Positions 1-64,000 of a stretch of DNA of 64,000 bases are shown piece by piece. Below the pieces are notes generated by a model, which was given only the letters and a program-made list of their open reading frames with translations, had not been told where the DNA came from and ran no database searches. The stretch's first letter is position 1. Each line of letters starts with the position of its first letter. The translations under genes were made by a program, and so were the position numbers. Source of the DNA: Thermococcus pacificus (GTDB lineage: Archaea; Methanobacteriota_B; Thermococci; Thermococcales; Thermococcaceae); NCBI RefSeq assembly GCF_002214485.1, contig NZ_CP015102.1:868001-932000 (forward strand), given 5' to 3'.

Positions 1-231
1 ATTGGCAGCCTTAGTATAGAGCTCGACGAAGTGGTAACCGGACTTCATGACCACCTCGGCTTCAAGTATGGCCACATAAGTCAGCACCGCCAGGAACACC
101 AGATGCACTGCCAGTCCGGTGATGCCGTACTGGAGCCAGAACTGCGGGAACAGAGCTATGCTTCCGACGCCTGTGGCAAAACCTGCGACAAGAAATACCA
201 GGTAGAGGGTCCACTTTTTGATCTCGTCCAT
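1..231 (-). CDS. Sodium-dependent (NSS/SNF-type) transporter, N-terminal part only
   Basis: Only the first 77 codons are in the window; the gene runs off the left edge. The ATG at 231 follows a GGGGGTG ribosome binding site. The peptide has two membrane segments (about residues 8-30 and 35-58), and the first carries a glycine-rich break followed by a Phe-Pro pair, like the unwound, ion-binding first helix of neurotransmitter:sodium symporters. These proteins bring amino acids or similar solutes into the cell with Na+. The family call rests on this short piece alone and the substrate cannot be inferred. A TATA-like AAAATATTTTTAG lies at about 270-284 on the same strand. Confidence 0.6.
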   Translation of the reverse strand, partial: MDEIKKWTLYLVFLVAGFATGVGSIALFPQFWLQYGITGLAVHLVFLAVLTYVAILEAEVVMKSGYHFVELYTKAAN

Positions 232-355
232 TATTACACCCCCATTGTCCTAACAACTAGCGAAATCCCTGCTAAAAATATTTTGGTTACCCGCCGACTG
301 GCACCCCCTCAAAGGGGACTTCAAGAGGGAGGATAAAAATGAAAACATGTAACGC

Positions 356-2848
356 TCAGATCAAGTCTCTCCATTTTACAAAGCCGAGCAGGAATCTGTG
401 GGGCAGCTTCTCGTGGTGCGGGTGAATTCTCACCGCGTAGTGCCAGCAGGGATCGCCAAGATGCCTGAGAGCGTTGCCCTCGTAAACGTAGAGCCACTCG
501 CCCTCTCCAACTTCCTGAGGATGCCTGAGCTCGACTATGTGGGGCTTCTCTATTTCGTAGCCCTGAGCCCTGACGCCGTAGTAAAGTTCAACCTCGACGT
601 CCTCTGGCTTGAGTCCGTCAAGGTAAACCCTGACATCAAGCCTGCTGCCCTCAACCTTGGCCTCTTTTATCTCCACCCTGTCCCAGGACGAGGTAACCCT
701 GTCCTTCCAGGCCGCTATTTCCTTGGCTCCCCTGTAGTTCTCCCTCGTGAGCCATATGTAGTTGCTCATGGCCTTTGAGTAGAACTTGTCCATGTACTCC
801 TTGACCATTCTGTGCGTGCTGAAGCGCGGGGCTATACTCTTTATGCTCTCCTTCATCATGTATATCCAGCGCTCGCGGTTGTCGTAGTAGGTCGGGATTA
901 TTTCCTCCTCGAGTAGGGTGTAGAGGCTCTCAGCGTCCTTCACGTCATCTTCCTCGGTCTCAGGCTCGGTGGTTTCCTCCCCGATAACCCAGCCGTTCTT
1001 GCCGTTGTAGCCCTCGACCCACCACCCATCGTAGATGCTCGCGTTGAGGACACCGTTAAGGCCGGCCTTCATACCGCTTGTTCCGCTGGCTTCAAGCGGT
1101 CTGCGTGGGTTGTTGAGCCAGACGTCAACTCCTGCTACCATAAGCCTCGCGCTTCCCATGTCGTAGTTCTCGAGGACGAATATCTTGCCCCTGAACTCTG
1201 GCATCTGGCTGACCTCGTAAACCCTTCTCAGGAACTCCTTTCCAGCTTCATCGCGTGGATGGGCCTTTCCACCGAAGACAATGTACACTGGCCTTTCTGG
1301 GTTGTTAAGTATCTTCTTCAGCCTCTCGAGATCGCTCAGGATGAGTGTTGCCCTCTTGTAGGTTGCAAAGCGCCTGGCAAAGCCTATTATGAGAGCGTTC
1401 TCGTCTATCTCCGGTATTGGGTCATCAGTTCCAAGTCTCTTGTTTCTCTCCATTATTTTCTCTCTGAGGAGCTCTATGAACTGCCTCTTTGCCTCGAGGT
1501 GGGCCTCCCATAGTTCTTCATCGGGAATCATTTCCACAGCGTACCAGATACCCTCAAGGTTTGTGTGCTCACGCCAGACCTTGCCGATGTAACGGTCGAA
1601 GAGCTTCCTCATACTGTTGTGGACCCACGTCATTGTGTGGACGCCGTTGGTTATGCCCTCGATGGGTATCTCGTTGAGGGGAACCCCTGGCCAGAGATCC
1701 TTCCACATGCGCTTGCTTACCTCCGCGTGGAGCTGGCTTACGCCGTTGACATAGCTTGAAGTCCTTATGGCTAAGAGGGTCATGTTTATCTGGTCACCCT
1801 CGCGACCGAGTTCGAGGAGCTCTTCTCTCCCCTCAAGGAATTTTGAAAGCCTCTTTCTCACCTCTTCAATAGGGAATCTGTCGTGGCCTGCCGGAACCGG
1901 CGTGTGGGTTGTGAAAATGGTCGTTCCCCTGACGATGCTCAAAGCTTCCGTGAAGGTGAGACCTTTTTCCGTGTACCATGCTATCCTCTGAAGGTTGGCG
2001 AAGGCGGGATGTCCCTCGTTGAGGTGGATTACACCAGGCTCGATGCCGAGAGCCTTGAGCAGTCTCATTCCGCCGATTCCAAGGAGGATCTCCTGTTTTA
2101 TGCGCTTGTCCATCTCGGCGTTGTAGAGGTAGTCGCAGACCGTTCTGTCCTCTGGACTGTTCTCGGGGACGTCCGTGTCGAGGAGGTAGAGCTTGACCCT
2201 ACCGACGTTGACCTCGAAGGCCCTCGCGTAGACTATCCTGTCTTCAATTGGAACTTCAATGAGGAGAGGTTTTCCGTCTTTGCCCAGAACGGGTTTTATT
2301 GGCATTTCTTCTGGCCTGTACTCGGGGAATATCTCCCTCTGCCTCCCGTTCTCGTCAATTTCCTGGCGGAAGTAGCCGTGCTTGTAAAGGAGGCCTATCG
2401 CTATGAACGGAAGGCCGAGGTCACTGGCAGTCTTGACGTGGTCTCCGGCGAGGATTCCGAGGCCACCGGAGTAAATCGGGAGACTCTTGCTTATGCCGTA
2501 CTCCATGCAGAGATAGACTATCGGCTTGTCCCATTTGGGGTAGTTGGTCGAGAACCATGTTGATCTCGGGTTCATGTATGCGGTGAACTGGTCCATGACG
2601 AGCTCATAGAGGTTCATGAAGTCGTCGTCCTTGAGGAGCTCTCTGAACCTCTCTTCTGGCGTGTCCAGAAGGAGTTTGACCGGGTTCTTGTATTCACGCC
2701 AGTGCTCGGGATCTATGTACTCCCAGAGCTTGGTGGCACGCCTGTTCCAGCTCCACCAGTAATTATACGCCAGATCTGCAAGATCTCCCAGCGGATAGGG
2801 GAGCTTCGCCCTTATTGAATCCTCAACTGCGTGGGAAACGTCCGCCAT
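356..2848 (-). CDS. malP: Maltodextrin (alpha-glucan) phosphorylase
   Basis: An 830-residue GT35-family phosphorylase that releases glucose-1-phosphate from maltodextrins or glycogen with inorganic phosphate in the cytoplasm. The pyridoxal-phosphate lysine is visible in GTSGMKAGLNG (about residue 594), and the glucan- and phosphate-binding region before it is intact. The ATG at 2848 is preferred to the GTG nine bases upstream because AAGGTGGT sits 5 nt before it. The length fits the short archaeal type (Thermococcus litoralis MalP) and not the longer regulated animal enzymes. A TATA box at 2894-2903 and a glycolytic-motif-like dyad at 2862-2878 suggest control by sugar supply. The product can enter glycolysis through the phosphomutase at 53-54.7 kb. 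Confidence 0.95.
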   Translation of the reverse strand: MADVSHAVEDSIRAKLPYPLGDLADLAYNYWWSWNRRATKLWEYIDPEHWREYKNPVKLLLDTPEERFRELLKDDDFMNLYELVMDQFTAYMNPRSTWFSTNYPKWDKPIVYLCMEYGISKSLPIYSGGLGILAGDHVKTASDLGLPFIAIGLLYKHGYFRQEIDENGRQREIFPEYRPEEMPIKPVLGKDGKPLLIEVPIEDRIVYARAFEVNVGRVKLYLLDTDVPENSPEDRTVCDYLYNAEMDKRIKQEILLGIGGMRLLKALGIEPGVIHLNEGHPAFANLQRIAWYTEKGLTFTEALSIVRGTTIFTTHTPVPAGHDRFPIEEVRKRLSKFLEGREELLELGREGDQINMTLLAIRTSSYVNGVSQLHAEVSKRMWKDLWPGVPLNEIPIEGITNGVHTMTWVHNSMRKLFDRYIGKVWREHTNLEGIWYAVEMIPDEELWEAHLEAKRQFIELLREKIMERNKRLGTDDPIPEIDENALIIGFARRFATYKRATLILSDLERLKKILNNPERPVYIVFGGKAHPRDEAGKEFLRRVYEVSQMPEFRGKIFVLENYDMGSARLMVAGVDVWLNNPRRPLEASGTSGMKAGLNGVLNASIYDGWWVEGYNGKNGWVIGEETTEPETEEDDVKDAESLYTLLEEEIIPTYYDNRERWIYMMKESIKSIAPRFSTHRMVKEYMDKFYSKAMSNYIWLTRENYRGAKEIAAWKDRVTSSWDRVEIKEAKVEGSRLDVRVYLDGLKPEDVEVELYYGVRAQGYEIEKPHIVELRHPQEVGEGEWLYVYEGNALRHLGDPCWHYAVRIHPHHEKLPHRFLLGFVKWRDLI

Positions 2849-2861
2849 GGCAACCACCTTA

Positions 2862-2878
2862 TATCATCGACAGTGATA
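2862..2878 (-). promoter_or_regulatory. Glycolytic-motif-like operator at malP
   Basis: On the minus strand the site reads TATCAC-TGTCG-ATGATA, one base from the Thermococcales glycolytic motif TATCAC-N5-GTGATA bound by the TrmB-family regulator Tgr. The likely TATA box (CTTTTTAAGG, 2894-2903) places the transcription start near 2873, inside the dyad and just before the ribosome binding site. A site downstream of TATA is the position expected for repression when sugar is absent. Binding is inferred from sequence only. Confidence 0.65.
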
Positions 2879-2896
2879 CCAACTTAACCTCGACCT

Positions 2897-2918
2897 TAAA
2901 AAGTCTGCCTCTCGGCAG
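2897..2918 (-). terminator. Hairpin plus T-run after pck
   Basis: On the minus strand, 30 nt after the pck stop, CTGCC-GAGA-GGCAG forms a 5-bp stem closed by a GNRA-type tetraloop and is followed by ACTTTTTAA. The T-run is also part of the malP TATA box, so pck termination and malP initiation would share the same DNA. Confidence 0.5.
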
Positions 2919-2947
2919 GTGACGAAAGTGAAGAAAACAGAAGGGAA

Positions 2948-4822
2948 TCAGGATTTCTCAAGAGTGAAAGGACTTATGTAGTCGCCGTACTTCTCCCTGG
3001 CCTCAAGAAGGCGCTTCCTTTCTTCTTCGAGAACCCTGAAGAGCTCTTCGGGAACGTTATCGAGCTTCCTGTATATCTCCTCAATGCGGTCTATCTTTGC
3101 CAGAAGCTCCGGAACCCGTATTGTGAACTGCTTCTCGTAGGCATCTCTCGTGTATTCTTTGTTCAGAACCTCATCAAAGAGTCTTCTTAAATCCTCGTAC
3201 TTCGGTATGTAGCCGATTGGAGTCTCTATGGCCTCGACGTCGCCGTGAACGCGAAGCTCCATCCACTTGAGCCAGACTGCCTTGTCGAGCTTGTGGTTGA
3301 GCCAGTTGCCCTTTTCATCGCGGAGGAAGTAGTTGACGGCGAAGATTTTCGGCGATTTCCTGAGCTTTCTGCCGAACTCGAGGTAGTTCCTGAGGTAGTC
3401 GCCAAGGTGGACGCTCATGAAGTCGAGGATGGCCATTGGGTTGAAGGCCCTAACTCCTTCCTTTCCTAGGGTTGCCGCTGTCGTCTCGCTCTCAAGAGAG
3501 GCGCCCATGGTTATGACGCCGTGCTCCCAGTCGAAGGCTTCCCTCACCGGCGGCCAGGTGTCTGCGTCCCTTCCTCCGAATATCATTCCACCGACTTCAA
3601 CGCCGCACGGGTTCTCAAGGGCCTCCAAATCTGCGTTGGGGAAGTGCTCGAGCGAGACTGTGAAGCGCGCGTTCTTGTGGCTTGGAGGTATCTCGTTGCC
3701 TTCGGCGTCCTTCTTTCCGCGCCACCACTTTCCACTGTGGTTCTCTCCCTCATCGGGAATCTCAACACCCATGTCGTTCCAGTAGGGCTTTCCATCCTTC
3801 ACCAAAACGTTCGAGAAGATTATCTCGACCGGTGAGTGGAGAACCTGCCATATTATCGGGTCGTCCTCGGGGTTTACACCCTGGATGATGCCGAAAACAC
3901 CCTTCTCAACGTTCGCTCCCCTGGCAACTCCGTTGACCGGGAGGATAAAGCTCAGGTCGTCGCCGACTATGTTCTCCCAGCTTATCATGGCCGTTGATGT
4001 CTTGCCGCACATGCTCGGGTAAGCACCGGTGAAGTAGGTCTTCCTGCCGTGCGGGCCGTTCACGCGCATGAGGAACATGTGCTCACTGAGCCAGCCCTCC
4101 TCGACGGCCCTCTTGATGGTCAGCCTGAAGGCGAGCTTCTTGAGGCCTATAGTGTTCCCGCCGTACTGGGTGTTAACTGAGTAGACGGTCTCGTCCTCGA
4201 GGTCGATGTAAATCCTCCTCTTGTCGAGGTTCTTGCTCGTCTTCCTCTCGTCCAGCTCTCCAGTCGAGTGGACAAAGCGGAAGAACCTTGCGCTCCTTCC
4301 AAGCCTCTTAAACTCCTCGTAGCCTTTGCGGTAAAGGATGAACTCCGAGTGGGCAACGTAAGCGGAATCAGTGAGCTGGACGGCCGGAATCGTGAAGATT
4401 GAGTTTTTAGGTCCGAGGACGAAGAAGCAAATGAAGAGCTCCTTGCCCTTCATAACGCCCCTCATGAGCTCGCGTATCTCCTTCAGGCCTTCGTCCCTGT
4501 CCTTGGTGTTTATGTAGGGGAGCTTCTTCCCACCCGACAGGAGGATGGCGGTGTTGGCCTTGTCCCTCGCCTGGTCGTAGTAGTTGTCGTAGTGGACGGT
4601 ATGGTTCGGTGTTTCGAGCATCTTTTCTTCGCAGTAGTAGAGGGCCTTCCAGCGGACGTACTGCTCGTCCTCTTCGCTGTCTGTGCAGACGAAGACCTTA
4701 TCCGGCTCGAGCCACTCAATCCACTCCGCCAGAAAAGCGTGCAGCTCAGGGTTGTCTATCGCCTTTATCTTCTCGAACTGCTCTTTATCGAGGAGCTTTT
4801 CAAGCCTCTCAAGGGGTTCCAT
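2948..4822 (-). CDS. pck: Phosphoenolpyruvate carboxykinase (GTP)
   Basis: A 624-residue GTP-class PEP carboxykinase interconverting oxaloacetate and PEP with GTP/GDP, linking the C4 pool and gluconeogenesis. The catalytic nucleotide loop SMCGKTST, with the Cys typical of GTP-dependent enzymes, is at about residues 270-277, preceded by GPHGRKTYFTGAYP. Length matches GTP-type enzymes rather than the shorter ATP type. It lies 90 nt upstream of malP in the same direction but has its own terminator-like hairpin after it. It is divergent from the nucleotidyltransferase gene at 4965, with a shared 142-bp control region. The start ATG follows GGAGGCGATACC. Confidence 0.95.
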   Translation of the reverse strand: MEPLERLEKLLDKEQFEKIKAIDNPELHAFLAEWIEWLEPDKVFVCTDSEEDEQYVRWKALYYCEEKMLETPNHTVHYDNYYDQARDKANTAILLSGGKKLPYINTKDRDEGLKEIRELMRGVMKGKELFICFFVLGPKNSIFTIPAVQLTDSAYVAHSEFILYRKGYEEFKRLGRSARFFRFVHSTGELDERKTSKNLDKRRIYIDLEDETVYSVNTQYGGNTIGLKKLAFRLTIKRAVEEGWLSEHMFLMRVNGPHGRKTYFTGAYPSMCGKTSTAMISWENIVGDDLSFILPVNGVARGANVEKGVFGIIQGVNPEDDPIIWQVLHSPVEIIFSNVLVKDGKPYWNDMGVEIPDEGENHSGKWWRGKKDAEGNEIPPSHKNARFTVSLEHFPNADLEALENPCGVEVGGMIFGGRDADTWPPVREAFDWEHGVITMGASLESETTAATLGKEGVRAFNPMAILDFMSVHLGDYLRNYLEFGRKLRKSPKIFAVNYFLRDEKGNWLNHKLDKAVWLKWMELRVHGDVEAIETPIGYIPKYEDLRRLFDEVLNKEYTRDAYEKQFTIRVPELLAKIDRIEEIYRKLDNVPEELFRVLEEERKRLLEAREKYGDYISPFTLEKS

Positions 4823-4847
4823 GGTATCGCCTCCAAAAAAGAGTTGA

Positions 4848-4931
4848 GCGATGCCTTAAAATAGTTTGTCGAGTAACTAAGTACGTTGATGCATCTATGA
4901 GTTCAGTGGTGATGGCATCGCAAAATATATT
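4848..4931. promoter_or_regulatory. Divergent control region pck / nucleotidyltransferase
   Basis: Both promoters are visible: TTTTAA-type TATA for pck on the minus strand (about 4853-4862) and AAAATATATTA (4922-4932) on the plus strand. The octamer GGCATCGC follows the pck TATA on the minus strand (4848-4855) and precedes the other TATA on the plus strand (4914-4921). Between them lie the dyads GATGCATC (4888-4895) and GATGGCATC (4911-4919). The repeated GATG/CATC pattern suggests a shared operator. Confidence 0.45.
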
Positions 4932-4964
4932 AACTGGGAGTGATACATTGAGGTGGTGCGCACA

Positions 4965-6050
4965 ATGAAGGCGGTAGTGCTCGCAGGAGGCAGGGGGACG
5001 AGGCTTCTCCCGCTGACGGTATACCGGCCGAAGCCCATGATACCCTTCTTCAACAGGCCCCTAATGGAATATGCCCTGCTGAACCTCATCAACGCGGGCG
5101 TCGATGAGGTCTACGTCCTCGTCGGCTACCTGAAGGAGCGCATAATGGAATACTTCGGAGACGGAAGCAGATGGGGAATCGAGATTCACTACTCGAACAA
5201 GGATAACATAAAGCTCGGAACTGCCGGTGCCACCAAGAAGGTGGTCAAGCACATGGACGATACGTTCTTCGTTGTTTCCAGCGACGTTCTGACTAACCTC
5301 GACCTGAAGGCGCTCTACGACTATCACCGCTCGAAGAAGGCCCTTGCAACGATAGCACTCTCGCAGGTGGAAGACCCAACCCAGTACGGCATAGCGATAA
5401 TCGACAACGACGGCAGAATCCTGCGCTTCAAGGAGAAGCCAAAGCCCGAAGAAGCCTTCAGCAACCTCGTCAACGCTGGCATCTACGTCTTTGAGCCGGA
5501 GGCCTTTGACCTCGTTCCAAAGGCAAAGGAGTTCGACTTCTCCAAGGATCTTTTTCCGAGAATGCTGGAGAACGACTTAGCCCTCTACGGCTTCCCGTTC
5601 AGTGAGTACTGGAACGACGTGGGAAGGGCCTCGAGCTATCTCCAGGCGACTGAGGACGTTTTCCTCGGCCGATTAATCCTCCCAGGATTGAGAACCGAGA
5701 GCTTGAAGGGCAACCTCGAGTACGGCGGGGCGGTCGTTACCGGCAGGAGATGCATCCTGAGGCAGCCCGAGGTCAGAGGCTTTGCGGTTCTCGGCGACAA
5801 CGTTGAGATCGGCCAAAACGTTAAAATAGAGCGTTCGGTGATATTTTCAGGCGCTGTTATAGGGGACGGTGCCGAGATAAGGGAAGCGATAATCGGCGAA
5901 AACGTCCGGATTGGAAAGGGCGTTGTGATCCAGCCTGGAAGTGTCATAGGCGACAACACGCTCATCGAGGACTTCAGCAAGATCGGCTCCAACGTCAAGA
6001 TATGGGTGGAGTCGAGGATTGGAAAGGAGAGTATAGTACTGCCTGACTGA
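4965..6050 (+). CDS. Sugar-1-phosphate nucleotidyltransferase with left-handed beta-helix
   Basis: A 361-residue NDP-sugar pyrophosphorylase-like protein (COG1208 type). The N-terminal nucleotidyltransferase fold has the signature GGRGTRLLPLT (about 8-18), RPKPM, and SSDVLTNLD, where the Asp would bind metal. The C-terminal third (from about residue 255) is hexapeptide-repeat left-handed beta-helix (NVEIGQNVKIE, GAVIGDGAEIRE). The ATG at 4965 is chosen over the upstream in-frame GTG because GAGGTGGT lies just before it. It would join a sugar-1-phosphate to a nucleotide; base and sugar are not fixed by sequence. Its closest architecture is the N-terminal half of bacterial guanylyltransferase/phosphomannomutase-like fusion proteins, and the next gene matches the other half. 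Confidence 0.88.
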   Translation: MKAVVLAGGRGTRLLPLTVYRPKPMIPFFNRPLMEYALLNLINAGVDEVYVLVGYLKERIMEYFGDGSRWGIEIHYSNKDNIKLGTAGATKKVVKHMDDTFFVVSSDVLTNLDLKALYDYHRSKKALATIALSQVEDPTQYGIAIIDNDGRILRFKEKPKPEEAFSNLVNAGIYVFEPEAFDLVPKAKEFDFSKDLFPRMLENDLALYGFPFSEYWNDVGRASSYLQATEDVFLGRLILPGLRTESLKGNLEYGGAVVTGRRCILRQPEVRGFAVLGDNVEIGQNVKIERSVIFSGAVIGDGAEIREAIIGENVRIGKGVVIQPGSVIGDNTLIEDFSKIGSNVKIWVESRIGKESIVLPD

Positions 6051-6060
6051 GGTGGTGAAA

Positions 6061-6768
6061 ATGGAGGTATACCATTCCCCAAGGTTCAACCCGGAGGAGC
6101 TGGCCCTCCTTGGAAGGGCCATAGGGACCATATCTCACGGCACGATAATAGTCGGAAGGGACGGAAGGGCCATATCGAGGTACGGAAAGAGAGCTATGGT
6201 TGTGGGAATCGTCAGCACTGGTTCGACGATAATGGACGTCCGCCTCATCCCGCTCATAGCGCTCAAAGACTTCGCCCACCGGAAGGGCCTTCCGTTAGCG
6301 TACGTCTACTACCACAACGGCGTCCGCGTTTACGTCAGCGGCATCGACAGCGACGAGATAGGGGCAATACTAGAGAGCAGAAGCTTCATCGAGGCCCACC
6401 CGAACGACATAGGCGCGACCGTCTACTATCCCAACGCCCTCGACGACTTCCTGCACGAGGTCTTCAAGCACTATAACTTCCAAGTTGGGGGCAAGGTTCT
6501 AGTGGACGCTATGAACACCCCCGCTGTGCTCTTCTTCCCGCGCATGAGCGATCACTTCGGCTTCGAGGTCGAGCTGATCAACGACATGATGACCAGCTAC
6601 CTCCCACCCAAGCCGAAGGAGGTCTTCCTCCACAAGTTGAGCAAGGGAGACTACGACTTCGGCCTGCGCTTCAGGCCCGAAGGAGTGGTCGAGTTCTACA
6701 GGGAAGGTGAGGAACTCGAGTTTGGAAGCATGTGGAAGCTCCTTGATCACATGAAGAAGAACCTTTGA
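6061..6768 (+). CDS. Degenerate, truncated phosphohexomutase-like protein
   Basis: A 235-residue protein starting 10 nt after the nucleotidyltransferase stop (ATG after GAGGTGGTG), so certainly co-transcribed. Residues 28-60 (VGRDGR at 31-36) resemble domain 1 of alpha-D-phosphohexomutases, and residues 133-165 (KVLVDAMNTP) resemble domain 2. Where active enzymes have the phosphoserine loop TASHNP there is YVYYHNGVRV (about 81-90). Where the Mg2+ loop DGDADR should follow, FRPEG appears (about 204-208). The rest of domain 3 and all of domain 4 are absent. Catalysis therefore looks impossible; a structural or regulatory role with the nucleotidyltransferase is inferred. The gene ends in a T-rich stretch, not at an obvious truncation scar. 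Confidence 0.75.
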   Translation: MEVYHSPRFNPEELALLGRAIGTISHGTIIVGRDGRAISRYGKRAMVVGIVSTGSTIMDVRLIPLIALKDFAHRKGLPLAYVYYHNGVRVYVSGIDSDEIGAILESRSFIEAHPNDIGATVYYPNALDDFLHEVFKHYNFQVGGKVLVDAMNTPAVLFFPRMSDHFGFEVELINDMMTSYLPPKPKEVFLHKLSKGDYDFGLRFRPEGVVEFYREGEELEFGSMWKLLDHMKKNL

Positions 6769-6786
6769 TTTTTCGGTTATTTTTTA
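6769..6786 (+). terminator. T-rich terminator after the phosphohexomutase-like gene
   Basis: Immediately after the stop codon there are two T-runs (TTTTT and TTTTTT), as used by archaeal intrinsic termination. The next gene has its own TATA box (GCATTAAAAAGG, 6817-6828). Confidence 0.5.
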
Positions 6787-6868
6787 AAACTCTTTAAAAA
6801 ATCCTCACGGAAAAGCATTAAAAAGGTACTTCCCGACATCCCCTCCGTTCATTTTGGAGGTGACACCT

Positions 6869-7492
6869 GTGGGAATGTTTGTTGTTATCGAGGGAATCGA
6901 TGGCGCCGGCAAATCAACCCAGGCAAAGCTTCTTGCGAAGTGGTTTGAAGAAAGGGGATACGAAGTGGTTCTGACAAAGGAACCCACTGACACAGCCTTT
7001 GGAAAGCTCATTCGAAAGCTCGTTCTCACCGGTGGGAAGGAAGGCATAATAGACGGTGCCAGGATAAGCCACGAGGCCGAGGCGCTCCTCTTTGCGGCAG
7101 ACAGGGCGGAACACGTGGCGAAGCTGATTAAGCCGTCGATCGAGGCAGGTAAAATCGTGATATCCGACAGGTACTTCTACTCATCGCTCGCCTACCAGTG
7201 GGCCCGCGGCTTGGACCTTGAGTGGCTGATAGACTTGAACCGCTTTGCGGTGAGACCAGACCTCGTGATACTCCTCGACCTGCCGGTCAAGGAGAGCATG
7301 AAGCGTATAAACGGCAGGAGCATAAAGACGGAGTTCGACAAGATAGCCGAGCTCCAGAAGAAGGTGCGCGAGAACTATCTGAAACTCACCGAACGCTTCC
7401 CGGAGATGAGGATCGTCAACGCCCTCGCGAGCGTCGAGGACATACACAACGACATCGTCGCGCTCGTGGAGCACGAGCTCCTAAAGAAGTGA
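6869..7492 (+). CDS. tmk: dTMP kinase (thymidylate kinase)
   Basis: A 207-residue P-loop kinase phosphorylating dTMP to dTDP. The Walker A motif GIDGAGKST is at residues 9-17; the DR(Y) motif [12 protein letters not shown] and the [11 protein letters not shown] helix follow at the usual spacing. A GTG start at 6869 is chosen because GGAGGTGA ends 5-6 nt before it; an ATG two codons later is the alternative. A TATA box at 6817-6828 gives this gene its own promoter, so it is not part of the upstream sugar pair. Thymidylate kinase is essential for dTTP synthesis. Confidence 0.93.
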
Positions 7493-7614
7493 GCCGCTTT
7501 GGGGTCAGCCAGTGCCAGTCTCTTCATCCGGTAGCGAATCAGACCGGTAAACGCTCTTCATCCCCCTTCTCCCTTCGGCGGTTGCTTTTTAAAATGTTCT
7601 CCCAAAATTCTCCC

Positions 7615-7672
7615 GGCCGATGACGAGCGTTAGCCACGCTGAGCGGTGAGGAAAAGAGGGTTAGCCGAGGCC
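7615..7672 (+). ncRNA. Candidate C/D box sRNA (rRNA 2'-O-methylation guide)
   Basis: In order: GGCC stem (7615-7618), box C core GATGA (7619-7623), 15-nt guide, box D' CTGA (7639-7642), 3-nt spacer, box C' GTGAGGA (7646-7652), 12-nt guide, box D CCGA (7665-7668), GGCC stem (7669-7672). A TATA box CTTTTTAAAA at 7585-7594 puts the start at about 7615, the first base of the stem. Box D deviates from CTGA by one base. The spacing equals that of the candidates at 43104 and 47394. Guide targets were not computed. Confidence 0.62.
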
Positions 7673-7716
7673 AAACGTTTAAAACTGGCTTCATGCATTT
7701 TTTACGGTGGTGAGGT

Positions 7717-7860
7717 CTGGAGGAGTTCTACCGCCACTTCCGGTGGTGGATGGAGCCGAACGATGAGAGAGCCGTTGAGAGGTTCAGGGCGATTGAGAGT
7801 TTCTTTGAGGGTTATGGACACGATGAAGGCCTACCTGGTGGGCCTCATCAACCCCTTTGA
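7717..7860 (+). pseudogene. Start-less 5' fragment of an unidentified gene
   Basis: A strong promoter (CCAAACGTTTAAAACT, 7671-7686) and a ribosome binding site (GGTGGTGAGG, 7707-7716) precede an open frame that begins with CTG, not ATG. Its 47 codons read naturally (EEFYRHFRWWMEPNDER and on) before dissolving at a TGA at 7858. A missing A in GGTC[A]TGGAGG would explain the lost ATG. The frame overlaps the truncated permease in another frame, so the two are probably joined by a deletion. I do not recognise the protein. Confidence 0.4.
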
Positions 7861-8500
7861 CCTCCACGAGGAGCGGGTGAAGGGCGAAATGCCCTCGCCG
7901 ATACAGTTCTACGTGACGAGCTTCATCGGCATTCAATTCCTTTTCACGACCATGCTCACGGTTTCGGGTCTGGTCTTCGAGGAGATCGAGAAGGGTACGC
8001 TGAGGAGAATAGCGGCTTCCCCAGCAACGGCCTGGGACTTTCTCGTGGGCAAGATGCTCTCGACCTTCACGGTGATAACGGTGAGCATACTGATAGGTAT
8101 AAGCTACTACAGGCTGGTTTTCGGTGAGACCGTCTTCCCTGGCTTGGCCGGCTGGGGCATCATCGTGCTCGCGGCGGTCTTTTCGATGAGCCTTGGCCTC
8201 GCAATAGCGATGGGAACGAGGGGCATGAAGGCCACCAATGCTCTCGTGAACCTCATCTCAATGCCCCTCCTCTTCTTAGCAGGCATCGTCATCCCGGAGA
8301 GCGTACTCCCAGGTTGGGCGAAGCCGATAGCGAACTACTTCCCGCTCGGAAGGGCGCTGAAAGACCTCCGCCTGCTGGAGCTCTACCCCAGGCCCCCACG
8401 TGAAGTGCTCCCGGATATAGTGTGGCTCGCCGCTGGCTCACTCGGAATGCTCCTGATAGCGGTGCTCCTCTACAACTGGGCCGTTAGGAGACTCCAGTGA
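7814..8500 (+). pseudogene. Truncated ABC-2 type transporter permease
   Basis: From the ATG at 7814 the product (228 aa) matches only the C-terminal membrane half of ABC-2 exporter permeases: about six hydrophobic segments, with the cytoplasmic signature EEIEKGTLRRIAASPATAWDF between the first two. The usual first transmembrane helix and extracellular domain are absent, and no ABC ATPase gene is adjacent, though the pair normally sits together. Upstream in-frame codons back to 7646 do not look like permease sequence. No proper ribosome binding site precedes 7814. A deletion that removed the ATPase gene and the 5' half is the likely cause. The 3' end overlaps the convergent DUF2334 gene by 63 nt. 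Confidence 0.6.
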
Positions 8501-9331
8501 GCCTAGGCCTGTTTTATATTTCCTCACGAACTCAAGGAACTTCCTCAGGAACTCCAGTCCGGCCTCGTTGTTGGCAGCTTTAGGGTGAATGGAGAGGAAG
8601 AAGGTTCCCTTTGTGTTTTTGTAGCTTTCTTCAGCACTCTCCAGCTGGTAGTCAACTAAAAAACGCGGGATGTACCACGTATATTCGCGATTGATAATGG
8701 GTTTCATGGTGCCATTAGTCAGGTAGATGAAGTCCTTCCCGATGACGGTGAGATTATGGGAGAGAAGAACGTTCAGTGCATCCTCCGAGAGTGAGTATCT
8801 TGGCGGAATGAAATACTCTGGCACAAAGCCGGCATCTTCGAGCTCTTTCAGACCCAAATAAAGCCTCCTCTCCGCCTCACCACGCCCGCAGTTGAACTCG
8901 TCCCCTATGTGGTCGTAGCCGTGAAGCTCCACGTGGTAGCCCTCGCTACTCAGGTTTCTCAGGAAGGCCACGAACTCTGGATAGTCATTTATTGGCATCT
9001 TTCCACCGTGATTAGGGATAACGAAGAGGTAGGTCTCGTTCTGAAAGCCGTAGTGGGAGATTATGCCCAAGAGCTCTTTCAGCTCGTTCTCATAAACGGG
9101 GCTGACGTCGTGCACGAGGATAATGAGCTCTGCGCGCTCTTGGGCCTGTGTTATGTCTGAGCCAAGTTCACTCGGCTTGTGTTCAGCGTTAGGTTCTTCG
9201 TTCCCCAAGAACTTTGAGGGAATTCCTAGTGGCTTTTCTCCCTGAATCCCCGAGACAGTGGCCATGAACATCATAACACTTATAGCCACAATTAGTCCAA
9301 TTTTTAGCCAATAGACGTTACGACTTTCCAC
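8438..9331 (-). CDS. DUF2334 polysaccharide-deacetylase-like secreted or membrane-anchored protein
   Basis: A 297-residue protein with an N-terminal hydrophobic segment (about 9-28) that would anchor or export it, followed by a linker and a carbohydrate-esterase-like domain. VHDVSPVYENEL and VELHGYDH carry the Asp/His pattern of DUF2334 and NodB-fold deacetylases. GTG is the start, with GGTGA 6 nt upstream. A role in trimming surface glycans is inferred from the fold; substrate and activity are unknown. The last 63 nt overlap the convergent truncated permease. An A+T-rich stretch with CGCTTTTATTGG upstream could be its promoter, next to a perfect palindrome at 9384-9402. Confidence 0.75.
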   Translation of the reverse strand: MESRNVYWLKIGLIVAISVMMFMATVSGIQGEKPLGIPSKFLGNEEPNAEHKPSELGSDITQAQERAELIILVHDVSPVYENELKELLGIISHYGFQNETYLFVIPNHGGKMPINDYPEFVAFLRNLSSEGYHVELHGYDHIGDEFNCGRGEAERRLYLGLKELEDAGFVPEYFIPPRYSLSEDALNVLLSHNLTVIGKDFIYLTNGTMKPIINREYTWYIPRFLVDYQLESAEESYKNTKGTFFLSIHPKAANNEAGLEFLRKFLEFVRKYKTGLGSLESPNGPVVEEHRYQEHSE

Positions 9332-9383
9332 TCAGGTTCACCAAATAATTTTACAATTTATCCCAATAAAAGCGTTTTTCTGT

Positions 9384-9402
9384 AACGGTTTCAGAAACCG
9401 TT
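9384..9402. promoter_or_regulatory. Perfect 9-bp palindrome between two genes
   Basis: AACGGTTTC-A-GAAACCGTT, with two perfect 9-bp arms, lies 24 nt after the alpha/beta hydrolase stop and about 53 nt before the DUF2334 start (both minus strand). It could fold as a terminator hairpin for the upstream operon (CAGAAAAA follows) or act as an operator for DUF2334. Confidence 0.5.
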
Positions 9403-9425
9403 CCCACCCAAGAAAAGATTGGAAA

Positions 9426-10292
9426 TCATTTCAAATGCCGAGTTAAAAAGTTCAGGACCTTTTCTTTCCACTCCTCAGGGTGGAGCTTGAGCGTCCTTAC
9501 GTGGGGAGCGTCAGTCACCCAGAGCTCGACATCCGGGTTTATGGCCTTGTTGCGCTCGTAGAACTCCCGAACCTCTTCCACCGTGACGAGCGGGTCTTTC
9601 TCTCCAGCTATTAGGAGGAGCGGCTTCTTTACTTTGTCCGCGTACTCTATCGGGTTGACTTCCTTCCCACCGCTGAAGAGCTTTGTGAAGGGCTTGACGA
9701 AGACGTGGAGCCACTCCGGAAGGCCGGCGAAGTACTTGAGGCCTCTTGCACCAGTCTTATCGAGATCCATGGGCGGCGAATCGGCGACGCCGCAGCAGAC
9801 CTCCTCAATCTCTGCGAGGGAGCGTATGGTGAGCATAGCACCCATTGAGAAACCTACGAGGGCTATTCTCCTCGCTTCCTCTGGGTGGTTTTCCTTCAGC
9901 CACTTCACGGCCGCCCTAACGTCTGCAATCTCCTTATCCCCGACAGTCGTGTACTTTCCCTCGCTCTTTCCGTGTGCCCTGAAGTCAAAGACGAGGACGT
10001 TGTAGCCCTCCTTGAGAAGGAACTCAACGGTCGGCTTCATGTAGAGCTCGTACCACCTGCTCGCTGTGTAGCCGTGGAGAGGAATGACCGTTTTATCGCT
10101 CCCGTTCGGGATCCACCAGCCGCTGAGCTTTAGCCCGTCCTCGGTCTCAAATGTGATATCCTCGTAGTCGAAGCCGAGGTCCTTCGGCGTCCAGTCCCCG
10201 ATGAGCCTCGGCGGCTTCACCATCTTATACCCAACGAAGGCCGAGAAGGCAAGGAAGAGGAAAATAACAAGAAGTAAGACTTCAATGATCAT
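9426..10292 (-). CDS. Alpha/beta hydrolase, membrane-anchored
   Basis: A 288-residue serine hydrolase. Residues 3-22 are a hydrophobic anchor. The alpha/beta core has the oxyanion motif HGYTASRW (about 73-80), the nucleophile elbow GFSMG (Ser149), an acid in GEKDPLV and a likely catalytic His in DAPHVRTLKLHPEEW. The sequence resembles BAAT/dienelactone-like hydrolases (COG1073). The ATG overlaps the stop region of the upstream MFS gene by 4 nt, so the two are translationally coupled; a hydrolase acting on a compound carried by the transporter is a reasonable guess. Natural substrate unknown. Confidence 0.8.
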   Translation of the reverse strand: MIIEVLLLVIFLFLAFSAFVGYKMVKPPRLIGDWTPKDLGFDYEDITFETEDGLKLSGWWIPNGSDKTVIPLHGYTASRWYELYMKPTVEFLLKEGYNVLVFDFRAHGKSEGKYTTVGDKEIADVRAAVKWLKENHPEEARRIALVGFSMGAMLTIRSLAEIEEVCCGVADSPPMDLDKTGARGLKYFAGLPEWLHVFVKPFTKLFSGGKEVNPIEYADKVKKPLLLIAGEKDPLVTVEEVREFYERNKAINPDVELWVTDAPHVRTLKLHPEEWKEKVLNFLTRHLK

Positions 10293-11545
10293 TTTTCGCT
10301 CACCTCAAGCTCCTTCATACTCCATATGAGGGGCATGGCTATGAGCACCAGCACCGCCCCGATGGGGAAGAGGATGCGGTAGTTGCCGCCCGCGAGGTCA
10401 ACTATGGCCCCTCCTATCGTTCCGGCCAGAAGGACGGGGATGGACTTGGTGGCCTCGTAGACTCCGTAGTAGCGGCCGGTGAAGGCCTCCTTCTCGAACT
10501 TTGTGAGCAGGTCACCGACCACCGGATATGAAGCCGCTATGAGGGCGCCCCATCCGATTCCGGCCACCAGAAGGGCGGCGTATATCTGTGCCTCAGTGTG
10601 GATGAACCAGCCCCAGAGCTGCGGGAGGGCGAAGATAAGACCGCCGAGGATTATGCTGAGCCTCCTGCCCACTTTATCGTAGATGTAGCCGCCGGGTAGG
10701 GAACCGAGCAGGACGGCGACGTTGAAGAGGGCCATGAGGTAGAGGCCCATAGAGGTGACCGCGTCTATGTTCTCCTGTGTGGCCGAGCCGTAAAGTATGA
10801 AAGCCAGTATCCCGTAAAGGAAGATCGCTATGAACTCAAAGCTCATCCACCAGAGTATCTGGGCCGTGTAGAACTTGAGAAAGTCCCTCATGGTGAATAT
10901 GCTCTTCACGTACTCGGTGAGGCTCTCGTTCTCCTCTATCTCAGGTGCATCCGGCTCTCTGACCTTGTAGTAGACGAAGGCAGCGGCTATGAAGAGGAAC
11001 AGAGCAGTAAGACCGAAGGGTCCAATGTGGTCCTTTCCGTACTTTGCCACCAAAAAGCCGCCGAGGCCGAAGAGGAACAGGTTGCCCGCCCACTCGAGGA
11101 GGGTAATTACTCCACTCGCCTTCCCGCGCTGCCCGCTCTCAACCGTGTCAGGCATCAGGGCCCTGAACTGGGCCGTGTAGAGGTGAAGCGAGAAGTAAAG
11201 GAACGCAAGGGTCAGGGCAAAACCCCAGAGCGGGACGCCCATCCTGTAGGCAGTCCATATCATGAGCGTCGCCAGCGCCGCGAGGACGCCCCCGATGAAG
11301 ATGAAGGGCCTCCTCCTGCCGTGCCTGGACTTCAGGGTATCGCTGTAATACCCGAGGAGCGGCGGGACGAGCAGGCCAATAAATCCTTCGAGGGCGAGGA
11401 TGCTACCCTTAACAAAGGCGGAAGTGGTGTAATCGGAGAGCAGGGGGAAGGAAAAGCCCTTGTTCAGGGCCCACCCCATGCTCCTGCTGAAGCCGAGCAG
11501 AGCAAGTCCAAGCACAACACCCCAGTTGAATCCCTTCCTTTCCAC
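10289..11545 (-). CDS. MFS transporter, SLC45/GPH-like
   Basis: A 418-residue permease with about 12 membrane segments. The cytoplasmic loop between helices 2 and 3 reads YSDTLKSRHGRRRPFIFIGG, the variant of the MFS signature found in SLC45-type sucrose/maltose and related glycoside-cation symporters. The GTG at 11545 follows GGAGGTGA. It overlaps the hydrolase gene by 4 nt. A TATA-like CCATAAAAACG (about 11583-11593) suggests its own promoter. A second member of the same family lies directly upstream; the substrate may be a sugar, by family only. Confidence 0.82.
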   Translation of the reverse strand: MERKGFNWGVVLGLALLGFSRSMGWALNKGFSFPLLSDYTTSAFVKGSILALEGFIGLLVPPLLGYYSDTLKSRHGRRRPFIFIGGVLAALATLMIWTAYRMGVPLWGFALTLAFLYFSLHLYTAQFRALMPDTVESGQRGKASGVITLLEWAGNLFLFGLGGFLVAKYGKDHIGPFGLTALFLFIAAAFVYYKVREPDAPEIEENESLTEYVKSIFTMRDFLKFYTAQILWWMSFEFIAIFLYGILAFILYGSATQENIDAVTSMGLYLMALFNVAVLLGSLPGGYIYDKVGRRLSIILGGLIFALPQLWGWFIHTEAQIYAALLVAGIGWGALIAASYPVVGDLLTKFEKEAFTGRYYGVYEATKSIPVLLAGTIGGAIVDLAGGNYRILFPIGAVLVLIAMPLIWSMKELEVSEK

Positions 11546-11622
11546 GGTTTCACCTCCTAGTTGCCATAAACTTGTCAAAAGGCGTTTTTATGGTTTCGGC
11601 CCATGAAATTAAAAAGGAAAGG

Positions 11623-12984
11623 TCAGTCCATGTCCGGAACGTAGTCAAGGGCATTGCCCTTGGTTCTGACAATGTCACCCCTCCTGACAAACTGCATCGT
11701 TATTGCCGCCAGTATGAAGAACACCACCGCGAAGGGGAGGAGCGTCTCATAGCCTATGAGGTCGAGAAAGGCTCCCGCCAGGGGAGGCGCGACGAGGTTA
11801 GCGGCCTGGCTGAAGAAGTAATAGAGCCCAGTGTAGCCGCCGAGCTTCTCCTCCGTCGTCATGTCGACTACCATTGGTAGGGAGTTCACGTTGACCATCG
11901 CCCAACCTATCCCCGCAACAAAGAACAGGGCCATGAACTCCATGACGACTGGGTCAGATAGGGACGGACTCTGGGGCTGGTGGGTCTCGCCCAAAAAGTA
12001 CGCCCCGAGTACCACGAGGGAGATGAGTATCAGGCCCGCGGTTATGGTTCTCTTCCTCCCAATTCTCGCCCCAAGAAAGCCCGCGGGTATCGCAGATATC
12101 ATGAAGCTGAGCGACACTGCGCCGAGCAGGAAGGCCCCGGTGCTCTCAATCTTCCTCGTGAACTCAGTCTCAGCGGCACCCACTGGGATTCTGAACAGGT
12201 GATACTTGAAGTAGCTGGTAAAGAAGGTCTCCAGGGAGTTGAAAGCAACGAACCAGAAGAATATTGAGACCAGTATGAACAAAAGGCTCCTCTCGTGGCT
12301 TGCAAAGACGTCCTTGAGGTTCTCCTTCAGCTCGCCAAAGCTCTTGCGTGACGTCTCGGAGAGCAGCTTTCTAATGCTGACCTTCTCCCCTGGGACGCGG
12401 TATTCCTCGGGCTCGGGAACGAAGAACACCACCAGGAGATTTGCGAGGAGCATTATCGCCGCACCGGCGTAGAAGGGGTAGGCGTAGTTCATGTCGTAGA
12501 GAACTTTACCACCGAAGTAGGCCAACAGGGCTCCGAGGCCGCCCATGAAGTTGATTATGCCGTTGGCCTGACTCCTCTTCTCGCTCGGTGTGATGTCAGG
12601 CATGAAGGCGACAACCGGGGAACGGAAGAGCGCCATGAAGAAGTTCATGAAGATTATCGTCCCCATGAAAAGGGCCAAACTGCCGTGCTCCCTGGCTATC
12701 GGGATGAGGGCAAACATTATGGCGGCGGATGGGGCGCCGAGAAGGATGTATGGTTTCCTCCTGCCGAGCCTCGTCCGCGTCATGTCGCTGAGCGCACCGA
12801 GGAACGGAAGCAGTAGAACCGCGAACAGGTTGTCTATTGTCATCACGAAGCCCGTCGCCGTTCTGCTCATGCCAAAGGTGTCCTGCAGGAAGATTGGTAT
12901 GTAGGCGTTGTACAGAGACCATATGATGCTTATACCAAAGAAACCAAATCCGAGCAGGAATATCCGTGAGTATTTGAACTCCAC
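11623..12984 (-). CDS. MFS transporter, SLC45/GPH-like (second copy)
   Basis: A 453-residue, 12-helix permease with loop 2-3 reading LSDMTRTRLGRRKPYILLGAP, the same subfamily as its downstream neighbour. A large hydrophilic loop in the middle (about residues 195-225, charged SRKSFGELKENLKD) separates the two six-helix halves. The pair may be an old tandem duplication, since the halves align in order and both share the GRRKP/GRRRP loop, but identity is low. The ATG is preceded by GGGGGTGGAAATGTGG. The product would sit in the cytoplasmic membrane; direction and substrate are not deducible. Confidence 0.82.
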   Translation of the reverse strand: MEFKYSRIFLLGFGFFGISIIWSLYNAYIPIFLQDTFGMSRTATGFVMTIDNLFAVLLLPFLGALSDMTRTRLGRRKPYILLGAPSAAIMFALIPIAREHGSLALFMGTIIFMNFFMALFRSPVVAFMPDITPSEKRSQANGIINFMGGLGALLAYFGGKVLYDMNYAYPFYAGAAIMLLANLLVVFFVPEPEEYRVPGEKVSIRKLLSETSRKSFGELKENLKDVFASHERSLLFILVSIFFWFVAFNSLETFFTSYFKYHLFRIPVGAAETEFTRKIESTGAFLLGAVSLSFMISAIPAGFLGARIGRKRTITAGLILISLVVLGAYFLGETHQPQSPSLSDPVVMEFMALFFVAGIGWAMVNVNSLPMVVDMTTEEKLGGYTGLYYFFSQAANLVAPPLAGAFLDLIGYETLLPFAVVFFILAAITMQFVRRGDIVRTKGNALDYVPDMD

Positions 12985-13040
12985 ATTTCCACCCCCAATT
13001 CGATATTCAAGGGTTATAGCGGTATGAAAGTTTTGTAGGA

Positions 13041-13053
13041 GAAACTTTTAAGG
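13041..13053 (+). promoter_or_regulatory. BRE/TATA box for the glycerophosphodiesterase genes
   Basis: GAAACTTTTAAGG is centred about 27 bp before the ATG at 13076, so the first GDPD message is probably leaderless; no GGTGA is seen before that ATG. Confidence 0.6.
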
Positions 13054-13075
13054 GTTGCCAGCTCATTTCTGAACG

Positions 13076-13843
13076 ATGAGAGCCGGAACAGAAGTGAACA
13101 ATGAAAGTACTCTAATACTAGGTCACAGAGGCTTCAAAGGGCCGTTGGAGAACACCCTTCCAGCTTTTAGAAGGGCTTTACTGTACGCCGACGGAGTGGA
13201 GTTCGACGTCAGGGTTACCGGCGATGGAAAACTGGTTGCCCACCACGATGAAGGTTTCTGGAGTGATGGCCTCTTTTACAGAATAAATGGCCTGAGTCTC
13301 AGGGAATTGAGGAGTATCCATCCCCTCGGAAAGCTCGTTCCCAGAGTGGAGGACATTTTCAGGACCTTCAGAAACTCGTTTTTTGACGCTGATGTTAAAG
13401 AACCAGAGGCCGTTGAGCCCCTCCTAAAACTCGTCGAGAGGTTTAGCGTTGCAGGTCGCGTCGTATTCTCTTCAGAGAACCCTGGAATCGTTAAGGCCCT
13501 TTTAAGGGAGTGCCCCGACTGTCGCGTGGGCTTTTCCATAGTCGGCTACTCCTCCCTCGTGTGGATCCCAAGGCTTAAAGGGCTCTACTCCCTTCACGTG
13601 CCGATAGATGCAGTTTCTTACGTTGGCTACCGCACTTTTGTCACTTTGCTTGAGGCTCTGCGTAAGAGGGGCCTGAGAATATACCTCTGGAACTATCGGA
13701 TGAACGAGCTGGAGTGGGCGCCAAGGCTTTGGAGGTTTGCCGACGCTCTCATTTTGGATAACCCTGTGTGGGTAAAGAAAGGTTTTTACGGATATGGCGC
13801 ACTCTTCGGTGGCGATACCTATGACGAGCTGGGAATCAGATAG
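13076..13843 (+). CDS. Glycerophosphodiester phosphodiesterase (first of two)
   Basis: A 255-residue GDPD-family protein of the TIM-barrel PLC-like fold. It would hydrolyse glycerophosphodiesters to glycerol phosphate and an alcohol. The catalytic pair is visible in [13 protein letters not shown] (His and Arg) and [19 protein letters not shown] (metal Glu/Asp and second His). The chosen ATG is probably leaderless; a GTG six codons on is possible. Its 3' end overlaps the second GDPD gene. The cluster continues to glycerol kinase and glycerol-3-phosphate dehydrogenase, so the product feeds glycerol catabolism. Confidence 0.85.
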
Positions 13844-14573
13844 AGTGCTCGTTCTCGGCCATAGGGGCTACTCCGCGAAGTACCCTGAGAACAGTCTCCT
13901 TGCCTTCCGAAAGACCATCGAGGCCAGCGCCGATGGGATCGAGCTCGACGTCTGGCTCAGTAAGGACGGAAGAGTTGTCATAATGCACGACGAGACTATT
14001 GACAGGACGAGCAACATGACTGGGAGACAGAAGGACATGACGCTTGAGGAGCTCAAGAAGGCTGATATAGGCATGGGGGAGAGGATTCCGACGCTGGAGG
14101 AGGTCTTTGAGGTCCTGCCCGATAATGCCCTACTCAACATCGAGCTCAAGGACAGGGATGCCGCCGGCGAGGTTGCAAGAATAGTAAAGGAGAACAACCC
14201 AGGGAGGGTCTTGATTTCCTCCTTTGACGTTGATGCACTCAGGGAGTACCGGAAGTTTGACGGGAAAACAAGGATGGGCCTGCTGATAGACAGGGAGGAT
14301 GTCGTTCCACTCATCCCGAAGCTTAAGGATGAACTGAACCTGTGGTCAATTAACATCCCAATAGAGGCTATACCCCTCCTCGGTCTTGAAAAAACAGTTC
14401 AGGCGGTTAAATGGGCCCGCTCCCTCGGCCTCAAAGTCGTTCTTTGGACGGAAAAGGACGACCTCTTTTACCTCAACGACAACCTCGCAAAGCTTACGGG
14501 ACTCTTCGAGGTGGTCATAGTCAACGACGTTGAGAGAATGAGCAATTACCTCAGGAAGCTCGGGCTGAGGTAA
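13821..14573 (+). CDS. Glycerophosphodiester phosphodiesterase (second of two)
   Basis: A 250-residue GDPD-family enzyme. [15 protein letters not shown] and [19 protein letters not shown] contain the catalytic His pair and the metal-binding Glu/Asp; NIELKD holds the third metal ligand. The ATG at 13821 follows GGTGG by 8 nt and is preferred to an in-frame ATG at 13794. It overlaps the end of the first GDPD gene by 23 nt. This copy is closer to the canonical family than the first, which has a shorter metal-loop region, so the two may have different substrates. Confidence 0.88.
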
Positions 14574-14615
14574 ATTTTAAAAAAGTTCACATTTTTACTT
14601 TTCTTGGTGGTTTGA

Positions 14616-15917
14616 ATGGATTCCAGGTGGATTCTCACTTTGATTGCAACAGTGCTTTTGGTTTCCCTTCCGATACCCGGCGAGATTTACAGCCCTCCAA
14701 ACGTTCCTTATCTCAACGGTAACTATGATGTCTATCAGGAGGTCCCCAGCAGGGTCGCAACCCTTCTGTGTGGGGCAGAAACGAGAGAATACTACGAATA
14801 CCTCGTGAACTGGACCCTCAGGTTCCCTCACTATCATGTGTACCGGGGGGCGGGAGGAAGCCTAAGGACGGCCATCGTTGTTGGGAATTGGAGTTCCTTC
14901 GAGAAAAGCCTTCCATACGGATGCGAAATCATCTCTCTAAAGGAACTTTCAAAGGAACCCACCATCTCCCATGACCCGGCCCTCTACAACGCGTCACTAC
15001 TCCTTGAGAACCTGACGAAGGGAACCCCCGACTACGAAAAACTAAAGCCCTTCTTCTCCTTTGCGTCTTACTCTCCCAAGAATTCTGAGCTTCCAAAAAC
15101 GAACAACACCCACGTTGAAGTGATAATTATCGGTACCAGAGGCACGGAATTCGTCTGGAAGCCGTTCGTTTTTGTGTGGGCTATCGTCATGGTCTTAAGC
15201 GCTGTCGGCCTTTTTACCTCTTGGAAACGGAGGAAGAAGGTCATCTTTGTCTCATTTGTGATTATTCTCCTCCTTGGAGCTTTCTTCGTCGGGAAAGTCC
15301 TTTACCTGGAGCACGAGAAAGCTGAGTGGAACAGCAACGTTGCATCCGTCCTTTCGCTTAAAGGGACTGGCGGAGAGTGCTGGCCCGTTGTGGGTGCCAT
15401 AAACGTCCCCTCTGATTCAGGCGCGGATAGCATACCCCGGGCGCTTCAGCTGATAAACGAGAGCTACGCTAAGGTTCTCAGGGTGAGCTTTGAGGACTAC
15501 ATAGTGAAGCTTGAGGTCGGCGTGAACCCCGAAAGTTACGAAGAATTAGCAAAGGAAGCCGAAGAGCTGGGCCTGCAGGTCGATATTTTTCCCAAGTCGG
15601 ACGTTTTGAGGATTATAGACAGTAGAAAGAAGGAGTATGAGATGAAGAAAGAGATGATAGCAACACTTGATAAATACCTCCCCAAACTGCCCAAGGCTGA
15701 AAGAGAGTCCGTGGAGCGCTTCATCGAGCTGCAGAAACAGTTCTTGGAAGAGACTGAGAAACAGCTAAACGCGAGCAAAAACTGCTACGAGGTTGGCATT
15801 GCAATCCCCACCGAATACGGGGTTATTCAATACTCCTCGCTCTCGGGTTTCCTGGCGAAGTTGGCCCTTCTCGTCGTGGGAATAGCTCTCGTGGTTAGTT
15901 GGAAGAATGATGGGTAA
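14616..15917 (+). CDS. Uncharacterised multi-pass membrane protein with extracytoplasmic domains
   Basis: A 433-residue protein I do not recognise. It starts with a signal-like helix (about 4-22), then an about 155-residue hydrophilic domain with Asn-Xaa-Ser/Thr sites (likely outside), two adjacent membrane helices (about 182-202 and 208-230) joined by a basic turn WKRRKK (inside), a second hydrophilic domain with a coiled-coil-like stretch (about 330-385), and a C-terminal helix (about 412-429). GGTGG lies 5 nt before the ATG. It sits 42 nt after the second GDPD gene in the same direction, so it may be part of that transcript. Confidence 0.6.
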   Translation: MDSRWILTLIATVLLVSLPIPGEIYSPPNVPYLNGNYDVYQEVPSRVATLLCGAETREYYEYLVNWTLRFPHYHVYRGAGGSLRTAIVVGNWSSFEKSLPYGCEIISLKELSKEPTISHDPALYNASLLLENLTKGTPDYEKLKPFFSFASYSPKNSELPKTNNTHVEVIIIGTRGTEFVWKPFVFVWAIVMVLSAVGLFTSWKRRKKVIFVSFVIILLLGAFFVGKVLYLEHEKAEWNSNVASVLSLKGTGGECWPVVGAINVPSDSGADSIPRALQLINESYAKVLRVSFEDYIVKLEVGVNPESYEELAKEAEELGLQVDIFPKSDVLRIIDSRKKEYEMKKEMIATLDKYLPKLPKAERESVERFIELQKQFLEETEKQLNASKNCYEVGIAIPTEYGVIQYSSLSGFLAKLALLVVGIALVVSWKNDG

Positions 15918-15974
15918 AACAACCGGTGTAGCTTTGGAGTTCTTCCCCCATTTCCATTACCGGAGGGTTGGCCA

Positions 15975-16151
15975 ATGAGGGCTGAATGAAGAGAGCTTGA
16001 ACGACTAACCGAGGGGATTAACTCAGTGTACTTCAACGTATATGCAGATCTCCCGTATCCGCCCCATCCGGAAGACTACCACAACCTCTCCAAGACACTG
16101 GCATCGGTAGGGGTTCTAATTGGGATGGCGTACTTAGTGGCGAGGGGCTGA
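15975..16151 (+). pseudogene. Small membrane-protein gene interrupted by an in-frame TGA
   Basis: An ATG at 15975 has a good ribosome binding site (GGAGGG, 6 nt upstream). Codon 5 is TGA (15987-15989), after which the same frame stays open for 53 codons to a TGA at 16149. The downstream peptide is protein-like: an acidic/aromatic stretch with YPPHPEDYH, then a hydrophobic helix (about SVGVLIGMAYLVA). A Trp TGG-to-TGA change would explain it. A GTG at 16026 could restart translation. Either a relic or a short gene begun internally. Confidence 0.35.
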
Positions 16152-16179
16152 CGAAACCGTTAATACCGTGGAGCCCCAA

Positions 16180-16193
16180 ATCACCATGGTGAT
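16180..16193. promoter_or_regulatory. 14-bp palindrome at the glpK transcription start
   Basis: ATCACCATGGTGAT is a perfect palindrome. A TATA-like GTTAATAC (16159-16166) sets the start near 16188, inside the palindrome. It resembles the glycolytic motif half-sites (AATCAC / GTGATA) but with a 4-bp spacer rather than 5. The right half also serves as the GGTGAT ribosome binding site, so part of the symmetry may be incidental. Confidence 0.4.
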
Positions 16194-16196
16194 ACC

Positions 16197-17678
16197 ATGG
16201 AGCGCTACATACTCTCACTTGACGAGGGGACAACCTCGGCGAGGGCAATAATCTTCGACAGGGAGAGCGACATACCCGGCATCGGCCAGTACGAATTTCC
16301 GCAGCACTACCCGAGGCCCGGCTGGGTGGAGCACAATCCGGAAGAGATATGGGAAGCTCAGATGAGGGCTATAAAAACCGCCATTGAGCGCGCTAAAATC
16401 GAGCCGAACCAGATAGCCGCCATTGGAGTAACCAACCAGCGCGAGACGACGATTGTGTGGGACAGAAGTGGAAGGCCGCTCTACAACGCGATAGTCTGGC
16501 AGTGCAGGAGAACGGCTGAAATGGTCGAGGAGATAAAGCGGGAGTACGGAAACATCATCAAGGAGAAGACCGGCCTTGTGCCGGATGCTTACTTCTCGGC
16601 GAGCAAGCTCAAGTGGCTCTTCGACAACGTGCCCGGTCTGAGGGAGAAGGCTGAAAAGGGCGAAGTCCTCTTCGGGACGGTGGATACCTTCCTCATCTAC
16701 CGCCTCACGGGTGAGCACGTTACAGATTACTCCAACGCCTCGAGGACGATGCTCTTCAACATCAGAAGGCTGGAGTGGGATGATGAACTGCTCGAGATAT
16801 TCGACATCCCAGAGAGCGTTTTTCCTGAAGTCAGGGAGTCGAGCGAGGTCTATGGCTACACCAAGAAAGAACTCCTCGGTGCAGAAATCCCGGTCAGCGG
16901 AGACGCCGGTGACCAGCAGGCGGCCCTTTTTGGTCAGGCGGCCTTTGAAACCGGAATGGTGAAGGCCACCTACGGGACTGGAAGCTTTATCCTGGCTAAC
17001 ACGGGCAAGATGGTTCGCTACTCGGAGAACCTGCTCACCACTATCGCATGGGGCCTCAACGGGAAGGTCAGCTACGCCCTTGAGGGGAGCATATTCGTGA
17101 CGGGAGCGGCAGTTCAGTGGCTCCGCGATGGGATAAAGATCATCAAGAGTGCCGCCGAGACGGAGGAACTCGCGGCTAAGCTGGAGAGCAATGAGGGAGT
17201 TTACTTCGTGCCGGCCTTCGTTGGTCTCGGTGCGCCTTACTGGGACCAGTTCGCGCGCGGTCTGATAATAGGGATAACGCGCAGTACCGGCAGGGAGCAC
17301 TTCGCGAGGGCAACCTTAGAGGCCATAGCATACCTCACGCGTGATGTGGTGGAAGAAATGGAGAAGCTCGTTGGAATCAAGGAGCTCCGCGTTGACGGGG
17401 GAGCGACTGCAAATGACTTCTTAATGCAGTTCCAGGCAGACATCTTGAACAGAAGGGTCATCAGACCCGTCGTGAAGGAGACCACCGCCCTCGGGGCGGC
17501 CTACTTAGCTGGCCTTGCCGTCGACTACTGGAGCGGCCTCGACGAGATAAAGAGCCTCTGGAAGGCTGAGAGGGTCTTTGAACCCAAGATGGACGAAGAA
17601 ACCAGGGAGAGGCTCTACCGCGGCTGGAAAGAGGCAGTGAAGAGGGCGATGAGCTGGGCAAAGGTCGTTGACCAGTAA
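16197..17678 (+). CDS. glpK: Glycerol kinase
   Basis: A 493-residue FGGY-family kinase making sn-glycerol-3-phosphate from glycerol and a nucleotide triphosphate. The phosphate-1 motif [14 protein letters not shown] is at residues 7-20, the glycerol-contacting [11 protein letters not shown] at about 80-90, and adenosine-motif glycines in YGTGSFI and [19 protein letters not shown] are present. Length is normal. GGTGAT lies 4 nt before the ATG. It follows two glycerophosphodiesterase genes and precedes the flavin glycerol-3-phosphate dehydrogenase operon, which would pass the product to dihydroxyacetone phosphate. Confidence 0.96.
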
Positions 17679-17845
17679 TTCTTCTTATTTCTAAAGTCCA
17701 TTTATGTACATTCATCTGGTGTTCAGTGATGTCCTCCCTTTTTATGCCCAGAACCATTCTCTCATTTCCCTTCGGTCAAACTAAAGGTTAGAGAAAGCTT
17801 TAAAATGGAGAAGAACGTTTCTAAGCTTAAATCGGAGGGAGGAGT

Positions 17846-19336
17846 ATGAAGACTAAGGTAGCCATCATAGGCGCCGGAATAAGCGGTGCGAGCATAGCGC
17901 GCGTCCTGAGCAAATACGAGAACCTGGAAGTTCACTTAATAGAAAAAGCTCCCGACGTGGGCTGGGGCGTGAGCAAAGCGAACACGGCTTTAATCCACGG
18001 GGGTTATGACGACGACCCGGATAAGTACCCCATTAGGGCAAAGCTCTGTATAAAAGGTAATCGGCTCTGGCACCAGTGGGTTAAGGAACTCCAGATTCCC
18101 CACGTCTGGAATGGGGCGCTTATAGTTGCTCTGCAAGAGGAGGACTTCGACGAACTGGAGAAGCTTCTGGAGCGCGGAAGGAGGAACGGCGTGCCGGAGA
18201 TGAGGATAATCGGGAAGGAAGAGCTCTTTCACCTTGAGCCTGGGCTCACAAGGGAAGCTATCGGTGCCCTCTGGGTTCCCATAGTCGGCCAGATAGGGCC
18301 AATTCCAGCGGTTATAGCGCTCGTTGAGAACGCCGTTGCAAACGGAGTAAAGACTCACCTTGAAACCGAGGTCAGGGGAATAAAAGTCGAGAACGGCGAG
18401 GTTAAAGGAGTTGAGACCAACAACGGCTTCATAGAGGCTGACATAGTCATCAACGCGGCCGGTCTCCACGCGGACGAGATAGCGAGGATGGCCGGGATAG
18501 ACTACTTTGAGATTCACCCGAGGAAAGGCGAGTACTTCCTCTTCGATGACACAATTCCCGGGCCGAGGAGGGTTCTCTTCCCGACGCCTACGCCAATAAG
18601 CAAGGGAATCGTCGTTACGACCGAGATAAGCGGGCACCTTATGATAGGGCCGAACGCGCAGGATTTACCTCCAGAGGAGAAAGACAACCTCGCCACAACG
18701 AGGGAAGGACTTGAGGAGGTCTGGGAAGGGGCAAAGAAGCTCTGGCCACAGTTACCCCCAAGGAGCAAAGTTATTAGGACCTTCGCCGGCCTGAGGCCCG
18801 AGCCAACCGGTGGGGACTTCATAATCAAAGCCGAGGAAGAAGTCTGGGGCTTCATAAACGTCGCTGGAATACGCTCACCCGGTTTGACAAGCGCTCCGGC
18901 AATAGCCTACGAGGTCGCGGAGATAATCCAGCGCGACCTTGGAATCAAGCTCGTGGAGAAAGAGAAGTGGAACCCCTACAGAAGGGAAATCACACACTTC
19001 TTCATGCTCCCGCCGGAGAAGGCCAACGAGATGGTGAAGAAGAACCCTGCCTACGGAAAGATAGTCTGCAGGTGCAACAACGTGAGCGAGGGTGACATCC
19101 TTGAGGCGATAGAGAGAATGAAGTTCATAGGGGTTAGGACGCCAAGCGTAGATTCCGTCAAGTTCAGGACGAAAGCCACCACCGGAACCTGCCAGGGAAG
19201 CTTCTGCAGGCCGAAGATAGTCCAGCTCTTGGCTAGAGAATACGGCGTCGAGCCCTGGAATGTGACTCTGAAGGGTAAGGGAAGCGAGATTGGAATAGGC
19301 GACGTTAAGGCCCTCCTCAGGAGGGATGAGGCATGA
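17846..19336 (+). CDS. Glycerol-3-phosphate dehydrogenase, GlpA-like, with BFD-type [2Fe-2S] domain
   Basis: A 496-residue flavoprotein. The FAD-binding GAGISGA is at residues 9-15. The DAO-type fold ends near residue 370, followed by a C-terminal BFD-like iron-sulfur domain with Cys408, Cys410, Cys449 and Cys454 (CxC...CxxxxC). It would oxidise glycerol-3-phosphate to dihydroxyacetone phosphate and pass electrons to its partners. The start follows GGAGGGAGGAGT; a TATA-like GCTTTAAAATGG lies about 17794-17805. The ATGA overlap with the next gene indicates a tight three-gene operon with the NAD(P)/FAD oxidoreductase and the DUF1667 protein. Confidence 0.9.
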   Translation: MKTKVAIIGAGISGASIARVLSKYENLEVHLIEKAPDVGWGVSKANTALIHGGYDDDPDKYPIRAKLCIKGNRLWHQWVKELQIPHVWNGALIVALQEEDFDELEKLLERGRRNGVPEMRIIGKEELFHLEPGLTREAIGALWVPIVGQIGPIPAVIALVENAVANGVKTHLETEVRGIKVENGEVKGVETNNGFIEADIVINAAGLHADEIARMAGIDYFEIHPRKGEYFLFDDTIPGPRRVLFPTPTPISKGIVVTTEISGHLMIGPNAQDLPPEEKDNLATTREGLEEVWEGAKKLWPQLPPRSKVIRTFAGLRPEPTGGDFIIKAEEEVWGFINVAGIRSPGLTSAPAIAYEVAEIIQRDLGIKLVEKEKWNPYRREITHFFMLPPEKANEMVKKNPAYGKIVCRCNNVSEGDILEAIERMKFIGVRTPSVDSVKFRTKATTGTCQGSFCRPKIVQLLAREYGVEPWNVTLKGKGSEIGIGDVKALLRRDEA

Positions 19337-20601
19337 TGGAGCCTTTCCCGGAAATCCCGATGCTCAGCTACGACGTCCTCGTCATCGGCGGCGGGCCCGC
19401 TGGAATGGCCGCAGCTGTCAGAGCCAGGGAGCTTGGCCTGAAGGTTCTCCTGCTCGACGAGAACGACTATCTGGGCGGAATACTTCCCCAGTGCATCCAC
19501 CCCGGCTTTGGGCTACACTACTTCAGGGAAGAGCTGACCGGACCGGAGTTCGCGGCAAGGCTTGCGAAGAAGCTGATAGAGCTTGGAGTGGAGTACAGAA
19601 CCTCCGCCAGGGTTCTTGAGATAAAGAACTACTCCGACCTGGAGAAGGTTGTAATCTTCACATCTCCAAGCGGTGTCTACCAGGTCTGGACGAAGGCTGT
19701 AATCTACGCGGCTGGAGCAAGGGAAAGGCACGCCTTCGAGATAGGCATCGTGGGCGATAGGGTTTCGGGCATCTACACGGCCGGAGAGGCCCAGACGCTC
19801 ATGGACATCTACGGCATTCTTCCAGGCAAGGAGATAGTCATAGTCGGTTCTGGCGACGTCGGCCTCATCATGGCGCGCCGCTTTGCCCTTGAGGGGGCCA
19901 AGGTGAAGGCCGTTGTGGAGCTTATGCCCTATCCCGGCGGTTTGGCGAGAAACGTCATGATACTCAAGGACTTCAACATTCCCCTCTATCTGGGGCACAA
20001 GGTCGTTGAGGTGCGCGGAAAGGGCCGCGTTCAGCGCGTTAAGGTGGTCAAGGTTGATGAGAACCTCAACGAAGTGCCTGGAAGCGAGTTCTGGATAGAG
20101 GCCGACACGCTCGTGATTTCGGCGGGTTTGGTTCCGGCGGTGAAAAATCTGAAGAAGATCGGCGTCGAGATAGACCCCGCAACGGGTGGTCCTGTGGTCA
20201 ACGATAGGCTTGAGACAAGCGTTCCCGGAATATTCGTGGCCGGGAATTCGCTGGTAATCAACGACCTCGTGGACTACGTTGCAGAGCAGGGTGAGCTTGC
20301 CGCCGAAGGGGCTAAAGAGTTCATAGACAACGGTGGAATCGAGAGCAGGAAGTGGGTGAAAGTGGAGAAAGGCTCCAACGTTCGCCTCGTAGTTCCACAC
20401 TACCTGAGCGGGGAGAGGGACGTCTACCTATATCTCCGCGTCGCAAAACCGATGGAGGACGTTGAGCTGGGGATTCCTGAGATAGGCAAGAGGCTCAAGC
20501 TCCCGGTGGTCAAGCCGGCCGAGATGATAAGGGTCAAGCTGAAGGCGGAGGAGATTCAGAATGCCGACGGAAAGCTAACCGTGGAGGTGGTTAAGGCATG
20601 A
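19333..20601 (+). CDS. FAD/NAD(P)-dependent oxidoreductase, glycerol-3-phosphate dehydrogenase partner
   Basis: A 422-residue two-dinucleotide-fold flavoprotein. GGGPAGMAAA (19-28) binds FAD, and VGSGDVGL (about 170-177) marks the NAD(P) domain. The redox-disulfide CxxxxC of classical disulfide reductases is not present; instead there is a single Cys in LPQCIHPGFGLHYF, a motif typical of the oxidoreductases that accompany GlpA and DUF1667 in bacteria such as Thermotogales and clostridia. It overlaps glpA upstream by 4 nt and the DUF1667 gene downstream by 4 nt. It probably relays electrons from GlpA to NAD(P)+ or another acceptor; this is inferred from the gene cluster. Confidence 0.85.
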   Translation: MMEPFPEIPMLSYDVLVIGGGPAGMAAAVRARELGLKVLLLDENDYLGGILPQCIHPGFGLHYFREELTGPEFAARLAKKLIELGVEYRTSARVLEIKNYSDLEKVVIFTSPSGVYQVWTKAVIYAAGARERHAFEIGIVGDRVSGIYTAGEAQTLMDIYGILPGKEIVIVGSGDVGLIMARRFALEGAKVKAVVELMPYPGGLARNVMILKDFNIPLYLGHKVVEVRGKGRVQRVKVVKVDENLNEVPGSEFWIEADTLVISAGLVPAVKNLKKIGVEIDPATGGPVVNDRLETSVPGIFVAGNSLVINDLVDYVAEQGELAAEGAKEFIDNGGIESRKWVKVEKGSNVRLVVPHYLSGERDVYLYLRVAKPMEDVELGIPEIGKRLKLPVVKPAEMIRVKLKAEEIQNADGKLTVEVVKA

Positions 20602-20945
20602 CCACCTACCGCTTTACCTGCATCGTCTGCCCCCTGGGCTGTGCCATTGAGGTTGATGTTGAAGACGGAAAAGTCCTCGAGGTCAAGGGGCACACCTGCC
20701 CGCGCGGTAAGGAGTGGGCGGTTCAGGAGGTCACGAATCCCAAGAGGGTCGTTATGAGCGTAGTCCCCGTGGAAGGAGGCGCCCTTCCAACGGTGAGCGT
20801 GAAAACGGCAGAGCCGGTTCCGAAGGAGAAGATACCCGAATTGATGCAGTTCCTCGCCGGGATAAAGGTAAAGGCACCGGTGAAGATAGGGGACGTTGTT
20901 GCCGAGTGGGAAGGAATAAAAATAGTGGCTACGAGGGGCGCTTAG
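20598..20945 (+). CDS. DUF1667 protein, small cysteine-rich subunit
   Basis: A 115-residue protein with the DUF1667 cysteine pattern: Cys8, Cys11, Cys15 (CIVCPLGC) and Cys34 (HTCPRG), which looks like a ferredoxin-domain fragment of molybdopterin-type oxidoreductases and could hold an iron-sulfur cluster. It is the last gene of the glpA operon (4-nt ATGA overlap). In bacteria the same trio occurs next to glpK, supporting a three-subunit glycerol-3-phosphate dehydrogenase. No membrane segment is present. Confidence 0.85.
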   Translation: MTTYRFTCIVCPLGCAIEVDVEDGKVLEVKGHTCPRGKEWAVQEVTNPKRVVMSVVPVEGGALPTVSVKTAEPVPKEKIPELMQFLAGIKVKAPVKIGDVVAEWEGIKIVATRGA

Positions 20946-20959
20946 CCCCTCAACAGCAT

Positions 20960-21619
20960 TCACTCGTTCTCCCACTCCGGTGTTGAACACTCATTTTTAA
21001 CGTCCGCCGAGAACGAGACCCTTCTGAGCGTCTTCCCCTCATAGGATATTTTCCCATCAACAACGACTTTTAAGGGCCTGTATGACTCGTCGAACCGCAC
21101 CTTGATAGTCCCGGAGAATGTTTTATGGGCTCCCCCTTCTGTTTCCGGAAGTGTGAAGTTGCAGGTGATCCAGGAGGCCGAGATTTGGACGTCCTCTGAG
21201 CTACCGAGGGCGCGGAGGGCCAGCTTCACCGGATCGTACAGCATCATGGCGGACAGCTCTTCATCCGTTAGGTTCGTTTCAATCTCCTTGGTCTCCCCGG
21301 AGCCCACAACCTTCTCAACCAGGTGGTGATCCTTTATGGTTCCCCACCACTCCATCTCATCCCTTGTTCCATGGAAGTAGTAGGTTCCATTGTTCAAACC
21401 CCCATCGGCGTGAGACTGTATGGTCACGTTACCATAGCTAACGGTCATGTTCTGAGAGTAGGAGTAGCAGTCCATTGTGCCGAGTCTTACCAGCACCTTC
21501 GCTTTTACCACCTGGGCGGACGTATGGTGGATGGTTTGGCCACCCCCAGCGAGGTACCACGCTCCAACGGCTCCAAGCACAATGAGTACTAGGGCGAGCA
21601 CCGCCGTCAGCCTCTCCAT
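20960..21619 (-). CDS. Secreted or membrane-anchored protein of unknown function
   Basis: A 219-residue protein, convergent with the glycerol operon (15-nt gap). It opens with a hydrophobic segment (about 4-25), too long and without a clear lipobox, so a membrane anchor is more likely than cleavage. The rest is beta-rich with several Asn-glycosylation sequons and four cysteines. The general pattern (hydrophobic start, N-linked sites, long beta strands, KVRFDESYRPLKVVV) resembles the Thermococcales lipoprotein at 22646, possibly a LolA-like fold; this is a weak guess. GGAGGTGGTGAA precedes the ATG. Confidence 0.6.
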   Translation of the reverse strand: MERLTAVLALVLIVLGAVGAWYLAGGGQTIHHTSAQVVKAKVLVRLGTMDCYSYSQNMTVSYGNVTIQSHADGGLNNGTYYFHGTRDEMEWWGTIKDHHLVEKVVGSGETKEIETNLTDEELSAMMLYDPVKLALRALGSSEDVQISASWITCNFTLPETEGGAHKTFSGTIKVRFDESYRPLKVVVDGKISYEGKTLRRVSFSADVKNECSTPEWENE

Positions 21620-21697
21620 TTCACCACCTCCGCACCCTTAACTGGGTTTTCAAAAAAGCCTTTTTTGGTTCACCGCTCTAACAGCCGAAATGGGAAA

Positions 21698-21901
21698 TCA
21701 AAGGACCTCGAACTTCTGCAGGAATATCCTGAGGTCCGTCTTGAAAGGCTCCTCCGCTTTCTCCATCTCCTCCATTATCCGTTTGATGAACTCCTCTTCG
21801 CTCTCCACTTCGTCCCACAGCTTTTCCACGAGTTCCTTAAGCCTATCCCAGTATTCAACGTAGGGCCGGGCCTCAAAGAGAGCATCATCAACCTTGCCCA
21901 T
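21698..21901 (-). CDS. Small acidic helical protein coupled to PrsW
   Basis: A 67-residue, strongly acidic, probably all-helical protein (stretches such as ELVEKLWDEVESEEEF). The ATG at 21901 is one base after the TGA of the PrsW gene, with GGAGGGGTG inside the end of that gene as its ribosome binding site, so the two are translated together. Function unknown; a cytoplasmic partner of the protease is an inference from coupling only. Confidence 0.65.
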   Translation of the reverse strand: MGKVDDALFEARPYVEYWDRLKELVEKLWDEVESEEEFIKRIMEEMEKAEEPFKTDLRIFLQKFEVL

Positions 21902-21902
21902 C

Positions 21903-22604
21903 TCAAACACCCCTCCTGAACCAGTAGTAAAGGAGCCTTGACCTGTCCTCTGCGAGGCCGGCTATCATAAAGTACCTCAGTATGGCCAGATTGACCCCGA
22001 TGAGAACTATCAGGACGATGTTGTATGCCGGGACACTGGCACTCAGGAAGGCGTAGTAGTCCCAGATGAAGTGGAGGAAGATCGCCAGCAGGAAGTAGTG
22101 TCCGACGGAGTTTATCTTTCCTTCCGCCTTCAGGCCGTAGCCGACGCCGATTATCGCGCTCCAGGTTGCATGGGCGAATGGCGTGAGGAAGGCACGCGTG
22201 ATGGTAACTCCAAGGCCCCAGCCGAGACCGTACATGAAGTTCTCGGTGGCGGCGAAACCGAGGCCTGCCGCGGCGCCGTAGACAAGGCCGTCCATAATCC
22301 CGTCCATCTGGCCCCTCTTGTAGGGCCACCTTATTGCGAGGGCCTTCGAAGGTTCCTCCACGAGTCCAGCAACGAGCGCAACGTAGAATGCAGTCGCAGG
22401 CAGGAGTGGCTTTATCATCCCTCCGACGGTCAAAACGCCCTCCAGGATGTAGGCTATTCCAACGGAGAGCGTTCCCCCTAGGATGAAGGTGCCTATGACG
22501 TATCTCCTCGGTTCAGGTTCGTACCTGTCCGCGTGATACAAGTACCACAGTATTGCCAGCGCCGGAGCGTAGGCGAAGAATATGAGGGCATCGAGAGCGT
22601 TCAC
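21903..22604 (-). CDS. PrsW-family intramembrane metalloprotease
   Basis: A 233-residue integral membrane protein with about seven helices. The family's conserved motifs are all visible: EEPSK (about 83-87), FAATENFMYG, and His residues in TPFAHATWSAIIGVGYG and FLHFIWDYYA, expected zinc ligands in the membrane. PrsW-type enzymes make site-1 cuts in membrane or anti-sigma-like proteins; no sigma factors exist in archaea, so the target is different and unknown. A GTG start at 22604 is chosen because GGTGA lies 5 nt before it; a TTG twelve bases upstream is less likely. Confidence 0.85.
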   Translation of the reverse strand: MNALDALIFFAYAPALAILWYLYHADRYEPEPRRYVIGTFILGGTLSVGIAYILEGVLTVGGMIKPLLPATAFYVALVAGLVEEPSKALAIRWPYKRGQMDGIMDGLVYGAAAGLGFAATENFMYGLGWGLGVTITRAFLTPFAHATWSAIIGVGYGLKAEGKINSVGHYFLLAIFLHFIWDYYAFLSASVPAYNIVLIVLIGVNLAILRYFMIAGLAEDRSRLLYYWFRRGV

Positions 22605-22645
22605 GTTGTTCACCAAAAGGAAATGGGGGCAGAGACTTTAAAGGT

Positions 22646-23407
22646 TTAGCATCCCTTGAGGAACTCCTCCAGGCTTATACCCTGCTTTTCGAGATAGCTC
22701 ACGAGTTCCTCAGGAGGTTCGACTTTTGCGGCGTTGGGCCTTGAGATAACCATCCTGGTCACGTCTACCCAGTCAAAGCCGTCCCTCTTGTAGTGAACCG
22801 TCGTGTTAACCTCGACGGGTATCAGTTCTTTCGTGAGCTTTACCACGACCTCGGTCTTGTAGGCGGTTATCTGGTTGTTCCCAGCGGTTCCGCCGGTCTC
22901 GTTGGCGTAGACGATGTAGTACTCATCCTTCTCAACCACCTTAACTCCGTCGACGCTTATTATATCCGAGAGCCAGTCCAAACTTGTCGAATTAAAGCCT
23001 GGTCCCTGTCCGGGGCCGTAGCACGAGGCCTCCCAGCTGACGGTGCCGTTCCTGTCAAAATAGGCCGCGTAGCCCCTCGCCGTTGTGTAATAGTACGACC
23101 TGTAATAGGCACCGCCCCCTGAGGTGGTGTTCGAGAAGGTTAAGACGGATTTGAGCTTCCTCTCGAAGTCGACGCTGCCGTTGGTGAAAAGCTGGGCGGC
23201 GAGCTTCGTACCGTTGTAGCTGTCGACCCTAACGGCGTACTCGTAACTCTTGAGGCCGGTTATGGCGTTCTTAAGCTCCTCTGCCGTGAACGGAAGGCTG
23301 CTAGAGGTCGTTGTGCTCGGGGTGCCCGTTTGGGACGATCCTCCAAAGATGCAACCGGCGGCAAAAACGATGAATGCGATAAGCAGTCCAAGGTAAGCTC
23401 TCCTCAT
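22646..23407 (-). CDS. Secreted lipoprotein of unknown function
   Basis: A 253-residue protein. The N-terminus MRRAYLGLLIAFIVFAAGC ends in a lipobox-like AAGC, followed by a Ser/Thr-rich linker (about 25-42), typical of Thermococcales surface lipoproteins. The mature part is beta-rich with N-glycosylation sequons, Tyr-rich strands and an EELVSYLEKQGISLEEFLKGC tail. The ATG at 23407, with GGGGTGAT upstream, is preferred to an in-frame ATG 36 codons earlier, which would bury the signal peptide. Outer-face localisation is well supported; function is not known. Confidence 0.75.
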   Translation of the reverse strand: MRRAYLGLLIAFIVFAAGCIFGGSSQTGTPSTTTSSSLPFTAEELKNAITGLKSYEYAVRVDSYNGTKLAAQLFTNGSVDFERKLKSVLTFSNTTSGGGAYYRSYYYTTARGYAAYFDRNGTVSWEASCYGPGQGPGFNSTSLDWLSDIISVDGVKVVEKDEYYIVYANETGGTAGNNQITAYKTEVVVKLTKELIPVEVNTTVHYKRDGFDWVDVTRMVISRPNAAKVEPPEELVSYLEKQGISLEEFLKGC

Positions 23408-23447
23408 TTCATCACCCCTGGTAACTCCCGTGCGGGGTATTAAAAGG

Positions 23448-24134
23448 TTAGCCCCCGAGCGAGCCAAGGACGCGCGAGAGCTTTCCGAGCTCCCCAAAAT
23501 CAAGGAGTTCATCATCTAGAGGGACGAGCACACGGACTCTGCTAACGTCGTACGCCCTCAGGAAAGGCGACACTATCTCCCTTAGCACATCGTTACCATA
23601 GGCCCAGGGGCTGAACGCTGGAAGGACTATCAGATCCTCCCCAAAAAGAAAAGCCGGTACCTTCACAAGCGCCCCAACCTCGTCCCTCAGCCTTATCGCA
23701 GGGTGCTCATGACCTATTATGAAGCGCTCACCCTCCACAAGTTTATGGCCATGGACGAGCTTCCAGCATCCAACCTCAAGCTCATCGACCACCTCAACGC
23801 CGAGCTCCCTGAGCCAGATGGTTCCAACGTCGTGGTTGCCCCTGACAAGAACCAGTTCACTGACCAGTGGGGAAACCTCCTCCACGAAGGCCTTTAGCTC
23901 TTCCCTCTCTCGCCACTCCGGGACGAAGGAGTGCTTCAGGTCGCCGTCTATGACGAGGCGCTTCGGCTTCTCCTTCTCAAGGATTGTTCGAAGGCTCTCA
24001 ACGACCTCGTGGAAGACCCTCGGAAGATAGAAGCCCTCCCTTGCCATGCTGACCTCGTAGCCGAGGTGAAGGTCTGCTATGACGATGGTTCTTCCCAGCC
24101 TGAGGGCCTTTCCGGGGAGGGGTCGGGGTTTCAT
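23448..24134 (-). CDS. Metallophosphoesterase, archaeal YkuE/SbcD-like
   Basis: A 228-residue calcineurin-fold phosphoesterase. The dimetal motifs appear in order: DLHLGY (Asp21, His23), DGDLKH, RGNHD, VHGH and GHEHP. Members of this small archaeal family (COG1407) are often found near Lhr-type helicases; none is present here. The ATG is divergent from the gene at 24226, and a TATA-like motif TTTTAAAC lies between them. Biochemical activity on phosphomonoesters, diesters or nucleic acid cannot be told apart from sequence. Confidence 0.85.
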   Translation of the reverse strand: MKPRPLPGKALRLGRTIVIADLHLGYEVSMAREGFYLPRVFHEVVESLRTILEKEKPKRLVIDGDLKHSFVPEWREREELKAFVEEVSPLVSELVLVRGNHDVGTIWLRELGVEVVDELEVGCWKLVHGHKLVEGERFIIGHEHPAIRLRDEVGALVKVPAFLFGEDLIVLPAFSPWAYGNDVLREIVSPFLRAYDVSRVRVLVPLDDELLDFGELGKLSRVLGSLGG

Positions 24135-24225
24135 GTGTCGTGGTTGGAGCTTCGGCTTTTAAACTTTGTTAGGGGAACCGAAAAGGTTTTAAATCTGTCC
24201 ATCTATGGAACAATGGTGGGTAAAA

Positions 24226-24510
24226 ATGGCCTACATTGGTTTCGTTAAGAGTCCCTACGGCCCGGGCAGAACCTTCGATGCCATCATCGACGAGCTGAAG
24301 AGACAAGGATTCACGATAGGCTTCTCAAAGCACCACTGGGCGGGCGATTTGCCCTTTGGGCTCGTGATAGCGGAGACGGACAAGGGGCCAGTCGCGATAA
24401 GGTGGTCCCTGGGAAAGGAGTTCTCAATAAGGCTGGAAGAAGTGGATAAAGAGACCTACGACGAGTTCGTCGAAGACACAATAGAGTACACGAACGCGGA
24501 CTCAGGATGA
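24226..24510 (+). CDS. Conserved hypothetical protein
   Basis: A 94-residue soluble alpha/beta protein without a recognised domain. The ATG at 24226 is selected because GGTGG lies 6 nt upstream and the TATA box GTTTTAAATC (about 24187-24196) sets transcription to begin near 24213, after an alternative in-frame ATG at 24205. The last 9 nt overlap the convergent HAD gene. Highly acidic C-terminus (EEVDKETYDEFVEDTIEY). Function unknown. Confidence 0.65.
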   Translation: MAYIGFVKSPYGPGRTFDAIIDELKRQGFTIGFSKHHWAGDLPFGLVIAETDKGPVAIRWSLGKEFSIRLEEVDKETYDEFVEDTIEYTNADSG

Positions 24511-25179
24511 GCGCTCCCCCTTAACCCTCTCGATGACGTCGAAGATGCTCCAGAGGTCGCGGATTATATGCATGTGCGGAATCAGGGCGAGCCTTTCCCT
24601 ATTCTTCTCGATGAACCTAGCAGTGAACGGGAAGTAGTACCAGACGTATTCCGTGTTCTCGTCGCCGTGGCCGATGAAGCGCCAAGGCTTGTCGTCCACC
24701 CAGATGAAGATCTCGTCTCCATACTTCTCGCGGACGAGCTGAAATGCCTCCTCTATCGTTAAGTCCCTCCCGAAGACTATAACGTCGTCGAAGAGGTCGT
24801 AGATGCCCATCTCCTTCAGCCTTCTTACCTTCATGCCGTCGATGAAGTCTTCCGCCGAGAACGAGATAACGGTGTGGCCGGCTTCCTTGAGCTTCCTCAG
24901 CAGTTCGGGGGAGTCGTCTATCGGCTTCGTCAGCTTTGCCCTCTCCTCGAACCAGGTCTCAAAAAACTTCGTCCTCAGGAAGAAAGGCGGCTTTGACTTC
25001 TTCTTGTGCTTTCCAAAAGTCGGTCTCTCGAACTGGAGCTCTATCTTGGTGAGGAGCTTCGCCCAGAGAGCTTTCCCCGGAAGCCAGTGGTAGCGTTTCT
25101 CCAGTGCTCTCTTGAAGGCCTCCTCAATACACGAGTAAGTGTCAGCAAGGGTTCCGTCGAAGTCAAACGCTATTATCAT
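24502..25179 (-). CDS. HAD-superfamily hydrolase
   Basis: A 225-residue haloacid-dehalogenase fold phosphatase. The nucleophile motif FDFDGTLAD is at residues 5-13, motif II Ser in ISFSAED, and an acidic motif IV in FIWVDDKPW. The insertion between the first motif and the core is unusually basic (FGKHKKKSKPP), which could bind nucleic acid or an anionic substrate. The ATG directly follows the TGA of a 29-codon ORF, whose last codons contain the GGAGGTGG ribosome binding site. Substrate unknown. Confidence 0.8.
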   Translation of the reverse strand: MIIAFDFDGTLADTYSCIEEAFKRALEKRYHWLPGKALWAKLLTKIELQFERPTFGKHKKKSKPPFFLRTKFFETWFEERAKLTKPIDDSPELLRKLKEAGHTVISFSAEDFIDGMKVRRLKEMGIYDLFDDVIVFGRDLTIEEAFQLVREKYGDEIFIWVDDKPWRFIGHGDENTEYVWYYFPFTARFIEKNRERLALIPHMHIIRDLWSIFDVIERVKGERSS

Positions 25180-25269
25180 TCAACCACCTCCAAGCGAGAC
25201 GTAGAAGTGGCCCGCTCGCTGGTCATCCCAGGGGCCAATGTAACGTCTCTCGAACCTCACCCACATCAT
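25180..25269 (-). CDS. Candidate 29-residue small protein, leaderless, coupled to the HAD gene
   Basis: An ATG at 25269 opens 29 codons ending in TGA at 25180-25182, directly before the HAD ATG at 25179. A TATA box (CTTTAAAA, about 25291-25300) is about 26 bp upstream, so the message would begin at or next to this ATG. The peptide begins MMWVRFERRYIGPWDD: aromatic and basic, with no membrane helix. Its final Gly codons double as the HAD ribosome binding site. It may be a real small protein or a leader peptide setting HAD translation. Confidence 0.45.
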   Translation of the reverse strand: MMWVRFERRYIGPWDDQRAGHFYVSLGGG

Positions 25270-25477
25270 GCCCTTAGCATAGAGTCGGGTGTTTTAAAGA
25301 TTTGCCGGCGTTCCGATGAGCCATTAGTTTTTAACCACATTGAGTCCGTCTATAGGGACAACCCACAGCTTGGCTCGATTCTAATGCAGTCATCGACTGA
25401 TTTTCCTTATCTTTTTTGGAGTGGCTTCCTTTCTTCTATGCACACTTCTGTTCACGTGAGCGCTTCCGGGCACAAAG

Positions 25478-25487
25478 CATATATTTC
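25478..25487 (+). promoter_or_regulatory. TATA box for the gcvPA-gcvPB operon
   Basis: GCATATATTT lies 49-58 bp before the gcvPA ATG, giving a predicted transcript start near 25508 and a leader carrying the AAGGTGAT ribosome binding site. A second TATA-like CATTTTAAAG (25509-25518) is too close to the gene for that ribosome binding site to be transcribed. Confidence 0.5.
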
Positions 25488-25535
25488 CCCCACCCAACTT
25501 TCAACGAGCATTTTAAAGCTCAGAAGGTGATAGGT

Positions 25536-26897
25536 ATGGGCAGACACTACATCCCGAACTCGGCCCACAAAGAGGAGATGCTGAAAGAGATAGGTTTTTC
25601 AGCCATCGAAGACCTATTCTCCGACGTTCCCAAGGGCATGGTCAAGGAGTTCGACCTGCCAGAGGGAAAGAGCGAATACGAGGTCTTCACCGAGATGAAC
25701 GAAATTCTGGGCAAAAACAAGACCGTCCTTGAAATGCCCAGCTTTTTAGGAGCGGGCACGTACTTCCACTACGTTCCCGCACACGTCAAGTACATCATCG
25801 AGAGGAGCGAGTTCCTGACCGCTTACACCCCCTACCAGCCCGAGATAAGCCAGGGCATGCTCCAGGCCCTCTTCGAGTACCAGAGCATGATGGCCGAGCT
25901 CTACGGCCTCCCCATTGTGAACTCCTCCATGTACGACTGGGGGACTGCAATAGCGGAAGCGGCCCTGATGACGGTGAGGCTCCACAGAGGGAAGAGGAAG
26001 CGCTTCTTAATCCTGAAGGCCCTAAGCCCTGAGAAGAAAGCGGTGATTAGAACCTACACCCGCGGGGCAGACCTTGAGATAGTCGAGGTTCCCTGGGACG
26101 AGAAGGGCCAGCTCGACCTCGAAAAGCTCAAGGAGGAAGTTAAGGACTCAGCTGGAGTTTACGTCGAGATGAGCAACTTCTTTGGCCTCCTTGAGGAGAA
26201 CGTTAGAGAAATCGGCGAAATAGCCCATGAGGCAGGGGCTTACTTCGTCGTTGGAGCAGACCCGACGATGCTGGGAGTCTTTGAAGCTCCGGGGGAGCTG
26301 GGCGCTGATATAGCCGTTGGGGAAGCATCTTACCTTGGAAGCCCGATGAACTTCGGCGGCCCGAGGGCGGGCGTCTTCGCGGTGAAGAACGACAGGTCCC
26401 TCATCCGCCAGATGCCGGGCAGGATAATCGGTATGAGCAAAGACGCGGACGGAAAGAGGGCCTTCGTGATGACGTTGCAGACGAGGGAACAGCACATAAG
26501 GCGCGCAAAGGCAACCTCTAACATCTGCTCAAACGAGGCGCTCGTTGCAGTTGCAGCCGCCATACACCTCGCAACGCTCGGGCCGAAGGGTCTGGCGGAG
26601 CTCGGCGAGATCATCCTCAAGAACACGGCCTACCTCAAGAAGCGCCTCTCAGAGGTCGGCGAGGTTCCCTTCGAGGGAATCTACTTCAAAGACGTGCCAG
26701 TTCGCTTTGAGATTCCCTACGACATCATCCACGAGAGGCTCCTTGAGAGGGGAATCCACGGCGGCTACTACCTCGGAAAGCACTTCCCAGAGCTGGGCGA
26801 GACAGCGCTCTTCGCGGCGACCGAGACAACGAGGAAGGAGTGGGTTGATAGGCTGGTTGAAGCGCTGGGAGAGATAATAAGCGAGGCGGAGCTGTGA
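25536..26897 (+). CDS. gcvPA: Glycine dehydrogenase (decarboxylating), P-protein subunit 1
   Basis: A 453-residue subunit of the two-part glycine decarboxylase P-protein, which with subunit 2 removes CO2 from glycine and passes aminomethyl to lipoyl-GcvH. The sequence carries the family block [19 protein letters not shown] and the conserved start MGRHYIPN. The ATG at 25536 is chosen because AAGGTGATAGGT precedes it; a frame extending 40 codons upstream does not resemble the family. It is 10 nt upstream of gcvPB. No gcvT or gcvH lies in this window. Confidence 0.95.
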
Positions 26898-26907
26898 GGT
26901 GGTTAAG

Positions 26908-28416
26908 ATGTTCAGGCAGGCTAAATGGGATGAGCCAACTATCTTTGAGCTCTCACGCCCCGGAAGGATTGGCTACACCCTTCCAAAGCCCATTGAGGAC
27001 GTTGAGGTTGAAATCCCCGAGAAGCTCAGGAGAAAGAGCCCGCTCAACCTTCCCGAGCTGAGCGAGCCCGAGGTGGTCAAACACTACACCCGCCTGAGCG
27101 AAATGAACTACGGCGTTGACTCCGGAATCTACCCCCTCGGCTCGTGCACCATGAAGTACAACCCCAAGATAAACGAGGAGATCGCCTCCCATCCTGGCGT
27201 CGCCTATGTCCACCCCTATCAAGACGAGAGAACCGTCCAGGGAGCTCTCAGGATAATGTGGGAGCTGGAGCAGTGGCTGAAGGAAATAACCGGCATGGAC
27301 CGCTTCACCCTTCAACCAGCGGCTGGAGCGAACGGAGAGTTCACGGGCGTTTCGATAATCCGCGCCTACCACCTCGACCGCGGGGAAGTTCAGAGGGACG
27401 AGATGCTGGTTCCGGATTCAGCGCACGGAACCAACCCGGCAAGTGCGGCCATGGCCGGCTTCAAGGTTATCGAGATACCTTCCAACGAGAACGGAACTGT
27501 TGACCTTGAGGCCCTTGAGAACGCGGTAAGCGAGAGGACTGCTGGCTTGATGCTCACAAACCCAAACACCCTTGGAATCTTTGAGGATGAGATACTGGAG
27601 ATAGCGAAGATCGTCCACAAAGCCGGCGGCCTGCTCTACTACGACGGAGCGAACCTCAACGCGGTCCTCGGAAAGGTCAGGCCCGGTGATATGGGCTTCG
27701 ACGTGGTACACCTCAACCTCCACAAGACATTCTCGACGCCACACGGCGGTGGCGGCCCCGGAAGCGGGCCCGTCGGCGTTAAAGACTTCCTGAAGGACTA
27801 CCTGCCCGTTCCACTGGTGAGCTACGACGAAGAAAACGACCGCTACTACCTCGACTACAACGTGCCGAAGAGCATCGGCAAGGTCAAAGAGCTTTATGGG
27901 AACTTCGCCGTCATCGTCAGGGCCCTGACCTACCTCAAGATAATGGGTAGGGATGGCCTGAGAGAGGTCAGCGAGGTCGCTGTCCTCAACGCAAACTACC
28001 TCACCCAGAAGCTGAAGGGAACCCGCGGCTACGAGTTGCCTGGCAAAGAACTGAGAAAGCACGAGACAGTCTTTTCAGCCGAGCCTATGAAGAAGGAAAC
28101 TAGTGTCACTGCGATGGACGTCGCCAAGAGGCTCCTCGACTTTGGAATGCACGCTCCAACGGTTTACTTCCCGCTGATAGTGCACGAAGCTTTGATGATA
28201 GAGCCGACTGAGACAGTGACCAAAGAAGAGCTCGACGCCTACGTTGAGGCCCTCAAGAGGATAAGTGAAGAGGCCTACACCAACCCCGAGGTGGTGAAGA
28301 GCGCACCGCACAACACAGCAGTGAAGAGGGTGGATGACGTTTTAGCGGCGAAGAGGCCAGTGATAACCTGGCGCATGTACAGGGAGCTCAAAGAGAAGGG
28401 CGAGATAGACATCTGA
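26908..28416 (+). CDS. gcvPB: Glycine dehydrogenase (decarboxylating), P-protein subunit 2
   Basis: A 502-residue PLP enzyme, the catalytic half of the split P-protein. The PLP lysine lies in [18 protein letters not shown] (Lys273). SCTMKYNPK and PAAGANGEF are conserved substrate and cofactor contacts. The ATG at 26908 follows GAGGTGGTTAAG; an upstream in-frame GTG at 26899 would overlap that ribosome binding site. Same operon as gcvPA. Confidence 0.96.
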
Positions 28417-28425
28417 CTTCTTCCA

Positions 28426-28441
28426 TTTTTGTTCCCTTTTT
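28426..28441 (+). terminator. T-run terminator after gcvPB
   Basis: Two T5 runs separated by six bases begin 10 nt after the gcvPB stop, with no strong hairpin, typical of archaeal oligo-T termination. Confidence 0.45.
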
Positions 28442-28520
28442 GAACCCAGCCGGACACTTTCCAGTTTTGGGTAGAAATGTTGATATAATTTCGACAATGA
28501 ACCCAAATTGGTGCTGAAGG

Positions 28521-28819
28521 ATGAGGCGGGATATTAAAAGATCGAACAATTCAGGTTACGAGCGTACCATAGACGAGTACCAAGTACTCATAAAGGGCTT
28601 TCTGCTAGGGGGAACCGTCTTGAGGGTATATACGTTGAGGGGGCTTCTACTCGCTGACGAGGAGCTCCCAAGGACGTCGGGGAGGACGTCATACGGGGGA
28701 GCGTCAGGAAGAGTCTCCTACGGGGGGAGGTAATAAAGGGGAACATCAGACTCATCAAAGCTTACATCAACGACGACGGAAAGAGATGGCTCGTCCATGG
28801 GGGTTCCTGTAACGGTTGA
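28521..28819 (+). pseudogene. Frameshifted relic of an unidentified gene
   Basis: An ATG frame at 28521 reads through RTIDEYQVLIKGFLLGGT and LLLADEELP, then becomes low-complexity Gly/Ser/Arg. At about 28672 another frame takes over naturally with KDVGEDVIRGSVRKSLLRGE and NIRLIKAYINDDGKRWLVHG, ending at a TGA at 28817. Adding one A in the CCAAGG run would join them into a 99-residue protein. Either a sequencing error or a broken gene. I do not recognise the family. Confidence 0.4.
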
Positions 28820-29223
28820 CGACAGAGAGTGATTTCCTTTTCTAAAACGTCGTGCAGACGAACAAACTTTATCTTGCAAAGTTTGATCAAACTCAACGGG
28901 ACTCTCGTCCCGTGCGTTGGAGCTCTCCTCCGCGTCGCGAATGAATGTGAGCAAGCTTTGGAAAAAGGACCAAAAGAGTTTCCCTCCGCACAATTAGGTG
29001 ATGTTATTAGCGTGCACTCTCGAATTCTCACCTAGATACGGGGTTTATCCCGAAAGAAAGCCACCCAACCAGTTTGCGTTTTATTCTGGTGTCCTTTGGA
29101 CGCCTTGAGGAGAGCAAACACTCGAGAAACGACAATTGACGGGTAAACCCTCTCTGGAAATCATCATTTTCAAAACAGCACGCGCCTCTTCCGCCAGCGC
29201 TTGCGGAGCAAGGGCTGTTAGAA
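28820..29223. other. Gene-free stretch with palindromes next to tRNA-Thr
   Basis: No coding frame with a plausible start is seen. It holds CAAACTTT-7 nt-AAAGTTTG (28863-28885), which overlaps the perfect palindrome AGTTTGATCAAACT (28880-28893). Further on, a dispersed pair of TAGGTGA / TCACCTA arms (28995-29001 and 29028-29034) and a CTTGC-GGA-GCAAG hairpin just after the tRNA are present. Confidence 0.5.
28863..28893. repeat. CAAACTT-type palindromic element, copy 1
   Basis: Inverted arms CAAACTTT and AAAGTTTG around a 7-nt loop run into the 14-bp palindrome AGTTTGATCAAACT. The same arm sequence CAAACTT/AAGTTTG is found at 42845-42868, in both cases in the gene-free DNA downstream of a minus-strand tRNA gene. 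Confidence 0.5.
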
Positions 29224-29300
29224 TGGAGCCCCGGGCGGGATTTGAACCCGCGACCGGCGGATTACAAGTCCGCCGCCCCGCCAGGCTAGGCTACCGGGGC
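29224..29300 (-). tRNA. tRNA-Thr (anticodon TGT)
   Basis: Minus-strand cloverleaf: acceptor GCCCCGG/CCGGGGC, anticodon stem GCGGA/TCCGC around CTTGTAA (anticodon TGT), T-arm with GGTTCAAATC, discriminator T and an encoded CCA. A TATA-like CTTTATATTT lies about 29323-29336 on the same strand, about 30 bp upstream. Confidence 0.95.
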
Positions 29301-29424
29301 ACGGTTTAAAGACCCCCGGGGAAAATATAAAGTTTTCGCAGATGGTAGGATGGGGTTTTAATGGTCTCTTCTGAGGACACCGTAAGATTTATAAATCCCC
29401 CCCATATTCCCTACATTGGGTCGT

Positions 29425-29500
29425 GCCGCCGTAGCTTAGTCGGTAGAGCGCCGGACTGTTAATCCGGCGGTCCCCGGTTCGAGTCCGGGCGGCGGCGCCA
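29425..29500 (+). tRNA. tRNA-Asn (anticodon GTT)
   Basis: Acceptor GCCGCCG pairs with CGGCGGC; anticodon stem CCGGA/TCCGG around CTGTTAA gives GTT; T-loop GGTTCGAGTC; CCA encoded. AGATTTATAAATCC (about 29383) supplies a TATA box. It is 5 nt upstream of the CAT tRNA and is likely co-transcribed with it. Confidence 0.96.
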
Positions 29501-29505
29501 GCCGT

Positions 29506-29583
29506 GGGCCCGTAGCTCAGCCTGGTCAGAGCGCGCGGCTCATAACCGCGTGGTCGGGGGTTCAAAGCCCCCCGGGCCCACCA
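29506..29583 (+). tRNA. tRNA with anticodon CAT (elongator Met or Ile2)
   Basis: Acceptor GGGCCCG/CGGGCCC, anticodon stem CGCGG/CCGCG around CTCATAA, T-arm GGGGGTTCAAAGCCCCC, CCA encoded. The anticodon stem lacks the three consecutive G:C pairs of initiator tRNA, so it is either elongator Met or the Ile2 tRNA whose C34 is modified to read AUA. Sequence alone does not decide between them. Confidence 0.9.
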
Positions 29584-29990
29584 CTCAGATAACCTTATAT
29601 CACCCCCGTTTCTATGAGATTTAGCGATGGCGGTTTAAATTACCTTCCACAGGTACTCATTCTCTGTTCTCCTGAATTGAACCCCTACAGGGGCTGTTTT
29701 CGTTGTCGCTAATCGGCGAAAATAATGCGAGTTGATTTGTCATTCTGCTAGGAATCGAGCGTTTAACCCCAAAAATCCCCACAAAATGAGCGTCCATATG
29801 GCATTCTGCCAGCCCCATCTCATGGAGTGCTCCCTTTCCAAAAAGTTCGAACCCCGAACCTCCGCCGAGCGTTTATAAGCCTTTCCCATTCCCGGTGGAC
29901 AGCGAAGTACACCAACGCTCGTTTTCTGCATGGAAATCGGTTCTTAAACTTTACGCAACCGATATAAACCCCTACGGGCCAGATACCACT
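29584..29990. other. Gene-free stretch upstream of the RNA polymerase operon
   Basis: No credible coding frame; the longest minus-strand frame lacks a ribosome binding site. Two TATA-like elements facing the rpo operon occur at 29871-29880 (GTTTATAAGC) and about 29959-29970 (CCGATATAAACC). A CCCCT-AC-AGGGG dyad lies near 29682-29693. I see no tRNA, C/D or H/ACA RNA in it. Confidence 0.5.
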
Positions 29991-30007
29991 CGAAAAGCTT
30001 ATATACC
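29991..30007 (+). promoter_or_regulatory. Main BRE/TATA box of the rpoH-rps7 operon
   Basis: CGAAAA (BRE) followed by GCTTATATACC (TATA) is a near-ideal archaeal promoter, with start predicted near 30028, about 41 nt before rpoH. Two weaker TATA-like elements lie upstream. Confidence 0.75.
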
Positions 30008-30068
30008 GAAACCCGCAGGTGGGAGGTAGTGGTATCGTTCTTAAAAAATGTTAAGGGGGCAATTCTCG

Positions 30069-30317
30069 GTGGCGACGAAAAAAGAGTTTGATATATTCAT
30101 GCATGAGCTGGTTCCCGAGCACAGAATCCTCAGCGAGGAGGAGAAGGAAGAGCTCCTGCGGAAGTACAGGATAAAGATATCCCAGCTCCCGCAGATCAAG
30201 GCCTCAGACCCAGCCGTGGTGGCGCTCGGCGCAAAGCCAGGCGATGTTCTTGAGATCAAGAGGAAGAGCCCGACGGCGGGCTACTATTACTACTACCGCC
30301 TTGTGGTGGAGGACTGA
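30069..30317 (+). CDS. rpoH: DNA-directed RNA polymerase subunit H (Rpo5)
   Basis: An 82-residue archaeal RPB5 C-terminal-domain homologue, part of the jaw of RNA polymerase. It begins [10 protein letters not shown] in the family manner and ends [12 protein letters not shown], as in other Thermococcales. The GTG start at 30069 is preferred to an ATG 21 bases upstream because that extension is not family-like and a G5 ribosome binding site (30055-30059) suits the GTG. It is the first gene of the RNA polymerase operon. Confidence 0.95.
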
Positions 30318-30334
30318 TTCTGCGAGGTGAGATC

Positions 30335-33300
30335 ATGGCATCGAGAGGACCGACCGTTGTTGATGTTACTCCCGACGACCTCTGGCTTGTTATGGAGGCA
30401 TACTGGAAGGAAAGGGGCCTTGTCAGGCAGCACCTTGACTCTTACAACGCTTTCATCGACTACGGCATGCAGCAGGTTATAGACGAGTTCGGCGGCGTTA
30501 AGCCGGACATACCGGACTTCGAGGTCAAGTTCGGCAAGGTTCGCCTTGGCGAGCCTGAATTCCAGGAGGCCCAGGGACAGAGAAAGCCGCTCTACCCGAT
30601 GGACGCAAGGATAAGGAACCTTACCTATTCTGCACCGCTCTACCTTGAGCTCATTCCGGTCATTAAAGGCATTGAACAGGAGCCCGTCGAGGTCCGCATC
30701 GGCGAGCTTCCGATAATGCTCAAATCAAAGGCCTGCCGTCTCTACGGCCTCAGCGACGAGGAGCTCGTAAAGCTTGGAGAGGATCCGAAGGATCCGGGAG
30801 GATACTTCATTATCAACGGTTCCGAGAGAGTTATCGTTTCTATTGAGGACCTGGCTCCCAACAAGACCCTCGTGGAGAGGGACGACAGGCAGAACAGGAT
30901 AATAGCAAAGGTTTTCTCCTACAGACACGGCTACCGCGCACTCATCACCGTCGAGAGGAGGAAGGACGGAATTCTCTACGTCAACATCCCGAACGTTCCG
31001 AGGCCGGTTAAGTTCGTCTACGTCATGCGCGCCTTAGGCCTCCTCAGCGATAGGGAGATAGTCGAGGCCGTCAGCGACGACCCGAGGATACAGCAGGTTC
31101 TCTTCGACAATCTCGAAGATGCAAGCGACATAACCACCCAGGAGGAGGCCCTTGACTACATAGGAAAGCTCGCCCTTCCCGGTCAGCCAAAGGAGTACAG
31201 GCTCAGAAGGGCTGAACACATCATAGACAACAACCTCCTGCCGCACATGGGGGTTGAGGAGAAAGACAGGAGGGTGAAGGCCTACTACCTCGGCATGATG
31301 GCACTAAAGGTTCTCGAGCTCTCCCTTGGTCTCCGTGGCGAGGACGACAAGGACCACTACGCCAACAAGAGGCTCAAGCTGGCGGGAGACCTTCTCAGGG
31401 ACCTCTTCAGAGTGGCCTTTGGCCAGCTCGTGAAGGACATGCAGTACCAGATGACCAAGACCTACCAGAGGAAGGGAGAAAGGTACACCTTCGAAAACAT
31501 TCAGCGCTTTGTTAGGAACTCTATAAGGCCCGACGTGCTAAGCGAGAGGATAGAGCACGCTTTGGCGACCGGTGCCTGGCCCGGTGGAAGAACCGGTGTC
31601 AGCCAGCTCCTTGACAGGACGAACTACATGTCGACCCTGTCACACCTCAGGCGTGTAACTTCCCCGCTCAGCAGGGACCAGCCCCACTTCGAGGCGCGTG
31701 ACCTTCACGGAACCCACTGGGGAAGAATCTGTCCGACGGAAACCCCAGAGGGTCCGAACTGTGGTCTCGTCAAAAACCTTGCGTTAATGTCCCAGATAAC
31801 CACAGGAATCCCTGAGGAGGAAGTGAGGGAATATCTGAGCAGGCTCGGCGTTGTTCCCATAGAGGAACGCAGGCCCAACCCCAAGCTCTGGCGTGTCTAC
31901 CTCAACGGAGTCCTTATCGGAACCGTCGAGGACGGGGAGAGCCTCGTGGGCAGGATAAGAACCGACAGAAGAAGCGGCAGGATAAGCGACGCCATAAACG
32001 TCGCCCTCTACCAGGACGAGGAGGTCAAGGAGATATACGTCAACAGCGACGATGGAAGGGTTAGAAGGCCACTGATCATAGTCGAAAACGGTCAGCCCAA
32101 GCTCACCAGGGAGCACGTCGAGGGCATAAAGAACGGCACCCTCACCTGGAGCGACCTAATAAAGATGGGAGTCATAGAGTACCTCGACGCCGAGGAAGAG
32201 GAAAACGCCTACGTGGCAACCTGGCCGTGGGAAGTGACCGAGGAGCACACCCATCTGGAGCTCATGCCGGCCGCGATACTCGGTATTCCCGCTTCACTCG
32301 TCCCCTACCCGGAGCACAACGCCGCCCCGCGTAACACCTACGGCGCTGGTATGGCCAAGCAGAGCCTCGGTCTCGGAAGCGCGAACTTCCGCATCAGAGT
32401 TGACACCCGCGGTCATTTAATGCACTACCCGCAGGTTCCGCTCGTTAACTCGCGCATCATGAAGGCCGTTGGTTTCGAGGAAAGACCTGCAGGTCAGAAC
32501 TTCGTGGTCGCGGTTCTCAGCTATGGCGGTTACAACATGGAAGACGCTGTCATAATGAACAAGGCCTCAATAGAGCGCGGATTGGCGAGATCGACCTTCT
32601 TCAGAACATACGAAGCCGAGGAGAAGAGGTATCTGGGTGGTCAGACCGACCGCTTCGAGGTTCCGGACCCAACCATACAGGGCTACCTCGGCGACAAGTA
32701 CTACCGCAACCTCGATGAGGATGGCATAATCTTCCCGGAGTCCAAGGTCGAAGGAAAGGACGTCCTCGTCGGAAGGACCTCGCCACCGAGGTTCCTTGAG
32801 GAGCAGAGCGGTCTCGGAGGAATAATCCTCCAGGAGAGGCGTGAGACGAGCGTCTCGGTTAGACCGAGCGAGAGGGGAATAGTGGACAAGGTCATCATCA
32901 CCGAGACCGGCGACGGAACCAAGCTCGTCAAGGTAACCGTCAGGGATCTGCGCATTCCGGAGTTCGGCGACAAGTTCGCGAGCAGGCACGGTCAGAAGGG
33001 TGTCATCGGCCTCATAGTGCCTCAGGAGGACATGCCCTGGACCGAGAGCGGAATAGTGCCCGACCTCATAGTCAACCCGCACGGTATCCCGAGCCGTATG
33101 ACCGTCGGACAGCTCATTGAGGCCATCGGTGGAAAGGTGGCCTCGCTCAAGGGCAGGCGCGTTGATGGAACGGCCTTCATCGGTGAACCCGAGGAGAAGC
33201 TCAGGAAGGAGCTCGAGGAGCTCGGCTTCAAGCACAGCGGCAGAGAAGTTATGTACGACGGAATAACCGGAAGGCGCCTTGAGGCTGACGTGTTCGTTGG

Positions 33301-33703
33301 CGTCATCTACTACCAGAGGCTCCACCACATGGTCGCGGACAAGATGCACGCCCGTTCACGCGGTCCGGTTCAGGTTCTCACTAAGCAGCCGACCGAGGGA
33401 AGGGCCCGCGAGGGAGGTCTCAGGTTCGGTGAGATGGAGCGCGACGTCCTCATCGGCCACGGCGCTGCGATGCTCTTGATCGAGCGTCTCCTTGAGGAGA
33501 GTGACAAGACTGAAGTATGGGTCTGTGAGAGCTGTGGACACTTAGCTTTGGAGGACAAGCGCAGAGGAAAGGTTTACTGCCCGGTCTGTGGAGAGGAAGA
33601 GAGGATCAGCAAGGTCGAGATGAGCTACGCCTTCAAGCTCCTGCTGGACGAGCTGAAGGCGATGGTAATAAGGCCGTCCCTCAACATAACGGATAGGGTG
33701 TGA
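30335..33703 (+). CDS. rpoB: DNA-directed RNA polymerase subunit B (Rpo2), unsplit
   Basis: A 1122-residue second-largest RNA polymerase subunit, forming half of the active-site cleft. Family blocks include the fork/hybrid-binding [16 protein letters not shown], the lysine-rich [14 protein letters not shown], and a C-terminal zinc ribbon (CESCGH and CPVCGE). The gene is a single reading frame, as in Thermococcales and unlike methanogens with split rpoB1/rpoB2. The ATG follows GAGGTGAGATC. Confidence 0.98.
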
Positions 33704-33707
33704 TACC

Positions 33708-36425
33708 ATGCAGTCGATGAAGAAGGTCATCGGGAGTATTGAGTTCGGAATCCTCTCACCGCAGGAAATCAGAAAGATGAGCGCGGCTGAGATAACCGTC
33801 CCGGACACCTACGACGATGACGGTTATCCCATCGAAGGCGGCCTTATGGACAAGCGCCTCGGTGTCGTCGACCCGGGACTCCGCTGTGAGACCTGTGGCG
33901 CCAGGGCCGGGGACTGTCCCGGCCACTTCGGCCACGTCGAGCTTGCAAGGCCGATAATCCACGTCGGATTCGCCAAGACCATCCACCGGGTTTTGGAGAG
34001 CACCTGCCGTGAGTGTGGCAGGATAAAGCTGAAGGACGAGGAAATAGAGGAGTACATGCACAAGTTCGATGTCGTGGGCGACAGGAAGAAGGCAAAGGAC
34101 AGGCTCATCAAGGAGATACACAAGAAGGCCAAAGAGAGGATGGTCTGCCCGCACTGTGGAGCGCCGCAGTTCCCAATAAAGTTTGAGAGACCGACCATCT
34201 ACTGGGAGCTCAGGAAGGACGAAGAGGGCAACGAGTACAAGCACAGGATGATGCCGAGCGAGGTCCGCGACAGGCTCGAGAAGATACCCGACAAGGACTT
34301 ACCGCTCCTCGGCCTGCACCCGGAGAAGGCCAGGCCTGAGTGGATGGTTCTCACCGTCCTCCCGGTTCCGCCAGTCACCATGAGGCCCTCCATCACCCTC
34401 GAGAGCGGCATCAGAGCGGAGGACGACCTCACCCACAAGCTCGTCGACATAATCCGTATCAACAACCGCCTCAAGTCCAACATCGAGGCAGGAGCACCTC
34501 AGCTGATTATAGAGGACCTCTGGGACCTCCTCCAGTACCACGTCACCACATACATCAACAACGAGACCTCAGGCATTCCGCCGGCCAAGCACAAGAGCGG
34601 AAGGCCCCTCAAGACCCTCTCCCAGAGGCTTAAGGGTAAGGAGGGACGCTTCCGTGGCAACCTCAGCGGTAAGCGTGTTAACTTCTCCGCCCGTACCGTT
34701 ATCAGCCCAGACCCGATGATAAGCATCAATGAGGTCGGCGTTCCCCTCGCGGTTGCCATGGAGCTCACCGTTCCGGAAAAGGTCACCGAGTTCAACTTCG
34801 AGAAGCTCAAGCAGAGGGTTTTGAACGGTCCCGAGAAGTATCCTGGAGCCAACTATGTAATCGACCCCGAGGGAAGAAGGATACGCCTCATGGAGAACAA
34901 CCTTGAGATAATCGCGGAAAAGCTCGACATCGGCTGGACCGTCGAGAGGCACCTTGAGGACGGGGACATAGTCCTGTTCAACAGGCAGCCGTCGCTTCAC
35001 AGGATGTCCATCATGGCCCACCGCGTCCGCGTCATGCCCTACAGAACCTTCCGCCTCAACTTGGCTGTCTGCCCGCCCTACAACGCGGACTTCGATGGTG
35101 ACGAGATGAACCTCCACGTGCCTCAGACTGAGGAGGCGCAGGCGGAAGCGAAGATACTTATGGAAGTTCAGAACCACATAATCTCACCGCGTTACGGCGG
35201 TCCGCTTATAGCGGGAATACAGGATCACATCTCCGGTGGCTACCTGCTCACACGCGAGGGAGCGTACTTCACCCGCAGCGAAGTGGAGCAGATGCTCATG
35301 TTCGCGGGCGTAGATGTGAAGGAGCTCCCTGAACCGGACAAGGTTGAGAATGGCGTTGAGCTCTGGAGTGGAAAGACTATATTCTCACTCCTCCTGCCGG
35401 ACGACCTGACCATCTGGTACCGCAACAAACTCTGCGACGAGCCGGAGCGTTGCGAGGCCATAGAGAAGCTCATAGAGGAGAAGCTTATCCCGGACCCTGA
35501 GGAGGTCAGGAAGATAGCCTACGACGGCTTCGTCTACATCCAGAACGGAAAGCTCCTCAGCGGTGCCATAGACAAGAAGGCCTACGGTAGAGAGGACGGA
35601 AAGCTCCTTGACATCATCGTAAGGGAGTACGGCGTTGAGAGGGCCAGGCAGTTCCTCGACCAGGTCACGAAGCTCGCCATATGGGCTATCACCCACAAGG
35701 GCTTCACAACAGCAATAGACGACGAAGACCTCCCGCAGGAGGCCCTCGACAGGATACACGAGATAATCCGCGAGGCGGAGGATAGGGTCAACAGGCTCAT
35801 AGAGGCGTACAAGAACGGTGAGCTCGAGCCGCTTCCGGGTAAGACCCTCGAGGAGACACTTGAGAGCAACATCATGGCGGTTTTGGCAGAGGCCCGTGAC
35901 AACGCGGGTAAGGTCGCTGAAAAGTACCTCGGTATGACCAACCACGCGGTCATCATGGCCAAGACCGGAGCGAGGGGTAAGATGCTCAACATCACCCAGA
36001 TGGCTGCGATGCTCGGACAGCAGTCCATCCGTGGTAAGCGTCTCTACCGCGGCTATCGCGACAGGGTTCTAACCCACTTCAAGCCCGGCGACCTTGGAGC
36101 CAAGGCCAGGGGCTTCGTCACGAACTCCTACAAGAGTGGCTTAACCCCACAGGAGTACTTCTTCCATGCAATGGGTGGAAGGGAAGGTCTCGTTGACACC
36201 GCGGTCAGGACGGCACAGAGCGGTTACATGCAGAGGAGATTGATAAACGCCCTCCAGGACCTCAAGGTTGACTACGACGGAACGGTGAGGGATCCGATGG
36301 GAATCATCGTCCAGTTCAAGTACGGTGAGGACGGAATAGACCCGATGAAGAGCTGGCAGGGCAAGACGATTGACGTTGATAGGGTCATCGTTAGAACCCT
36401 CGTGAAGATGAGGGGAGGTGAGTGA
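33708..36425 (+). CDS. rpoA1: DNA-directed RNA polymerase subunit A' (Rpo1N)
   Basis: A 905-residue N-terminal part of the largest RNA polymerase subunit. The catalytic Mg2+ loop YNADFDGDEMNLHVPQ is present; zinc-binding cysteines are in CETCGARAGDCPGHFGH and CRECG/CPHCG. Start ATG lies 4 nt after the rpoB stop. The protein ends in the bridge-helix/trigger-loop area, where archaea split the gene, and rpoA2 follows at once. Confidence 0.98.
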   Translation: MQSMKKVIGSIEFGILSPQEIRKMSAAEITVPDTYDDDGYPIEGGLMDKRLGVVDPGLRCETCGARAGDCPGHFGHVELARPIIHVGFAKTIHRVLESTCRECGRIKLKDEEIEEYMHKFDVVGDRKKAKDRLIKEIHKKAKERMVCPHCGAPQFPIKFERPTIYWELRKDEEGNEYKHRMMPSEVRDRLEKIPDKDLPLLGLHPEKARPEWMVLTVLPVPPVTMRPSITLESGIRAEDDLTHKLVDIIRINNRLKSNIEAGAPQLIIEDLWDLLQYHVTTYINNETSGIPPAKHKSGRPLKTLSQRLKGKEGRFRGNLSGKRVNFSARTVISPDPMISINEVGVPLAVAMELTVPEKVTEFNFEKLKQRVLNGPEKYPGANYVIDPEGRRIRLMENNLEIIAEKLDIGWTVERHLEDGDIVLFNRQPSLHRMSIMAHRVRVMPYRTFRLNLAVCPPYNADFDGDEMNLHVPQTEEAQAEAKILMEVQNHIISPRYGGPLIAGIQDHISGGYLLTREGAYFTRSEVEQMLMFAGVDVKELPEPDKVENGVELWSGKTIFSLLLPDDLTIWYRNKLCDEPERCEAIEKLIEEKLIPDPEEVRKIAYDGFVYIQNGKLLSGAIDKKAYGREDGKLLDIIVREYGVERARQFLDQVTKLAIWAITHKGFTTAIDDEDLPQEALDRIHEIIREAEDRVNRLIEAYKNGELEPLPGKTLEETLESNIMAVLAEARDNAGKVAEKYLGMTNHAVIMAKTGARGKMLNITQMAAMLGQQSIRGKRLYRGYRDRVLTHFKPGDLGAKARGFVTNSYKSGLTPQEYFFHAMGGREGLVDTAVRTAQSGYMQRRLINALQDLKVDYDGTVRDPMGIIVQFKYGEDGIDPMKSWQGKTIDVDRVIVRTLVKMRGGE

Positions 36426-36426
36426 A

Positions 36427-37602
36427 ATGGTAGCAGCGAAGACCATCAGGAGCCTTGTTGATAAGGCAGAGCTTCCGGAGAACATCAAGGAAGAGCTCTA
36501 CAACAAGCTCGTCGAGTACGACAAGAAGTACAAGCTCAAGAAGGCGGAGATCGAGGCCATCATCCAGGAGGCCGTCAGGGAGTACGAAAAGGCCAAGATA
36601 GAGCCGGGAGAAGCCATTGGAACCGTTGCGGCGCAGTCAATCGGTGAGCCGTCAACGCAGATGACCCTCAACACCTTCCACTACGCTGGTGTCGCTGAGA
36701 TCAACGTCACCCTCGGTCTGCCGAGAATCATCGAGATTGTGGACGCGAGAAAGAACCCATCAACGCCTATCATGACCGTTTACCTCGACGAGAAGCACCG
36801 CTACGACAGGGAGAAAGCCCTTGAAGTGGCGAGGAGGATAGAGGGAACCACCCTCGAGAACCTCGCAAGGGAGACCAGCATTGACATCCTCAACTACGAG
36901 TTCATAGTGGAGATCGACCCGGAGAGGCTTCAGAAAGCCGGCCTCGACATGGAGAAGATTCAGAGGAAGCTTGAGGGCTCGTTCAAGACCGCAGAGTTTG
37001 AGGTGGACGGATACACGCTCATTATGAGGCCCAAGAAGGTAGGCAAGCTCTCCGACCTGAGGAAGCTCTCCGAAAAGGTTAAAAAGCACCGTCTTAAAGG
37101 CCTCTCGGGCGTCGGAAAGACCATCATCCGGAAGGAAGGCGACGAGTACGTCATCTACACAGAGGGCTCGAACTTCAAGCAGGTGCTCAAGGTCCCGGGC
37201 GTTGATCCAACGAGAACCAGGACCAACAACATCTGGGAGATCGCCGAAGTGCTCGGCATTGAAGCGGCAAGGAACGCCATCATAGAGGAAATCGTCAACA
37301 CGATGCGCGAGCAGGGTCTCGAGGTCGATGTCAGACACATCATGCTCGTCGCCGACATGATGACGCTCGACGGAGTTATACTGCCCATAGGCAGGCACGG
37401 TATAGTTGGGGAGAAGGCCAGCGTGCTTTCCAGGGCATCTTTCGAGATAACCACACAGCACCTCTTCGAGGCCGCTGAGAGGGGTGACGTTGACCCGCTC
37501 AACGGCGTCGTTGAGAACGTGCTCATAGGCCAGCCCGTGCCTGTCGGTACGGGAATGGTCAAACTGGCAATGAATCTCCCCCTGAGACCGAAAAGGGAGT
37601 AG
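36427..37602 (+). CDS. rpoA2: DNA-directed RNA polymerase subunit A'' (Rpo1C)
   Basis: A 391-residue C-terminal part of the largest subunit, completing the trigger loop (GTVAAQSIGEPSTQMTLNTFH) and jaw. ATG at 36427 begins one base after the rpoA1 TGA; GGGGAGGTGA within the end of rpoA1 is its ribosome binding site. No intein is present. Confidence 0.97.
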   Translation: MVAAKTIRSLVDKAELPENIKEELYNKLVEYDKKYKLKKAEIEAIIQEAVREYEKAKIEPGEAIGTVAAQSIGEPSTQMTLNTFHYAGVAEINVTLGLPRIIEIVDARKNPSTPIMTVYLDEKHRYDREKALEVARRIEGTTLENLARETSIDILNYEFIVEIDPERLQKAGLDMEKIQRKLEGSFKTAEFEVDGYTLIMRPKKVGKLSDLRKLSEKVKKHRLKGLSGVGKTIIRKEGDEYVIYTEGSNFKQVLKVPGVDPTRTRTNNIWEIAEVLGIEAARNAIIEEIVNTMREQGLEVDVRHIMLVADMMTLDGVILPIGRHGIVGEKASVLSRASFEITTQHLFEAAERGDVDPLNGVVENVLIGQPVPVGTGMVKLAMNLPLRPKRE

Positions 37603-37615
37603 GGAGGTGTAAGTA

Positions 37616-38358
<743 letters not shown>

Positions 38359-38368
38359 GGTGATGATC

Positions 38369-38812
38369 ATGGCTGGAAAGAAGGCTCCGTATGGAGAGTT
38401 TGCCGGTAGGAAGCTCAAGCTCAAGAGGAAGAAGTTCCGCTGGAGTGACATAAGATACAAGAGAAGAGTCCTCCGCCTCAAGGAGAAGAGCGACCCGCTC
38501 GAGGGTGCTCCGCAGGCGAAGGGTATAGTCCTTGAGAAGATAGCCGTCGAGGCAAAGCAGCCGAACTCAGCTATGCGTAAGGCAGTTAGGGTTCAGCTCA
38601 TCAAGAACGGTAAGGTCGTCACTGCCTTCACTCCAGGTGACGGTGCCATCAACCACATCGACGAGCACGACGAGGTCATCATCGAGGGAATCGGCGGTCC
38701 TAAGGGCGGTTCGATGGGTGATATCCCCGGTATCAGGTACAAGGTCGTCAAGGTCAACAGGGTTTCCCTCAAGGAGCTCGTCAAGGGAAGGAAGGAGAAG
38801 CCGAGGAGGTGA
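38369..38812 (+). CDS. rps12: Ribosomal protein uS12
   Basis: A 147-residue decoding-centre protein. [15 protein letters not shown] is the conserved loop near the A site; the [10 protein letters not shown] stretch also matches. The ATG at 38369 follows GAGGTGATGATC; in-frame ATGs at 38360 and 38363 would overlap this ribosome binding site. Confidence 0.97.
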
Positions 38813-38817
38813 AGTGA

Positions 38818-39465
38818 ATGGCCAAGGCACTCACAGAGAGGTTCTTCGTCCCGAAGGAGCCCAAGGTCATGGGCAGGTGGAGCGTTGAGGAGGTAACAGT
38901 CAACGACCCGTCGCTCAGGCCATACATAAACCTTGAGCCGAGGATACTCCCGCACAGCCACGGAAGGCACGCCAAGAAGTCCTTTGGAAAGGCCAACGTC
39001 CACATCGTTGAGCGCCTGATAAACAAAGTCATGCGCAGCGGTGCGAGCCACTCAAAGGTCGGCGGCCACTTCATGAGGAGGGAACACCGCTCCCTCATGA
39101 GCAAGAAGATGAAGGCCTACGAGGTAGTTAAGGAGGCCCTCATGATCATCGAGCGCAGGACGAAGCAGAACCCGATTCAGGTTCTCGTCAGGGCCATTGA
39201 GAACTCCGCACCAAGGGAGGACACCACCACGATAGCCTTCGGTGGAATCCGCTACCACATGTCAGTTGACGTCTCCCCGCTCAGGAGGCTCGACATCGCC
39301 CTGAAGAACATCGCCCTTGGAGCCAGCGCCAAGTGCTACAGGAACAAGACCAGCTACGCCCAGGCCCTCGCGGAGGAGATAATTGCCGCTGCCAACAAGG
39401 ACCCGAAGAGCTTCGCCTACAGCAAGAAGGAAGAGATCGAGAGGGTTGCCCAGTCCTCGCGCTGA
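38818..39465 (+). CDS. rps7: Ribosomal protein uS7
   Basis: A 215-residue small-subunit head protein. [18 protein letters not shown] is the family signature. It has the archaeal N-terminal extension (about 60 residues). GGAGGTGAAGTGA precedes the ATG, 5 nt after rps12. It ends the operon here; EF-1A and S10, which follow in many archaea, are not adjacent, and a convergent phosphodiesterase gene comes next. Confidence 0.97.
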
Positions 39466-39569
39466 GGGCTGGCTGGATTTCTTCCTCATTTCACTCACTT
39501 CTGCTTTTCTCGATAAGTCTCTCAGCGCGGGTCGAATTGTAGATTTTGCCCAACAAACTTCAGTGGCCA

Positions 39570-40688
39570 TTAAATTAGGCTTTTCCCCACCATGTTAGTT
39601 GGCTTCTCAACGCCGAAGAAATCCAGTATCGTCGGCGCTATGTCCATGAGCGAGGCGTTTTCAAGGTTTGCATTCTCAAAGCCCCAGAGGATGAGCGGAA
39701 CCTTCACAACTGGCTCGTTCATCGAGCCGTGCATGCCCTTAACCCAGTGGCTCACGCCCTTTGTTCCCTTACACATCCTGTGGGAGCAGAACCAGTAGCC
39801 CGGCTTTGCCGAGACTATAAGCTCACCGCTGTTCGGGCTGTCGAGGTGGGGAAGTTCATCGCGGAAGAAGACTTCTCGAACGCCGGGGGCTTTCCTGAGA
39901 ACTTCGAAGGCCTCTTCGCTTTGGTTTGGATCCCTCAGATAGACGTGAACGCCTCCGCCCGATGAAACCCTGAGAGTCTCTATTCCGTGTTTTCTCAGGT
40001 AAGCCCTCAGGTTCACCCAGGTGTGGACTTCCTCCTGGCCATGGTCAGCGAAGATTATGAATGCATATTCATCCTTGAGGCGCTCCCACAGGGTTCTAAC
40101 GGCGGTATCGACGGTTTCCACTGCTTTAAGCGCGCCTTCACTCAGGGGCCCGTGGTCGTGGCTCATTCCATCTATTGAGGCGAAGTGGACGAGGAGCAGA
40201 TCCGGTTTGCACTCCTCGTAGAGGTAGAGCGCCGAATTCAATACCCAGACGTCCTTCCTCCAGTCCCTGCCGTGCTGCCTGTACATCTTGTCGCCCGCGA
40301 AGAAAGGAGGGAAAATTCTGACGTCAGTCCCGCTGAAGGGGGGCATGGTGTAGCCGCTGACGGCGGCGGTTCTAACGCCCCTCCCTCTGAGGATGTCCAC
40401 GATGGTTGGCGCCTTTATGACCCTATGAGGATTGAAGGCCACCTCATACTCGTAGAAGTTCACCTTCCTGTCGCTTAAGCGGTCGTAGTAGCCGTTCTCG
40501 ACGACGCCGTGGTCCTTCGGCCACACACCGGTCATGACGCTTGTGTGAACTAAGTCAGTCAGGGTAGGAAAGATTGAATCAACGACCGCAAAGTCGCCAG
40601 TTTCCGCCAGCTCGCTCAGGAAGGGCATGTGCTTGAGGTTGTAGATTCCATTGCCGTCGAGGCTTATTAGGGCGAGCTTTTTTCTCAT
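39570..40688 (-). CDS. Alkaline-phosphatase-superfamily phosphodiesterase/nucleotide pyrophosphatase
   Basis: A 372-residue type I phosphodiesterase. The metal and nucleophile motifs are present: SLDGNG (Asp11), FPTLTDLVHTSVMTG with the nucleophile Thr near 44, and FADHGQEEVHTW. There is no signal peptide, so it is cytoplasmic. The ATG overlaps the TGA of the MazF-like toxin gene (ATGA), so the three genes toxin/antitoxin/phosphodiesterase are one operon. It may cleave nucleotide pyrophosphates or phosphodiesters; the exact substrate is unknown. Confidence 0.85.
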   Translation of the reverse strand: MRKKLALISLDGNGIYNLKHMPFLSELAETGDFAVVDSIFPTLTDLVHTSVMTGVWPKDHGVVENGYYDRLSDRKVNFYEYEVAFNPHRVIKAPTIVDILRGRGVRTAAVSGYTMPPFSGTDVRIFPPFFAGDKMYRQHGRDWRKDVWVLNSALYLYEECKPDLLLVHFASIDGMSHDHGPLSEGALKAVETVDTAVRTLWERLKDEYAFIIFADHGQEEVHTWVNLRAYLRKHGIETLRVSSGGGVHVYLRDPNQSEEAFEVLRKAPGVREVFFRDELPHLDSPNSGELIVSAKPGYWFCSHRMCKGTKGVSHWVKGMHGSMNEPVVKVPLILWGFENANLENASLMDIAPTILDFFGVEKPTNMVGKSLI

Positions 40689-41020
40689 GACTCAAACCCC
40701 AGAAGTGAGCATATCTTTTGGCTTATTTCTTTTTTGAGAATTGGGCCAATTTCGCCGAGTTCACCGATTAGAATATCCTTCTGGACTGTCGCTATCTTTG
40801 TGAGTCTAACAAACGATGAAACTTTGAGGCCGGTTAAGTGGAACTCTGGGTGAGATTTTTCGATAAGAACATCTGTCTCTGGATTGTAACGTTCAACCCT
40901 TGAGGATATGAACGCGAGTGTGACATCGTCCTTGTCTTCAAACAACACAAGGGCAGGGCGGAGTTTCGCTCCTCTCAGGCTTGTAAATGGAAACGGTACA
41001 AGAACTATCTTCCCCTTCAT
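40685..41020 (-). CDS. MazF/PemK-family toxin (endoribonuclease)
   Basis: A 111-residue toxin of the CcdB/MazF fold. The N-terminal GKIVLVPFPFTSLRGAKLRPALVL, with the conserved Pro-Phe and Arg-Pro pairs, and the SSFVRLTKIATV strand match PemK/MazF proteins that cut mRNA. It overlaps the antitoxin gene by 4 nt and the next gene by 4 nt. An active nuclease is inferred from family. Confidence 0.88.
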   Translation of the reverse strand: MKGKIVLVPFPFTSLRGAKLRPALVLFEDKDDVTLAFISSRVERYNPETDVLIEKSHPEFHLTGLKVSSFVRLTKIATVQKDILIGELGEIGPILKKEISQKICSLLGFES

Positions 41021-41214
41021 CTATATCTCACCTTAAGGTCTTCCTCGGAGTATATATCCGGTTCGTCTGTGAAGAACTCCTTTAGAGATTCCTCCGAGAG
41101 TTTCATTAGGGCATAACTCTCCTCCCGCTCAAGCAGTTCATTCAGGAGTTTTTCTATGTCCTCAAGTTTCTTCTCAATTCTCATGAGCTCTCTAATGAGG
41201 TCAACACTCTCCAC
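41017..41214 (-). CDS. Antitoxin of the MazF-like module
   Basis: A 65-residue acidic protein: an N-terminal coiled-coil-like helix (EKKLEDIEKLLNELLE) and a C-terminal extended acidic tail likely to wrap the toxin. It overlaps the toxin ATG by 4 nt, the usual antitoxin-first order. The GTG start follows GGGGGTGATAGC. No DNA-binding domain is recognised, so autoregulation may rely on another protein or be absent. Its identity rests on position and composition. Confidence 0.75.
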   Translation of the reverse strand: MESVDLIRELMRIEKKLEDIEKLLNELLEREESYALMKLSEESLKEFFTDEPDIYSEEDLKVRYR

Positions 41215-41280
41215 GCTATCACCCCCAAGCGGTGTCGGCCTGACGTGCAGTCATCACCTTTCAGTGGGATGGAGTGGTCG

Positions 41281-42549
41281 TCATCCACCTGCATTCTCTC
41301 TATCGAGGCGGTATATATTCTTTCCGAGCCACTCGTCCAAGGTTTTTTGCCTCGCGAGGTTTCTTAGGATATAGCTCCTCTCAAGGTACTTCTCGAACGG
41401 GTGCTCAAGGCGTCTCTTAATGGCCTCAAGGGCCTCGTTTAGCGTCTCGAAGCGGCCTATGGGATTGCCCATCGCCTTCTTAACCCCCAGCCTTATCTGC
41501 CACACCCCTACTGGGGCATAATATTCTGGAGTAACCTCACGGAAAACAACAGCCCTCGCCTGCCTCCTCCTCCCGCGCAAAGCTTCGAGGACGCTCAAGC
41601 GAGCCGCGTGATATGCTCCAGCCGTTTCCTTGACGTATTCCTTTCTGCCCCTGAAGTCCTCGTAGTCGTGGATGACGTTGGGTTCCGAAGTGCCGAAGAG
41701 CGAGCCCTTCAGCCAGACCTCCAAAAGCTCGAAGGCGTAAGTTTCGGGCATCAGCAGTACTGCATAGCGATTGCCAAGGAAGCGGTAGAAGTAGACCTCG
41801 TAGTCGTTTATCTCGGGGTAGTGGAGAACCTCACGCCGCAGGTTCTTTCCTATCGTGTCTTGAACCGCCGTGATGCTCCATCTGGTGGGAACGAGCTTCT
41901 TGTCTACACCGAGGAGCCCGGCTGAGAGAAGTCTAATGATGTAGTACTCGTCGAAGCCCCAGTTGTAGAGGCGCATTATTGCCTGTTCTGCCTTCAGCTC
42001 GTCGCTCACGACGTAATCCGTTCTGCGTGGGATTTTTGGGTTTTCCGTCAGCTCAAAGTCGAGGAGTTCAGCCTTGGGCCCTACTGGGGGTGCAAACTCG
42101 CTCGGGAGAACCTTGAGAACGGGCTTTCTCTTGAGGAGTATCTCGCTGTCGACGGGCTTTATACTCATCGCCAGCTCCTGAACCTCGCCCAGTATTCTGC
42201 CGCTCTTTCTCACGTTCACGTCCGCCTCGCTCTCGCCCATGACAAGCAGCGAGCGGTAGTAGAGGATGTCCTTTATGGTCTTGTTCTCCCATTTGAGGGG
42301 GTTGTCAAGGTAGTCTGTATTCCCCTCGATGGGCGGAACGAGGGGTCCGATTCTAACCTTCGGGTAGCCGTACTCTCCGACGAAGATGCTCGGTGGTGAT
42401 GAGCCGAAGAGGTGGCGCTTGTTCAGCTTCTGCTCAACACTGCGGGCTACCCTGAAGCGTTCGAGTATCGGGCAGGTTGGCCTGCCGCAGAGGAGCTTCC
42501 TTCCCTTGCAGACCGCACAGAGTTTTGAGTTGAATACTGGGGCACTCAT
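41281..42549 (-). CDS. Nre-family DNA repair protein with C-terminal PIP box
   Basis: A 422-residue Nre protein (COG1602). Nre proteins (NreA/NreB) act in archaeal DNA-damage repair together with PCNA. A zinc-binding knot uses Cys11, Cys14, Cys21 and Cys26. Near the C-terminus (about 401-408) is QKTLDEWL, matching a PCNA-interacting peptide (Q-x2-L-x2-aromatic). The ATG at 42549 has no ribosome binding site, but a TATA-like ACCATAAATAC lies about 26 bp upstream, so the mRNA is probably leaderless; an ATG 24 codons further up lies within or before this promoter and is rejected. Confidence 0.9.
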   Translation of the reverse strand: MSAPVFNSKLCAVCKGRKLLCGRPTCPILERFRVARSVEQKLNKRHLFGSSPPSIFVGEYGYPKVRIGPLVPPIEGNTDYLDNPLKWENKTIKDILYYRSLLVMGESEADVNVRKSGRILGEVQELAMSIKPVDSEILLKRKPVLKVLPSEFAPPVGPKAELLDFELTENPKIPRRTDYVVSDELKAEQAIMRLYNWGFDEYYIIRLLSAGLLGVDKKLVPTRWSITAVQDTIGKNLRREVLHYPEINDYEVYFYRFLGNRYAVLLMPETYAFELLEVWLKGSLFGTSEPNVIHDYEDFRGRKEYVKETAGAYHAARLSVLEALRGRRRQARAVVFREVTPEYYAPVGVWQIRLGVKKAMGNPIGRFETLNEALEAIKRRLEHPFEKYLERSYILRNLARQKTLDEWLGKNIYRLDRENAGG

Positions 42550-42570
42550 CGAAGGGAGGTACGCGGGGAG

Positions 42571-42580
42571 GTATTTATGG
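42571..42580 (-). promoter_or_regulatory. TATA box of nre (leaderless gene)
   Basis: On the minus strand CCATAAATAC is centred about 26 bp before the ATG at 42549, so transcription should start at the start codon. Confidence 0.5.
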
Positions 42581-42871
42581 TTTGTTCTAGGTGAAAACTT
42601 TACCCTGTAAGGTTTCATCAAGGTTTATGGTTCCTGCTAAATCGCCAGTTTGGGTGGAATTCCAATGAAAAACGCTGGAGTGAATTTTGAATTCCGCCGT
42701 TGTTAGTTTGCGTTTTGGCAGGAGTTCAACTTCCAATTAACGCGCGAGGGGCGTTATTCCCACAGTGAAACACTGCAGAACCAGCAAGTGGAAGAGCAAC
42801 CCCCTCAAAACAGGGATTCCATAAACACGACATGCAACCTTAATCAAACTTCATGGAGGCGAAGTTTGTTA
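42581..42871. other. Gene-free stretch between nre and tRNA-Cys
   Basis: No coding frame with a plausible ribosome binding site. It contains repeated GAATTC/GGAATTCC words, a TTAGTTTGCGTTTT string also seen (as CCAGTTTGCGTTTT) at about 29070-29084 near tRNA-Thr, and a CAAACTTC/GAAGTTTG hairpin. Confidence 0.5.
42845..42868. repeat. CAAACTT-type palindromic element, copy 2
   Basis: CAAACTTC, 8-nt loop, GAAGTTTG: perfect 8-bp arms beginning 4 nt after the encoded 3' end of tRNA-Cys. It shares arm sequence with copy 1 at 28863-28893. It could form the tRNA terminator hairpin or be a dispersed repeat. Confidence 0.5.
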
Positions 42872-42946
42872 TGGAGCCGGGAGGGGGATTTGAACCCCCG
42901 TAAAGCGGATCTGCAGTCCACCGCCTCACCTCTAGGCTATCCCGGC
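42872..42946 (-). tRNA. tRNA-Cys (anticodon GCA)
   Basis: Minus-strand cloverleaf: acceptor GCCGGGA/TCCCGGC, anticodon loop CTGCAGA giving GCA, T-arm GGGGGTTCAAATCCCCC, discriminator T and an encoded CCA. It lies 20 nt downstream of the tRNA-Ser gene and is likely processed from a common transcript. Confidence 0.95.
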
Positions 42947-42966
42947 GTTTGATCCCGGAGAAAATT

Positions 42967-43052
42967 TGGCGCCGCGGAGGGGATTTGAACCCCTGTGGCC
43001 AATGGCCACCGGCTTAGCAGGCCGGCGCCCTACCAGGCTAGGCTACCGCGGC
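42967..43052 (-). tRNA. tRNA-Ser (anticodon GCT)
   Basis: An 86-nt class II tRNA: acceptor GCCGCGG/CCGCGGC, anticodon loop CTGCTAA giving GCT, a long variable arm (GTGGCC-ATT-GGCCAC), T-arm GGGGTTCAAATCCCC, G discriminator, CCA encoded. A TATA-like CATATAACT lies about 20 bp upstream on the same strand, and ACTTAAAAACC is also present further up. Confidence 0.95.
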
Positions 43053-43103
43053 ATTCCAGTGCCCGAGTTATATGAGCAGGGGAGGGTTTTTAAGTTTTTT
43101 GGA

Positions 43104-43164
43104 GGCCTCAGGAGTGGTGGCCCTCCTCACCCCTCGGTGCCGGGCCAACCGCTCATCCTCGGCC
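43104..43164 (-). ncRNA. Candidate C/D box sRNA (rRNA 2'-O-methylation guide)
   Basis: On the minus strand: GGCC stem (43164-43161), 3-nt bulge GAG, GATGA (43157-43153), 15-nt guide, box D' CCGA (43137-43134), 3-nt spacer, box C' GTGAGGA (43130-43124), 12-nt guide, box D CTGA (43111-43108), GGCC stem (43107-43104). The stem-NNN-GATGA...CTGA-stem arrangement is the K-turn geometry of real C/D RNAs. A TATA-like GGCATATTT at 43189-43197 would start transcription near 43166. It lies between tRNA-Ser and the SAMP gene. Confidence 0.7.
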
Positions 43165-43170
43165 AGTGCA

Positions 43171-43180
43171 CTTTATAAAC
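43171..43180 (+). promoter_or_regulatory. TATA box of the ubiquitin-like protein gene
   Basis: CTTTATAAAC, preceded by a purine BRE-like stretch, predicts a start near 43200, immediately at the GGTGGTGA ribosome binding site. The leader is 0-11 nt long, depending on which GTG is used. Confidence 0.55.
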
Positions 43181-43210
43181 CCGGGGGAAATATGCCTTTC
43201 GGTGGTGAGA

Positions 43211-43414
43211 GTGATCAGAGTAAAGGTTCTTGGCAGGGGCATAGAGAAGGAACTGGAGTGGGAGAAGGGCATGAAGGTCGCGGACGTCCTCAGGGAGATC
43301 GGATTTAACACGGAGAGCGCAATAGCAAAGGTCAACGGCAGAGTGGCTCTGGAAGACGAGAGCGTTAAAGACGGGGACTACGTTGAGGTCATCCCGGTCG
43401 TTTCTGGAGGGTAA
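43211..43414 (+). CDS. Ubiquitin-like small archaeal modifier / MoaD-ThiS protein
   Basis: A 67-residue beta-grasp protein ending in Gly-Gly (VIPVVSGG), as needed for activation by an E1-like enzyme. Family members act either as sulfur carriers (tRNA thiolation, molybdopterin) or as protein modifiers (SAMPs). GTG at 43211 gives the family start MIRVKVLGRG; in-frame GTGs at 43202 and 43205 are possible alternatives. Its own promoter is described at 43171. No E1 or JAMM peptidase is nearby. Confidence 0.88.
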   Translation: MIRVKVLGRGIEKELEWEKGMKVADVLREIGFNTESAIAKVNGRVALEDESVKDGDYVEVIPVVSGG

Positions 43415-43534
43415 AAATGATTTTATCCCCCAGATAACTACCAATTTTGTAAAAAACTTGGTTATGATTTCGAAAGGGTTATATACTACTTTTGATAATT
43501 ATACCGTGATAACGTCTTTGGTGGGAGGGGGCGA

Positions 43535-44949
43535 ATGCGGAAGTGGGTAGCAATGCTCCTCCTTGGGATTCCCCTCCTGAGTAGTGTCCAAACAGTCAAG
43601 GCGGGAACAACACAAACCACAAACCAAGCCCATACCTGTCAGAGTTGCTCGTGCATCGACGTTAACACTCTCTTAGATAACCTAACAGCAAACATCACGA
43701 ACTTGACTCACACAATTGACCAAAAGAAGTTAAGACTCGAAAAGCTTTACGAGAAGTGGAACACCACTAAAAACATGAGCATTCTCTTTGAAATTGTGAT
43801 GCAAAAAGATGAGATTAGACTCCTCACCAACGAGTTAAAATACCTCAAACGTCAAAAACTCAGCCTCCAACTCGTCCAAAACTACACTGTTCAGACACCT
43901 TATGGTAGAAAAATCCTCTACTACAAACCACCCCCCGAGAGCACCATCGTCCAAGAGCACGTTAAAAAAGTCCACCCAGTAAGGAGCGACGTAGACTTGG
44001 CATGGTTCATAGCCTACTACAGGCAGGCGGCGGAGCTGACGTTTACAGAAGTCGTTCAAACGGACATGAGGATGAGAGAACTGCTTAAGAAAGTTGAAGC
44101 CGGGAACTACACTGAAGAGACCATCAACGAAATCCTCACCCTGCTTGACAAGAGAGAAAAACTCTGGAGAGAAATCTACAAGTTTGCCGAGGAGAAAGAG
44201 AAACTGCAAACCCTGAAAACACTCAAAGAAACCGGACGAAAACAGACACTAATAAAAGCGGCTACTGGAGTAGAGCCCCTGGCAATAAAGTTCGGAGGAA
44301 TTGCAAAGGGTTGCTTCTGTTCTTACCTGCACTGCTATAATTCCTATGGCACAGCTCCTCCTCTACCGGGAGTCATCCATCCACTTGATGCCTCAGAAGC
44401 CCCATACATGTACTACAGAGAGTTTTATCCTGTCGTGTTATGGGTGGGAATGTATACTAGTAGCGAACCCGATGTCAACCACTTTTGGGGTGACTACTGT
44501 ACTTACGAGTTCCCGAGTACGGGGACAGACTTTGAGAAATATTGGAACAGGGCTATAGAGTTAGGATTGCAAACATTTGGATCAATACAGATAAAGCTGT
44601 TTTATGAAGGGGCGCATACAATCCAAAAGTGTCGAGCTATCAAGAAAGCAATATAATATGGCAGGTAGAATGTAACAGGATTGGATGCTGGGTTGTCACT
44701 AATTACTTGAAACCCCTCCCTGATCCCGACGTATCGCATTATTCCGAATATTATCAATTATACATAAATACACATTGGCTTACATGCTGTGGATGCGGAG
44801 ATGTAGGGAACTCTTGTAAGTGGGCGAACAATCACTATGGAGGATGCTTTGCACCAGATGCATCGAAGTCCCAGAATTTTGTTGTGTGCACTAAAGAAGA
44901 ACATGGGACGGAATGCGGAAGAGCGATAGTAGTCCTGTTTAATGGTTAA
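43535..44949 (+). pseudogene. Secreted Cys-rich protein of unknown function, frameshifted near 44607
   Basis: The first frame runs from the ATG at 43535 (ribosome binding site GGTGGGAGG) for 373 codons and ends in unrelated sequence. A second frame to a TAA at 44949 continues naturally with NPKVSSYQESNIIW and many Cys. One extra G in the GGGG run at about 44609-44612 joins them into a protein of about 470 residues. The product has a signal peptide (about 1-22), a CQSCSC motif, a central coiled coil (about 45-110) and a C-terminal Cys-rich domain (CCGCGD). No known family. Relatively A+T-rich, like the next gene. The frameshift may be real or a sequencing error. Confidence 0.6.
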
Positions 44950-44970
44950 CAGAACTGGAGAGTGCTGGAC

Positions 44971-45864
44971 ATGAATGTCAAAAAATATCTTTTAGTTGTA
45001 ACTGTTTTTTCATTAATTCTTCTCATTATCCCAAAAGGAATACTTGTCCCGACCAACGCCAAAGGAGCTTCTTTTAAAGAAGATGTGTCCTCATTAGAAT
45101 GTCCATTTAAAATTCAAACTAGCCTCAATTTTGAAAATTTCTCTTACTACTTCACGATCTTCACGCAGGATATTCAAAAGAGCAACTACACGCTACCCGG
45201 AATTAACGGGGGATACATCTGCATTCCAGAGGGAGTTCTCCTGTACGCATACTTCATCCAAGACAGTCAGTCCACGCTACTCTTCTTGGGTGACAACCTC
45301 ACCGAAAAGTGGAAGAAAGAGTTCCCAGCGTATCCACTTAAACACTTAAACGAGAGCCTGATTCTTGTTGGTAATCCTCGTTTTGGTTCTTCTGACACCT
45401 CTTGTGTTTACGTCATAGACATCTCAACGGGCTTGTTAAAAAACTGGTTCTGTCCGAACGTTCTCGGCGGCTATATTTCAGATGTTAAAATACTCCATGA
45501 CAGGGTTTATGTTACAATTGGGGTTCCTGAGGCTCCTCCCCTGAGAACCAGAGCCTTCATTTACGTGAAGGAGGGCAACAAACTCCGGAAGAGTGAAATT
45601 GCTAGCATCAGCGGAGAGGGAGTTGGCATTAGACTACCCATTGACGCTAACGAGAAGTACGTGGCCGTAGCATACTTCCTAGCCAACGAAAGAGGAGAAG
45701 AAAAGAACGGCGTTTGCGTGCTTACGGCAAGGAGCTTACGAAAAATCGCCTGCAAAGAACTCAATGAGGGAGAACGCCCGTTGAAAGTCAAGGTTAAAGA
45801 CAACATCGTGTACGTGCAAACAACAAAAGGCGTGAAAGCTTACAAGATACTCAGTCTATGGTAA
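44971..45864 (+). CDS. Secreted beta-propeller-like protein of unknown function
   Basis: A 297-residue protein with an N-terminal signal or anchor (about 4-25), then repeated beta-strand motifs (VYVIDISTGLLKNW, KVKDNIVYVQTTKGVKAYK) resembling blades of PQQ/YVTN-type propellers. The ATG at 44971 follows GGAG at 44957-44960. It sits 21 nt after the frameshifted secreted protein and may be in one operon with it. The tail of the protein is repeated, diverged, 52 nt further on. Confidence 0.6.
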   Translation: MNVKKYLLVVTVFSLILLIIPKGILVPTNAKGASFKEDVSSLECPFKIQTSLNFENFSYYFTIFTQDIQKSNYTLPGINGGYICIPEGVLLYAYFIQDSQSTLLFLGDNLTEKWKKEFPAYPLKHLNESLILVGNPRFGSSDTSCVYVIDISTGLLKNWFCPNVLGGYISDVKILHDRVYVTIGVPEAPPLRTRAFIYVKEGNKLRKSEIASISGEGVGIRLPIDANEKYVAVAYFLANERGEEKNGVCVLTARSLRKIACKELNEGERPLKVKVKDNIVYVQTTKGVKAYKILSLW

Positions 45865-45915
45865 CGAGCACCACGTAAGGTGGTCGATACACCATAAACA
45901 AAAGAAAAAACAACA

Positions 45916-46065
45916 ATGCCAATCCACTCCAGAGGGAATTCTATTATTATGCTTATTTCCTTGAAGGAAGCAAATGAGAGGCCGTATGACGTTAAACTTG
46001 ATGGAAACATAGTGTACATCAAAACCTGGAATGGGGTGAAGGCCTACAGAATAGTCGGCCCGTGA
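45916..46065 (+). pseudogene. Duplicated C-terminal fragment of the preceding propeller gene
   Basis: In one frame this segment reads LKEANERPYDVKLDGNIVYI and KTWNGVKAYRI to a TGA at 46063. The preceding gene ends LNEGERPLKVKVKDNIVYVQ and TTKGVKAYKI. The two are clearly related, so this is the leftover 3' end of a second, mostly deleted copy. An ATG at 45916 opens the frame but no ribosome binding site is seen. Confidence 0.65.
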
Positions 46066-46100
46066 AAACTCCCATGTGTTTTTTAAAGGAGAAAAAGGTG

Positions 46101-47300
46101 TCAGGAACCCAGCTTCCTCCTCATGAATGCCTCGAAGTTGTTCATGGCCTCTTCCAGAATCGGGACTGGCGGCAGGAAGACTATCCTGAAGTGCCAGTCG
46201 CCGGCGTAGCCGAAGCCTGAGCCGTGGACGAAGAGCACGTGGGCCTCGTTGAGGGCGTCGAGGACGAACTCCTTGTCGTTCTTCCACTTGGAGCGTTCGT
46301 CGATGCGCGGGAATATGTAGAAGGCTCCCTGCGGTTTGGTGGTGCTTATTCCCGGAATCTCGGTTAGGCGCTTGTAGATGTAGTCCCTCCTCTCCTTAAG
46401 CTTGGCCATGTATTCCTTGAGGTAGTCCATCGGCCCGGTGAGGCCCGCTATCGCCGCGAACTGGGCCGGAGTGTTCGGGCATATCCTTATCCTCGCCATC
46501 TTGTCTATGGCTTCCCTCACTTCGGAGAGTTTGTCCTCGGGGTCAACGTAGTAGAAGTAGCCGAGGCGCCAGCCCGTGGCGAAGTAGACCTTGGAGAGGC
46601 CGTTCATGACGATGACCGGAACGTCCTTGGTGAGCGAGCCGGGTGAAACGTGCTCCCCCTCGTAGGTCATGAGGTCGTATATCTCGTCGCTTATGACCGG
46701 CAGGCCGTACTCACCAGCCAGGTCGAGGATTTCCCTCACGGTCTTCTTCTCGTAGAGTGCTCCCGTTGGGTTGTTCGGGTTTATCACCGCTATGGCCTTC
46801 GTCTTCTCGTTGATCTTCTTCCTCATGTCGTCGATGTCCGGCTGCCAGCCGTTCTCCTCAACGGTGAGGTACTCGTTCGGAACACCGCCGTAGAACTTGA
46901 CCAGGCCTGTGTAAGGCGGATAGCTCGGGCTGGGGACGAGTATGTTGTCGCCGGGGTTGAGGAGGGCGCCGAATATGAACTGAAGGGCCTCCGTAACCGC
47001 GGCGGTAACGCGGACGTCTTCAGGAGTAATGTCGACGCCGTTCTTTCTCTTTTCACGCTGGACAATGGCCTCCCTGAGTTCTGGAAGGCCCTCGCTGGTG
47101 CCGTAGTAGTTGTGGCCCTCCTGGATGGCCTTACAGTAGGCGTCCCTCATGTGCTTCGGCGGCTGAAAGTCGTATTTGCCGGGATCACCGATGTTGAGTC
47201 TGATAACCTTTATTCCCTTCTTTTCGAGCTCTCTGGCTGGAAGAACGACGTCCCTTATGGCGTACTCAATACCCATTGCCCTTTCGGATGCGCGGATCAT
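46101..47300 (-). CDS. alaT: Alanine aminotransferase (class I)
   Basis: A 399-residue fold-type I PLP aminotransferase close to Pyrococcus AlaAT, which converts pyruvate and glutamate to alanine and 2-oxoglutarate and balances redox and nitrogen in Thermococcales. The PLP lysine is in MNGLSKVYFATGWR (Lys237), with NPNNPTG and YDL substrate contacts. ATG at 47300 is chosen since GGTGAT lies 4 nt upstream; the first in-frame ATG at 47312 would include that ribosome binding site. Confidence 0.94.
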   Translation of the reverse strand: MIRASERAMGIEYAIRDVVLPARELEKKGIKVIRLNIGDPGKYDFQPPKHMRDAYCKAIQEGHNYYGTSEGLPELREAIVQREKRKNGVDITPEDVRVTAAVTEALQFIFGALLNPGDNILVPSPSYPPYTGLVKFYGGVPNEYLTVEENGWQPDIDDMRKKINEKTKAIAVINPNNPTGALYEKKTVREILDLAGEYGLPVISDEIYDLMTYEGEHVSPGSLTKDVPVIVMNGLSKVYFATGWRLGYFYYVDPEDKLSEVREAIDKMARIRICPNTPAQFAAIAGLTGPMDYLKEYMAKLKERRDYIYKRLTEIPGISTTKPQGAFYIFPRIDERSKWKNDKEFVLDALNEAHVLFVHGSGFGYAGDWHFRIVFLPPVPILEEAMNNFEAFMRRKLGS

Positions 47301-47393
47301 ATCAATCACCATTTGAATGAAGGGAAGTCCATCATAAAAACCTTGGCATCGGCATCAGGTCAGATTTAAAAAGGGACGTTCCAAACTTATGGC

Positions 47394-47458
47394 GGGCGAT
47401 GACGATTAGCAAGCAAACTGAACGCTCACGAATGATGACGTGAACACCCTCCGAGCCC
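47394..47458 (+). ncRNA. Candidate C/D box sRNA (rRNA 2'-O-methylation guide)
   Basis: GGGC stem (47394-47397), GATGA (47398-47402), 15-nt guide, box D' CTGA (47418-47421), 10-nt spacer, a perfect box C' ATGATGA (47432-47438), 12-nt guide, box D CCGA (47451-47454), GCCC stem (47455-47458). A TATA box ATTTAAAAAG at 47364-47373 would start transcription at about 47394. Guide lengths equal those of the other two candidates; the D'-C' spacer is longer and box D is one base off CTGA. Confidence 0.55.
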
Positions 47459-47496
47459 CTCGATAGCTTTATTAACATTCAGAGCCATCTCGTTGC

Positions 47497-47742
47497 ATGA
47501 ACATATTCATCCCCCTGCTTGCCGGCGTTCTGATAGGGTACACCCTCCGGAAGCGCGGAAAGAAGCTCAACGTAGACCTGCCCATGAGTGCCGCACTGCT
47601 CCTGCTGATATTCTTCATGGGCGTTGAGGCAGGGAAGGTCGAGATAAACGCGGGGTGGCTGCTGGTTTCGTCAATTGTATTCGCGGCCCTCACCATAGCC
47701 GGAAGCGTTGGAATGGCCCTTCTGGTGGGTGGTAGGAGATGA
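47497..47742 (+). CDS. LysO-like exporter, N-terminal subunit (split gene)
   Basis: An 81-residue membrane protein with about three helices, matching the N-terminal part of LysO/DUF340 (E. coli YbjE), the lysine exporter. Its partner, the rest of LysO, follows with a 4-nt ATGA overlap. A TATA-like CTTTATTA centred 25 bp before the ATG and the absence of a ribosome binding site suggest a leaderless mRNA. In E. coli both parts are one polypeptide. Confidence 0.75.
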   Translation: MNIFIPLLAGVLIGYTLRKRGKKLNVDLPMSAALLLLIFFMGVEAGKVEINAGWLLVSSIVFAALTIAGSVGMALLVGGRR

Positions 47743-48320
47743 GGTTCCTGGCTTATGTTCTGGCGTCGCTCATAGCGGGCATGGCGGTCGGCCACTTCTA
47801 CGCCCCTGACTTCGGCAACCTGTACGAGGTCATGTTATACTTGCTCATACTCATCATCGGGATCGACCTGGGCGGGAGCTTCAGGCTGGGAGAGATCAAA
47901 AAGCTCGGGAAACTGGCGGTGAAGCTACCCCTCGGGACGCTCATAGGCTCTCTCATAGGGGGGCTGGTGGCATCACTGCTCCTCGGCATAGAACTCAAGT
48001 GGGGCCTGGCAGTCTCGGCCGGCTGCGGCTGGTACTCACTCACAGGCCCGCTTATAGGCCAGTACTCTGCCGTTTACGGCACGCTGGGCTTCCTGGCAAA
48101 CCTCATGAGGGAGATATTAACCGTCCTGTTTTACCCCCTTGCAATAAAGAGGCTCCCGAAGGAGCTGGCGGTTTCAATGGGTGGAGCTACGACAATGGAC
48201 ACGACCTTGCCCCTCCTAACGAAGTTCGGCGGGAGCGAGGTGGCTCTTATAGCCTTCGTTCACGGCTTCGTGCTAACGGCTCTCGTTCCGTTCGTGGTGC
48301 CGTTCATTCTCCAGCTTTAG
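47739..48320 (+). CDS. lysO: LysO-like exporter, C-terminal subunit
   Basis: A 193-residue membrane protein, about six helices, matching the main part of LysO/DUF340 transporters: [15 protein letters not shown] and the [14 protein letters not shown] stretch are the conserved parts. It probably pairs with the 81-residue upstream product to form a full transporter. Export of lysine is assigned by homology; in this host the substrate might be another cationic amino acid. Confidence 0.82.
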
Positions 48321-48385
48321 GTGCGCAGGCAAAAACTTTTTTAAAGCCTCCGGGCTACCGGGGTTTGCAGGCGCTATCATGCCTC

Positions 48386-48450
48386 ATGGCTCGGGGGTGT
48401 CCGAGGCCGGGGCGAGTAGGAGCCCACCGGGCCGCTCTCGGAGGTGAGAG
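48386..48450 (+). promoter_or_regulatory. Structured G+C-rich leader of rpl44e, possible RNA switch
   Basis: The 85 nt before the ribosome binding site are about 72% G+C. CTCGG (48390-48394) can pair with CCGAG (48401-48405), which can instead pair with a second CTCGG (48437-48441). The latter overlaps CTCTC (48435-48439), which pairs with GAGAG (48446-48450) and encloses the GGAGGT core of the ribosome binding site. The three helices exclude one another. A TATA box (ACTTTTTTAAAG, about 48335-48346) starts transcription near 48372. Confidence 0.45.
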
Positions 48451-48451
48451 A

Positions 48452-48736
48452 ATGAAGTACCCGAAGCAGATAAGGACTTACTGCCCGTTTTGTAAAAAGC
48501 ACACGATCCACAAGGTCGAGAAGGTCAAGAAGAGGCCGAGGAGCGAGCTCAGCCAGGGCCAGAGGAGATTCCGCAGAATCATGAAGGGTTACCGCGGTTT
48601 CCCGAGGCCGAACCCGGCCGGAAGGGAGAAACCGGTCAAGAAGCTCGACCTTCGCTTTAGGTGCACCGTTTGCGGCAAGGCCCACACGAGGGGACAGGGC
48701 TTCCGTGTTAAGAAGTTTGAGCTGGTGGAGGTGTGA
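48452..48736 (+). CDS. rpl44e: Ribosomal protein eL44
   Basis: A 94-residue zinc-ribbon ribosomal protein near the E site. Cysteines at 11 and 14 (YCPFCK) and in RCTVCGK bind zinc; [10 protein letters not shown] and the basic middle match archaeal L44e. GGAGGTGA at 48440-48447 is its ribosome binding site. First gene of the operon rpl44e-rps27e (4-nt gap). Confidence 0.96.
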
Positions 48737-48739
48737 CGC

Positions 48740-48937
48740 ATGGCGCTCCCGAAGAACCTCATCCCCATGCCGAGGAGCAGGTTCCTCCGCGTTAAGTGCA
48801 TCGACTGCGGCAACGAGCAGATAGTCTTCAGCAACCCTGCCACGACCGTCCGCTGCCTCGTCTGCGGAGCAACGCTCGTCGAGCCGACCGGCGGAAAAGG
48901 TGTCATAAAGGCCAAGATACTCGAGGTTCTCGAGTGA
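48740..48937 (+). CDS. rps27e: Ribosomal protein eS27
   Basis: A 65-residue zinc-ribbon protein of the small subunit: CIDCGNEQ and CLVCGATL hold the four Cys, followed by the conserved [12 protein letters not shown]. It directly follows rpl44e. Confidence 0.96.
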
Positions 48938-49021
48938 ACCTCTCCTTCTTTTCGTTCTGCTAAACTTTAAATACCTCTTTTCGTAACTTACCCCGGCAGA
49001 GAAAATTTTGAGGTGGTTGTA

Positions 49022-49849
49022 ATGCCAAGGAAAGCCAAAGAGTACCCAGAAGAGGGAGAGTTCGTGGTCGCTACCGTTAAGAACATTCACAATTACGGTG
49101 CATTCCTCAAGCTCGATGAGTATCCCGGAAAAGAGGGCTTCATGCACATAAGCGAGGTTGCCTCGAGCTGGGTCAAGAACATAAGGGACCACATCAAGGA
49201 GGGCCAGAAGATAGTCGCCAAGGTCATCCGCGTTGACCCGGAGAAGGGACATATCGACCTGAGCCTCAAGCGCGTAAACCAGCAGCAGAGGAAGGCCAAG
49301 CTCCAGGAGTACAAGCGCGCCCAGAAGGCTGAGAACCTGCTCAAGATGGCAGCCGAGAAGATAGGAAAGGACTTCGAGACCGCCTGGAGGGAGGTCTGGG
49401 TTCCGCTCGAGGAAGAGTACGGGGAGGTTTACGCGGCCTTTGAAGACGCCGCCCAGAACGGGATAGAAGTTCTCAAGGGACTCATAAGCGACGAGTGGAT
49501 AGAGGCGCTCAGGCCAATAATCGAGGCCTACGTTGAAATCCCGACCGTCACCATCGACGCGGAGTTCGAGATAACAGTTCCAAAGCCAAATGGCATTGAG
49601 ATTATCAAAGAGGCGCTGATAAGGGCGCGCGACAGGGCCAACGAGGAGAAAGAGATAGAGGTCAAGTTCTCCTACCAGGGGGCGCCGCGCTACAGGATAG
49701 ACGTCACTGCCCCGGACTACCACAAGGCCGAGGAAGTCCTTGAAGACATAGCTGAGGAGATACTCCGCGTTATCAAGGAAGCGGGCGGAGAGGCGACCCT
49801 CATAAGGAAGGAGAAGCGCATAAAGAAAGTCAAGAAGAGGGGTAGCTGA
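49022..49849 (+). CDS. eif2a: Translation initiation factor aIF2, alpha subunit
   Basis: A 275-residue alpha subunit of the initiator-tRNA-carrying aIF2. The N-terminal S1 domain (about 8-85: GEFVVATVKNIHNYGAFL, DLSLKRV) is followed by the helical and alpha-beta C-terminal domains. ATG at 49022 follows GAGGTGGTTGTA; an in-frame GTG at 49013 overlaps that ribosome binding site. Stop and start of nop10 overlap (ATGA). Confidence 0.96.
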   Translation: MPRKAKEYPEEGEFVVATVKNIHNYGAFLKLDEYPGKEGFMHISEVASSWVKNIRDHIKEGQKIVAKVIRVDPEKGHIDLSLKRVNQQQRKAKLQEYKRAQKAENLLKMAAEKIGKDFETAWREVWVPLEEEYGEVYAAFEDAAQNGIEVLKGLISDEWIEALRPIIEAYVEIPTVTIDAEFEITVPKPNGIEIIKEALIRARDRANEEKEIEVKFSYQGAPRYRIDVTAPDYHKAEEVLEDIAEEILRVIKEAGGEATLIRKEKRIKKVKKRGS

Positions 49850-50028
49850 TGCACTTCAGGATAAGGAAGTGCCCCAGCTGTGGGCGCTACACCCTGAAGG
49901 AGACCTGCCCCGTCTGTGGAGAGAAAACCAAGGTAGCCCACCCGCCGCGCTTCTCGCCCGAAGATCCCTACGGGGAGTACAGGCGCAGGCTGAAGCGCGA
50001 ACAGATGGGCATAGCCAGGGGGGAGTGA
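49849..50028 (+). CDS. nop10: H/ACA RNP protein Nop10
   Basis: A 59-residue zinc-ribbon protein with Cys8, Cys11, Cys20 and Cys23 and the conserved tail HPPRFSPEDPYGEYRRRLKR. It scaffolds Cbf5 in pseudouridylation-guide particles. Start overlaps the aIF2-alpha stop by 1 nt (TGATG) and the PAC2 gene follows 1 nt after its stop, the order conserved in Thermococcales. Confidence 0.95.
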   Translation: MHFRIRKCPSCGRYTLKETCPVCGEKTKVAHPPRFSPEDPYGEYRRRLKREQMGIARGE

Positions 50029-50029
50029 G

Positions 50030-50833
50030 ATGAAGGAGACCACCATCTACGTTCTGGAGAGGCCCGAACTCAGGGACCCCGTGTTCATTGAGGGGCTCCC
50101 GGGAATAGGCCTCGTTGGGAAGCTGGCCGCTGAGCACCTCATCCAGGAGCTTAACGCGGTAAAGTTCGCTGAGCTCTATTCACCACACTTCATGCACCAG
50201 GTTCTCATCAAGAAGGGCTCCGTCGTCGAGCTCATGAAGAACGAATTCTACTACTGGAAGAACCCCGACGAGAACGGCAGGGACGTCATTATCATCACCG
50301 GCGACCAGCAGGTCGCTCCAACTGACAGTCCGGGCCACTATGAGGTCGTGGGCAAGATGCTCGACTTCGTGAGCAAGTTCGGTGTCAGGGAGATAATCAC
50401 CATGGGCGGCTACCAGGTTCCGGAGCTCCAGGGTGAGCCGAGGGTTTTAGCAGCGGTGACTCACGAGGATCTGGTTGGCCGTTATCAGGAGAAGCTCAAG
50501 GACTGCCAGGTTGAGGTTATCTGGAGAGAGGATGAGGGTGGCGCGATAGTCGGGGCAGCTGGTCTACTCCTCGGGATGGGCAAGCTCCGCTCCATGTACG
50601 GCATAAGCCTGCTCGGTGAGAGCCTCGGCTACATAGTCGACGCCAAGTCGGCCAAGTCCGTCCTCCTAGCAGTTACCAAGGTTCTGGGACTCGAGATAGA
50701 CATGACCGCCCTCGAGGAGCGCGCCAGGGAGACAGAGGAGATACTCAGGAAGGTCCAGGAGATGCAGAGGGCTATGCTCGAACAGCAGATGCCCCCCTCA
50801 ACGCAGGAAGAGGAGGACAGGGGCTACCTCTGA
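50030..50833 (+). CDS. Proteasome assembly chaperone, PAC2 family
   Basis: A 267-residue PAC2-fold protein (about residues 1-235: VFIEGLPGIGLVGKLAAEHL, MGGYQVPE) followed by a helical, acidic, coiled-coil-like tail ending in Gly-Tyr-Leu. Archaeal members (PbaA/PbaB) aid 20S assembly, and the penultimate Tyr recalls HbYX tails that dock to the alpha ring, though the residue before Tyr is Gly and not hydrophobic. Last gene of the translation operon. Confidence 0.88.
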   Translation: MKETTIYVLERPELRDPVFIEGLPGIGLVGKLAAEHLIQELNAVKFAELYSPHFMHQVLIKKGSVVELMKNEFYYWKNPDENGRDVIIITGDQQVAPTDSPGHYEVVGKMLDFVSKFGVREIITMGGYQVPELQGEPRVLAAVTHEDLVGRYQEKLKDCQVEVIWREDEGGAIVGAAGLLLGMGKLRSMYGISLLGESLGYIVDAKSAKSVLLAVTKVLGLEIDMTALEERARETEEILRKVQEMQRAMLEQQMPPSTQEEEDRGYL

Positions 50834-50982
50834 ACTCCCGCCTTTTCTTGTATTTCTTACATGACAACCCCGCTTTGGCAGGGCCGTTTCAAACCTTTGG
50901 TTGGTAATACGCGGTTTTAAAAACGCTTTTATTTCGTGCTACTCTTCTTGTAATTGATGACACCAAAAGGGAGGTGTTCGAG

Positions 50983-51597
50983 TTGCACATACCTGACGGT
51001 CTGCTGAGCACCCCTGTGATAGCAGTTACGTATATAATAACCGCCTTAGCAGTTGGGTATTCTGCGAGAAAGCTCAAGGACTTTCCTGAGGAAAAAATCC
51101 CGCTCCTCGGCCTCTTCGCCGCTGGAATCTTCGCGGCCCAGATGGTCAACTTCCCGATAATAGGCGGCGTCAGCGGGCATCTCCTCGGGGCAACGCTTGT
51201 TGCAATACTCCTCGGGCCCTACGCAGCTGTGATGGTCATGACCGCGGTTCTGCTCATACAGACGCTCCTCTTCGGGGACGGAGGAATAACCGCAATCGGT
51301 GCAAACATCCTCAACATGGGGCTGATCGGGGCATTCATAGGATATGCCCTTTACACAAAGCTCAAGAACATCAACGAGACCCTCGCGATGGGCCTTTCAG
51401 CATGGCTCTCCGTCGTCCTTGGGGCGGCCCTTGCCAGCGTCGAGATAGGCCTCAGCCACAGCCTCCCGTTCCTCAGGGTTCTCACCCTGATGGTCGGCTA
51501 TCACTCGATAATCGGAATCGGCGAGGCTGTACTCACCGTCCTGATAGTCCACGCCGTAAGGGTGAAGCTTCCGTCGATTGAGGGGGTGCCGGCATGA
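50983..51597 (+). CDS. cbiM: CbiM, membrane component of a Co/Ni ECF transporter
   Basis: A 204-residue, about seven-helix substrate-capture protein. It opens MHIPDGLLS, the metal-binding N-terminus that must be the first residues, so the TTG at 50983 (GGGAGGTG 6 nt upstream) is the start rather than the GTG at 50974. It forms the transporter with the three following genes. A TATA-like CGCTTTTATTTCG lies near 50924-50936. Cobalt or nickel is the likely substrate. Confidence 0.92.
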   Translation: MHIPDGLLSTPVIAVTYIITALAVGYSARKLKDFPEEKIPLLGLFAAGIFAAQMVNFPIIGGVSGHLLGATLVAILLGPYAAVMVMTAVLLIQTLLFGDGGITAIGANILNMGLIGAFIGYALYTKLKNINETLAMGLSAWLSVVLGAALASVEIGLSHSLPFLRVLTLMVGYHSIIGIGEAVLTVLIVHAVRVKLPSIEGVPA

Positions 51598-51842
51598 GGA
51601 CGGTTTTCAAGGGGTTGATAATTATAGCCCTCCTCCTGGCGATAGTGTTACCCCTCGCGTCGAGCAATCCCGACGGGCTGGAGGCAACTATGGAAAAGGT
51701 TGGCCTTGAGGAGAAGCCCGTCTATCAAGCGCCTCTCGACTACGGCGAAACCTGGGGCCAGAGCTTCGCCATGGGCCTGCTCGGAATCACTCTGGCCTTT
51801 GGGGTTGGCTACGGCCTGGCAAAGCTCGCCAGGGGTGCCTGA
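51594..51842 (+). CDS. cbiN: CbiN-like small subunit (PDGLE domain)
   Basis: An 82-residue protein with two helices (about 5-22 and 58-78) and an external loop carrying SNPDGLEATMEKVG, the PDGLE motif of CbiN/NikN. It stabilises CbiM during metal uptake. Overlaps cbiM by 4 nt. Confidence 0.88.
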   Translation: MRTVFKGLIIIALLLAIVLPLASSNPDGLEATMEKVGLEEKPVYQAPLDYGETWGQSFAMGLLGITLAFGVGYGLAKLARGA

Positions 51843-51843
51843 G

Positions 51844-52503
51844 GTGTATCTGCCCTTCATTTTCCTTTATGCAATTGGCGTGGTGACGAGAAAGAGCCTC
51901 ACCGAGTTAGCCTACTTCGCACTCCTTTTCCTGGTGGTTGCACTCATAATGAGACCTAAGAGGAGCGTTTTCAAAAAGCTCGGCTTTCTCCTCGGCTTTG
52001 AAGGTCTGCTGTTCGTTATGGCCCTGTTTAACCCTGGAAGGCCGCTTCTGGAGACGCCCCTCGGCCCGATAACCCACGAAGGAGTGTACTCTTTCTTCAC
52101 CCTCCTCGGCAAGGCTTTCCTCTCCGCGGGAACGGCCGTGGTTGTGACGGACTCCGTGGGCTTCTCCAGGATACTCGCCGAGATGGAGGCCCTTAGATTT
52201 CCCAGGGTGCTCACCCTGACACTGGCCTTCACCTACCGCTACCTCGACCTCTTCGTGGAAGAAGCCATGAGGATGAAGCGCGCCCTGGACTCGAGGACCT
52301 TTGGCGTGGGGAAAAGGGAGTACTACAGGAAGCTCGGCTCCCTCATAGGAGAGGTTTTCGTCAGGGCATACCTCAGGAACGGGAGGATATACAACGCCAT
52401 GCTCTCCAGGGGCTTCGGAGAGTTTCCCAGCCTGGAAGAGCCGAGACCAAGCGTCCAAACGGCGACACTGGTCCTTCTCGCACTGGGGGGTCTGCTGGTA
52501 TGA
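51844..52503 (+). CDS. cbiQ: CbiQ, energy-coupling transmembrane protein
   Basis: A 219-residue EcfT-type protein with hydrophobic helices and the two Ala-rich coupling-helix blocks (EAMRMKRALDSRTFG and YNAMLSRGFG), which contact the ATPase. The GTG at 51844 follows GGGGTG by 6 nt; an in-frame GTG at 51835 is the alternative. It overlaps the ATPase start by 4 nt. Confidence 0.9.
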   Translation: MYLPFIFLYAIGVVTRKSLTELAYFALLFLVVALIMRPKRSVFKKLGFLLGFEGLLFVMALFNPGRPLLETPLGPITHEGVYSFFTLLGKAFLSAGTAVVVTDSVGFSRILAEMEALRFPRVLTLTLAFTYRYLDLFVEEAMRMKRALDSRTFGVGKREYYRKLGSLIGEVFVRAYLRNGRIYNAMLSRGFGEFPSLEEPRPSVQTATLVLLALGGLLV

Positions 52504-53306
52504 TAGAGCTGGAAGACGTTCACTTCTCCTACTCCGGCAGGGAGGTGTTGAGGGGGATAAGCCTTGCCATAGAGAGGGGAGAAATCTTTGGACTCCTCGG
52601 GCCGAACGGGGCTGGAAAGAGCACCCTAATCCTCCACCTTAACGGCATACTAAAGCCGAAGAGGGGAAAGGTTCTCGTGGACGGCCTTGACCCGGCAAAA
52701 AACCCGAGGGAAGTCCGGAGAAAGGTCGGGATAGTCTTTCAGGATCCAAACGACCAGCTCTTCTCGCCGACGGTGTTTGAGGACGTCGCCTTCGGCCCCT
52801 ACAACCTCGGTCTCCGCGGAGAGGAGCTGAGGAAGAGAGTATTGAACGCGCTGGAGCTCGTTGGCATGGTTGAATACCTCAATAGGGACACAAAGGAGCT
52901 GAGTTTCGGCGAGAAGAAGAGGATAGCGATAGCAACAGTCTTAGCGATAGAACCTGAAATCATCGTCTTCGACGAGCCCTTTGCCAACCTGGACTTCAGG
53001 GGCAAAAAGCTGATGAGGGAGCTTATCCTCGGGCTGAAGAACCAAGGAAAAACAGTTATCCTCGCCTCCCACGAGGCCGAGTACCTCTCGCTCTGCGACA
53101 GGATAGCCCTGATGGACGGGGGAAGAATAGTCACAGTCGGAACGCCCAAAGAGGTACTCGGAAACCCCGACCTTCTGAGGGAACACAACCTCGATGTCCC
53201 GCCGCTGGCAGAGCTCTTCCTGAGCCTGGACCTTCCGGTTCCTGGGAGCGTTGAGGAAGGAAAGAAACTGCTGGAAGAGTGGAAAGCCGGGAGAATCAGG
53301 CCCTAA
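52500..53306 (+). CDS. cbiO: CbiO, ATPase of the Co/Ni ECF transporter
   Basis: A 268-residue ABC ATPase: Walker A GPNGAGKST (about 34-42), Q-loop FQDPNDQLF, signature LSFGEKKR, Walker B IIVFDEP, and the H-loop ASHEAEY. It ends the cbiMNQO operon, and its last 11 nt overlap the convergent phosphomutase gene. Confidence 0.95.
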   Translation: MIELEDVHFSYSGREVLRGISLAIERGEIFGLLGPNGAGKSTLILHLNGILKPKRGKVLVDGLDPAKNPREVRRKVGIVFQDPNDQLFSPTVFEDVAFGPYNLGLRGEELRKRVLNALELVGMVEYLNRDTKELSFGEKKRIAIATVLAIEPEIIVFDEPFANLDFRGKKLMRELILGLKNQGKTVILASHEAEYLSLCDRIALMDGGRIVTVGTPKEVLGNPDLLREHNLDVPPLAELFLSLDLPVPGSVEEGKKLLEEWKAGRIRP

Positions 53307-54666
53307 GGGCCTCCTCCAGCAGCTCAAGCCCCAGGTTCAGGTATTCCTTCGCCTTCTCCTCGCTTTTAGCTTCGCTGAAGACCCTGATTATCGGCTCGGT
53401 GCCACTCGCCCTCACGAGAACCCAGCCGTCGTCAAAGATTATCTTGGTTCCGTCTGTTGTGTCTATCCTGTAACCTCTCTTCTCAGCGAGCTCGGCGACC
53501 TTTGCCACTATTGCCTTTCTGTCGCCCTCGACGTGCCTCTTCGTCTTGAACTGGTAGTACTTGGGCAGTTCATCGATAAGCTCGCTGAACTTCTTGCCCG
53601 ATTTGGCGAATATCTCGACTATCTTGGCAGTAGTCATCGCACCGTCCCTTCCCAGGACGAAGTCCGGGAAGATAACGCCGCCGTTCTCCTCGCCGCCGAG
53701 GGTACCGTTGTTCTCCAGAAGGGCCCTGGCAACAATGAGGTCGCCGACTTTGGTTCTCATCACTTTTGCCCCGTTACGCTTCGCTATGTCATCGAGGAGG
53801 TTTGATGTAGCTATGGTAGTAACGAGAAGCCCGCCGCCGTTTTCCCTCAGCACGGCGTCGGCAACGAGCGCGAAGGTCTTGTCGCCCTGGATGAAGCGAC
53901 CGTTTTCGTCTATGAAGACCGCCCTGTCAGCGTCGCCGTCCTGGGCAACGCCGAAGTCTGCACCAAGGGCCTTAACTATCTCCTTGAACTCCTTAAGGTT
54001 CTCCTCGTTGGGCTCCGGGTTTCTGGCCGGGAAGTGGCCGTCCGGGTGGGCGTTTACAGAAACAACCTTACAGCCGAGCTCCCTGAGCAGGTATGGAAGC
54101 GTGAGCGAGCCGGCGCCGTTGGAGGTGTCGACAACGACAAAGGGTTTCCTCTTCCTTATCGCCTCGATGTCCACTCTGCTCTTTATCACCTCGATGTAGG
54201 GCTTGATGATGTTCTCCTCGCGGACTTCACCTATCTCGTCCCATCTGGCCCTGTCAAAGTCCTCCTTGAAGAAAACCTCCTCAACGACCGCTTCCCTCTC
54301 CTTTTTCAGGCCCATGCCGTTCGGCTCGAGGAGCTTTATGCCGTTGTACTCGGGTGGATTGTGGCTGGCGGTTATGACGGCTCCTCCATCGGCGTTGAAG
54401 TTGGCAGTTGCCCACTGGATTGCAGGAGTTGGAGCTATGCCAACGTCTATCACGTCACAGCCGACGCTTAGCAGGCCGCTGATTAAAGCGTCCTTCAGCA
54501 TCTCCCCGCTTACCCTGGTGTCTCTGCCGACAACGACTAGGGGCCTTTTCCTTCCCTCCCTCTTGAGCATCGTCCCGAAGGCCATGCCCATCTTAAGGGC
54601 GAACTCCGGCGTTATCTTCTCGTTCGCTATTCCGCGGACTCCAAAGGTTCCGAAGAGCTTTCCCAT
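53296..54666 (-). CDS. Phosphomannomutase/phosphoglucomutase
   Basis: A 456-residue alpha-D-phosphohexomutase. Catalytic TASHNP with phosphoserine Ser101, Mg2+ loop DGDADR (243-248), sugar-specificity GGEENGG (about 320-326) and phosphate-binding RASGTEP near the C-terminus are all intact, unlike the degenerate paralogue at 6061. The Thermococcus kodakarensis homologue (TK1108) has both activities. ATG at 54666 follows GGAGGGG; it is 1 nt after the upstream gene's stop. Confidence 0.94.
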   Translation of the reverse strand: MGKLFGTFGVRGIANEKITPEFALKMGMAFGTMLKREGRKRPLVVVGRDTRVSGEMLKDALISGLLSVGCDVIDVGIAPTPAIQWATANFNADGGAVITASHNPPEYNGIKLLEPNGMGLKKEREAVVEEVFFKEDFDRARWDEIGEVREENIIKPYIEVIKSRVDIEAIRKRKPFVVVDTSNGAGSLTLPYLLRELGCKVVSVNAHPDGHFPARNPEPNEENLKEFKEIVKALGADFGVAQDGDADRAVFIDENGRFIQGDKTFALVADAVLRENGGGLLVTTIATSNLLDDIAKRNGAKVMRTKVGDLIVARALLENNGTLGGEENGGVIFPDFVLGRDGAMTTAKIVEIFAKSGKKFSELIDELPKYYQFKTKRHVEGDRKAIVAKVAELAEKRGYRIDTTDGTKIIFDDGWVLVRASGTEPIIRVFSEAKSEEKAKEYLNLGLELLEEALRA

Positions 54667-54667
54667 T

Positions 54668-56062
54668 TCAACCCCTCCCGAAATCGTCCTCAAAGCGGAC
54701 TATGTCGTCCTCACCTAGGTATTCACCGATCTGGGTCTCGATAACTTCAAGAACAACTTTTCCCGGGTTTTCAAGGCGGTGAATAACTCCTGCCGGGATG
54801 AAGGTGCTCTCACCGGGCCTTAGGAGTATCTCCTCGTCCCCGACGCGGACTTTGGCGGTTCCTCTCACCACGACCCAGTGCTCGCTCCTGTGGTAGTGCA
54901 TCTGGAGCGACAGCTTCTTGCCCGGCAGAACGGTGAGGCGCTTTATCTTGTAGCGCTCGCCCTCCTCAAGGACCGTGTAGCTTCCCCACGGCCTGTAAGC
55001 GGTTCTGTGCACAAGCGCCCGCTCATCATTCCGCTCCTTCAGGCGCTTGTAAACCTCCTTAACCCTCTGCCCCTCACCGCGGTGGGCCACTAAGAGGGCA
55101 TCATCAGTATCGATGATTATCAAATCCTCCACGCCGACAGTTGCCGTCAATCTTTCGGCCATTATGAGGTTGTTCTTCGAGTTTACCCCAATGTGGTAGG
55201 TTTTCTTGCCCTTCATCACGACGGCGTTTCCATCTTCGTCCTTCTCAAGCACGTCGTAGATCGCGTCGAAGCTTCCCAGGTCGTTCCAGTAGGTGTTGAG
55301 GGGAACTACCGCCGCTTTGTCGGTCTTCTCCATGACCCCATAGTCTATGCTTATATCCGGGGCCAGCTCGTAGGCCTTCTCTATGCTCTCCTCCTCGAAG
55401 GCCTTCGCAACTTCCGGGGCGTGCTTCTTCACCTCATCCAGGAAAACTCCCGTGTTGAACGCGAACATGCCGCTGTTCCAGTAGTAGCCCTCCTCAACGT
55501 AGCGCTTGGCCGTTTCAAGGTCTGGCTTCTCCTTGAACTCGCCGACACGGTAGCCGAGAATGTCATCCCCTTCTCTAAGGGCCTCCCCGGGCCTGATGTA
55601 GCCGTAGCCCGTGTGGGGTTTAGTCGGCTTTATGCCGAAGGTTACGAGGTGCTCCCTGGCGAGCTTCTCCGCGTTCCTGAATGCCCTCTCGTAGGCCTCC
55701 CCGGCGTCGATGAGATGGTCACTCGGGAGAACCGCAGCGATGGAGTCCCCAAAGGTCTCCTCAATGCGCTTTGCCCCCCAGTATATCGCCGGAAGGGTGT
55801 TCTTTCCAACCGGTTCGAGAAGAAGGTTCTCCTCAGGCACTTCAACGCCCAGTTCGCTCAGATCGTCTAAAACGCGGAATTTGTACTTCCGGTTCGTGAC
55901 TATGAAGATTTCTCCGGGCTTCGAGAATTTGAGCGCCCTCTTTACGGTCTTCTGGAAGAGGCTCTCCCCATCGAGGAAGCGGACGAACTGCTTGGGCATC
56001 AGCTCCCTGCTGAGGGGCCAGAGTCTCGTCCCCTTTCCACCGGCGAGAATCAGCGTCTTCAT
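54668..56062 (-). CDS. Mannose-1-phosphate guanylyltransferase / mannose-6-phosphate isomerase
   Basis: A 464-residue bifunctional enzyme. The N-terminal nucleotidyltransferase has AGGKGTRLWPLSR and FVRFLDGESLFQKT; the C-terminal cupin isomerase domain has LQMHYHRSEHWVVVRGTAKV with metal His. With the phosphomutase it makes GDP-mannose for glycan or mannosylglycerate synthesis. ATG at 56062, with GGTGGT upstream, is preferred to an in-frame start 12 nt earlier. Confidence 0.94.
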   Translation of the reverse strand: MKTLILAGGKGTRLWPLSRELMPKQFVRFLDGESLFQKTVKRALKFSKPGEIFIVTNRKYKFRVLDDLSELGVEVPEENLLLEPVGKNTLPAIYWGAKRIEETFGDSIAAVLPSDHLIDAGEAYERAFRNAEKLAREHLVTFGIKPTKPHTGYGYIRPGEALREGDDILGYRVGEFKEKPDLETAKRYVEEGYYWNSGMFAFNTGVFLDEVKKHAPEVAKAFEEESIEKAYELAPDISIDYGVMEKTDKAAVVPLNTYWNDLGSFDAIYDVLEKDEDGNAVVMKGKKTYHIGVNSKNNLIMAERLTATVGVEDLIIIDTDDALLVAHRGEGQRVKEVYKRLKERNDERALVHRTAYRPWGSYTVLEEGERYKIKRLTVLPGKKLSLQMHYHRSEHWVVVRGTAKVRVGDEEILLRPGESTFIPAGVIHRLENPGKVVLEVIETQIGEYLGEDDIVRFEDDFGRG

Positions 56063-56131
56063 TGCGACCACCATCTAGCTTCTGCCTACTGCTTTGTTGT
56101 TACAGGTTTTTAACTTTGGCGAAAGGAAAAA

Positions 56132-57514
<1,383 letters not shown>

Positions 57515-57569
57515 AAAGTGTGAAAATTAATAAGGGTTACGGTGGGAAAGAACAGGCCAGCGGAGGGAG

Positions 57570-58139
57570 TCACTCCCTCCAGCGCGGGTTGTCCACCACC
57601 TTAACTTCTCCGTTCTCCTCGATAACGATCTTAGAGAAGCCCTTCTCAGCTATGCTTCCATAGTCGTGGCCGGCGTCAGCCGGGTAAACCGCGAGGAAGA
57701 TGAATGGCTCGTCGCCAGTGTTGACAGTCCTGTGCGCCCAGTAGGGAGGGACGTAGACGACGGTTCCGGGGCCCATCGGTATCCACTCGGCCTTTCCTTC
57801 CGGTGTCTGGAGGAGCATTCCGCCCTTCCCCTTGATGCCGTAGTATATCTCTGCCCTGTCGGCCTTTGAGTGGAAGTGTCCCTTCGTGAAGAAGAACTCC
57901 TTGCCGACCTTGCCTGGGTAGAGGACGGTTGTGGCAAAGTTGAGGTCGCCGTCCTTCTCGTCCTGCTCCACAGCGTAGACCTCGTAAACGACCGGGTCGT
58001 CCTTGAGGAGCTCGTTGTAGGCCTCCTCGTCGAGGAAGTAACCCTTCAGGCTGCTGAGCCTCCTGACGAGCTTCTTCGCCCCGGGAATGACGCCGGTCTC
58101 AAGGTCTATGTTAACTCCAATCGGGTTCTTATACTCCAT
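57570..58139 (-). CDS. pgiA: Glucose-6-phosphate isomerase, cupin type
   Basis: A 189-residue metal-dependent cupin isomerase unrelated to the bacterial PGI. Metal ligands are in KGHFHSKADRAEIYYG (two His and a Glu) and YWAHRTVN; the PPYWAH region lines the substrate pocket. ATG at 58139 gives the family start MEYKNPIGV, with GGTGATGC before it; an in-frame start nine codons upstream is less likely. With glkA and the phosphomutase it forms a hexose-phosphate block. Confidence 0.95.
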   Translation of the reverse strand: MEYKNPIGVNIDLETGVIPGAKKLVRRLSSLKGYFLDEEAYNELLKDDPVVYEVYAVEQDEKDGDLNFATTVLYPGKVGKEFFFTKGHFHSKADRAEIYYGIKGKGGMLLQTPEGKAEWIPMGPGTVVYVPPYWAHRTVNTGDEPFIFLAVYPADAGHDYGSIAEKGFSKIVIEENGEVKVVDNPRWRE

Positions 58140-58170
58140 AAGCATCACCGGGATAAGATAAGCCAAGCCC

Positions 58171-58207
58171 TATTTAACCTTTCCCTTTTGTATCACTGTC
58201 AGTGTTA
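58171..58207 (-). promoter_or_regulatory. pgiA promoter with upstream glycolytic motif
   Basis: The plus strand at 58191-58207 reads TATCAC-TGTCA-GTGTTA, one mismatch from TATCAC-N5-GTGATA. The TATA box (GGTTAAATA on the minus strand, 58171-58180) lies downstream of it in the transcription direction, so the motif is upstream of TATA, the position associated with activation rather than repression. It overlaps the last codon of the M50 gene. Confidence 0.6.
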
Positions 58208-58801
58208 TGGAAGTCTGTAAAGGAGGTAGGCAAGGCCGATGGAAGCCGCCCAGACGCCGGTGTTCCAGCGCGTGACATTATATCCGTCGAGCGGTGGAAA
58301 GGGGAGAAGGTTGAAAAACGCCAGCCAGAGGTTCACTACCACGGTCGTCCAGAGGACTCTCCATGCAAATGGGGAAAGATAAAGGGACTTCAGGATCAGC
58401 AGTGAGAGGAAGCCGACGGCTATGTTGGTGGCCGGGCCTGCAAGGCTTATCTTTCCGTACGCTTCCTTATCTTCCCAGTACTGGTAGGGGGTGTATATGT
58501 AGACAGCCCCGAGGGCGGCGAATATCCATGTGCTCCCCGTTAGAACCCTCGTTAGGAGGCCGAACAGGAGGGCTATCATTATCCCCGTGTCCCAACGTTT
58601 GTAGTACGCCTTATAACCGTAGCGTCTTGCCACCTGCCTGTGGGCGAGCTCATGGGAGAGGAATGCCGTAAGAACCGCCACAAGGGCGTAGGGCAACTGT
58701 CTGGGATCAAAGTTTGAGAAGAGTAGAACGAGTACCAAGAAAGAAATCGCAAAGTCCTCGAGTTCATTCTTTCTGCTCCCCTTCCAAGCGCGGTAGTCCA
58801 T
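58205..58801 (-). CDS. M50/site-2-protease-like membrane metalloprotease
   Basis: A 198-residue integral membrane protease. The zinc motif HELAH (50-54) sits at the end of a hydrophobic helix, and the third ligand lies in NLLPFPPLDGY (about 163-173). About five to six helices, no PDZ or CBS domain. ATG at 58801 gives a start before a normal amphipathic N-terminus; a start 12 codons upstream is possible. Its targets in archaea are unknown. Confidence 0.82.
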   Translation of the reverse strand: MDYRAWKGSRKNELEDFAISFLVLVLLFSNFDPRQLPYALVAVLTAFLSHELAHRQVARRYGYKAYYKRWDTGIMIALLFGLLTRVLTGSTWIFAALGAVYIYTPYQYWEDKEAYGKISLAGPATNIAVGFLSLLILKSLYLSPFAWRVLWTTVVVNLWLAFFNLLPFPPLDGYNVTRWNTGVWAASIGLAYLLYRLP

Positions 58802-58826
58802 CAACCGTCCCCCAGAACGGCAGGAC

Positions 58827-59006
58827 TTACCTGCCAACTACTTCAATCTTCCTGCCGATAACGAGCTCGGCCGCCTTAACCGCGGCTCCTCCGCTCCCGA
58901 CGGCGATTCTAACCTGGTCCTTTGGAACGTAGACGATAATTTTGTCCTCAAGCTCTTCCATTTCCAGGATTTTGACGTTGAGCATCTTTTCCAGCCTGTC
59001 CTTCAT
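58827..59006 (-). CDS. Single KH-domain RNA-binding protein
   Basis: A 59-residue protein with one KH fold: the GxxG loop is GSGGAAVKA, followed by ELVIGRKIEVV. It looks like a detached NusA/eukaryal-type KH module. ATG at 59006, with AAGGTGGGG upstream, is chosen over an earlier in-frame ATG. RNA binding is inferred; its target is unknown. Confidence 0.7.
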   Translation of the reverse strand: MKDRLEKMLNVKILEMEELEDKIIVYVPKDQVRIAVGSGGAAVKAAELVIGRKIEVVGR

Positions 59007-59033
59007 GGCAATCCCCACCTTAATTTGGGTCCA

Positions 59034-59729
59034 TCAAATATAAAAGTAACGACTGGTTGCGACCCTTTCTTCCGCCCGGTCAAGGATGTGCTCGATACCC
59101 TGCTTGTGGCCGAGGCCCACCACTGCCACCACTCTGGGCCTCTTAATCCCCTGGAGCTTCAGGTTATCGACTATCGAGATGAGGTTTCTGACCATGACCT
59201 CGTTCCTCTCCTCGACCAGGACGCGGTAGAGGTACGGATAGCGGCGTTTGAAGCCCATCATCATGGTTCTGTACTCGCTCATGGGGTCTGGCATGCCCTC
59301 GCCGGGCTTGATGGGCAGAAAGACAGCGAGGGCTTCGAGGGCCATCAGGAGCTTTTCTCTGGCGGGGGCGGCCGCTATCTTCCCCAGTATGACGTTTATG
59401 TCCTCGTCGATGAGGTAAAGAGGCACGCCGAGGGCCCGGGCGGTGCTTATGGCCGCCTTCATTTCCTCCCCCGGCTTCATGCCAAACTCCTCTCCGAGTT
59501 TCTCCTCAACCTTGGCCAGGACGTAGTTTATCAGTCCCCGCCTCCCGAAGCGGAGCGCGTCCTCGAAGGTCATCTCCCTCTCCTGGCCCATGGCAATGAA
59601 GCGGGTTCTGTCGAGCTCCACCGCGACGGCGTGGGGCCTCTCCTCCAGTATCGTCCTGATGACCTCTTCCCTGCTCTTCGGCGAGACGTGCATCGTGCCT
59701 ATGACCCTGACGTAGCGAAGGTAGCTCAT
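59034..59729 (-). CDS. TraB-family protein
   Basis: A 231-residue TraB/PrgY-type protein: VIGTMHVSPKS near the start and VVGLGHKQGIEHIL near the end carry the conserved His/Gly pairs of this family, which may be an ancient metalloprotease fold. ATG at 59729 follows GGAGGAGAG and overlaps the RNase Z gene's stop by 4 nt. The in-frame frame extending upstream lies inside the RNase Z gene and is rejected. Function in archaea is not established. Confidence 0.8.
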   Translation of the reverse strand: MSYLRYVRVIGTMHVSPKSREEVIRTILEERPHAVAVELDRTRFIAMGQEREMTFEDALRFGRRGLINYVLAKVEEKLGEEFGMKPGEEMKAAISTARALGVPLYLIDEDINVILGKIAAAPAREKLLMALEALAVFLPIKPGEGMPDPMSEYRTMMMGFKRRYPYLYRVLVEERNEVMVRNLISIVDNLKLQGIKRPRVVAVVGLGHKQGIEHILDRAEERVATSRYFYI

Positions 59730-60670
59730 CCTCTCTCCTCCAGGAGATTCCTCAGCTCCCAGGAGCCGGATTTGAAGGTTATCACGTCGAAGTCCTTTGG
59801 GACGATAAAGTTCACCCCGAAGTCCCCGCATATCCTCTCCGCTTCCCTCACGTATTCCTCGTAGGTGTAGCGGAAGGCCCTGTGGAAGAGCGCGAGGAGC
59901 TTCACCTTCGCCTTTCTGGCTATATCGCAGGCCTCTTCTACTGTGGAGTGGTAGCTCTCGCCCCTGTCGCCGGGATTCAGGTAGGTCGCCTCGTGGATCA
60001 GAAGGTCGGCCCTCTCTGCGAAGAGCCTCACCCTCTCAGCCGGTTCCGTGTCGCCCGTGTAGACCACCTTCAGCCCCTTCTTCCTTGGCCCGGTAACGTC
60101 CTCAAGGCGGATTACACGGCCGTTCCACTCGATTTGGCCTTCTCTCTCAAGCTTCCCAAGGATTGGCCCCTCGCTCAGGCCGTATTCCCTCAACTTCTCT
60201 GGCAGAAACTTCCCGCGTTTGTCCCTCTCCTTGAAGACGTAGCCGAGGGCTGGAATGCCGTGTTCAACCTTGAAGGACCAGATTTCGTAGTCACCGAACT
60301 TTAAGCGGGTCTCGCCGAGCTCGTGGACGTGTATATCAAAACCGGGCCGAAAGAAGCCGCTGTTTAGAAAGTGTTGCACGAACTCGAAGGTGTACTTGGG
60401 CCCGTAGATATGGAGTGGCTTCTCCCTATCCCAGAGGTTCATAGTCTGGATTAATGCAGCCAGTCCGAGGTAGTGGTCGCCGTGGAAGTGGGTTATGAAA
60501 ATCTTCTCAACCTTCATCGGGCTCAGCTTTGCGGTGTTCATCTGCCTCATCGTGCCTTCCCCGGCATCGAAGAGGATTATCTCACCTTTGTAGCGGAGGG
60601 CTATCGCTGGCACGTTTCTCTCCTTTGTGGGCATTATACCGCCGGTGCCGAGGAAGAAGACTTCGAGCAT
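59726..60670 (-). CDS. rnz: Ribonuclease Z (tRNA 3' endonuclease)
   Basis: A 314-residue metallo-beta-lactamase-fold enzyme that cuts the 3' trailers of tRNA precursors lacking CCA. The core motif HFHGDH (61-66) is intact; PTKERNVPAI at the N-terminus and the flexible-arm region are typical. ATG at 60670 gives the family start MLEVFFLGTGG; an upstream extension of about 100 codons in the same frame is not family-like. Here tRNA genes encode CCA, so it might act mainly on other substrates. Confidence 0.93.
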   Translation of the reverse strand: MLEVFFLGTGGIMPTKERNVPAIALRYKGEIILFDAGEGTMRQMNTAKLSPMKVEKIFITHFHGDHYLGLAALIQTMNLWDREKPLHIYGPKYTFEFVQHFLNSGFFRPGFDIHVHELGETRLKFGDYEIWSFKVEHGIPALGYVFKERDKRGKFLPEKLREYGLSEGPILGKLEREGQIEWNGRVIRLEDVTGPRKKGLKVVYTGDTEPAERVRLFAERADLLIHEATYLNPGDRGESYHSTVEEACDIARKAKVKLLALFHRAFRYTYEEYVREAERICGDFGVNFIVPKDFDVITFKSGSWELRNLLEERG

Positions 60671-60860
60671 GGTGTATGCTCCTCGCGACCCCTTTAAAAG
60701 GTGACTGCTTCTTCGGATCTGAGGACAAGTTGATGCCCCTTTGGGTTCGTATCGGGGTGAGTACCGAGATAGCTGGGCCTTCTTTTCGACTCCCTTTCGT
60801 TTAATCCCGGCCAAAGTGTTAAATACTCGCAGGCGGCTAATTATTATGAGGTGTTCTAAC

Positions 60861-61820
60861 ATGGAAGAGATCCTGAAGGCGATTGAGGAGAGGAACTGCA
60901 AAAAAGTTGCAGAACTTCTGTACCACAAGGTTGACGAGCTGGGCGACGAGGAGCTGAAAGAGGTCCTTGAAAAGGCCAAAAAGCTCGCCCTGGAATGTGA
61001 GGACTTTGAACTCTACAAGCTCACCATTTACTACTTCCACGAGCTTCTCGGAATAGACATGGTAAATGAGTTCGAGAAGCTTGCCGAGGAGAAGGACACT
61101 TTTGAGGCCAAGTTCGAGCTGGCTGACCTTTACTACCTTCTCGGGGAGCTGGAGAAGTCCCTGGACCTCTACCGCGCGCTTCTGGAGGAGGAGACGGCCA
61201 AGGGCAACGTGGAGAACGTGGCCAAGGTCTACTACAGCATGGCCCTCATCCACGAGGAGCTCCAGGAGTACGAGAAGGCCCTTGAACTCATGGACAGAGC
61301 GGAGGAGATATACCGCGACCTTGGGGACGAGGAGCAGCTCCTCAGGGTGGGGATTCACAGGGCTTACGTGCTCTTTGAGAGCGGCGAGGTCTATGAAGCG
61401 AAGGCCATGCTCGCCGGCTTGCTCCCGAAAGTCCTCGATAAGAAGGACCTGCTCGTTGAGCTCCACCTGAGCTTCGAGGAGATATTCGAGGACGACGAGA
61501 ACTACGATGCCGCCCTGCAGGAGTGCCTCTACGCCCTAATCCACGCGAAGGGAACGGATTACGAGGACGTAGCCTTCGGCTCGCTCATGGACGTCCTCTG
61601 GCAGCTCTTCCTTGAGGATGACTTCGAGACGGTCTACCTTAACATCGACATGTTCGCAAGGGCCTTCCCGGACATGAAGGACTTCTTCGAGGCGGTGAAG
61701 GCGATAGCCCTCTACAAGGACGGCAAGATGTCTGAGGAAGAGGTAAGCAAATACATCGAGAAGGTTACGGATCAGAGACAGATAGACCTGCTGGAGTTCC
61801 TCGGGGAAGCGGAGCTTTAG
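60861..61820 (+). CDS. TPR-repeat protein
   Basis: A 319-residue protein that is helical throughout, with TPR-type pairs (about residues 70-190: AKFELADLYYLLGELEKSLD, VAKVYYSMALIHEELQEYEK). Very acidic, no catalytic motif; a protein-binding scaffold is the only call. ATG at 60861 follows GAGGTG; an in-frame start 40 codons earlier is not supported by any ribosome binding site. TATA-like GTTAAATAC lies near 60818-60826. Confidence 0.75.
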   Translation: MEEILKAIEERNCKKVAELLYHKVDELGDEELKEVLEKAKKLALECEDFELYKLTIYYFHELLGIDMVNEFEKLAEEKDTFEAKFELADLYYLLGELEKSLDLYRALLEEETAKGNVENVAKVYYSMALIHEELQEYEKALELMDRAEEIYRDLGDEEQLLRVGIHRAYVLFESGEVYEAKAMLAGLLPKVLDKKDLLVELHLSFEEIFEDDENYDAALQECLYALIHAKGTDYEDVAFGSLMDVLWQLFLEDDFETVYLNIDMFARAFPDMKDFFEAVKAIALYKDGKMSEEEVSKYIEKVTDQRQIDLLEFLGEAEL

Positions 61821-62716
61821 CTTCTCTTTTCTTCATTGCATATCACGTTCTTACTGGTGCACCGGTTCACCTCAAGCTGAACCGTCACGTGAGTTATCCC
61901 GTACTTCCTCAGCCTTTCCTCGACCTCGTCTATTATGGCCTGGCCTTTACTTACCGGCATGTCGTCAACCTCAACGTGGCACTCGAAGTGGATTTCCTTC
62001 TCCCCAATCCGCCAGGCATGGAAGTGGTGGGCGTTCTTAACTCCCGGGATGGACTCGATTTCCCTTTTTATCACCTCGAAGTCGAGCTCTGGAGAAGCCT
62101 CCATTAGAACCTCAACGCTCTCCTTCAGTATCTCGTAGCCCTCCCTCAGGATGTAGAGCGATATGAAGACCGTAACGAGCGGGTCAACCCAGGTGACGTT
62201 CCACTTGATTATCAAAACCCCACCGACGACGACCGCCACGGAAGAGAGGGTGTCGCTCATGAGGTGCAGATAAGCGGAGCGGACATTCATGCTCTCGTGA
62301 GCGTGGCTGTGGAGGAGGAGAACGGAGATGAGGTTGGCGCCAAGGCCTATTAAGGCAACCCCCAGCATAAGCGGACCGTCTATCGGCTCCGGGTTTTTGA
62401 AGCGCCTGTAAGCCTCAACAAGGAGGAAGAGGGAAACCCCAACGAGGACGGCGGAGTTTATGAAGGCAACGAGGATTTCGGCCCTCTTGTACCCAAAGGT
62501 GTACTTCTCGTTGGCCCTTCTCTCGCCGATTTTTATCGCGAAGTAGCTCGCGAGTAAACTCATCGAGTCACTGAAGTTGTGGAGGGAATCGCTGAGGAGG
62601 GAGAGGCTTCCCGAGAGGATTCCACCGATTACTTCGGCAATCGTGATGACCAAGTTGAGAGCTATCGAGAAGGCCATCCTCCCCTTAAGCTCGCCGTGAT
62701 GATGGTGATGGCCCAT
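61817..62716 (-). CDS. Cation diffusion facilitator (CDF), Zn/Co/Cd type
   Basis: A 299-residue efflux protein with six helices and a C-terminal metal-sensing domain. Metal site residues are visible in SDSLHNFSDSM and MSDTLSSVAVVVGG. The N-terminus is a natural His run (MGHHHHHGE), and HFHAWRIGEKEIHFECHVEV near the C-terminus carries further His. It would expel zinc or related ions. Overlaps the TPR gene end by 4 nt (convergent). Confidence 0.88.
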   Translation of the reverse strand: MGHHHHHGELKGRMAFSIALNLVITIAEVIGGILSGSLSLLSDSLHNFSDSMSLLASYFAIKIGERRANEKYTFGYKRAEILVAFINSAVLVGVSLFLLVEAYRRFKNPEPIDGPLMLGVALIGLGANLISVLLLHSHAHESMNVRSAYLHLMSDTLSSVAVVVGGVLIIKWNVTWVDPLVTVFISLYILREGYEILKESVEVLMEASPELDFEVIKREIESIPGVKNAHHFHAWRIGEKEIHFECHVEVDDMPVSKGQAIIDEVEERLRKYGITHVTVQLEVNRCTSKNVICNEEKRS

Positions 62717-62782
62717 TCTTTACCCACCATTTTCCGGTGAAGTGAAGGGCTTAAAAATGTTTTGAACGTTAAGATTGAAATC

Positions 62783-63112
62783 TCAACGAAGCTTCCGAAG
62801 GACATCTCCCACTTTCATGGGGGTATCGAGGACAACCATCTTAATCCCAGCTGAATCCAAAATCATCTTACCCTTAGGGCAGTCCGTTCTTGATATTATG
62901 GCGTTGATGCCGAGGTTGACCAGAAAGAGGGCAACTTTTGAGCCTGCTCCATAAGGCTCCTGCCTGTAGGGGTTCTCAATGACTTTAACGTCCTTTACAG
63001 CTCCGTCTTCAACCTCAACAAGCGTAAACGTTTCGGCCCTCACCAAACTCTTGTGAACTTCATCGTCGAGACCGCCCTTTGAAGTAGGAACCGCAACCAG
63101 CGTTTTCACCAC
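62783..63112 (-). CDS. NifX/NifB-related dinitrogenase cofactor-binding-like protein
   Basis: A 109-residue RNase-H-like protein of the NifX/NafY/VnfX family (VAVPTSKGGLDDEVH at the start, GAGSKVALFLVNLGINAIISR in the middle). In non-nitrogen-fixing archaea, these bind Fe-S or other cofactors or act as small metalloprotein assembly factors. A GTG at 63112 begins about 25 bp after a TATA-like CTTAAAAATT, so it is probably leaderless; GTG 63109 is equivalent. Confidence 0.8.
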   Translation of the reverse strand: MVKTLVAVPTSKGGLDDEVHKSLVRAETFTLVEVEDGAVKDVKVIENPYRQEPYGAGSKVALFLVNLGINAIISRTDCPKGKMILDSAGIKMVVLDTPMKVGDVLRKLR

Positions 63113-63171
63113 CGGTCAAGAATGGGTGAAAGAATTTTTAAGTTTGCCTCCCAAGGACTTCCGGTGGTGTT

Positions 63172-63582
63172 ATGGAGAGGCTTGAGTACAAGGCCGAGCT
63201 TGAGTGGGACGGCAACGTCGGGAGCACTGCTAAAGTTAGAGAGTTCACCTTCAAAATTGACACCAACACCGACGGCCGCAATGCTGGCCCGAACCCGACC
63301 GAGTACCTCCTCTCGGCCATAGGCGGATGTCTGACGGTGAACTGGGGGCGGCTCATCAAGAAGATGCGTCTGGACGTGGAGGGCTTCAAGGTCGAGGTCA
63401 GGGGATGGCGCACGAGGGACGAGCCCCAGCTGAGAGAGATAACCTACAAGATCACCGTTTTCACGAACGAGCCGGAGAGAAAGATACTCCGCGTCAAGGA
63501 GCTCGCCGAGAAGTACGGGACGGTCTTCAACACAGTCGGAGCGGAGAAAATAAATGGGGAAGTCGAGATAGTCAGACCGTAG
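63172..63582 (+). CDS. OsmC/Ohr-family protein lacking the second cysteine
   Basis: A 136-residue OsmC-like protein. The first catalytic Cys is present in IGGCLTVNW (Cys53), but in the loop where the resolving Cys should appear the sequence is LAEKYGTVFNT, with Tyr at that spot. A Cys-Cys peroxidase cycle therefore looks unlikely. GGTGG 4 nt before the ATG. It shares an A+T-rich promoter region (TTTTTAAG, about 63131-63140) with the divergent NifX-like gene and overlaps the convergent symporter gene by 11 nt. Confidence 0.85.
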   Translation: MERLEYKAELEWDGNVGSTAKVREFTFKIDTNTDGRNAGPNPTEYLLSAIGGCLTVNWGRLIKKMRLDVEGFKVEVRGWRTRDEPQLREITYKITVFTNEPERKILRVKELAEKYGTVFNTVGAEKINGEVEIVRP

Positions 63583-64000
63583 CTGGAGTTCCTCCCTCGC
63601 TGCACGTCTCGAAGATACATTTAATCCTCTCAGCGGCCTTCAGGTATAGGATGAGGAAGATTATCTGGAATATTGGGAGCGTAGCGGCTGGAATCGCCAC
63701 CAGGGGCTCGAATGCGAGGGTGGCAATCGCTATTGCCGTCCCGTTGTTCTTGCCGACGCTGAGGAAAGCGATGGCCATGTGCTCCCCGTACTTCAGGCCA
63801 AGGGCTCTGTCTAGCCACGTGATGAGGCCGAGCATGATCACCATGTAGACCGTGTTCACGACGGCAAGCTCGACGAGAAGCGTCCACTTGCTCAGCAGGA
63901 GTTCGGCCTTCATAAAGAATATCAGGCCGACGAGGACGAGCATTGTGGACATCGTTATGGCCCCAAAGAGTGGCTTCAGCGACAGGAAGCGCTCCGGGCC
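63572..64000 (-). CDS. Bile acid:sodium symporter (BASS)-like protein, C-terminal part
   Basis: The gene enters from the right edge; about 142 codons are visible. Four to five membrane helices are present, with the conserved VGKNNGTAIAIATL motif of BASS/Arsenite-type transporters. Organic anions imported with Na+ are typical substrates, but this one is not determined. An internal ATG at 63952 is unlikely to be the start, since the frame continues naturally upstream (PERFLSLKPLFGAIT). The last 11 nt overlap the OsmC gene. Confidence 0.8.
   Translation of the reverse strand, partial: GPERFLSLKPLFGAITMSTMLVLVGLIFFMKAELLLSKWTLLVELAVVNTVYMVIMLGLITWLDRALGLKYGEHMAIAFLSVGKNNGTAIAIATLAFEPLVAIPAATLPIFQIIFLILYLKAAERIKCIFETCSEGGTPATV

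What the first reader, a model, noticed from the sequence alone, without database searches (positions are those of the whole stretch)
4965..6768. Sugar nucleotidyltransferase partnered with a catalytically dead phosphohexomutase
Seen: the gene 10 nt after the nucleotidyltransferase keeps phosphohexomutase domains 1-2, but the phosphoserine loop TASHNP is YVYYHNG, the Mg2+ loop is FRPEG, and the C-terminal half is missing. Known: in several bacteria a single protein fuses an NTP-transferase/beta-helix to a phosphomutase-like domain, itself often non-catalytic. Inference: this is the same complex encoded as two genes, with the mutase kept as an allosteric or substrate-presenting subunit. A second, fully active phosphomutase exists at 53 kb, so catalysis here is not needed.
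Basis: partly seen in the sequence, partly recalled or inferred. Interest (0 to 1): 0.6.

Follow-up and report, generated by a model that had tools for sequence, protein, structure and literature searches.

The report
Orphaned half of a split enzyme
Next to an ordinary sugar-activating enzyme gene sits a half-length, catalytically dead sugar-phosphate mutase that every well-sequenced Thermococcales archaeon keeps intact, even though its presumed partner enzyme has been lost or broken about ten separate times, so the 'dead' protein probably does something important on its own or with another partner.

Summary
Gene 1 (4965-6050) encodes an intact sugar nucleotidyltransferase with a beta-helix. 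Gene 2 (6061-6768) encodes 235 aa covering phosphohexomutase domains I-II; the serine and metal loops are replaced and domains III-IV are absent. Gene 2 is no decaying remnant: it is in 93 of 94 Thermococcales genomes (74/74 good ones), single copy, never broken, median dN/dS 0.06-0.09, and no copy has live loops.

Bacteria encode both halves as one chain of about 830-860 aa. Such chains are the best plasmid matches of gene 1, their mutase halves are dead in 24/24, and they share with gene 2 an Arg in domain I (24/24) that 0/14 active mutases have. A domain I-II tree places gene 2 with them, so 'one fused complex encoded as two genes' is likely.

But gene 1 is dispensable. It is absent (23) or fragmentary (5) in 28 of 93 genomes, needing at least 10 changes on the tree, while gene 2 stays intact and constrained. 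No co-loss is seen, so serving gene 1 cannot be gene 2's only role. In 16 gene-1-less genomes gene 2 directly follows a site resembling the Thermococcales sugar-regulon motif. Its function remains unproven.

The parts
4965..6050 (+). Gene 1: sugar-1-phosphate nucleotidyltransferase with C-terminal left-handed beta-helix, 361 aa, signature motifs intact (GGRGTRLLPLT..KPM, FKEKP, YWNDVGR)
   Evidence: motifs conserved in the 63 complete copies
6061..6768 (+). Gene 2: pseudo-phosphohexomutase, domains I-II only, 235 aa
   Evidence: intact in 93 of 94 Thermococcales genomes
6154..6198 (+). GRDGRAISRYGKRAM (residues 32-46): domain I segment with the SRYGKR motif; Arg40 is shared with bacterial fused dead halves (24/24) and absent from the active mutases compared (0/14)
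6298..6327 (+). AYVYYHNGVR (residues 80-89): replaced catalytic serine loop (TASHNP in active enzymes)
6661..6687 (+). GLRFRPEGV (residues 201-209): replaced metal loop (DGDADR in active enzymes)
4929..4945 (+). ATTAACTGGGAGTGATA: weak TGM-like site (3 mismatches) 19 nt before gene 1; stronger versions (1-2 mismatches) stand directly before gene 2 in 16 genomes without gene 1
   Evidence: consensus from PMC4706686
6854..7492 (+). Thymidylate kinase gene (name from sequence and general knowledge), directly downstream of gene 2 on the same strand in 93 of 93 genomes; neighbour, link to gene 2 unknown
2948..4822 (-). Divergent gene sharing the upstream spacer, read as GTP-dependent PEP carboxykinase (name from general knowledge); marks the locus when gene 1 is gone

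Best explanation
The pair is the two-gene form of a bacterial fused protein in which an apparently active sugar nucleotidyltransferase with a beta-helix is joined to a mutase half that has lost its catalytic loops. In Thermococcales the halves are separate genes and the mutase half ends after domain II (shown by sequence; common origin likely, not proven). Gene 2 is a conserved protein without mutase motifs, not a decaying enzyme (shown). Gene 1 is expendable and has been lost about ten times while gene 2 stays under constraint (shown). Gene 2 must therefore act without gene 1. The mechanism I favour (inferred): its remodelled domain I-II surface, rich in invariant Arg and Tyr, binds a sugar phosphate or nucleotide sugar, and gene 2 regulates or scaffolds other sugar-phosphate enzymes, serving gene 1 as one client where gene 1 is present.
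For: Gene 2 in 93/94 genomes, 74/74 of high quality, no internal stops. Gene 1 intact in 65 of those 93 genomes, fragmentary in 5, absent in 23, with no full-length orthologue elsewhere in those 28 genomes; at least 10 changes on the tree, 7 forced by well supported branches. Broken copies carry deletions and frameshifts. dN/dS of gene 2 between close gene-1-less sister pairs 0.016-0.07; the 23 genomes without gene 1 vary at only 18 of the 105 positions fixed in gene-1-bearing genomes, mostly conservatively. Fused bacterial proteins are the top plasmid matches of gene 1 (35-38% identity over at least 96%) and occur in 19 of 198 genomes of one bacterial phylum; all 24 mutase halves examined are dead, and Arg40/Arg44 are shared by 24/24 and 21/24 against 0/14 and 1/14 active mutases. 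Tree: active mutases on one side at 95/98, gene 2 with the fused halves; gene 2 plus the window genome's own phosphopentomutase-like protein (L002) rejected, p-AU 0.018. TK1404, which I equate with gene 2, is reported without phosphoglucomutase or phosphomannomutase activity.
Against: Overall profile scores do not favour the fused halves: gene 2 scores 47-64 bits with an active-mutase profile and 27-40 with the fused-half profile. The gene 2 stem is very long, so long-branch effects may distort the tree, and the nucleotidyltransferase tree is undecided (p-AU 0.37). No ligand, partner or phenotype is known. AlphaFold models are fair to good for domain II but poor for domain I (mean pLDDT 56 and 54), so no binding pocket could be examined.
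Confidence: 0.5

Rival explanations
1. One reading: gene 2 is a dedicated allosteric or substrate-presenting subunit of gene 1, and the two always work as one complex.
For: Spacing of 10-14 nt where both are complete; fused counterpart in bacteria.
Against: Gene 1 absent or fragmentary in 28 of 93 genomes with gene 2 intact and constrained.
Confidence: 0.1
2. Gene 2 is tied to its other neighbour, thymidylate kinase, for example in nucleotide or dTDP-sugar supply.
For: Thymidylate kinase follows gene 2 on the same strand in 93 of 93 genomes, with gaps of 13-42 nt in genus g3 (G004-G012); the adjacency outlasts gene 1 and is kept where the carboxykinase neighbour is not found.
Against: Adjacency may be conserved for other reasons; in the window the gap is T-rich and may separate two transcripts; no functional link is known.
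Confidence: 0.15
3. Gene 2 has a new catalytic activity on a sugar phosphate, built on invariant Arg, Lys, Tyr and Asp residues of domains I-II.
For: 80 of 235 residues are invariant across 93 genomes, including polar ones not typical of mutases (RYGKR, Y-YY, DIGA-YYPNA, NDM, PPKP).
Against: The mutase catalytic loops are gone; TK1404 is reported to lack the two mutase activities tested; the related bacterial halves are also dead and are fused to an enzyme.
Confidence: 0.1
4. Gene 2 is an independently duplicated Thermococcales mutase that lost catalysis, unrelated to the bacterial fused halves; the shared residues are convergent. (This concerns origin and is compatible with several of the functions above.)
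For: Higher profile similarity to active mutases, best to the window genome's own phosphopentomutase-like protein.
Against: Tree and AU test; Arg40 24/24 against 0/14; fused proteins are the top plasmid matches of gene 1.
Confidence: 0.15

Closest known systems
Bacterial fused nucleotidyltransferase / beta-helix / mutase-like proteins (about 830-860 aa; e.g. Sulfuricurvum WP_013449919.1, Streptomyces WP_331730321.1)
   Same: Same order of modules, best plasmid matches of gene 1, dead mutase half, shared Arg40/Arg44 and a replaced metal loop
   Different: One chain with mutase domains III-IV still present in degenerate form; here two genes, no domains III-IV, and the nucleotidyltransferase is often lost
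Archaeal phosphohexomutases of COG1109 (TK1108 PGM/PMM, TK1777 phosphopentomutase)
   Same: Sequence homology over domains I-II
   Different: Catalytic loops and domains III-IV missing in gene 2
GMPPA/GMPPB (GDP-mannose pyrophosphorylase with its non-catalytic regulator)
   Same: Theme of a non-catalytic protein next to a sugar nucleotidyltransferase
   Different: GMPPA is a dead nucleotidyltransferase paralogue (PMC11228364); gene 2 is a dead mutase and persists without gene 1; regulation by gene 2 is not shown

Membership tests
Alpha-D-phosphohexomutase superfamily (active enzyme) | Sequence homology to domains I-II | tested here: met
Alpha-D-phosphohexomutase superfamily (active enzyme) | Phosphoserine loop (TASHNP type) | tested here: not met
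   0 of 93 copies
Alpha-D-phosphohexomutase superfamily (active enzyme) | Metal loop DGDxDR | tested here: not met
   0 of 93 copies
Alpha-D-phosphohexomutase superfamily (active enzyme) | Domains III-IV with sugar and phosphate loops | tested here: not met
   protein ends after domain II
Fused nucleotidyltransferase-pseudomutase proteins | Dead loops plus Arg40/Arg44 signature in the mutase half | tested here: met
Fused nucleotidyltransferase-pseudomutase proteins | Common descent of the mutase half | tested here: inconclusive
   tree and AU test in favour; profile scores not
Fused nucleotidyltransferase-pseudomutase proteins | Single chain with four mutase domains | tested here: not met
   two genes, domains I-II only
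Sugar-1-phosphate nucleotidyltransferase with LbH (gene 1) | NTP_transferase domain with signature motifs and hexapeptide repeats | tested here: met
Sugar-1-phosphate nucleotidyltransferase with LbH (gene 1) | Sugar and nucleotide specificity | not testable with these tools
   none of the NCBIfam models shown reaches its cut-off
GMPPA/GMPPB-type regulatory pair | Non-catalytic partner is a nucleotidyltransferase paralogue | tested here: not met
   gene 2 is mutase-related
GMPPA/GMPPB-type regulatory pair | Physical interaction and feedback by nucleotide sugar | not testable with these tools
   needs biochemistry

The most novel reading that the evidence does not exclude
The dead mutase half of a bacterial fused sugar-activating enzyme was split off in Thermococcales and became an independent core protein, a sugar-phosphate sensor that acts on central carbohydrate metabolism, is controlled by the sugar regulon in several lineages, and has outlived the enzyme it came with.
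Probability: 0.25. Interest if true: 0.7.

Novelty: new variant of a known kind. Interest (0 to 1): 0.5.

Why it matters
Pseudoenzymes are usually explained as helpers of an active partner. Here the active partner is lost repeatedly and the dead half never is, which reverses the expected dependence. It also draws attention to bacterial proteins annotated only as nucleotidyltransferases whose mutase half appears dead.

Tried and rejected
AlphaFold models of gene 2 predicted domain II fairly well but not domain I, so no pocket analysis; the Foldseek search returned phosphoglucomutases only weakly. Profile scores could not establish origin from fused halves and leaned to active mutases. The nucleotidyltransferase tree was undecided. 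Other families of the same class have no gene 2, no clear gene 1 orthologue (one partial 38% match) and no fused protein. The phosphopentomutase as obligate partner is unlikely, since G006 (P. horikoshii by length) shows only two full-length mutases besides gene 2. The 413-aa nucleotidyltransferase paralogue remains a possible partner; in G034 it is split between two frames. The only non-Thermococcales locus returned by the genome scan (L024) was a weak match and was not pursued beyond an ORF list. The 2004 paper that tested the COG1109 genes is not held. Literature searches for a described fusion or for this pair found nothing.

Full report
Observation. Gene 1 (4965-6050) and gene 2 (6061-6768) are as described, 10 nt apart. 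Gene 1 is an intact nucleotidyltransferase with a beta-helix; none of the NCBIfam models shown reaches its cut-off, so its sugar is unknown. Gene 2 is homologous to phosphohexomutases (PF02878 E 9.3e-6; TIGR03990 E 5e-15; PDB 9ix8 E 4.7e-11). The alignment shows both loops replaced and the protein ending at the end of domain II.

Distribution and constraint. Gene 2 is in 93 of 94 Thermococcales genomes; the one without it is 73% complete, and 74 of 74 good genomes have it. No copy has an internal stop; 80 of 235 residues are invariant, and median pairwise dN/dS is 0.06-0.09. No copy has an active serine or metal loop. Outside the order but within the phylum only ordinary full-length mutases match.

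Gene 1 is expendable. Of the 93 genomes, 65 have gene 1 (two of these copies are cut by contig ends), 5 have fragments and 23 have none next to gene 2; whole-genome searches found no full-length orthologue elsewhere in those 28 genomes. Of 74 high-quality genomes 19 lack an intact gene 1, eleven of them assemblies of one or two contigs. The broken copies look like real decay: a closed genome of the length I recall for T. onnurineus NA1 has a 335-nt deletion and three single-base frameshifts; another closed genome has three single-base frameshifts at 96% identity to its intact relative. On a tree of neighbouring genes and gene 2 at least 10 changes are needed. That tree includes gene 2 itself and used a quick search, so the exact number is approximate. 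Gene 2 shows no relaxation in these lineages: close sister pairs have dN/dS 0.016-0.07, although some more distant pairs reach 0.22, and few fixed positions have changed.

Relation to fused proteins. The best matches of gene 1 among plasmid records are 832-845 aa proteins from Sulfuricurvum, Nonomuraea and Streptomyces, 35-38% identical over at least 96%, against at most 33.5% for the next ones. Full-length fused proteins occur in 19 of 198 genomes of a bacterial phylum. In all 24 examined the mutase half lacks the serine and metal motifs. Gene 2 shares with them Arg40 (24/24; 0/14 in active mutases), Arg44 (21/24; 1/14) and a Gly at the metal loop (20/24; 2/14). In a tree of domains I-II active mutases form one side at 95/98, and gene 2 plus the window genome's own phosphopentomutase-like protein is rejected (p-AU 0.018). 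Profile scores lean to active mutases and the nucleotidyltransferase tree does not decide. I judge common origin likely, not proven.

Known biochemistry. G024 has the length I recall for T. kodakarensis KOD1 (2,088,737). It has four mutase-family genes whose order and positions fit TK1108, TK1404, TK1777 and TK2185, so gene 2 would be TK1404, in a genome without gene 1. PMC11940775 reports that among TK1108, TK1404 and TK2185 only TK1108 had phosphoglucomutase and phosphomannomutase activity. This identification rests on my memory of genome length and on gene order.

Regulation. Sixteen of the 23 genomes without gene 1 have a site with 1-2 mismatches to TATCAC-N5-GTGATA 14-20 nt before gene 2; background is about 0.1 per kb. 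These genomes fall in at least three places on the tree, but many are close relatives. This consensus is the sugar-regulon motif bound by TrmBL1/Tgr, and a position downstream of the TATA box goes with repression that inducing sugars relieve. The site might instead serve the divergent carboxykinase gene. It is a consensus match only.

Mechanism. Shown: conserved, without mutase motifs, retained without gene 1. Inferred: ligand binding and regulation of sugar-phosphate enzymes. The conserved thymidylate kinase adjacency (93/93) is an unexplained alternative lead.

Noticed in passing
window 6769-6854 and all 93 loci: Thymidylate kinase lies directly downstream of gene 2 on the same strand in every genome examined, more conserved than the gene 1-gene 2 pairing.
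   Followed up: partly
L071, L073, L074, L062 and others, 14-20 nt before gene 2: TGM-like sites (1-2 mismatches to TATCAC-N5-GTGATA) before gene 2 in 16 genomes lacking gene 1; weaker forms before gene 1 in the window and relatives.
   Followed up: partly
L156, L164-L178, L197-L200: Bacterial fused proteins (annotated, where annotation exists, only as nucleotidyltransferases) carry a mutase half without the catalytic serine and metal loops.
   Followed up: partly
L054 (G001): The space of gene 1 holds an unrelated minus-strand ORF; the flanking carboxykinase and thymidylate kinase are 92% and 89% identical to the window while gene 2 is 72%, suggesting recombination.
   Followed up: no
G034:C1:932145-933382: The 413-aa nucleotidyltransferase paralogue is split between two frames in this small (1.52 Mb) closed genome.
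   Followed up: no
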